Assembly: GCA_027063745.1 (NCBI GenBank)
Contig: JAMORG010000008.1
Location: 1-32,065, forward strand
Source of the DNA: Sulfurimonas sp.
Lineage (GTDB): Bacteria; Campylobacterota; Campylobacteria; Campylobacterales; Sulfurimonadaceae
DNA length: 32,065 nucleotides
Reading direction: 5' to 3'
Positions 1 to 32,065 of this stretch are shown piece after piece (positions within the stretch are counted from its first letter, which is position 1; each line of letters opens with the position of its first letter). Position numbers and translations under genes: made by a program. Under the pieces are notes generated by a model that did not search any database, had not been told where the DNA came from, and saw only the letters and a program-made list of their open reading frames with translations.

Positions 1-15
1 GATTAAAGGTTTGAT

Positions 16-126
16 ATGGGTGATATGAATGGTGTTGATATTGCAGAGGTTATTTTACTTGTAATTGTTTTTGCAGTAGGCGTTGGCGGATTTATCTGGG
101 CAGCAACAAAAGATGATGATAAATAA
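16..126 (+). CDS. Small single-TM protein, 36 aa (MGDMNGVDIAEVILLVIVFAVGVGGFIWAATKDDDK); function unknown, possibly an accessory subunit of a complex encoded upstream of the window
   Basis: ATG at 16, TAA at 124-126; hydrophobic core with charged C-terminus. Too short for the ORF track. Confidence 0.45.
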   Translation: MGDMNGVDIAEVILLVIVFAVGVGGFIWAATKDDDK

Positions 127-168
127 AATATATAAAAAGTCATTAAAATAAAGTAGTTAAAAAGAAGT

Positions 169-195
169 GACGACCAACACACCAGGGAGGTCGTC
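169..195. other. Inverted repeat / hairpin GACGACC-N13-GGTCGTC
   Basis: Perfect 7-bp GC-rich stem in an otherwise AT-rich intergenic region, 43 nt after the small ORF; no clear U-tract. Confidence 0.5.
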
Positions 196-324
196 TATGA
201 ATGTAATAATACCCTACTATTCTTAAAAAAATCTATTCTTCCACATAATCTTCAAAAATTTAATATCTTCTCTTAAAAAAAATTATAACAAACCAAAAAA
301 AGAAAAATATTTTTAAAATGTGTA

Positions 325-355
325 TTATTCACACATTGTTCTAAGTTGTGAATAT
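325..355. promoter_or_regulatory. Inverted pair of DnaA-box-like sites (TTATTCACA 325-333; ATATTCACA on minus strand 347-355)
   Basis: Matches the epsilonproteobacterial DnaA box TTATTCACN; TATTCACA/TGTGAATA form a perfect 8-bp inverted repeat. Confidence 0.45.
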
Positions 356-415
356 CTTGATATAAAATTTTAAAATATCTCCAAATTTTTCATGAAATTA
401 AGAAATAATTTATAT

Positions 416-481
416 AAATTCTCACTGAAAGAAACATCTAAAAAAGCTTAAAAGCCCTATATTGGGAGTTTGTGAGAATTT
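416..481. repeat. 10-bp perfect inverted repeat AAATTCTCAC ... GTGAGAATTT enclosing 46 nt
   Basis: Arms 416-425 and 472-481; the enclosed sequence contains CCC-N6-GGG. Confidence 0.45.
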
Positions 482-531
482 TATGAGTTTTTCACACTAT
501 AGAAAATAATTTTTATCACTTAACTTGAAAG

Positions 532-1449
532 TTATTCACATTGTGAAAGTTCATTCATACAAATGGCTTCAAAATCAACTCTGCTCTCTATCTTATAAAG
601 ATTGTTGTAGAGTTCAAATTCTAAAGAGTTTGCATGTAAGAGTAGTCTTTTTGCACCACTCTTTTCTATACGCTCTCCTTGGCTCAACTCTTTGTCCAAA
701 AAACGAACAATATCTTTTTCGTCTTGTCCATATATAGGATCACCAACAATTGGATGTTTCACGTGAAACAGATGTACACGTATCTGATGCTGTCTTCCGG
801 TATGCGGTTTACACTCTACAAGAGTCATATCTTTATCTGCATAATACTTCAAAGGTTTAAATGATGTTTTTGAAGCTTTACCATCGAGATGTACCTTTAC
901 AACCATTCTCACAATAGCACTCTCATCTTCTGCTCGCAGCAGAGGCTCTTCTACAACCATAGCCTCTTTAAACTTACCATGTACCATAGCAAGATAGCTC
1001 TTTTGCATATCTCGCTCTTGAAACATCATCTTGATCTCCCGCTCACTCTTTTTGTTTTTGGCACACAAAACAAGTCCACTTGTCTCTTGGTCTATTCTAT
1101 GTGTAATGTTAGCATCCATTCCATAGCGTGCTTTGAGTTCATCTATAAGAGAGTAGGGAGTGTGTCTATTTTGTGGATGAATAAGCACACCGCTTGGTTT
1201 GTCATATACTACAAACTCTTCAGTCTCATAAGTTGGTTCCAGTCCACGTGAAGTTGGCTCGAAGTAGATAAACTCTATCTCACCCTCTATCTCATCACCG
1301 GCTTTTACCATCGGCTTACCATCTACAAAGAGTCTCCCTTTTGCTATGAGCCTTTGAGCCTCTTTTTGTGTATAACCCAACTCTTTTATAAGATATAAAA
1401 ATGCGCGTGTTCTCTCTTTTACTATAAAACTCTTTTTTACAAATGGCAA
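532..1449 (-). CDS. RluA/RluD-family ribosomal pseudouridine synthase
   Basis: N-terminal S4-like region (YTQKEAQRLIAKGRLFVDGKPM), HRIDQETSGLVLCAKN catalytic motif, HTGRQHQIRVH motif. Confidence 0.92.
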   Translation of the reverse strand: MPFVKKSFIVKERTRAFLYLIKELGYTQKEAQRLIAKGRLFVDGKPMVKAGDEIEGEIEFIYFEPTSRGLEPTYETEEFVVYDKPSGVLIHPQNRHTPYSLIDELKARYGMDANITHRIDQETSGLVLCAKNKKSEREIKMMFQERDMQKSYLAMVHGKFKEAMVVEEPLLRAEDESAIVRMVVKVHLDGKASKTSFKPLKYYADKDMTLVECKPHTGRQHQIRVHLFHVKHPIVGDPIYGQDEKDIVRFLDKELSQGERIEKSGAKRLLLHANSLEFELYNNLYKIESRVDFEAICMNELSQCE

Positions 1450-1551
1450 GCTTTTTCCTTAATCCCTTTTTTACTATAAAGAGTGTAAAATAGGGGTATA
1501 TAATATTTGTGAATTTTATCATAAATAACTACAACAAAAAGGTTTCAACAT

Positions 1552-2880
1552 ATGGTAGATAGATACTCACGCGAAGAGATGGCATCAAAATGGACATATC
1601 AGGCAAAATATCAGGCTTGGTTAGATGTAGAAAAAGCAGTAGTAAAAGCATGGGCTAAACTTGGAAAGATTCCTCAAGAGGATGCAGACAAGATTGTAAA
1701 AAATGCAAAGTTTGACATTAAACGTATCGATGAGATAGAAGCGGTAACTCGCCATGACCTTATCGCATTTACAACTTCGGTTGCAGAGAGTCTTGGTGAA
1801 GAGAGTAGATGGTTCCACTATGGAATGACATCTTCAGATACAATCGATACTGCAGTGGCACTTCAGATGAAAGACTCTCTTGCACTTATCATCGAAGATG
1901 TAAAGATGCTTATGGAGTCAATCAAGAAGCGTGCAATGGAGCACAAAATGACTCTTATGGTAGGTCGTTCACATGGTATTCATGGTGAGCCTATCACTTT
2001 TGGTCTTGTTCTTGCAATCTGGTACGATGAAATGGCTCGCCACTTAGAGAACTTGGAACAGACTATGGAGGTTATTTCGGTAGGTCAGGTAAGTGGAGCA
2101 ATGGGTAACTTCGCTCACGCACCACTTGAACTTGAAGAGTACACATGTCAAGAGTTAGGTCTTAAACCTGCTCCTGCATCAAACCAGGTAATCCAACGTG
2201 ACAGATATGCTCGTCTTGCTTCTGCGTTAGCACTTATGGCCAGCTCTATCGAGAAGTTTGCTGTTCAGGTTCGTCATTGGCAAAGAACAGAGGTTTATGA
2301 GTGTGAAGAGTACTTCGCAAAAGGACAAAAAGGTTCTTCTGCAATGCCACACAAACGTAACCCTATCCTTACAGAAAACATCACAGGTCTTGCACGTATC
2401 ATCAGAGCGTACGCAACACCTGCAATGGAGAATGTTGCACTTTGGCATGAGCGTGACATAAGCCACTCTTCTACTGAGCGCTTCTGGTTACCAGATGCAT
2501 TTGTTACAAGTGACTTTATGCTGCACCGTATGAACAATGTTATAGCAAACCTGACTGTTTATCCGGAGAACATGATGAAAAACCTAAACCTAACGGGTGG
2601 ACTGGTTTTCTCTCAAAGAGTTTTACTAGAGCTTCCACTTCAAGGTGTTAGCCGTGAAGATGCATACAGAATCGTACAGCGCAATGCTATGAAAGTTTGG
2701 GAAGAGATCCAACAAGGGCGTCCTACTGTAAATGAAAAAGGAGAGTCTCTCTACCTTAACCACCTTCTTGCAGATGAAGAGCTTAGAAGCAAGCTTAGCG
2801 AAGAGCAGATTCGTGAATGTTTCAACTACGACTACTATACAAAGAATGTAGATAAAATCTTCGCTAGAGTTTTTAAATAG
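1552..2880 (+). CDS. purB: Adenylosuccinate lyase
   Basis: 442 aa; fumarase/ASL signature GSSAMPHKRNP, MTSSDTIDTA. Confidence 0.97.
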   Translation: MVDRYSREEMASKWTYQAKYQAWLDVEKAVVKAWAKLGKIPQEDADKIVKNAKFDIKRIDEIEAVTRHDLIAFTTSVAESLGEESRWFHYGMTSSDTIDTAVALQMKDSLALIIEDVKMLMESIKKRAMEHKMTLMVGRSHGIHGEPITFGLVLAIWYDEMARHLENLEQTMEVISVGQVSGAMGNFAHAPLELEEYTCQELGLKPAPASNQVIQRDRYARLASALALMASSIEKFAVQVRHWQRTEVYECEEYFAKGQKGSSAMPHKRNPILTENITGLARIIRAYATPAMENVALWHERDISHSSTERFWLPDAFVTSDFMLHRMNNVIANLTVYPENMMKNLNLTGGLVFSQRVLLELPLQGVSREDAYRIVQRNAMKVWEEIQQGRPTVNEKGESLYLNHLLADEELRSKLSEEQIRECFNYDYYTKNVDKIFARVFK

Positions 2881-2886
2881 TAAACA

Positions 2887-2943
2887 AAGAGTGAGTTTTT
2901 ACAAGCCGTAAAAACTCCTCATTATTTCGGCTTTTTCACTCTT
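2887..2943 (+). terminator. purB 3' structured region with competing hairpins, terminator/attenuator-like
   Basis: GAGTTTTTAC-aagcc-GTAAAAACTC (2893-2917) overlaps AAGCCG (2903-2908)/CGGCTT (2928-2933)+TTT; outer AAGAGTGA (2887-2894)/TCACTCTT (2936-2943). Confidence 0.6.
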
Positions 2944-3149
2944 CTTTCTACTTACTCACTCATCATAAAATCTTATAAATTTCCAGATGTTACAAAATTC
3001 AAATTTTCCCTTATATTTAGTTCAATTTAATCTATATCGTTACAAAAATTAGCTAAAATCAACTACTATAATTTTGTACTTTTTATATGATTATTTTTAG
3101 AAATCATCTTGTAAAAAATATAAATAAAATCACGCTAGGATAAAAAAGA

Positions 3150-5516
3150 ATGATTACAGTTATAAAACGAAACGGAAGAACCGAACCACTCGACATCACC
3201 AAAATCCAAAAATACACATCAGCTGCGGTAAAAGGCTTGGAGAATGTGAGTCAGAGTGAACTTGAAGTTGATGCACAAATTCACTTTCGTGATGGTATAA
3301 CATCTAAAGAGATTCAAGAGACGCTTATTAAGACCGCTGTTGACAAGATAGATATCGATGCACCAAACTGGACTTTTGTTGCTTCACGCCTTTTTCTTTT
3401 CAATCTCTACCATCAGGTAAACGGTTTTACAGGTTACTCATCACTCAAAGAGTATTTTGAGAGAGGAGAAAAAGAGGGGCGTATTTTACTTGGTCTTCGC
3501 GATATGTATGACCTTGATGAACTTGAAAAGCACATTAAGCCTGAGCGTGATCTTCAGTTTAACTATCTTGGAATCAAAACACTCTATGACCGTTATCTCA
3601 TTAAAGACAGAAAAGGTGAACCAATTGAACTGCCGCAACATATGTTTATGGCTATTGCTATGTTCTTGGCTCAACGTGAGGAGAAGCGTGAAGAGTGGGC
3701 TATCAAATTTTATAACATGATAAGTAAGTTTGAAGTTATGTTAGCAACACCAACACTCTCAAATGCAAGAACACCAAGACATCAACTGAGTTCTTGTTAC
3801 ATCGGTTCAACTCCGGACAACATAGAAGGTATCTTCGATACATACAAAGAGATGGCAATGCTTTCCAAATTTGGTGGAGGTATCGGTTGGGACTGGACAC
3901 AGGTTCGCTCAATGGGAAGTTTCATAGACGGGCACAAAAATGCAGCAGGCGGAACAATCCCATTTTTAAAGATAACAAATGATATCGCTATTGCAGTAGA
4001 TCAACTTGGAACTCGTAAGGGTGCTATTGCGGTTTATCTGGAGCCGTGGCACATAGATATCAATGACTTCTTAGATCTAAAGAAAAACTCAGGCGAAGAG
4101 CGTCGTCGTGCACATGATCTCTTCCCGGCAATGTGGCTTAATGATCTCTTTATGCAAAGAGTACAAGAAGATGCTATTTGGACACTCTTTGACCCTTATG
4201 ACGTGCGTGAGCTCAGTGAGCTTTATGGAGAAGAGTTTAACAAACGTTATATTGAATTTGAAAATGATGAAAGTATTGTAAAAGAGAAGATCAAAGCAAA
4301 AGATCTCTGGAAGAAGATACTCACATCATACTTTGAGACGGGTTCACCGTTCTTATGTTTTAAAGATAATGCCAACCGTGCAAACCCAAATGACCATAAA
4401 GGTGTTATTCGAAGCTCTAACCTCTGTACTGAGATCTTCCAAAATACACAACCAAACCACTACAAGATCAAGTTTATCTTTGAAAATGGCGATAGTGTGA
4501 GTTATGAAGAAGATGAGCTCGTAACAGTGGACAGCGGTATAACTAAACCGGCTAAGAAAGTTACTGCACTTGACTCACTGGGTGGTATGCCAATCTTTGT
4601 AGTAGAGAAAGAAAAAATAGATGGTGCAACAGCTGTTTGTAACCTTGCATCTATCAATCTCTCACGCATCAACACAAAAGAGGATATTGATCGCATCGTA
4701 CCAACGGCTGTCAGATGTTTAGATAATGTGATTGACTTAAACTTCTACCCTGTTGAAAAGGTAAAACGTACTAACATGAGAAGTCGTTCTATTGGACTTG
4801 GTGTTATGGGTGAAGCACAAATGTTAGCTGAGTCTGGCATAGAGTGGGGTAGCCAAGAGCACTTTGACAAGATAGATGAAGTGATGGAGGCTGTTTGTTA
4901 TAACACTATCAAAGCATCATCAGATCTTGCAGTAGAGAAAGGGTGCTACCCTGAGTTTGAAGGGAGTAAGTGGAGTCGTGGAATCTTCCCACAAGACCAT
5001 GCAAATGCAGAAGTTATCAACCTTGTTGATCGTGGTGGGCTCTTTGCTTCAACATATGAGTGGGATGAGCTGCGTACAAAAGTAAAACGTGACGGTATGC
5101 GTAACGGTTACCTGATGGCGGTTGCACCAACTTCATCTATTTCTATCCTAACAGGAACGACGCAGGCTATTGAACCGGTATTTAAGCGTAAGTGGTTTGA
5201 AGAGAATTTATCTGGTCTTATTCCGGTAGTTGTTCCAAAACTCTCTCCAGAGACCTGGAGCTACTACACACCTGCTTATGACTTGAACCAGACAGTACTC
5301 ATTAAAGCTGCGGCAATTCGTCAGAAGTGGATAGACCAAGGACAGTCACTCAACATCTTTATCACTCTCGATAAAGCAAGTGGACGCTATCTTAATGAGA
5401 TCTATATGCTTGCATGGAAACTCGGACTCAAATCTACATACTACCTCAGAAGCCAGTCTCCTGAAGTGGCAAATGATGTAGAAGACAGAAGTATGGAGTG
5501 TGTTGGTTGTCAGTAG
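3150..5516 (+). CDS. nrdA: Ribonucleoside-diphosphate reductase class I, alpha subunit
   Basis: 788 aa; ATP-cone N-terminus, LSSCYIGSTPDNIEGI, NLCTEIF, AVCNLASINLSRI, MAVAPTSSISILTGTTQAIEP, C-terminal CVGCQ. Confidence 0.97.
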   Translation: MITVIKRNGRTEPLDITKIQKYTSAAVKGLENVSQSELEVDAQIHFRDGITSKEIQETLIKTAVDKIDIDAPNWTFVASRLFLFNLYHQVNGFTGYSSLKEYFERGEKEGRILLGLRDMYDLDELEKHIKPERDLQFNYLGIKTLYDRYLIKDRKGEPIELPQHMFMAIAMFLAQREEKREEWAIKFYNMISKFEVMLATPTLSNARTPRHQLSSCYIGSTPDNIEGIFDTYKEMAMLSKFGGGIGWDWTQVRSMGSFIDGHKNAAGGTIPFLKITNDIAIAVDQLGTRKGAIAVYLEPWHIDINDFLDLKKNSGEERRRAHDLFPAMWLNDLFMQRVQEDAIWTLFDPYDVRELSELYGEEFNKRYIEFENDESIVKEKIKAKDLWKKILTSYFETGSPFLCFKDNANRANPNDHKGVIRSSNLCTEIFQNTQPNHYKIKFIFENGDSVSYEEDELVTVDSGITKPAKKVTALDSLGGMPIFVVEKEKIDGATAVCNLASINLSRINTKEDIDRIVPTAVRCLDNVIDLNFYPVEKVKRTNMRSRSIGLGVMGEAQMLAESGIEWGSQEHFDKIDEVMEAVCYNTIKASSDLAVEKGCYPEFEGSKWSRGIFPQDHANAEVINLVDRGGLFASTYEWDELRTKVKRDGMRNGYLMAVAPTSSISILTGTTQAIEPVFKRKWFEENLSGLIPVVVPKLSPETWSYYTPAYDLNQTVLIKAAAIRQKWIDQGQSLNIFITLDKASGRYLNEIYMLAWKLGLKSTYYLRSQSPEVANDVEDRSMECVGCQ

Positions 5517-5854
5517 AAAGCCTGCGTGAGCGTTTTAGCAACTTTGTAGATGCTGAACTTCGTTCACTTGAAATTCTCTCACCAACAGAGATAACACTTA
5601 CAATGGCCCTGCAGGACAAAGCACGTGATTTTGACTGGATAACGCTCCAGCTTCACTTCAGTGGTGTCAGTGATGCACACATTGTAGATGATACAAAACT
5701 TGGCTTTATAGATATGAGCGAAGGAGCAACACTTTTACAAGAAGGAACTCTTGTTGCTTTTGCTACAGGTGAGTGCTATAATATAGAAGATATTAAAAAT
5801 CAAACACTCTACATCATTGCAAAAACACTCAAAACAAGTGAAAGTGCATTTTAA
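5498..5854 (+). CDS. Conserved hypothetical protein, translationally coupled to nrdA
   Basis: 118 aa ORF overlapping the nrdA 3' end; a TTG start at 5507 is an alternative. Confidence 0.7.
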   Translation: MCWLSVESLRERFSNFVDAELRSLEILSPTEITLTMALQDKARDFDWITLQLHFSGVSDAHIVDDTKLGFIDMSEGATLLQEGTLVAFATGECYNIEDIKNQTLYIIAKTLKTSESAF

Positions 5855-5865
5855 AAGGACAGTTT

Positions 5866-6252
5866 ATGGCATATGAGGTAAAATCACCAATATTAGGTTT
5901 TGAAGATACAAAAGAGGTAGAGTTTCAAGAGATAGATCTACTTTTTTCATCAATGAAAGATACACACAATGAACAAATCTCATTTACACTTGTCAATCCT
6001 TTTTTGTTACGTGAATATGACTTTGAAATTTCAGATGAAATAAAAGAGCTTCTCTGCATAAATGATGACTCTAAAATCAGTGTCTATAATACTCTGCTCA
6101 TACAAAAGCCTCTTGAAAAATCACTCATAAACTTTCTCGCACCTATCATAGTAAATCATGATACCAAACAGGTTGCACAAATAATACTTGATCCTAAAAA
6201 ATATCCTGATTATGGAATGACTGAAACTATAGAATCATACAAAGAGAGATAA
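5866..6252 (+). CDS. fliW: Flagellar assembly factor FliW
   Basis: KSPILGFEDTKEVEFQEID, FTLVNPFLLREYDFEI and APIIVNHDTKQVAQIIL match the FliW pattern. Confidence 0.9.
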   Translation: MAYEVKSPILGFEDTKEVEFQEIDLLFSSMKDTHNEQISFTLVNPFLLREYDFEISDEIKELLCINDDSKISVYNTLLIQKPLEKSLINFLAPIIVNHDTKQVAQIILDPKKYPDYGMTETIESYKER

Positions 6253-6609
6253 ATGAGAAAATTTCTTGTAACAGATGATTCTAAACTTGCCAGAAGAACA
6301 CTGATAAAATCACTTAAAGAGTATATTTTAGAAGAGAGAATTTTTGAAGCTAGCAATGGATTTGAAGCTTTAAAACTAACACTCAAAGAAAAACCTGATG
6401 TGGTCTTTTTGGATCTTACAATGCCTGTTATGGATGGCTATGAAGCGATACCAAAGATAAAAAATATCAATCCTGACATCAAAATAGTCGTAGTCTCTGC
6501 GGATATTCAAGAAAAAGCAAAAGAGAAAGTCTATGCTCTTGGTGCTACTCTCCACGTACAAAAGCCTATAAAAAGTGATAAAATGAAAGCTATTTTGGAA
6601 GTCATTTAG
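6253..6609 (+). CDS. Single-domain CheY-like response regulator
   Basis: 118 aa; DDSKLARR, DVVFLDLTMPVMDGYEA, VQKPIKS. Confidence 0.93.
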   Translation: MRKFLVTDDSKLARRTLIKSLKEYILEERIFEASNGFEALKLTLKEKPDVVFLDLTMPVMDGYEAIPKIKNINPDIKIVVVSADIQEKAKEKVYALGATLHVQKPIKSDKMKAILEVI

Positions 6610-6610
6610 T

Positions 6611-7216
6611 ATGGAGGAAAACAAAATCACTCTGAGTGAAGATGAAAAAGATGTACTCCAGGAGCTGATGAACATAGCCTATGGCAGTGCTACAGCGGTT
6701 GTTGCAGATATGCTTGATGCATTTGCATCACTGAGCATTCCAAATATTCAAGTTCTTACAATGCATGAGCTTTTTGAAACTTTTGACAAGCTCAAAAACT
6801 CCTCATACTTTTTTGCAACACAGGCATTCAGTGGTGAGTTTAACGGTGAGAGTGCTTTTTTTATCAACGAAGAGAGTGCACAAAATCTGGCAACACACCT
6901 TGAAATTGAGAGTAAAGAGGATCTCGATGATGCAATTTTAGAGCTAACAAATGTTCTAACATCCTCACTAACAACACAGCTTGCTGCTGAGATGGGAAGC
7001 GAAGTGATATTTTCACTTCCTAGTATCTTTAAAGTACCCCTTCAAGAGATAGAAAATGTAGAGACTTTTCAGCTCTACTCTCAAGTCATTGTTATAGATA
7101 CTGATCTTAATTTCCAAGACCAAAAGATACACGGTAAAATATTTATACTCACAAAAGATGAATCGATCCAATGGCTCAAAACGAAACTCAATATAATCTT
7201 AGAACAGCTGATCTAG
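6611..7216 (+). CDS. CheC/CheX-family chemotaxis phosphatase
   Basis: Two ExxN motifs (ELMNIAYGSA and ELTNVLTSSL); directly downstream of a CheY-like gene. Confidence 0.8.
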   Translation: MEENKITLSEDEKDVLQELMNIAYGSATAVVADMLDAFASLSIPNIQVLTMHELFETFDKLKNSSYFFATQAFSGEFNGESAFFINEESAQNLATHLEIESKEDLDDAILELTNVLTSSLTTQLAAEMGSEVIFSLPSIFKVPLQEIENVETFQLYSQVIVIDTDLNFQDQKIHGKIFILTKDESIQWLKTKLNIILEQLI

Positions 7217-8352
7217 ATAACGGTATCATCATTGTAGATGATACCCTTAGCATATATCACTTCAACAAATGGCTCGAGCTTCATACAAAAATAGATGAAG
7301 AGAGTGTGCTTACCAAAAAGCTTGATGAAATTTTTCCAAACATAAAGACAAAAACGCTGATACGAAAGATAAAAACGGCCCTTCGCATGAACACACCGAC
7401 CTTTTATACCGCAGCAACTTCACACTATCTTATACCCATTAAGATAAATCAGTTTAAAAATTCTATCTTTGAGTATATGCAACAAGATGTCAGTATCATA
7501 CCTTATGACAAAGAGAAAAAACTTGTTGCCCTTATCATCAAAGACCAAACAAACATGGCATCTGCAAATGCTCTTTTAAATTCTCATATAGAAGAGATCA
7601 AAAAACTAAACCAAGCCCTTATAGAAGAGCAAAAACTACGAGAAAAACAGCACCAGCAGCTCTTAACCTCTTCTCGTAGTGCTGCAATGGGTGATATGAT
7701 CAGTATGATAGCCCATCAATGGAGACAGCCTCTCTCGCTGATTACAACTATGATGGCAAATATGAAGGTAAAAAAAGAACTTGGAACTCTTGATGATGCT
7801 ACTTTGCAAAACTCCTTTAAAAAGATAGAAGAGACTATTTACTATCTCTCAGATACCATCAATGATTTTAGAGACTATTTTAAACCAATCAAAGTAAAAT
7901 CCAATATCAATCTTTATGAGCTTTTTTCTAAATCAATCTTTTTCCTTAAAGATGAAATGTCACAATACAATATAAACTACAAAATCAATATTGATAAAAA
8001 TATTGAAATTTATACATATAAAAATGAACTTTTACAATCTATCATCAACATCATCAAAAACTCTATTGACGCCTTTAAAGAGACAACACTAACAAACAAA
8101 AATATAACTGTCTCACTTGAACAAAAAACCGATAAAATTATACTATTTATAGAAGATAATGCCGGTGGTATAGATAAAGAGCATCTAGAGAAGATCTTTG
8201 AGCCTTACTTCTCAACAAAGAGTAAAAATGGAACAGGACTTGGGCTTTATATCTGCAAAACCATCATAGAGAAGCATTTAAAAGGTACTATTGACATATA
8301 CTCAGATACAAATGGTACAAAAGTAGCAATTACTCTGCCTACTTTGTTGTAA
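7171..8352 (+). CDS. Sensor histidine kinase, PAS-like N-terminus (start may be downstream of the annotated ATG)
   Basis: MIAHQWRQPLSLITTMMAN H-box; NSIDAF N-box; DNAGGI; GTGLGLYICKTIIEKHLKG. Confidence 0.92.
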   Translation: MAQNETQYNLRTADLDNGIIIVDDTLSIYHFNKWLELHTKIDEESVLTKKLDEIFPNIKTKTLIRKIKTALRMNTPTFYTAATSHYLIPIKINQFKNSIFEYMQQDVSIIPYDKEKKLVALIIKDQTNMASANALLNSHIEEIKKLNQALIEEQKLREKQHQQLLTSSRSAAMGDMISMIAHQWRQPLSLITTMMANMKVKKELGTLDDATLQNSFKKIEETIYYLSDTINDFRDYFKPIKVKSNINLYELFSKSIFFLKDEMSQYNINYKINIDKNIEIYTYKNELLQSIINIIKNSIDAFKETTLTNKNITVSLEQKTDKIILFIEDNAGGIDKEHLEKIFEPYFSTKSKNGTGLGLYICKTIIEKHLKGTIDIYSDTNGTKVAITLPTLL

Positions 8353-8378
8353 AATAGTGACAAAAAAGGAGAATTATT

Positions 8379-8804
8379 ATGAAAATTGTATGTCCCCACT
8401 GTTTAGCAGTAAACAATGTACCAAAAAAAGATTTTTATAAAAAAGCTAACTGTGGTAAATGTAAAAATTCACTACTAGATACAAAACCTATGGAGTTAAA
8501 TGACTCTACTTTTGATACTGTTGTTGCAAACAACGAGATACCTGTTATCGTTGACTTCTGGGCACCTTGGTGTGGTCCATGTCAGATGATGGCACCAAAC
8601 TTTGAACGTGCTGCACAGGAATTTCCACTCAAAGCACGTTTTGCTAAGGTAAACACTGAAGAAGCACCAAATGTGAGTGCTCGTTTTGGTATCCGCTCTA
8701 TCCCTACTATCATCGTCTTTAAGGATGGTCGTGAAGTAGATCGCGTCAGCGGTGCCCTTGATGCTAACTCACTTGCATCACTGGCTGCGAAATGGGCTAA
8801 CTAG
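8379..8804 (+). CDS. trxC: Thioredoxin 2 (zinc-finger type)
   Basis: N-terminal CPHC...CGKC zinc motif; [13 protein letters not shown]. Confidence 0.93.
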
Positions 8805-9118
8805 TTCTCTTTGATGTAAGAACAGCAGTAATCAGTCGGTGTTTTGATCTTTAGATCAAAAGAGCTGTTTGCCGGAACTTCAAAAGTCTCAGGAGTAGAA
8901 AGCGTTTTCCACTCTTCTCCTGGGAGTTTGATGTCAAGCTCACCGCTCATCATCTCCATAATCTCTTTATCTGCCGTGTTAAAAGTATATTCACCCGGAA
9001 GCATGATACCAAGTGATTTTATCTCACCGTTTGCAAACTCTATCGTTCTGCTTGTGACTTTTCCGTCGTAGTAGATGTTTGCCTCTTTTACTACTGTCAC
9101 ATTTTCAAATTTTGCCAT
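8801..9118 (-). CDS. ppnP: Pyrimidine/purine nucleoside phosphorylase (PpnP/YaiE, DUF1255)
   Basis: [48 protein letters not shown]; likely start is the internal MAKF at 9118 rather than 9142. Confidence 0.88.
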
Positions 9119-9169
9119 TATAAGCCTTCTGATTTTTTTCATGAAATGATACCAAAATATACAAAAAAT

Positions 9170-9646
9170 TCACCCTTTAAGCCTTACACGTTGAGAATGT
9201 GTAATAGCAACTGCCATGGCATCGGTAATATCAAAAGGTTTTATCTCCTGCTTTATTCCCAAAAGCCGACGAACCATAAAAGCAACCTGTTCTTTTTGTG
9301 CTTTTGCTTTTCCTGTAAGTGCTTTTTTCACCTGTAAGGCAGTATACTCGTGGAACTGTCCAAACTCCTGCAGGAGTTTGAGCATTATTGCTCCTCTAAA
9401 CTGAGCCAGTTTGATGGTTGTAGCAGGATTGTGTGCATAAAAGATATCTTCCATTGCTACTTCGTCTATTGTGTGTTTAGAAAAGAGCATCTCAATACCT
9501 TCTACCATCTGAGGTATCTGAAACTGAAGATTTTCGGCTTTCATTTTAATAAGTCCGGCCTCAATAAGTGATATTTTTCCATTTTGCAGTCGAATAAGTG
9601 CATATCCCATATTACGTGTTCCGGGATCTATTCCAAGTATAGTCAT
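9170..9646 (-). CDS. ruvC: Holliday junction endonuclease RuvC
   Basis: [52 protein letters not shown]. Confidence 0.97.
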
Positions 9647-9664
9647 AAAGATATTATAGCAAAG

Positions 9665-9773
9665 ATATTCACATATGGGAATTATTCACTATTCACATTT
9701 TTTTAACCCAAAATTATGGATTTGTAGAGTACTATTCACATATAATTTAAAAAATAGGTTTTTATGTGAATAT
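9665..9773. promoter_or_regulatory. oriC1-like DnaA-box cluster upstream of dnaA
   Basis: ATATTCACA 9665-9673; TTATTCACT 9682-9690; CTATTCACA 9689-9697; CTATTCACA 9732-9740; reverse ATATTCACA 9765-9773 overlapping the dnaA start. Confidence 0.8.
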
Positions 9774-11076
9774 CGGTCAAGAAGTTTTAAACACCCTCAA
9801 AGATGAAATAACAGAGCTTGAATACAACAGATATATCAGGCACTTAACATATGATGCAAAAAAATCAACTGCTACGCAGGCACTTTTTTACGCACCCAAT
9901 GCTTTAGTAGTGAATTGGATCAAAAACAAGTACACTGACAAGATAGCTCATATCTTTGAAGTAAAGACCGGCTCAAAGGTTTCTGTGCAGATCACGCTCA
10001 AAAATGCTGTTGAAAAGAGAAAAAGTAAAAAAACAGCTCCGGAAGTTAAACAGACAAGCTCACTACTCAATCCTTCACACTCATTTGAGAACTTTATGGT
10101 CGGTGGAAGCAACCAGTTTGCCTTTGCAGCAGTTAAAAGTGCAAGTGAAAACCCCGGAAAAGTCTATAATCCTCTCTTTATCTACGGAGGCGTTGGGCTT
10201 GGAAAGACCCACCTTATGCAAGCAGCCGGTAATGTTTTGCAAAACGAGGGAAAAGTGGTTATCTACACAACGGTTGAGCAGTTTTTAAATGACTTCATTC
10301 GTCATGTTCGTAATAAAACAATGGAACGTTTTCAAGAGAAGTACCGCAAGTGTGATGTACTGCTTATTGATGACATTCAGTTTCTCTCCAACAAAGAGGG
10401 AATCCAAGAGGAATTTTTTCACACTTTTGAAGCCCTAAAGGGTGCCGGAAAACAGATCATTCTTACAGCAGACAAACATCCTAAAAAAATCGGTGGCCTG
10501 GAAGCTCGTCTGCAAAGCCGCTTTGAGTGGGGACTTGTAGCTGATATTCAACCACCGGAACTAGAGACAAAGATAGCCATTATCAAGAAAAAGTGTGAAA
10601 TAAACAAAGTAAAACTCTCTGATGACATTATCAACTACATAGCAACGGTGATTGATTCCAATGTGCGTGAGATAGAGGGTATTTTATCAAAACTCCATGC
10701 CTATTCACAACTGATGCATGTTGATATTGACCTTGAATTTACAAAAAATGTTCTAAAAGATCAGATGCATGAGAACCGTGAAAACCTTACAATGGATAAA
10801 ATCACTGAGATTGTTGCCAAAGATCTCAACATAAAACCAAGTGAAATACGTTCAAAAGGCAGAAGTAAAAACATTGTCTATGCTCGTCGTATCAGTATCT
10901 ACATCTGCCGTGAGCTCACGCAACACACTATGCCACAACTTGCACAGTATTTTGGTATGAAAGACCACACAGCTATTAGTCATACTATCAAAAAAATCAA
11001 TGATCTTATTAAAGATGATGAAGATTTTAGAGTAAAAATAGAAGAATTAACCAACAAAATAACAGCATCAAGCTGA
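9766..11076 (+). CDS. dnaA: Chromosomal replication initiator protein DnaA (GTG start)
   Basis: 436 aa; NPLFIYGGVGLGKTHLMQA Walker A; DVLLIDDIQFL; C-terminal GMKDHTAISHTIKKI signature. Confidence 0.98.
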   Translation: MNIGQEVLNTLKDEITELEYNRYIRHLTYDAKKSTATQALFYAPNALVVNWIKNKYTDKIAHIFEVKTGSKVSVQITLKNAVEKRKSKKTAPEVKQTSSLLNPSHSFENFMVGGSNQFAFAAVKSASENPGKVYNPLFIYGGVGLGKTHLMQAAGNVLQNEGKVVIYTTVEQFLNDFIRHVRNKTMERFQEKYRKCDVLLIDDIQFLSNKEGIQEEFFHTFEALKGAGKQIILTADKHPKKIGGLEARLQSRFEWGLVADIQPPELETKIAIIKKKCEINKVKLSDDIINYIATVIDSNVREIEGILSKLHAYSQLMHVDIDLEFTKNVLKDQMHENRENLTMDKITEIVAKDLNIKPSEIRSKGRSKNIVYARRISIYICRELTQHTMPQLAQYFGMKDHTAISHTIKKINDLIKDDEDFRVKIEELTNKITASS

Positions 11077-11117
11077 GTTTCTTTTAAAATCGCTTTAAAA
11101 AAAGATATAATTGTAAA

Positions 11118-11246
11118 AGTGAATAGATGTGAATGAAACCAAAATGCTTCATCACATCACAAAGATATGCTAGGACGTAGGATTGAGAGTCTTTTCACCT
11201 ATTCACTCTCACCTACTACTAACTACTAAAAATTTATAAATATATA
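11118..11246. promoter_or_regulatory. oriC2-like element: DnaA boxes, DnaA-trio-like repeats and AT-rich unwinding region
   Basis: AGTGAATAG 11118-11126, TGTGAATGA 11128-11136, CTTTTCACC 11191-11199, CTATTCACT 11199-11207, CTA repeats 11213-11228, then AAAATTTATAAATATATA to 11246. Confidence 0.75.
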
Positions 11247-11257
11247 GGGAATTTAGA

Positions 11258-12325
11258 ATGAAAATTACCATAGCAAAATCGATCATAGAAAATATCCTCA
11301 TTCATGCAGGACCTTTTTTAGAAAAAAAAGATACTTCACAGATAACATCTCATGTCTTTATGCAGGCTAATGACACAAACCTTACACTCAAGGCAACTGA
11401 TTATGAGATAGGTTTTTGTGTTACAACTGACAATGTAACGATTGAAGAGAATGGAAGCATCACTGCAAATGGTAAAAAACTTTTAGATATTGTCAGAATT
11501 TTAAAAGATGGAGATATCAACTTAGAGGTAAAAAAAGATATGCTCCATATCTCACAAGGTCACTCTAACTTCAAACTACCGACATTTTCGTATAATGAAT
11601 TTCCTGAGTTTCCATCATACCAAGGCAAACCCCGTATCTCCATTGAATCACATACCCTTATTGAGTCACTTAAAAAAATCACACCTGCCATCGATACAAA
11701 CAACCCTAAGTTTGAACTCAACGGTGCACTTATCGATATAAAAGAAAATGAGATAAATTTTGCTTCAACGGACACCAGAAGACTCGCAGTCGTAACAATT
11801 CCCAACCAAGGAGGCAGTGAACTCTCTTTGATCATTCCTAAAAAAGCAATTGTTGAGATTCAAAAACTCTTTTTTGATAATATTGAACTCTATTATGATG
11901 AGACAAATCTAATCATTCATTCTGAGCAGTACACATTTTTTACAAAACTCATCAACGGAAAATTCCCTGAATACTCACGCATTATTCCAAAAGAGACAGC
12001 TCACAATCTTACACTTCCTAAAGCTTCAATGATCGATGCTATAAAACAGATCACAACTATCTCTACGGATGTAAAGATCACATTTTTACAAGACACTATC
12101 ACTTTTGAATCACTCAGTGATGACAACATTGAAGCAAAAACAGAGTTAAACTTCCCTACAAACTTTACAGAACCATTCTCTATTGCAATTAACTCTCGTT
12201 ATCTACTTGACTTTTTAAATGCCATCAACTCTTCTGAATTTGGCATAGGTCTAAATGAAAGTAATCTTCCTTTTATCTTACGTGAGAGTAATTTCATCAC
12301 TGTTGTAATGCCGATAGTTATCTAA
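11258..12325 (+). CDS. dnaN: DNA polymerase III beta sliding clamp
   Basis: 355 aa, directly after dnaA; LTLKATDYEIGF, FASTDTRRLAVV, NGKFPEYSRIIP, C-terminal VVMPIVI. Confidence 0.97.
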   Translation: MKITIAKSIIENILIHAGPFLEKKDTSQITSHVFMQANDTNLTLKATDYEIGFCVTTDNVTIEENGSITANGKKLLDIVRILKDGDINLEVKKDMLHISQGHSNFKLPTFSYNEFPEFPSYQGKPRISIESHTLIESLKKITPAIDTNNPKFELNGALIDIKENEINFASTDTRRLAVVTIPNQGGSELSLIIPKKAIVEIQKLFFDNIELYYDETNLIIHSEQYTFFTKLINGKFPEYSRIIPKETAHNLTLPKASMIDAIKQITTISTDVKITFLQDTITFESLSDDNIEAKTELNFPTNFTEPFSIAINSRYLLDFLNAINSSEFGIGLNESNLPFILRESNFITVVMPIVI

Positions 12326-12335
12326 CTTCGGCATT
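12307..12335 (+). terminator. Hairpin overlapping the dnaN stop codon
   Basis: AATGCCGA-t-AGTT-atct-AACT-TCGGCATT; 12-bp stem with one bulge; stop codon at the loop edge; AT-rich tail. Confidence 0.6.
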
Positions 12336-12463
12336 CTTTAAAAATAATAAAAAATATTTTTTTCTCTCAAAAATTCAGCAATTTCAATCATAAAAACTTC
12401 TTTTTATATAAATTTGGATAAAATAGCTACAATTCTGCCTTAAAGGCAACGGAGTAGTAATGA

Positions 12464-14794
<2,331 letters not shown>

Positions 14795-16180
14795 ATGCTT
14801 TTACCTCAAATAAAAGAGCGGGAGTACCGATTTAAGTTAGCACTTCGAATCGGGCTTCCAATTTTTGCTCTTATTATTGCTTTTATATCCCATACACTCA
14901 TAACAAACTATGATAATTTACAAACCTCTTTTTACATTGAAGCATTAGTGCTTATGACAGTGAGTATCTATTTTATTCTCTATCTTATATATAATGGTTT
15001 TAGTGTTAAAATCACTGATGATGTGACCAAAACATTTACACGTGAATATCTTTATGACTTTTTAAATAGAGAGTTAAAGAATAAAAAAGAGTACACACTG
15101 ATTTTAATCAGTATAGACAACCTTACAGATATTAATGCTTTGTATGGAATAAAAAACGGTGATAAAATCTTGCGTGAGGTATCACAGTGGATTGCAAACT
15201 ATTTAAAAAATGAAGGGATTGAGAATTTTCCGATGGGTCACATTAAAGGCGGAGAGTTTTTAATAGGTCTTGAAGGAAACAAAGAGCGCTATAAAACACT
15301 TCTTGAATTAATGTGTCTTAAGTCGAATAATTTTACGGTAGATGATATTGAGGTAAAGATTTTAGGGGTGATAATAGATACAAACTATTCAAGAGAGTTG
15401 GACTATTTAGTGGAAAAACTTTTTGAGATTTTAGAAAAAAACAAACACTCAAAAAATGAAGAGATACTTGAAGATCTTAATCCTAGTGAAATAGAATCAG
15501 AAATTATTGCTGCAATTGATAAAAAAAGAGTGGATCTCTCCTATCAATATGTTTTTGATAAAGATAAAAATCCTCTCTTTAAAGAGTGTTTTGTAAAACT
15601 CTACTCAGAACAAGAGAAGATATTTTATCCAAAACTCTATTTGAAGGTCATCTCAAAGTTAGGTCTTGGAATCAGGTTTGACATGATGGTGTTAGAGAGT
15701 GTTTTAAAGAATGCAACAGAGGATGACGTTATAGCTATCAATATCTTTCCGACATCTCTAAGAAATAAAAGATTTCTCACATATTTAAAAGAGTTGCTAA
15801 CAAACAAAAAGACAAATATAATGTTTGTCTTATCGGAGATGGAGTATTATTCTTATACAGAGCGTTATAATACAATCATTCAGTCGTTAAAAAGTTATGG
15901 AATAAAGATTGTTATTGACAGGGTCGCTTCTATACATACGAGTTTTTTATACTTGCGTGAGCTTGATATTGATATGATTCGATATGATACATACTACTCA
16001 TCGTATGAGAAGTTAAATAAAAACAGAGATATTTTACTTGGCTTTAATACTATAGCACATGAAAAAGGTATTCGAAGCTGGATCAAAAATATAGAAGATG
16101 AAGCAAGTTTTACAGTGGCTAAAGAGATAGGCATAGATTGTTTCCAAGGGAAATATTTATCAAAAGTAGGAGAAGATTAA
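14795..16180 (+). CDS. Membrane-anchored protein with degenerate GGDEF and EAL-like domains
   Basis: Two hydrophobic N-terminal segments; IKGGEFLIGLEG in place of GGDEF; C-terminal EAL-fold-like sequence without a clear EAL triad. Confidence 0.7.
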   Translation: MLLPQIKEREYRFKLALRIGLPIFALIIAFISHTLITNYDNLQTSFYIEALVLMTVSIYFILYLIYNGFSVKITDDVTKTFTREYLYDFLNRELKNKKEYTLILISIDNLTDINALYGIKNGDKILREVSQWIANYLKNEGIENFPMGHIKGGEFLIGLEGNKERYKTLLELMCLKSNNFTVDDIEVKILGVIIDTNYSRELDYLVEKLFEILEKNKHSKNEEILEDLNPSEIESEIIAAIDKKRVDLSYQYVFDKDKNPLFKECFVKLYSEQEKIFYPKLYLKVISKLGLGIRFDMMVLESVLKNATEDDVIAINIFPTSLRNKRFLTYLKELLTNKKTNIMFVLSEMEYYSYTERYNTIIQSLKSYGIKIVIDRVASIHTSFLYLRELDIDMIRYDTYYSSYEKLNKNRDILLGFNTIAHEKGIRSWIKNIEDEASFTVAKEIGIDCFQGKYLSKVGED

Positions 16181-16566
16181 TGAAATATGGTGAAAAGATT
16201 GTTAGTGAGTTTGATGTAGAGAAGGATTTGGAAATATGGCCAAATGAGCATGAGAGAGAGTATCTTATCAAGATGACTCTACCGGAATTTTCATGTTTGT
16301 GTCCACGTAGTGGTTATCCTGACTATGCGACAATCTATTTGGAATATACACCTGATAAATGGGTTGTAGAGTTAAAAGCGATTAAACTCTATATTAATTC
16401 ATTTCGTGATAGACACATTTCGCATGAAAACTCTGCAAATGAGATCTATGGAGTTTTAGAGAGAAAGCTCAAACCAAAGTATATGAAAATTGTAGCTGAT
16501 TTTAATCCACGTGGAAATGTACATACTGTTATTGAGATTGACAGTTCAAAAATTACTAAAAATTAG
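16180..16566 (+). CDS. queF: NADPH-dependent 7-cyano-7-deazaguanine reductase
   Basis: LPEFSCLCPRSGYPDYATI, ELKAIKLYINSFRDRHISHE; start at 16180 overlaps the upstream stop (TAATG). Confidence 0.95.
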   Translation: MKYGEKIVSEFDVEKDLEIWPNEHEREYLIKMTLPEFSCLCPRSGYPDYATIYLEYTPDKWVVELKAIKLYINSFRDRHISHENSANEIYGVLERKLKPKYMKIVADFNPRGNVHTVIEIDSSKITKN

Positions 16567-16575
16567 GAGAGTATC

Positions 16576-17052
16576 ATGTTTGGTTCTATTTTAGGAAGAA
16601 AAAAAGAGGAGATTTCAACAGAAGACAAAGAGCATCAAGAACTTGTTGAAAAGATTTCTAAAATGAATCTCACAGAGATGCGCTCATATATAAATAACAA
16701 AATAAAAGACTTTGAAGTAAGTGAAGATGGTTTGAACGAAGTTTTGAGCAAACTTATAACTCCTGATGCCAAAACAAATAACTACTATATAAAAGCAGAT
16801 GATATGGACTCAAAAAAGAAAAAAGCTTTTGATCTTGTCTTGAGTGCTGCTAAAAATAAAAAAGTAAATGTAGTAACAGTTGAGTTGATGCAAAAGTTTA
16901 TGGATGTTTATAAAGAGATTATTGCAAACTATGATAAAGAGCATAAAGAGATATATGAGTCTCGTTTTAAAGATGCAATAGAGCTCGCTTTAATGAATAT
17001 TACACAGAAGAGTGAGCTTAAAAATAAGATGAATGTGCTTCAACAAAACTAA
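16576..17052 (+). CDS. Conserved hypothetical protein, Lys/Glu-rich helical
   Basis: 158 aa ORF with clear start and an upstream AGGAGA-like RBS. Confidence 0.7.
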   Translation: MFGSILGRKKEEISTEDKEHQELVEKISKMNLTEMRSYINNKIKDFEVSEDGLNEVLSKLITPDAKTNNYYIKADDMDSKKKKAFDLVLSAAKNKKVNVVTVELMQKFMDVYKEIIANYDKEHKEIYESRFKDAIELALMNITQKSELKNKMNVLQQN

Positions 17053-18268
17053 GCAGTTCTTCTTTTGTTTTGATATCTTCTTCTAACTGTTTGTTATAGA
17101 GTGATGTGAGGATCTTTTGAAAATTCTTGGAAGGTTTGAGACCTTTTTTGATGAGATCATTACCGTTTACAAGTGCAGGCAGTGCTTTTTCATAGACCCC
17201 AATCTTCTTTGCCTCTTCTCTTAGATGTGAAATCTCTTTTTTATGAGGGTAGAGAGCTTCAAGGTAGAGACTGTAGCGTCTGATATTTATCTTCTTTGCA
17301 AGTTTGGCGATTGCAACTTTATTTTCTGTATCAAGATCAAAAGAGAGCTCGTGGAGTTGCAACACTTCTTTTAAGAGCTTTTTGCTGTTTGTTAGTTGTA
17401 GTAAAAAAGATTGTGGATTTGGTAGTTTTTGTACCAAAAGAGCCAGCATTATAATGAGAATTTCTGTTTCATCCTTTGCATTTTGTTTTATTTTTGAAAA
17501 GTTATCCAGAGATTGTAGTGTTTGTTGAAGATCAGTTTTTTGCAGTTTAAAGAGTTCTTTCATTCCAAACTCTTTAAAAGAGAGCTCATTAAGAAGATAA
17601 AAGGCAACAGATGGTTTTTTGCTTTTAAGAAATATCTTTTTTATCTCTTCAAGAACACGCTCTTTGGGAAGCTCTTTGAGTATCTCTTCTCTTACCATGC
17701 TCTGCATAAGTAAAAAGAGTTTTTTTTCTATAGAAAACTCAAATCTGCTTGCAAAACCAACAGCTCGCAAGAGACGCAGAGGGTCTTGTGAAAAACTCTG
17801 CAGATCAACGGCACGTAAACATTTTTTGTGTAAGTCCTCTAGACCCTTATGAGGATCAAGCAGCTTTTTTTCTATAACATCGTATCCCATGGCATTTATA
17901 GTAAAATCACGTCTTTTTGATGCTTCTTCAAAACTCAATGCATTGTCAACTGTTATAACAAAGCCTTTATGCCCTTTTGCTACTTTATTATCTTTGCGTG
18001 GCAGTGAAAAGTCCAAATCATAGCCTTTATAGTGCAACTTAAGTACCGCGAAGCTTTTTCCAACACAATTAACACTTCCGAATTGTTCTAATATTTTTAT
18101 AAGCTGCGTGAGCGATGAGCTATTATAGAGTTCAATATCAATATCTTTTGAGGCAATATCCAAAAAATAATCACGGACATATCCACCGATTATCAAAGGT
18201 TTTATACCCTCTTTGTTAAGGGATGTAAAAATTGTATCTAATATACTTGGATAATTAAATCTATTCAT
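17018..18268 (-). CDS. cca: CCA tRNA nucleotidyltransferase / poly(A) polymerase family
   Basis: LIIGGYVRDYFLDIASKDIDIELY, RRDFTINAMGYD, DPLRLLRAVGFASRFEF. Confidence 0.93.
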   Translation of the reverse strand: MNRFNYPSILDTIFTSLNKEGIKPLIIGGYVRDYFLDIASKDIDIELYNSSSLTQLIKILEQFGSVNCVGKSFAVLKLHYKGYDLDFSLPRKDNKVAKGHKGFVITVDNALSFEEASKRRDFTINAMGYDVIEKKLLDPHKGLEDLHKKCLRAVDLQSFSQDPLRLLRAVGFASRFEFSIEKKLFLLMQSMVREEILKELPKERVLEEIKKIFLKSKKPSVAFYLLNELSFKEFGMKELFKLQKTDLQQTLQSLDNFSKIKQNAKDETEILIIMLALLVQKLPNPQSFLLQLTNSKKLLKEVLQLHELSFDLDTENKVAIAKLAKKINIRRYSLYLEALYPHKKEISHLREEAKKIGVYEKALPALVNGNDLIKKGLKPSKNFQKILTSLYNKQLEEDIKTKEELLSFVEAHSSYF

Positions 18269-18347
18269 CTGTTTTACTTTTTTGATCTTAAAACTCTTTT
18301 ATGGAGAGTATATCATTAATTTTACACGTTTATAACATTTATTTGGG

Positions 18348-18353
18348 TATAAT
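18348..18353 (+). promoter_or_regulatory. Putative -10 element TATAAT upstream of typA
   Basis: GGGTATAATTG 58 nt upstream of the typA ATG. Confidence 0.45.
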
Positions 18354-18410
18354 TGCGAAAAATTTTTCCGAATTTATGGAAAAAAAGCATATTTTAAGGA
18401 TACACCCACA

Positions 18411-20219
18411 ATGCAAAAGATTAGAAACATTGCAGTTATTGCACACGTTGACCACGGTAAAACTACACTGGTTGATGGACTACTAGAACAGTCTGGTACA
18501 TTTGGTTCACACGAACAACATGATGAGAGAGCTATGGATAGCAACGATTTAGAAAAAGAGCGTGGAATCACGATTCTTTCTAAAAATACAGCTATTCGTT
18601 ACAAAGATTACAAAATTAACATTATTGACACTCCGGGCCACGCCGATTTTGGTGGTGAGGTTGAGCGTGTACTTAAAATGGTAGATGGTGTTTTAGTACT
18701 TGTTGATGCATACGAAGGTGTTATGCCACAGACTAAGTTCGTTGTTAAAAAGATGTTGGCACTTGGTAAAAAGCCAATCGTTGTTATTAACAAAATCGAC
18801 AAACCTTCAGCAGAACCAGATCGTGTTGTAGATGAGATGTTCGACCTTTTTGCAGATATGGGTGCAACAGATGAACAACAAGACTTCCCTGTTATCTATG
18901 CAGCAGCACGTGATGGTATTGCAAAGTTAGATATGGATGAAGAGGGTGGAGATTTTCAATGTATCTTTGAAACTATCATTAACGAAGTTCCAGAGCCAGA
19001 AGGTGATGCAGGAAATCCACTTCAAGCACAGGTTTTCACACTTGACTATGATAACTATGTAGGGAAAATCGGTATCAGCCGTATCTTTAATGGTACAGTT
19101 CGTAAAGGTGACAATGTTATGCTTGCAAAATCTGACGGTGAGATGGTTAAAGGTAAGATCTCTAAACTTATCGGTTTTCACGGACTTAACCGTATGGAGA
19201 TCGATGAAGCTGAAGCTGGTGATATCGTAGCATTTGCCGGCATGGAGACTGTTGATGTAGGTGATACTATCGCTGATCCGGAAAATCCGGTTGCACTTGA
19301 TCCTATGCACATTGAAGAGCCGACTTTAACAGTTGTTTTCGCTGTAAATGATTCTCCACTTGCCGGTCAAGAGGGTAAACACGTAACTTCAAACAAACTC
19401 AAAGACAGACTAGAGTTTGAGATGAGAACAAACGTTGCAATGCGTCTTGAGACTGTTGGTGAGGGTAAATTCAAAGTAAGTGGTCGTGGTGAACTTCAGA
19501 TTACTGTACTTGCTGAAAATATGCGTCGTGAGGGTTATGAGTTTAGTATCTCTAGACCAGAAGTTATCGTTAAAGAGATCGAAGGTGTTAAGTGTGAACC
19601 ATTTGAGCACTTAGTAATCGATGTTCCTGAAGATTTAAGTGGTACTGTAATTGAGCGTCTTGGTAAGCGTAAAGCTGAGATGAAATCTATGCTTCCAATG
19701 GGTCAAGGTTTCCAAAGAATCGAGTTTGAGATTCCTGCTCGTGCACTTATCGGATTCCGTGGACAGTTCCTAACAGATACAAAAGGTGAGGGTGTAATGA
19801 ACCACTCTTTCTTAGAATTTCGTCCATTTAGTGGTGAGGTTGAGTCTCGTCAATATGGTGCACTTGTATCTATGGAAAATGGTGAAGCACTTGCATACTC
19901 ACTCTTTAACCTTCAAGACAGAGGGGTTTTATTCATTAAACCACAAACTAAGGTTTATGAGGGAATGATTATTGGTGAGCACTCAAAATCAAATGACTTG
20001 ACAGTGAATCCTATTAAAGGAAAAGCGCAGTCAAATGTTCGTTCTTCTGGTGCTGATGAGGCTATTAAACTTGTTCCACCACGTGATATGTCACTAGAGC
20101 GTGCTTTAGAGTGGATCGAAGATGATGAACTTCTTGAAGTTACTCCAGAAAACATTCGTATTCGTAAAAAATACCTTACTGAAGCTGAGCGTCGTCGTCA
20201 CTCACGTAAGTCAAAATAG
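18411..20219 (+). CDS. typA: Ribosome-associated translational GTPase TypA/BipA
   Basis: 602 aa; [57 protein letters not shown]. Confidence 0.97.
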
Positions 20220-20225
20220 TTATTT

Positions 20226-20250
20226 ACAGGCTGTCTCTAAGACAGCTTGT
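20226..20250 (+). terminator. Rho-independent terminator of typA
   Basis: ACAGGCTGTCT-CTA-AGACAGCTTGT (11-bp stem, one G-U), followed by a T-rich tract. Confidence 0.85.
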
Positions 20251-20363
20251 ATATATATCTTTTTTATTTTTCTCCTTTAAATTTTTAAAACTCACTAGAA
20301 CTAACTCCTACTTCACTTTTTATTGTTATAATTTCCATAGTAACTTTTATATAAAGGGAAACT

Positions 20364-22394
20364 TTGAAAAAACTAAATAAAGAGAAGATTGAACAAGAGC
20401 TTACTCTTGCGAATGAACAAATCTCTTTAGCACAAGATAATGTAACTATAAACAGTATTGCAGAAAAACTTGTTACTTCACTGCTTGATGCTGAGTTTTC
20501 ATCCCTTTGGTATTATGATGAGACAAAAATGATACTTCAGCGTGAGCGTGGTGGTAATGCGTTGCGTGAGCTTTCTCTTGAAGAAAAAAGAGGTGTTATA
20601 TACAAATGTTTCATGAGTAAAAAAGCAGCTATACATAATTATATTGCAAGTGACAAAGATTATGTTGCTTCCATTGATAATCCTGATAACATTAAAATAA
20701 AGTCAAAAATTCTTTTTCCTTTACTTGATGGAGATCGTCTTGTCGGTATTGTAACTGCATACTCATCTATTAGAAAGATTAAAAAGTTTAGTAAAAATGA
20801 TCTTGAAATTTTAGATGTACTGACCCCTTTTTTAATTGAAATTATCTATAAAATGCACAAATGCGATGATATGACATGTGCTTGTAACAATCCACATAAT
20901 CAAAAACATATAACAAACAAAATAGTGCAAAAATTCCAAGAGACATCTTCGAAACAAGAAGAACAGGAGTCAGCAGATAAAACACTCAGTGTTATGGCAA
21001 ACTTTATTCATGATATTCGAACACCTGCCAATACACTGCAGGGCTTTTTAGAGCTTTTGGAATCACAGATAAATGATAAACGACTGCAAGAGTATATAAC
21101 AAATGCCAAAAACAGTGCTCTTTTTATCAATGAACTTACAACTTCAATGTTAGATAGAATATCTTTACAGCACGAACAAAAAAGTTCACAAAAAAGTGTT
21201 ATTGATACTGTTAGTTTTTTTGCTTCTGTTGCTGAGATGTTTGTATCGAACATGTATGCAAAAAAGATAGCTTTTAATGTATTTATTGATCCTTTGTTGC
21301 CAAAAAGTATTATTACAGATGCATTAAAACTCAAAAGAGTGTTGGTCAATCTTATAGGAAATGCCTATAAGTTTACACCTGCGACAAAGAGTATAGAGTT
21401 TATTGTTGAGTACAACAAAGAACAAAAGAGTGCATCTATTTATGTAAAAGACAAAGGTATCGGCATACCAAAAGAGAGTCAGAGTAAAATTTTTCAAGCT
21501 TTTAAGCAAGCAGAAGAGACGACAGCTTTAGAGTATGGTGGTACAGGTTTAGGACTTGTTATCTGTAGTGAATATGTTCAAGAACTCGGTGGAAAACTCT
21601 CCTTGGAGAGTGAGGTAGATGTAGGTACATCTTTTTTCTTTGACTTGCCTCTAGAGATAAAAGAGAGTGAAGCAACACTACCACCATTACCACTCAAAGA
21701 TAAGAAGATAAATATTCTCAGTTCAACAAAAAATGCTTTTTCACTCTCCAATATAGTACGCTATCTTGTACAGTTTGGTATAAAAAAAGAGAACATAAGG
21801 GCTGTTGAACCATTGGAAGCCCTACAAGAACCTATACAAAATCTTATCTGTTATCAGCATAAAATAGACAAAGAGACTGAAGAGTTGTTGTTAGGTATAG
21901 ATAAAGCTGTTATTGTAGAAGAGGAACTTTTTTCAATCAACAGTGAAGATCTGCCACAGAACTGTGAGCGTTTTTTTGAGTACAGATATTTTGCTGATAA
22001 GCTTTATGCATTTATAGATGAAGAGATGATGCCAAAGGTACTTATTGTCGATGATGACAAAACAAGTGTCTCTTTGCTCAAACATACACTAGAGAGTGAA
22101 TATTGTGATATTGATATAGCCACAAACGGAAAAATGGCTTTAGAGATGATTATTGACTCACACAGAAAAAACAATCCATATACAGTGGTCTATATAGATA
22201 ACAATATGCCTGTTATGAATGGTATAGAGGTTATGAAGCGAACACGTGAGTTTGAAAAAGACAATAATCTCAAACCACTCTATGCTGTTTCAACCTCAGG
22301 TGATTATCTTGATACAAAAAAAGTAGATTGTTTTGATGAATATATCGGTAAGCCTTTTAGGGTAGATGATATTAGAAAAGTGTTACATCACTAA
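20364..22394 (+). CDS. Hybrid histidine kinase, GAF-HisKA-HATPase-REC (TTG start)
   Basis: FIHDIRTPANTLQGFLELLE H-box; GGTGLGLVICSEYVQELGGKL; REC motif VVYIDNNMPVMNG and IGKPF. Confidence 0.92.
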   Translation: MKKLNKEKIEQELTLANEQISLAQDNVTINSIAEKLVTSLLDAEFSSLWYYDETKMILQRERGGNALRELSLEEKRGVIYKCFMSKKAAIHNYIASDKDYVASIDNPDNIKIKSKILFPLLDGDRLVGIVTAYSSIRKIKKFSKNDLEILDVLTPFLIEIIYKMHKCDDMTCACNNPHNQKHITNKIVQKFQETSSKQEEQESADKTLSVMANFIHDIRTPANTLQGFLELLESQINDKRLQEYITNAKNSALFINELTTSMLDRISLQHEQKSSQKSVIDTVSFFASVAEMFVSNMYAKKIAFNVFIDPLLPKSIITDALKLKRVLVNLIGNAYKFTPATKSIEFIVEYNKEQKSASIYVKDKGIGIPKESQSKIFQAFKQAEETTALEYGGTGLGLVICSEYVQELGGKLSLESEVDVGTSFFFDLPLEIKESEATLPPLPLKDKKINILSSTKNAFSLSNIVRYLVQFGIKKENIRAVEPLEALQEPIQNLICYQHKIDKETEELLLGIDKAVIVEEELFSINSEDLPQNCERFFEYRYFADKLYAFIDEEMMPKVLIVDDDKTSVSLLKHTLESEYCDIDIATNGKMALEMIIDSHRKNNPYTVVYIDNNMPVMNGIEVMKRTREFEKDNNLKPLYAVSTSGDYLDTKKVDCFDEYIGKPFRVDDIRKVLHH

Positions 22395-22411
22395 AGAAAA
22401 TAGGAGTAAAT

Positions 22412-22933
22412 ATGACAAAACCAGAGCCTACAGATGTGGAACAAAAACTTACAAGTATTGATCTGATTGTTTCTAAATCAGATGAGAAGGGGAACATTAC
22501 TTACGTAAACCCTATTTTTATTAAAATATCGGGTTATTCACAGGCTTCACTTTTAGAACAGCCTCACGCGATACTCAGACACCCAGATATGCCAAAAGTG
22601 ATCTTTAAATATCTGTGGGAAAATATAAAAGAGGGAAGAGATGTTGTTGCTTATGTGAAAAACCTCTGTGCAGACGGTAGCTTTTACTGGGTACTTGCAA
22701 CTGTAAAGATGGCAAAAAATCCAGATGGAAGTTTTCGTAACTATATGTCAACAAGACGTGCTATTACAGAGAATGCAAAAGCACAGATTTCAGAGCTCTA
22801 TGGACATCTTTTAGAGATAGAAAAGAGTGAAGGCATAGAAGCATCAGAAGCCGCATTTAAAGCTTTTATAGAAGATAATGGCCTTACTGAGAGCAATGCT
22901 TTTAATACATTTATGAAAAATTTAAACAAATAA
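22412..22933 (+). CDS. PAS-domain signalling protein (Aer/CetB-like)
   Basis: DEKGNITYVNPIFIKISGYSQASLLEQPHAILRHPDMPKVIFKYLWENIKEGR. Confidence 0.88.
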   Translation: MTKPEPTDVEQKLTSIDLIVSKSDEKGNITYVNPIFIKISGYSQASLLEQPHAILRHPDMPKVIFKYLWENIKEGRDVVAYVKNLCADGSFYWVLATVKMAKNPDGSFRNYMSTRRAITENAKAQISELYGHLLEIEKSEGIEASEAAFKAFIEDNGLTESNAFNTFMKNLNK

Positions 22934-22943
22934 GGAAAGAAGA

Positions 22944-23333
22944 ATGATCGATTTTGATACACATATGAAAAAACTACGAAGTGTAAATGGTTATCTTGGT
23001 TCGGCAGTTTTGAACTACTCAGGTGAAACACTCTATATAGACGAAGAAAACACAGGAGCAGATATCGCTTATGCATCAGCGATTTTCAATGACTCTTTTC
23101 GTCAGATAAATGAAGCATCACTGGATGTTGGTTTTAGCGATGTTTCATCATTTGAGACAAAAACAGAAGATGGACATGTTTTTTTAATGAAGAGTGCAGG
23201 TGCACAGGCAGAAGAGAGTTTTGCAAAGATAGATATCTTTTGTATCTTAAGAGATGATGGAAATATTGCACTTGCTAAGATGATTATGGATAAATCTTCT
23301 AAGAATATTTCGCAAGAATTAGCAACTCTTTAA
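22944..23333 (+). CDS. Roadblock/LC7-like small protein
   Basis: 129 aa; N-terminal helix then VNGYLGSAVLNYSGETLYIDEE pattern typical of roadblock/LC7 folds. Confidence 0.6.
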   Translation: MIDFDTHMKKLRSVNGYLGSAVLNYSGETLYIDEENTGADIAYASAIFNDSFRQINEASLDVGFSDVSSFETKTEDGHVFLMKSAGAQAEESFAKIDIFCILRDDGNIALAKMIMDKSSKNISQELATL

Positions 23334-23347
23334 TCAAAGTAGTGTAA

Positions 23348-23875
23348 ATGAAGAAGATATACCTCATCAGAGATGCCAAAGCAGAAGATTTTAGTGAGGG
23401 TATGAGTGATTTTGAGCGGGCTTTACGTAAAAAAGGGTATAAAGAACTCAAAACTATAGGTTCATATCTGCATTTGCGAGGTATATCTCCAGATATTATT
23501 CTCTCAAGCTGTGCTTTACGAGCACAACAAACAGCACTTGAATTAAGTCAAAGAGTCTTGTTTGAGGGAGAAAAGCTCTTTTTAGAAGAGCTTTACTATC
23601 CACCATATGATGATATTATCAGCATAATCATGGCTCAAGACAAAGAACATGACTCTATGTTTATTATAGCTCACGCACCATATATCACAGAGCTTGCAAA
23701 CAAGCTTTGCAGTGAAAATATAGCAAAAATTCCACCTGCTGGAGTTGTGGCTCTTGAATTTGATATTGGTGACTGGGGTGAGCTTGAACTTCAAAGTGGA
23801 AGTCTAGACTTTTTTATCTATCCAAAACAGTTTAAATACTATATGCCAAAACAGATACGTGCTGTTTTAGCCTAA
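23348..23875 (+). CDS. SixA-like histidine phosphatase family protein; catalytic His of the RHG-type motif replaced by Asp
   Basis: MKKIYLIRDAKAED (expected RHA/RHG); SSCALRAQQTAL; IIAHAPYI. Confidence 0.8.
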   Translation: MKKIYLIRDAKAEDFSEGMSDFERALRKKGYKELKTIGSYLHLRGISPDIILSSCALRAQQTALELSQRVLFEGEKLFLEELYYPPYDDIISIIMAQDKEHDSMFIIAHAPYITELANKLCSENIAKIPPAGVVALEFDIGDWGELELQSGSLDFFIYPKQFKYYMPKQIRAVLA

Positions 23876-25032
23876 CTCTTTTTTAAAAGCTTTTCTCTTT
23901 GTAGAGCTTTTTCCCCGTTCTTTAGTAACTCCTTGGCACTTATAGGCTCATCATTTGTTTCAATAACTACCGTAGTGAGCGTTGCTGTTATTATGTCCTC
24001 TTGCGTATAGTAGAGAGGATTTTTATGCATAGCCTCTTTTATTTTGTTTACAAGAGCATCAATGTAGGTTCTGTTTTTTTCTGATTCAAACAAAATAACA
24101 AAAGTATCACCAAAGAGACGGGTAAGAGTGTCTTGAGGCTCTAAAAGGGATTGTAGTAAGGATGTAGTATGTTTTAAGAGCATATCTCCTGCGTGAGCGC
24201 CATACTCTTCATTTACCTTATGAAATGAGACAATATCCAAAAGAGCTATTGTAGGTTTTTCTCTGTATTCTATGGCACGCAGCAGATAGTGTCTGTTTGG
24301 CAGACCTGTTAGTGTATCATGTTCTTGGGCATACTGAAGCTCTTTTTCTATCTCTTTGAGATAGCTGACATCCTGAGCAATGATAATATTCTCAACTATC
24401 TTGTTTTCTCTGTTTTTTAAAGGGATAATATCAGCATGAAAGAATATCTCCTTTCCAAAGGAATTTTTTGCAACAAATATATTGCTCTTAGCCTCTTTTT
24501 TACTGCTTTGTGGTGTAAAGAGCTTACTAAAATGGACTCCTTGCAAAGCGCTGTTTTGTGTGTTGAAAAAGTAGGTAACTGCATCATTGACTTTGGTTAT
24601 TTTTCCTTCACTGTTTACATGAAGAGTCAAGAGACGTTTGTTTATCTCCTGATAGTAGCGACTCTCTTTTTTTTCGTCACTTGTATCGAAGATAAGTGTT
24701 TTTTTGTTTATCTCTTTTAAAACATTTGCATAGGAGTGGGTATCTTTTGACTTTTGTTGCATATAGGCTATAAAGAGTTTTTTCTCTTTGTTGCTAAAAG
24801 GTTCTACAAAAAGGTCATAATACTCATTCTCCCGTAGTATCATAGGAATCTCAAGCTTTTGCTCACGCAAAATATCTTCTTCAAAACCTACTATCTCCCA
24901 AAGGGTCTCACGAATATCACTGCCTATTTTTGACTCGTTTAAGAAGGTTTTAGTGATGTGAAAATCTTCATCAAAAAGAATGTAAGATATTTGACTCTTT
25001 TGACATATGAACGAGAGAAGCTTCTCTTGCAT
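23872..25032 (-). CDS. PAS-GGDEF protein with degenerate active site
   Basis: AQEHDTLTGLPNRHYLL; LTRLFGDTFVILFE in place of GGDEF. Confidence 0.85.
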   Translation of the reverse strand: MQEKLLSFICQKSQISYILFDEDFHITKTFLNESKIGSDIRETLWEIVGFEEDILREQKLEIPMILRENEYYDLFVEPFSNKEKKLFIAYMQQKSKDTHSYANVLKEINKKTLIFDTSDEKKESRYYQEINKRLLTLHVNSEGKITKVNDAVTYFFNTQNSALQGVHFSKLFTPQSSKKEAKSNIFVAKNSFGKEIFFHADIIPLKNRENKIVENIIIAQDVSYLKEIEKELQYAQEHDTLTGLPNRHYLLRAIEYREKPTIALLDIVSFHKVNEEYGAHAGDMLLKHTTSLLQSLLEPQDTLTRLFGDTFVILFESEKNRTYIDALVNKIKEAMHKNPLYYTQEDIITATLTTVVIETNDEPISAKELLKNGEKALQREKLLKKS

Positions 25033-25532
25033 TAGTCGGCCTTTATAGACTCTTTTATTCTCGTATCGAGTGTTAAAAAGAGATCTTCAACGGCTTCATT
25101 CTCTTTTGCAGAGGTTTTTAGTACTTTGAGAACCGTAGGGGAGAGCTTGGATATTTCCTCAATTTCTCTCTGGCTGATTTCGTGTGGCATATCACATTTG
25201 TTTAAAGCAATGCAGATAGGAGCATCTTTTACAACCGCATAACAAAGATCTATATGGTTTTGCAGGGCTTCTATCGTTTCTTGACGTAAAAGATCAGCAA
25301 CAAGAATAAAGCCTTTTGCACCCATGAGATACTGCTTGAAGATGGGTTTAAACTCAGTATGTCCTTCTATATCCCATATCATAATAGTAGCATTTCCTAT
25401 GGTCTTTTTTGAGATACTAACACCAATGGTGCTGAGATACTCTTCGCTAAAAGAGTTCTCAACAAAACGGCGAATCAGACTCGTTTTACCAACACCAAAA
25501 TTTCCGACAAGTACTATTTTATAGCTAAACAT
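25032..25532 (-). CDS. Ras/Rab-like small GTPase (prokaryotic)
   Basis: G1 GNFGVGKTS, G2 STIGVSI, G3 WDIEGH, G4 NKCD, G5 TSAKE. Confidence 0.9.
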   Translation of the reverse strand: MFSYKIVLVGNFGVGKTSLIRRFVENSFSEEYLSTIGVSISKKTIGNATIMIWDIEGHTEFKPIFKQYLMGAKGFILVADLLRQETIEALQNHIDLCYAVVKDAPICIALNKCDMPHEISQREIEEISKLSPTVLKVLKTSAKENEAVEDLFLTLDTRIKESIKAD

Positions 25533-25534
25533 CT

Positions 25535-27172
25535 CTACTTTTCCTCTTTGGCTGTAATAGTAACACAGCGTGCTTTATCATGATCTTTTTGAGGATCAAC
25601 ACCCTTTGGAGGATTATGATGTACATATGATTTAAATGTAAGTTTTGAATCATATGTTTTTAAAAAGTCTATAATATTTTGCATACGTTTTTGTGCGAGT
25701 GAAGTGTTTTTTGCTTTTGAGCCAATCATATCACTGTAGGCATCTAAAACAAGCAGAGGCGCTCTCTCTTTCTTTTTTAGTTTTATCAAAAGTGAGAGTA
25801 ACTCTTTTTGTGCCAAAGGAGAGAGTTTATAAGAACCTCTGCCAAAATAAAGGGCAGTATTGATTTTTAGAGGTGTAACAATAATATCATCTTGTATATT
25901 TTCAATACCTTTTATGGTGGACAACTCTTTTAAAAGAGACTCTTTTTGTTTGTGTGAATCAATAGTACCAAAGAGATGAAGATTTTTATAATCAAAAGTA
26001 TAGTTGAGTCTGTTTGCAGAACTGAGGTTTAGGCCTTTGAGAAGGTAAGCAATCTGTGCACTTACCTGCATAGGGTCTGTAAGTGTAGGAATAATTTCTA
26101 TGTTATTACTGATTTGTGTTACGCCTTTAATCTCAGCGGCTTTTTTATAGGCAAGCTCTTTATGATACGCAAAAGGAACACGGCCTTTTAATACTGCATT
26201 CTTATCTTCTACATCGATAGTAATGGCATAGGGAGAGAGGGCAGGTGTTGTCACTATATTATGTGTTATTGCATCTTTGAGACTCTCATCTACATAACTT
26301 TCATAACTTTTGTATGCAAAGAAAAGCAGCAGTAAAAGAGGTACAATGTAAAGCAGAGGATGTGTTTTGTTTTCTTTTGCTTGTTTGTTCTTGGTATCAC
26401 TCTCTTTAAACAGAAGTTCTTGAAGTTTTTTTTCTATCTCTTCTTGTTTGAGTTGTGAGTAATCACCTTGAAACTCCTGTATTTCGTCTCCATACTCAAG
26501 TACAATCTCTTCAAGTGCATGTCGAATTTTGTTATAAGTCTTTGTATATGCAGCACCCTCGACAATAACAGCAAGATAACTTGAGCCACTTGCTTCGATG
26601 ATAATTTTATTACCGCCATATTCAATCTCACCGAGTTCCTGATGCTCTTGGTTTGATGCTACCCACTCATTTACAAAGCTTCGAATTGCTGTCATCATTG
26701 AAGCAAGCATATCTGCATCACTTAGATTGGCATCTTCATTTTCTACTTTTGTAAGGAGCATACCGCTCTCTTTGTGAATCAAAAGAGCCGCTTTTATCTT
26801 TGCGTGAGCGTTCTCTTCTAAAAGAAGTTCTGTTTCACTGACTCCTTTTAGTTTTGCTTTGAGTTTCCGTTTAATGGTCTGTGTTGAGAGACCACTTTGG
26901 ATCTGTTGGTTTATCTTGTTGAGCAGTTCTTCAAATGACTTTGTCACAAATTTGCTTATCATATTACCCATAACAGGGTAGAGCGCATCAACTATGTCAT
27001 CTTTTTGACTTTTTATCTGCTCTCTTATAGCTCCACCGATCAGTGGCGCCATTTGAGAGGCGATTTTATCGCCGCTCTTTTCAAAGTTTTTGTCAATAAG
27101 CCTGTTTACAATAGGGGAGAGGGCACCCTCGAGTGCCTCTTCCTCATTGTCTGTTTTTTTCTTTTGTGACAT
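25535..27172 (-). CDS. Single-TM protein with cytosolic N-terminal region, BON-like repeats and C-terminal OmpA-like domain
   Basis: TM segment HPLLYIVPLLLLLFFAYKSYES; BON-like DAITHNIVTTPALSPYAITIDVEDKNAVLKGRV; OmpA-like LYFGRGSYKLSPLAQKELLSLL. Confidence 0.75.
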   Translation of the reverse strand: MSQKKKTDNEEEALEGALSPIVNRLIDKNFEKSGDKIASQMAPLIGGAIREQIKSQKDDIVDALYPVMGNMISKFVTKSFEELLNKINQQIQSGLSTQTIKRKLKAKLKGVSETELLLEENAHAKIKAALLIHKESGMLLTKVENEDANLSDADMLASMMTAIRSFVNEWVASNQEHQELGEIEYGGNKIIIEASGSSYLAVIVEGAAYTKTYNKIRHALEEIVLEYGDEIQEFQGDYSQLKQEEIEKKLQELLFKESDTKNKQAKENKTHPLLYIVPLLLLLFFAYKSYESYVDESLKDAITHNIVTTPALSPYAITIDVEDKNAVLKGRVPFAYHKELAYKKAAEIKGVTQISNNIEIIPTLTDPMQVSAQIAYLLKGLNLSSANRLNYTFDYKNLHLFGTIDSHKQKESLLKELSTIKGIENIQDDIIVTPLKINTALYFGRGSYKLSPLAQKELLSLLIKLKKKERAPLLVLDAYSDMIGSKAKNTSLAQKRMQNIIDFLKTYDSKLTFKSYVHHNPPKGVDPQKDHDKARCVTITAKEEK

Positions 27173-27186
27173 TCTTTCCTAGGTAC

Positions 27187-27765
27187 TTATTTCTTTTTCT
27201 CTTGAGTCATTGCAAGTTGCTGGTTGATTTGTGTACCCTTCATCGCCATCGCAGCTTCCATAAGGATCTCTGCAGCATCATCACGTGAAAGTTTAACACC
27301 GTTCATATCTGCCATTTTAGCATTGAGCGTATCGAGTACCTCATCTTTGAGCGCATCCATTTCAGAACGAAGAGCCATATTTGTCTCAAGCTGTTGTTTT
27401 TGGAGCTGTTCTCTTTTTGTGTTGAGCTCCTCTTCCATGATATCCATAGCATTTTGCAGGCGCTTTTCCTGTTTGAGCGCACTGTCACGCACATCTGCAA
27501 ACTCATTTTGCTGTTGTGTAACGATGTTTTTCATCTTGCGTGAGAGAGTTTCAAGCTCACTCTCTATACGCATGTTAAACTCACTTTGTGTCTGCTCTAT
27601 CTTTTTTCTCATCTCATCATGGAGTGCTTTTATAGAAGCTTCAAGTTTTTCAAACTTCTCTTTCATTTCACGCGATTGTGAACCAAAAAGTATTTCACGA
27701 ATCTGGTCTACATTTCCAAGTTGTGATATATCATTCTCTTTCGTCTGTGTCTCTTTTTGCATCAA
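27187..27765 (-). CDS. Coiled-coil protein
   Basis: 192 aa, heptad-like Glu/Lys/Gln-rich sequence across most of its length. Confidence 0.7.
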   Translation of the reverse strand: MMQKETQTKENDISQLGNVDQIREILFGSQSREMKEKFEKLEASIKALHDEMRKKIEQTQSEFNMRIESELETLSRKMKNIVTQQQNEFADVRDSALKQEKRLQNAMDIMEEELNTKREQLQKQQLETNMALRSEMDALKDEVLDTLNAKMADMNGVKLSRDDAAEILMEAAMAMKGTQINQQLAMTQEKKK

Positions 27766-27888
27766 TTTTTCCTCTTTTTGTAGTCTCTTTGAACATATTG
27801 CTAAGATTATATTGAATAAAACTTAACAGGATAATTAATTTAGGTAGTTTTGATATAATATTGTAAATTACTAGCAATCAGGTGAGAA

Positions 27889-28587
27889 ATGAGTGAGAAT
27901 TTAGAAAGTTTAGAGGAGACATTTGCCGCCATTGCACATCAATGGAGACAACCTTTAAATGAAATCAACTCTCTAGTTGGCAGTATAGATAACAGACTCT
28001 ATGCAAAAGATATAAAAGATGCCGATATAGAGGAAGAACTTTTAAAGATAGAACGGCTAACCCGTCAAATGTCGCAAAGTATTGATGATTTTCGTAACTA
28101 TTTTAAAAAAGAGCAAAATCAAGGAAGCTATCCATTAGATATCCTTTTTAAGGAGATATCGGACGAGTATCGAGAGCTTTTTGCAAGCTTGGGTATAAGG
28201 CTTGAGCTTATGCTTGAGGAGTCATTGACATTTCATAAAGAGAGAGCTCTTTTGAAGCAGATTATTGCAACTCTGCTTAACAATGCAAAAGATGCTCTGC
28301 TTGCTAGGAGCGTTTATGAAGCAAAGGTTGATATAGTTGTGACAAAAGAGGAAGAGTTTTTGCTTATAGATGTCAAAGATAATGCAGGAGGCATCACAAA
28401 GAGTGCTGCAACGAGACTTTTTGATGCGGATTTTAGTACAAAACACAGCTCTGAGGGCAGTGGAATGGGACTTTATATGGTAAAAAAACTGTTGCATGAG
28501 AAATTTTGTGGTGATATTGATGTGAAAAATATTGAAAAGGGAGCCTCTTTTTGTTTGAAGCTCCCTTTAAACAAGGAGTGTGAATGA
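27889..28587 (+). CDS. Short cytosolic histidine kinase without a sensor domain
   Basis: IAHQWRQPLNEINSLV; NNAKDAL; DNAGGI; GSGMGLYMVKKLLHE. Confidence 0.9.
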   Translation: MSENLESLEETFAAIAHQWRQPLNEINSLVGSIDNRLYAKDIKDADIEEELLKIERLTRQMSQSIDDFRNYFKKEQNQGSYPLDILFKEISDEYRELFASLGIRLELMLEESLTFHKERALLKQIIATLLNNAKDALLARSVYEAKVDIVVTKEEEFLLIDVKDNAGGITKSAATRLFDADFSTKHSSEGSGMGLYMVKKLLHEKFCGDIDVKNIEKGASFCLKLPLNKECE

Positions 28588-29273
28588 ATCAAGAGCAAGA
28601 GGGTTACTCAATACTCTATGTTGAGGACAACGAACGCGTTTTAGAGAACTATGCAGAGTTTTTAAAACGCTTTTTTCTTAATGTTTATACGGCAAAAACA
28701 GCCGAAGAGGCATGGGAGCTTTATGATGAGAAAAAACCGGAAGTTTTACTTATAGATATCGATCTGCCAGGTGAGAGTGGCTTGAACTTTTTAAAACGAG
28801 TACGAGAGTATGATCATAATACTCGTGCTATTATGCTTACAGGAATGAGTGATGTAGAGACACTTCTAAATGCAAGTGAATTGAAATTGACAAAGTATCT
28901 TGTAAAACCAATACTGCGTGATGAACTCCAAGAAGCAGTGAACATTGCAAAAGAAGAGCTTGTTAATTTTACAGTCAAACCAAATAAGATTCTATATGTC
29001 AAAGATGACTGTTTTTGGGACTATGACAATGAAGAGTTGCTGTGGAAAAACAAAAAGATAGCACTGACACGTAAAGAGAGAGAACTTTTACGACTTCTGT
29101 TCTCAAATGTCAACAAAGTCTTTAACAGCGAAGATATTATTTATGAACTTTGGTATGACTATGATGACCTTAAAATCGCCTCATTGAAAACTCTGGTAAA
29201 AACACTCCGTAAAAAAATACCAGAAGGTATGATCAGGAATGTTTTTGGTGTTGGTTACAAGATAGAGAGCTAA
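28584..29273 (+). CDS. OmpR-family response regulator
   Basis: REC motif EVLLIDIDLPGESG; C-terminal winged helix LTRKERELLRLLFSNVNKVFNSEDIIYELW. Confidence 0.92.
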   Translation: MNQEQEGYSILYVEDNERVLENYAEFLKRFFLNVYTAKTAEEAWELYDEKKPEVLLIDIDLPGESGLNFLKRVREYDHNTRAIMLTGMSDVETLLNASELKLTKYLVKPILRDELQEAVNIAKEELVNFTVKPNKILYVKDDCFWDYDNEELLWKNKKIALTRKERELLRLLFSNVNKVFNSEDIIYELWYDYDDLKIASLKTLVKTLRKKIPEGMIRNVFGVGYKIES

Positions 29274-30258
29274 GTAGATACTCACTTATACGCTTATCTA
29301 GCCAGTAGAGTGGCTGCGTGAGCTTCCCACTGATAAAACCGACATGTCCGCCATGCTCATGAACTTCTAGTTCTATGCTTGGAGATACTTCCTCTTTGGT
29401 CGGTATCACGGCAGGGGACATAAATGGATCGTCTTTGGCATGAATGACAAGTGTTGGAGTTGTGATTTTATCCATAAATCTTTTTGCACTGCACTTTTCA
29501 TAATAATCTTTTGCTGAAGCAAAGCCATTGATTTTGGCAGTATATGCTTCATCAAATTCCCAAAAACTTTGAAGCTTTTTGATATCCTTTTTTGGAAGCC
29601 CTATAAGTCTTTGCATATCATGTTTTTCATACTTTTTCTCAAGAGAAGCGCGTAAATCTTTTAAGAGATGCTCTTGATAGATACGTGAAAACCCCATCTT
29701 CATTACATCTGCGCAAAGAGCAAGATCCATTGGCGCAGAGACGGCAACGGCAGCATCTATAAAACTTTTTTCTTTGAGTTCTCCTAAGAGTTTTAGAAGC
29801 ATATTGGCACCCAGAGAGTAGCCTACACAAAAGAGTTTTTTATCCTCATAGCGTTTTTTAAGACTCTCTAAAAATTCCAAAGCATCATCGGTTTTTCCAC
29901 TGTGATAGGTTTGTGGATAGCGATTATCTCTGCCAGATGTAGAGCGGTAGTGCATGACAACAGGAGCAATGCCGGCGTGTTGGAGTTCATAAGAGAGACC
30001 TTGAACATAGGGTGACTTGTAATAGCCTGCAAGACCATGAAAGATAACAGCAACAGCGTCTGTATGCTCAGGAAGAAGAGCTTTGTTGTAGTAGATGTCT
30101 AGAAAGTCTCCATCGCTGAGAGTAAACTCTTCTACATGGTAGCTTAAGGGGAGATCTTTACGAAAAAAAGAAGCATAGAGTGTCTGTATATGCCTGTTTT
30201 TTAAACAAAATGAGGGGCAAAATGGTAAAGTATTGTCTTTCTTTGTACTTTTTGTCAT
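29233..30258 (-). CDS. YheT-family alpha/beta hydrolase
   Basis: AVIFHGLAGYYKSPYVQGL, CVGYSLGANMLLKLLGE, VIHAKDDPFM, HEHGGHVGFI. Confidence 0.92.
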   Translation of the reverse strand: MTKSTKKDNTLPFCPSFCLKNRHIQTLYASFFRKDLPLSYHVEEFTLSDGDFLDIYYNKALLPEHTDAVAVIFHGLAGYYKSPYVQGLSYELQHAGIAPVVMHYRSTSGRDNRYPQTYHSGKTDDALEFLESLKKRYEDKKLFCVGYSLGANMLLKLLGELKEKSFIDAAVAVSAPMDLALCADVMKMGFSRIYQEHLLKDLRASLEKKYEKHDMQRLIGLPKKDIKKLQSFWEFDEAYTAKINGFASAKDYYEKCSAKRFMDKITTPTLVIHAKDDPFMSPAVIPTKEEVSPSIELEVHEHGGHVGFISGKLTQPLYWLDKRISEYLLSSLSCNQHQKHS

Positions 30259-30358
30259 ATAAAATCATATCTAAAATTTTGATTAGCTTGAGTAATAATT
30301 TGGATTTAAAGCATAGCTTGATATAATCATGAACTTTATCAAACTATATGGAGCCACA

Positions 30359-31381
30359 ATGAATAGAAAACAGATATATAATCCGGATTCAACGGAAAAC
30401 GTCAATGATAGGAAGGTTTTTGGTGGTGATCCAACAGGGATATTTGAATTAAATAACATTAAATATCAGTGGGCATATAATCTTTGGGAGATGATGTTAA
30501 ATAACACATGGTTCCCAAAAGAGGTTGATATGACACGTGATGTCAATGACTATAAAAACCTTACAGATGCAGAAAAGACAGCCTATGACAAGGCACTTTC
30601 ACAGCTTATCTTTATGGATTCACTCCAGACAAACAACCTTATTGATAATGTCAACCCTTATGTGACTGCACCGGAGATCAACCTTATCTTGGTTCGTCAG
30701 TCATTTGAAGAGGCACTTCACTCTCAAAGTTATGCGGTTATGGTTGACAGTATCTCTACAAACTCTGAAGAGATTTATGATCTGTGGCGTCGCGATATGA
30801 TGCTTAAACATAAAAATGACTCTATTGCAGCGGTTTATCAAGAGCTTGCGGCAAACCCTACTGATGCAAACTTTTTAAAAGCATGTTTTGCAAACCAGAT
30901 TCTTGAAGGTATCTACTTCTACAGTGGTTTTACTTACATCTACACACTGGCACGTGCTGGAAAGATGCTGGGAAGTGCACAGATGATCCGCTTTATTCAG
31001 CGTGATGAGGTGACACACCTTGTACTTTTCCAAAACCTTATCAATACACTCAGAAAAGAGAGACCGGATCTTTTCACTGAGCAGCTTAAAAAAGATGTCT
31101 ATGATATGTTTGAAAAAGCAGTTGAGCTTGAGAGCGGCTGGGGTAAATATATCACTCAAGGGCAGATCTTAGGGCTTACAGATGAGATTGTCGAGCAGTA
31201 TATTAAGTACCTTGCAGATGACAGACTTACATCAGTTGGTCTTGAGAAGCTTTACAATGTGAAAAATCCTATCAAATGGGTAGATGACTTTGCAAAATTC
31301 AACGACCAAAAAACAAACTTCTTTGAAGGAAATGTAACAAACTACTCTAAAGGAAGTCTGACATTTGATGATGATTTCTAG
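30359..31381 (+). CDS. nrdB: Ribonucleoside-diphosphate reductase class I, beta subunit
   Basis: Metal ligand/radical motif [28 protein letters not shown]; likely start MNRKQIYN at 30359. Confidence 0.96.
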
Positions 31382-31404
31382 TTTTATCTAGTTAAATTAT
31401 GATA

Positions 31405-31434
31405 ATATATGTCTAAAATCTTTTAGGCATATAT
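31405..31434. repeat. Near-perfect palindrome immediately 5' of cas9
   Basis: ATATATGTCTAAAA-TC-TTTTAGGCATATAT: 14-bp stem (13 Watson-Crick, one G-U), 2-nt centre. Confidence 0.85.
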
Positions 31435-31435
31435 A

Positions 31436-32065
31436 ATGAAAAAAATTCTCTCCCTTGATTTAGGTACAACTTCCATAGGTTATTCAGTTATAAACGAAAA
31501 AGAGATACAAAGATATTCACTTCTTGATTATGGAGTGAGTATGTTTGATAAGCCAACAGATAAAGATGGAAACTCCAAAAAACTTCTTCACTCACAAGCA
31601 ATTTCTGCAAAAAAACTTCATCAGTTACGAAAAGAACGAAAAAAGAATTTAGCCAAACTCTTTGAAAAGTATAATTTAGCTTCTGCTACTAAACTTTTAG
31701 AACAAGAGAAGAAAAATATCTATATTCACAAGTGGCAGTTGCGTGCCAAGAGAGTCTTTGAAGAGAAACTCTCTATTGAGGAGATTTTTACCATTCTTTA
31801 TCATATTGCAAAACACAGAGGCTATAAGTCTCTTGATAGTGGAGATTTATTAGAAGAGTTGTGTGTTGAGCTTGGAATTGCACTCGAACAAAAAAAAGAG
31901 AAAAAAGATGATGAAAAAGGAAAAATCAAACAGGCTCTTAGCACCATAGAATCCCTTCGCAAAGAGTATCCAAAAAAGACAGTTGCACAAATTATTTACG
32001 AAGTAGAGTTGCAAAAAGAGCAACCTGTTTTTAGAAATCACGATAACTATAATTATATGATTCGT
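31436..32065 (+). CDS. cas9: Cas9 (type II CRISPR effector), N-terminal 210 codons, truncated by the window edge
   Basis: My translation, absent from the ORF track: MKKILSLDLGTTSIGYSVINEKEI... (RuvC-I), KKLHQLRKERKKNLAKLFEKY (bridge helix), LYHIAKHRGYKSLDSGD, QPVFRNHDNYNYMIR (II-C-like RN..Y...R pattern). Open to the last base. Confidence 0.88.
   Translation, partial: MKKILSLDLGTTSIGYSVINEKEIQRYSLLDYGVSMFDKPTDKDGNSKKLLHSQAISAKKLHQLRKERKKNLAKLFEKYNLASATKLLEQEKKNIYIHKWQLRAKRVFEEKLSIEEIFTILYHIAKHRGYKSLDSGDLLEELCVELGIALEQKKEKKDDEKGKIKQALSTIESLRKEYPKKTVAQIIYEVELQKEQPVFRNHDNYNYMIR

What the first reader, a model, noticed from the sequence alone, without database searches (positions are those of the whole stretch)
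31436..32065. Unannotated divergent type II-C-like Cas9 begins at the right edge
Seen directly: a 210-codon open frame that the ORF track omits because no stop falls inside the window. Established: Cas9 starts with a RuvC-I motif (here ILSLDLGTTSIGYSVI), a basic bridge helix, and a HIAK(R/H)RGY block, as in the Campylobacter jejuni Cas9 (ILHIAKRRGYDD). Inference: it is a compact type II-C-like effector and the entrance to a CRISPR-Cas locus continuing right of the window. It does not look like the type II-B Wolinella/Francisella Cas9.
Basis: partly seen in the sequence, partly recalled or inferred. Interest (0 to 1): 0.85.

Follow-up and report, generated by a model that had tools for sequence, protein, structure and literature searches.

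The report
Cas9 stub of a collapsed CRISPR locus
The right edge of this window holds the first fifth of an ordinary bacterial Cas9 gene, but the only DNA that continues from it in this assembly jumps straight into a single CRISPR repeat and then normal chromosome, so the immune locus appears to have been deleted in at least part of the population.

Summary
Window 31436-32065 is a real open frame of 210 codons and encodes the N-terminus of Cas9 (NCBIfam cas_Csn1, 6.8e-31). It is 76% identical to a complete 1121-aa Cas9 in a closed genome of the same genus, G019. There the gene heads a type II-C locus, cas9-cas1-cas2-tracrRNA-array, placed between nrdB and a nitrilase gene.

The window is one whole assembly contig, and contig C44 begins with its last 127 bases. 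C44 does not continue cas9. Starting exactly one base past the overlap it has one 36-bp CRISPR repeat (33/36 identical to G019's), which closes the Cas9 frame at codon 219. A relic antitoxin gene, the nitrilase and pcm follow. No other piece of cas9, no cas1 and no second repeat was found in the bin. Relatives without CRISPR have nrdB and the nitrilase 5-12 bp apart, so both contigs flank one site.

Best reading: a known kind of type II-C Cas9 whose locus was deleted, from codon 210 to the last repeat, in part or all of the population. Assembly chimerism is the main rival.

The parts
31436..32065 (+). 5' 210 codons of a type II-C cas9 (RuvC-I, bridge helix, first part of REC); no HNH, RuvC-II or RuvC-III
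   Evidence: frame; TIGR01865 6.8e-31; alignment, 76% identical to G019 Cas9; one search places the other nuclease motifs at residues 517, 603 and 744 of G019 Cas9, beyond the fragment
31448..31483 (+). RuvC-I motif LSLDLGTTSIGY with the presumed catalytic Asp
31616..31663 (+). arginine/lysine-rich bridge helix (LHQLRKERKKNLAKLF)
   Evidence: by alignment with G019 residues 61-76
31802..31831 (+). conserved HIAKHRGYKS block
   Evidence: invariant A-K-H-R-G-Y columns
31939..32065 (+). 127-base overlap with the start of contig C44 (L003 1-127), taken as a k=127 assembly-graph branch point; the next base on C44 is base 1 of a CRISPR repeat
30329..31381 (+). nrdB (ribonucleotide reductase small chain), left flank of the locus site
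   Evidence: 91-94% identical nrdB lies next to the nitrilase in relatives without CRISPR, and next to cas9 in G019
1..127 (+). 127-base overlap with the end of contig C7 (19562-19688); shows that contig ends here are graph branch points

Best explanation
The feature is the 5' fifth of a genuine type II-C cas9, heading what was a cas9-cas1-cas2-tracrRNA-array locus inserted in the operon gap between nrdB and a nitrilase gene of a Sulfurimonas-like bacterium. In at least part of the sampled population the locus has collapsed. A deletion removed everything from cas9 codon 211 up to the first base of the last CRISPR repeat, leaving a 219-codon Cas9 stub whose last nine codons and stop are read from the repeat itself. 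Intact Cas9 of this family would work as a standard tracrRNA:crRNA-guided nuclease; the stub lacks HNH, RuvC-II/III and most of REC and is not expected to cut. Shown: Cas9 identity, the intact relative at the same site, the repeat at the join, empty sites in other relatives. Inferred: that the join is real DNA, that an intact allele coexists (which would explain the graph branch), and the route of deletion. Exact ending on a repeat boundary suggests either recombination between cas9 and a last spacer copied from it, or Cas1-Cas2 joining a broken cas9 end to the repeat, rather than a random break.
For: Cas9 identity. Complete counterpart in closed genome G019, same flanks: nrdB, cas9 1121 aa, cas1, cas2, antirepeat/tracrRNA, 3 repeats, nitrilase, pcm, thyX. 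The window's Cas9 is sister to G019's (98/96 support). The contig overlap is exactly 127 bp, and the repeat starts at the next base. The repeat is 33/36 identical to G019's; the best elsewhere in 41 kb is 22/36. The frame ends at codon 219. No other cas9, cas1 or repeat in the bin. Empty sites with nrdB and nitrilase 5-12 bp apart show that C8 and C44 flank one site. In the eight relatives checked the base after the homologous codon 210 is C or A, never the G of the repeat, as expected if an intact allele causes the branch. Precedents of decay: Sulfurospirillum arcachonense keeps only cas9 codons 1-87 and about 194-236; G010 has a Cas9-Cas1 deletion fusion and one repeat.
Against: No reads or coverage were available, so the join rests on two contigs of an 82%-complete bin. 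The missing contig (intact cas9 remainder) may simply be unbinned. The search for cas1 in the bin used one protein and an empty answer is weak. The fragment carries no frameshift or stop, so the loss must be recent or present in only some cells.
Confidence: 0.7

Rival explanations
1. The locus is intact in every cell; the C8-C44 join is an assembly or library chimera, and the rest of cas9, cas1, cas2 and the array are missing only because their contig was not binned.
For: The bin is 82% complete with 131 contigs; arrays and strain mixtures break graphs; the closest relative has an intact locus at the site; the fragment has no inactivating mutation.
Against: A 128-mer of cas9 plus repeat should exist in reads to give this contig. 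C44 runs unbroken across the repeat into the flank, so the cas9 end was the accepted predecessor of the repeat. The join falls exactly on the repeat's first base, at the syntenic place.
Confidence: 0.22
2. A variant of the best explanation: all cells carry the deletion, and the contig break at codon 210 has some other cause such as a sequencing-error branch.
For: No second cas9 piece, cas1 or repeat was found in the bin.
Against: A branch exactly at the join is most simply explained by a second, non-deleted successor. A branch caused upstream would put the break 127 bases before the repeat only by coincidence.
Confidence: 0.2
3. The truncated 219-aa Cas9 piece is a domesticated, functional small protein (for example an RNA-binding regulator).
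For: Open, unmutated frame; synonymous-dominated divergence from G019.
Against: The same divergence is expected if it was a working full-length gene until recently. The last nine residues are translated repeat. No relative seen here has a conserved stub of this length; others have decayed differently.
Confidence: 0.03
4. It is not Cas9 but another RuvC-fold protein (IscB, IsrB, RuvC).
For: Only a weak Pfam RuvC hit for the fragment itself.
Against: Curated Cas9 model over cut-off; a full-length relative has HNH_4 and RuvC-III, and relatives sit with cas1, cas2, tracrRNA and arrays.
Confidence: 0.01

Closest known systems
Type II-C CRISPR-Cas locus of genome G019, same genus, closed genome (L047 2753-7705)
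   Same: Same chromosomal site (nrdB | nitrilase), 76% identical Cas9 N-terminus, repeat 33/36 identical, sister in the tree (98/96)
   Different: G019 is complete (1121-aa Cas9, cas1, cas2, tracrRNA, 3 repeats); here only 210 codons and one repeat remain on the contigs at hand
Type II-C Cas9 with solved structures closest by profile (8jtj, 9ar4, 8uza, 8hnt, 6jdq)
   Same: Profile of the family aligns over RuvC, bridge, REC, HNH and RuvC-III (1e-92 to 1e-121)
   Different: The C-terminal third is not covered by the best matching stretch; the PAM of this family is unknown
Cas9s of about 980 aa in the same genus (taken as C. jejuni-like), as in G073
   Same: Also next to cas1 and cas2 and, in G073, also next to nrdB
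   Different: Separate clade (100/100), about 33-35% identity over the fragment, unrelated repeat
Decayed cas9 of Sulfurospirillum arcachonense DSM 9755 (L015 9995-10413)
   Same: Same Cas9 family reduced to N-terminal scraps in a named strain's genome
   Different: Internal deletion and later decay, no repeat found

Membership tests
Cas9 (type II effector) | RuvC-I motif and arginine-rich bridge helix at the N-terminus | tested here: met
Cas9 (type II effector) | HNH domain and RuvC-II/III in the same protein | tested here: not met
   Absent from the 210-219 codon frame available here; met in the full-length relative G019 (HNH_4 1.8e-12, RuvC_III 4.4e-5). So the gene belongs to the family by descent, but the stub is not a working Cas9
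Type II-C CRISPR-Cas locus | cas1 and cas2 next to cas9, without csn2 (II-A) or cas4 (II-B) | tested here: inconclusive
   Met in G019, L007, L010 and others (some have an extra Fic gene); not found in this genome and absent on C44; bin 82% complete
Type II-C CRISPR-Cas locus | Repeat-spacer array of about 36-bp repeats | tested here: not met
   One repeat only, C44:128-163, and no other copy in the bin; arrays of 3-17 repeats in relatives
Type II-C CRISPR-Cas locus | tracrRNA with antirepeat | tested here: not met
   Nothing but the repeat lies between the cas9 stub and mntA on C44; in G019 an antirepeat plus two hairpins lies between cas2 and the array (z -3.46)
Type II-C CRISPR-Cas locus | RNA-guided DNA cleavage and PAM | not testable with these tools
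   32 spacers collected in relatives; 16 of them tried, none matched a phage record

The most novel reading that the evidence does not exclude
The deletion was made by the CRISPR system itself. Either the last spacer was a copy of cas9 and recombined with it (after self-cleavage or not), or Cas1-Cas2 joined a broken cas9 end to the 5' edge of the repeat, so the immune locus excised itself exactly to a repeat boundary.
Probability: 0.15. Interest if true: 0.55.

Novelty: new member of a known kind. Interest (0 to 1): 0.3.

Why it matters
It corrects an edge-of-contig annotation: a CRISPR effector that seems to open a locus is probably a remnant, or one allele of a mixed population. If the join is real it is a base-resolution snapshot of CRISPR-Cas loss in a natural Campylobacterota population. 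The deletion ends exactly on a repeat, which makes the question of how such loci are lost testable with the original reads. The intact relatives also outline a Campylobacterota type II-C Cas9 family that models built for known Cas9s score more weakly than the 980-aa Cas9 of the same genus.

Tried and rejected
Finding the rest of cas9 in the bin by HMM, by cas1 protein and by repeat pattern: nothing beyond C8 and C44. A viral-contig scan for the same Cas9: none. A plasmid search: only distant Cas9s. Sixteen spacers of relatives against phage genomes, to get a PAM: no match. Spacers of relatives matching their own contig: none printed, so there is no direct example of a cas9-derived spacer. The first tree was wrong because minus-strand loci were not turned; it was redone. 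An AlphaFold job for G019 Cas9 had not finished when I stopped polling and is not used. Literature searches for Sulfurimonas Cas9 and for Fic genes in type II-C operons gave nothing relevant.

Full report
What is there. The window's last 630 bases (31436-32065, +) form an open frame of 210 codons with no stop before the edge. It is the N-terminus of Cas9: NCBIfam cas_Csn1 6.8e-31, over cut-off, PADLOC Cas9 3.2e-19, and Cas9 chains of the PDB down to 1.6e-13. The RuvC-I motif, basic bridge helix and HIAKHRGYKS block are present and align with complete relatives.

Where the window ends. The window is the whole of contig C8 of a 1.6-Mb, 131-contig, 82%-complete genome. Its last 127 bases are identical to the first 127 bases of contig C44, and its first 127 bases to the last 127 of contig C7. 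Exact overlaps of one length at both ends are what a k=127 de Bruijn-graph assembler leaves at branch points (inference from how such assemblers work). The edge is therefore probably a place where the assembler saw more than one continuation.

What C44 shows. The base after the overlap is the first base of GTTTTAATACCCCTACAAACTCGTGTGTGATATAAT. This matches the CRISPR repeat of the closest relative at 33 of 36 positions; the best match elsewhere in the 41 kb of C8 and C44 is 22 of 36. The Cas9 frame runs into the repeat, reads VLIPLQTRV and stops, 219 codons in all. Next come an MntA-type nucleotidyltransferase gene, a nitrilase gene, a pcm-like and a thyX-like gene and others; there is no cas gene (pcm and thyX named by reading, not searched). 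No other cas9 piece, no cas1 match and no other repeat was found in the bin; with 82% completeness this is suggestive only.

The intact counterpart. Genome G019 (same genus, one contig) has a Cas9 76% identical over the fragment, at the same site: nrdB, cas9 (1121 aa), cas1, cas2, an antirepeat, three repeats, nitrilase, pcm, thyX. Cas1 is of the type II kind (TIGR03639 2.2e-72) and there is no gene for cas4 or csn2, so the locus is II-C. The presumed tracrRNA, on the minus strand between cas2 and the array, folds into an antirepeat hairpin plus two more hairpins, the last followed by a U-run (z -3.46). HNH, RuvC-II and RuvC-III motifs lie at residues 517-752 of G019 Cas9 and have no counterpart in the fragment. 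In a tree of N-termini the window is sister to G019 (98/96), in a family separate from the 980-aa Cas9s of the genus (100/100).

The site. In eight relatives without CRISPR here, the stop codon of nrdB and the nitrilase gene are 5-12 bp apart. So the right edge of C8 and the left part of C44 are the two sides of one site, and the cas9 stub plus repeat (and the mntA relic) is what remains between them. G073 carries a different type II locus with a 993-aa Cas9 and another repeat after nrdB, and its array end lies before the nitrilase on another contig, so the site has been occupied at least twice.

How it most likely arose. A deletion from codon 210 to the start of the last repeat gives exactly this sequence. 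The presence of a branch suggests that cells with an uncut cas9 are also in the sample: in the eight relatives checked the next base is C or A, not the repeat's G. The right breakpoint coincides with a repeat boundary. A random breakpoint would do so rarely (my estimate is under about 1%, taking 3-13 repeats in about 5 kb). Two routes would do it by nature: recombination between cas9 and a last spacer copied from it, or Cas1-Cas2 joining a cas9 end to the repeat edge. Neither is shown. Loss of cas genes and deletions through self-targeting are documented in other systems (review PMC6990116). Selection on the gene until recently is indicated by dN 0.19 against saturated synonymous change.

What else fits. 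A chimeric join cannot be excluded without reads. Against it, C44 runs without a break from cas9 through the repeat into the flank. The identity as Cas9 is not in doubt; the claim of an active locus continuing to the right is not supported by the sequence available.

Verdict. A real Cas9 N-terminus of a known kind (type II-C), very probably a remnant in at least some cells. Interest is modest, higher if reads confirm a deletion ending exactly on the repeat.

Noticed in passing
L052 (G010:C9:90000-106000), minus strand 6928-10602: In-frame deletion fuses Cas9 (residues 1-1013 of the G005 homologue) to Cas1 (residues 70-308) in one 1224-aa frame, and the array is down to a single repeat. Could be a real fusion or a collapsed assembly.
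   Followed up: partly
L006 13500-14285, L007 13359-14141, L012 13371-14153, L011 13383-13745 (shortened): A Fic-domain gene (tested in L006: Pfam Fic, PADLOC candidate PDC-S04; the others by resemblance) sits between cas9 and cas1 in several loci of this Cas9 family. No paper describing this was found.
   Followed up: partly
L005 7004-10393 and about 10749: An Aliarcobacter MAG contig has a full-length Cas9 of this family and an antirepeat-like stretch but no cas1, cas2 or array on 13 kb.
   Followed up: no
L003 (C44) 170-503: MntA antitoxin gene with DSF where related copies have GSF in the nucleotidyltransferase motif, and what looks like its HepT partner cut to 12 codons. G019 has a 22-codon mntA-like relic at the same place.
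   Followed up: partly
L070 (G073:C41) and L074 (G073:C62): A different type II locus with a 993-aa Cas9 occupies the same nrdB-nitrilase gap, followed by what looks like a MazEF-type pair (read by eye, not searched) before the nitrilase: the site may be a recurrent insertion point.
   Followed up: partly
L015 9995-10413: Sulfurospirillum arcachonense DSM 9755 keeps only cas9 codons 1-87 and about 194-236 of this family.
   Followed up: yes
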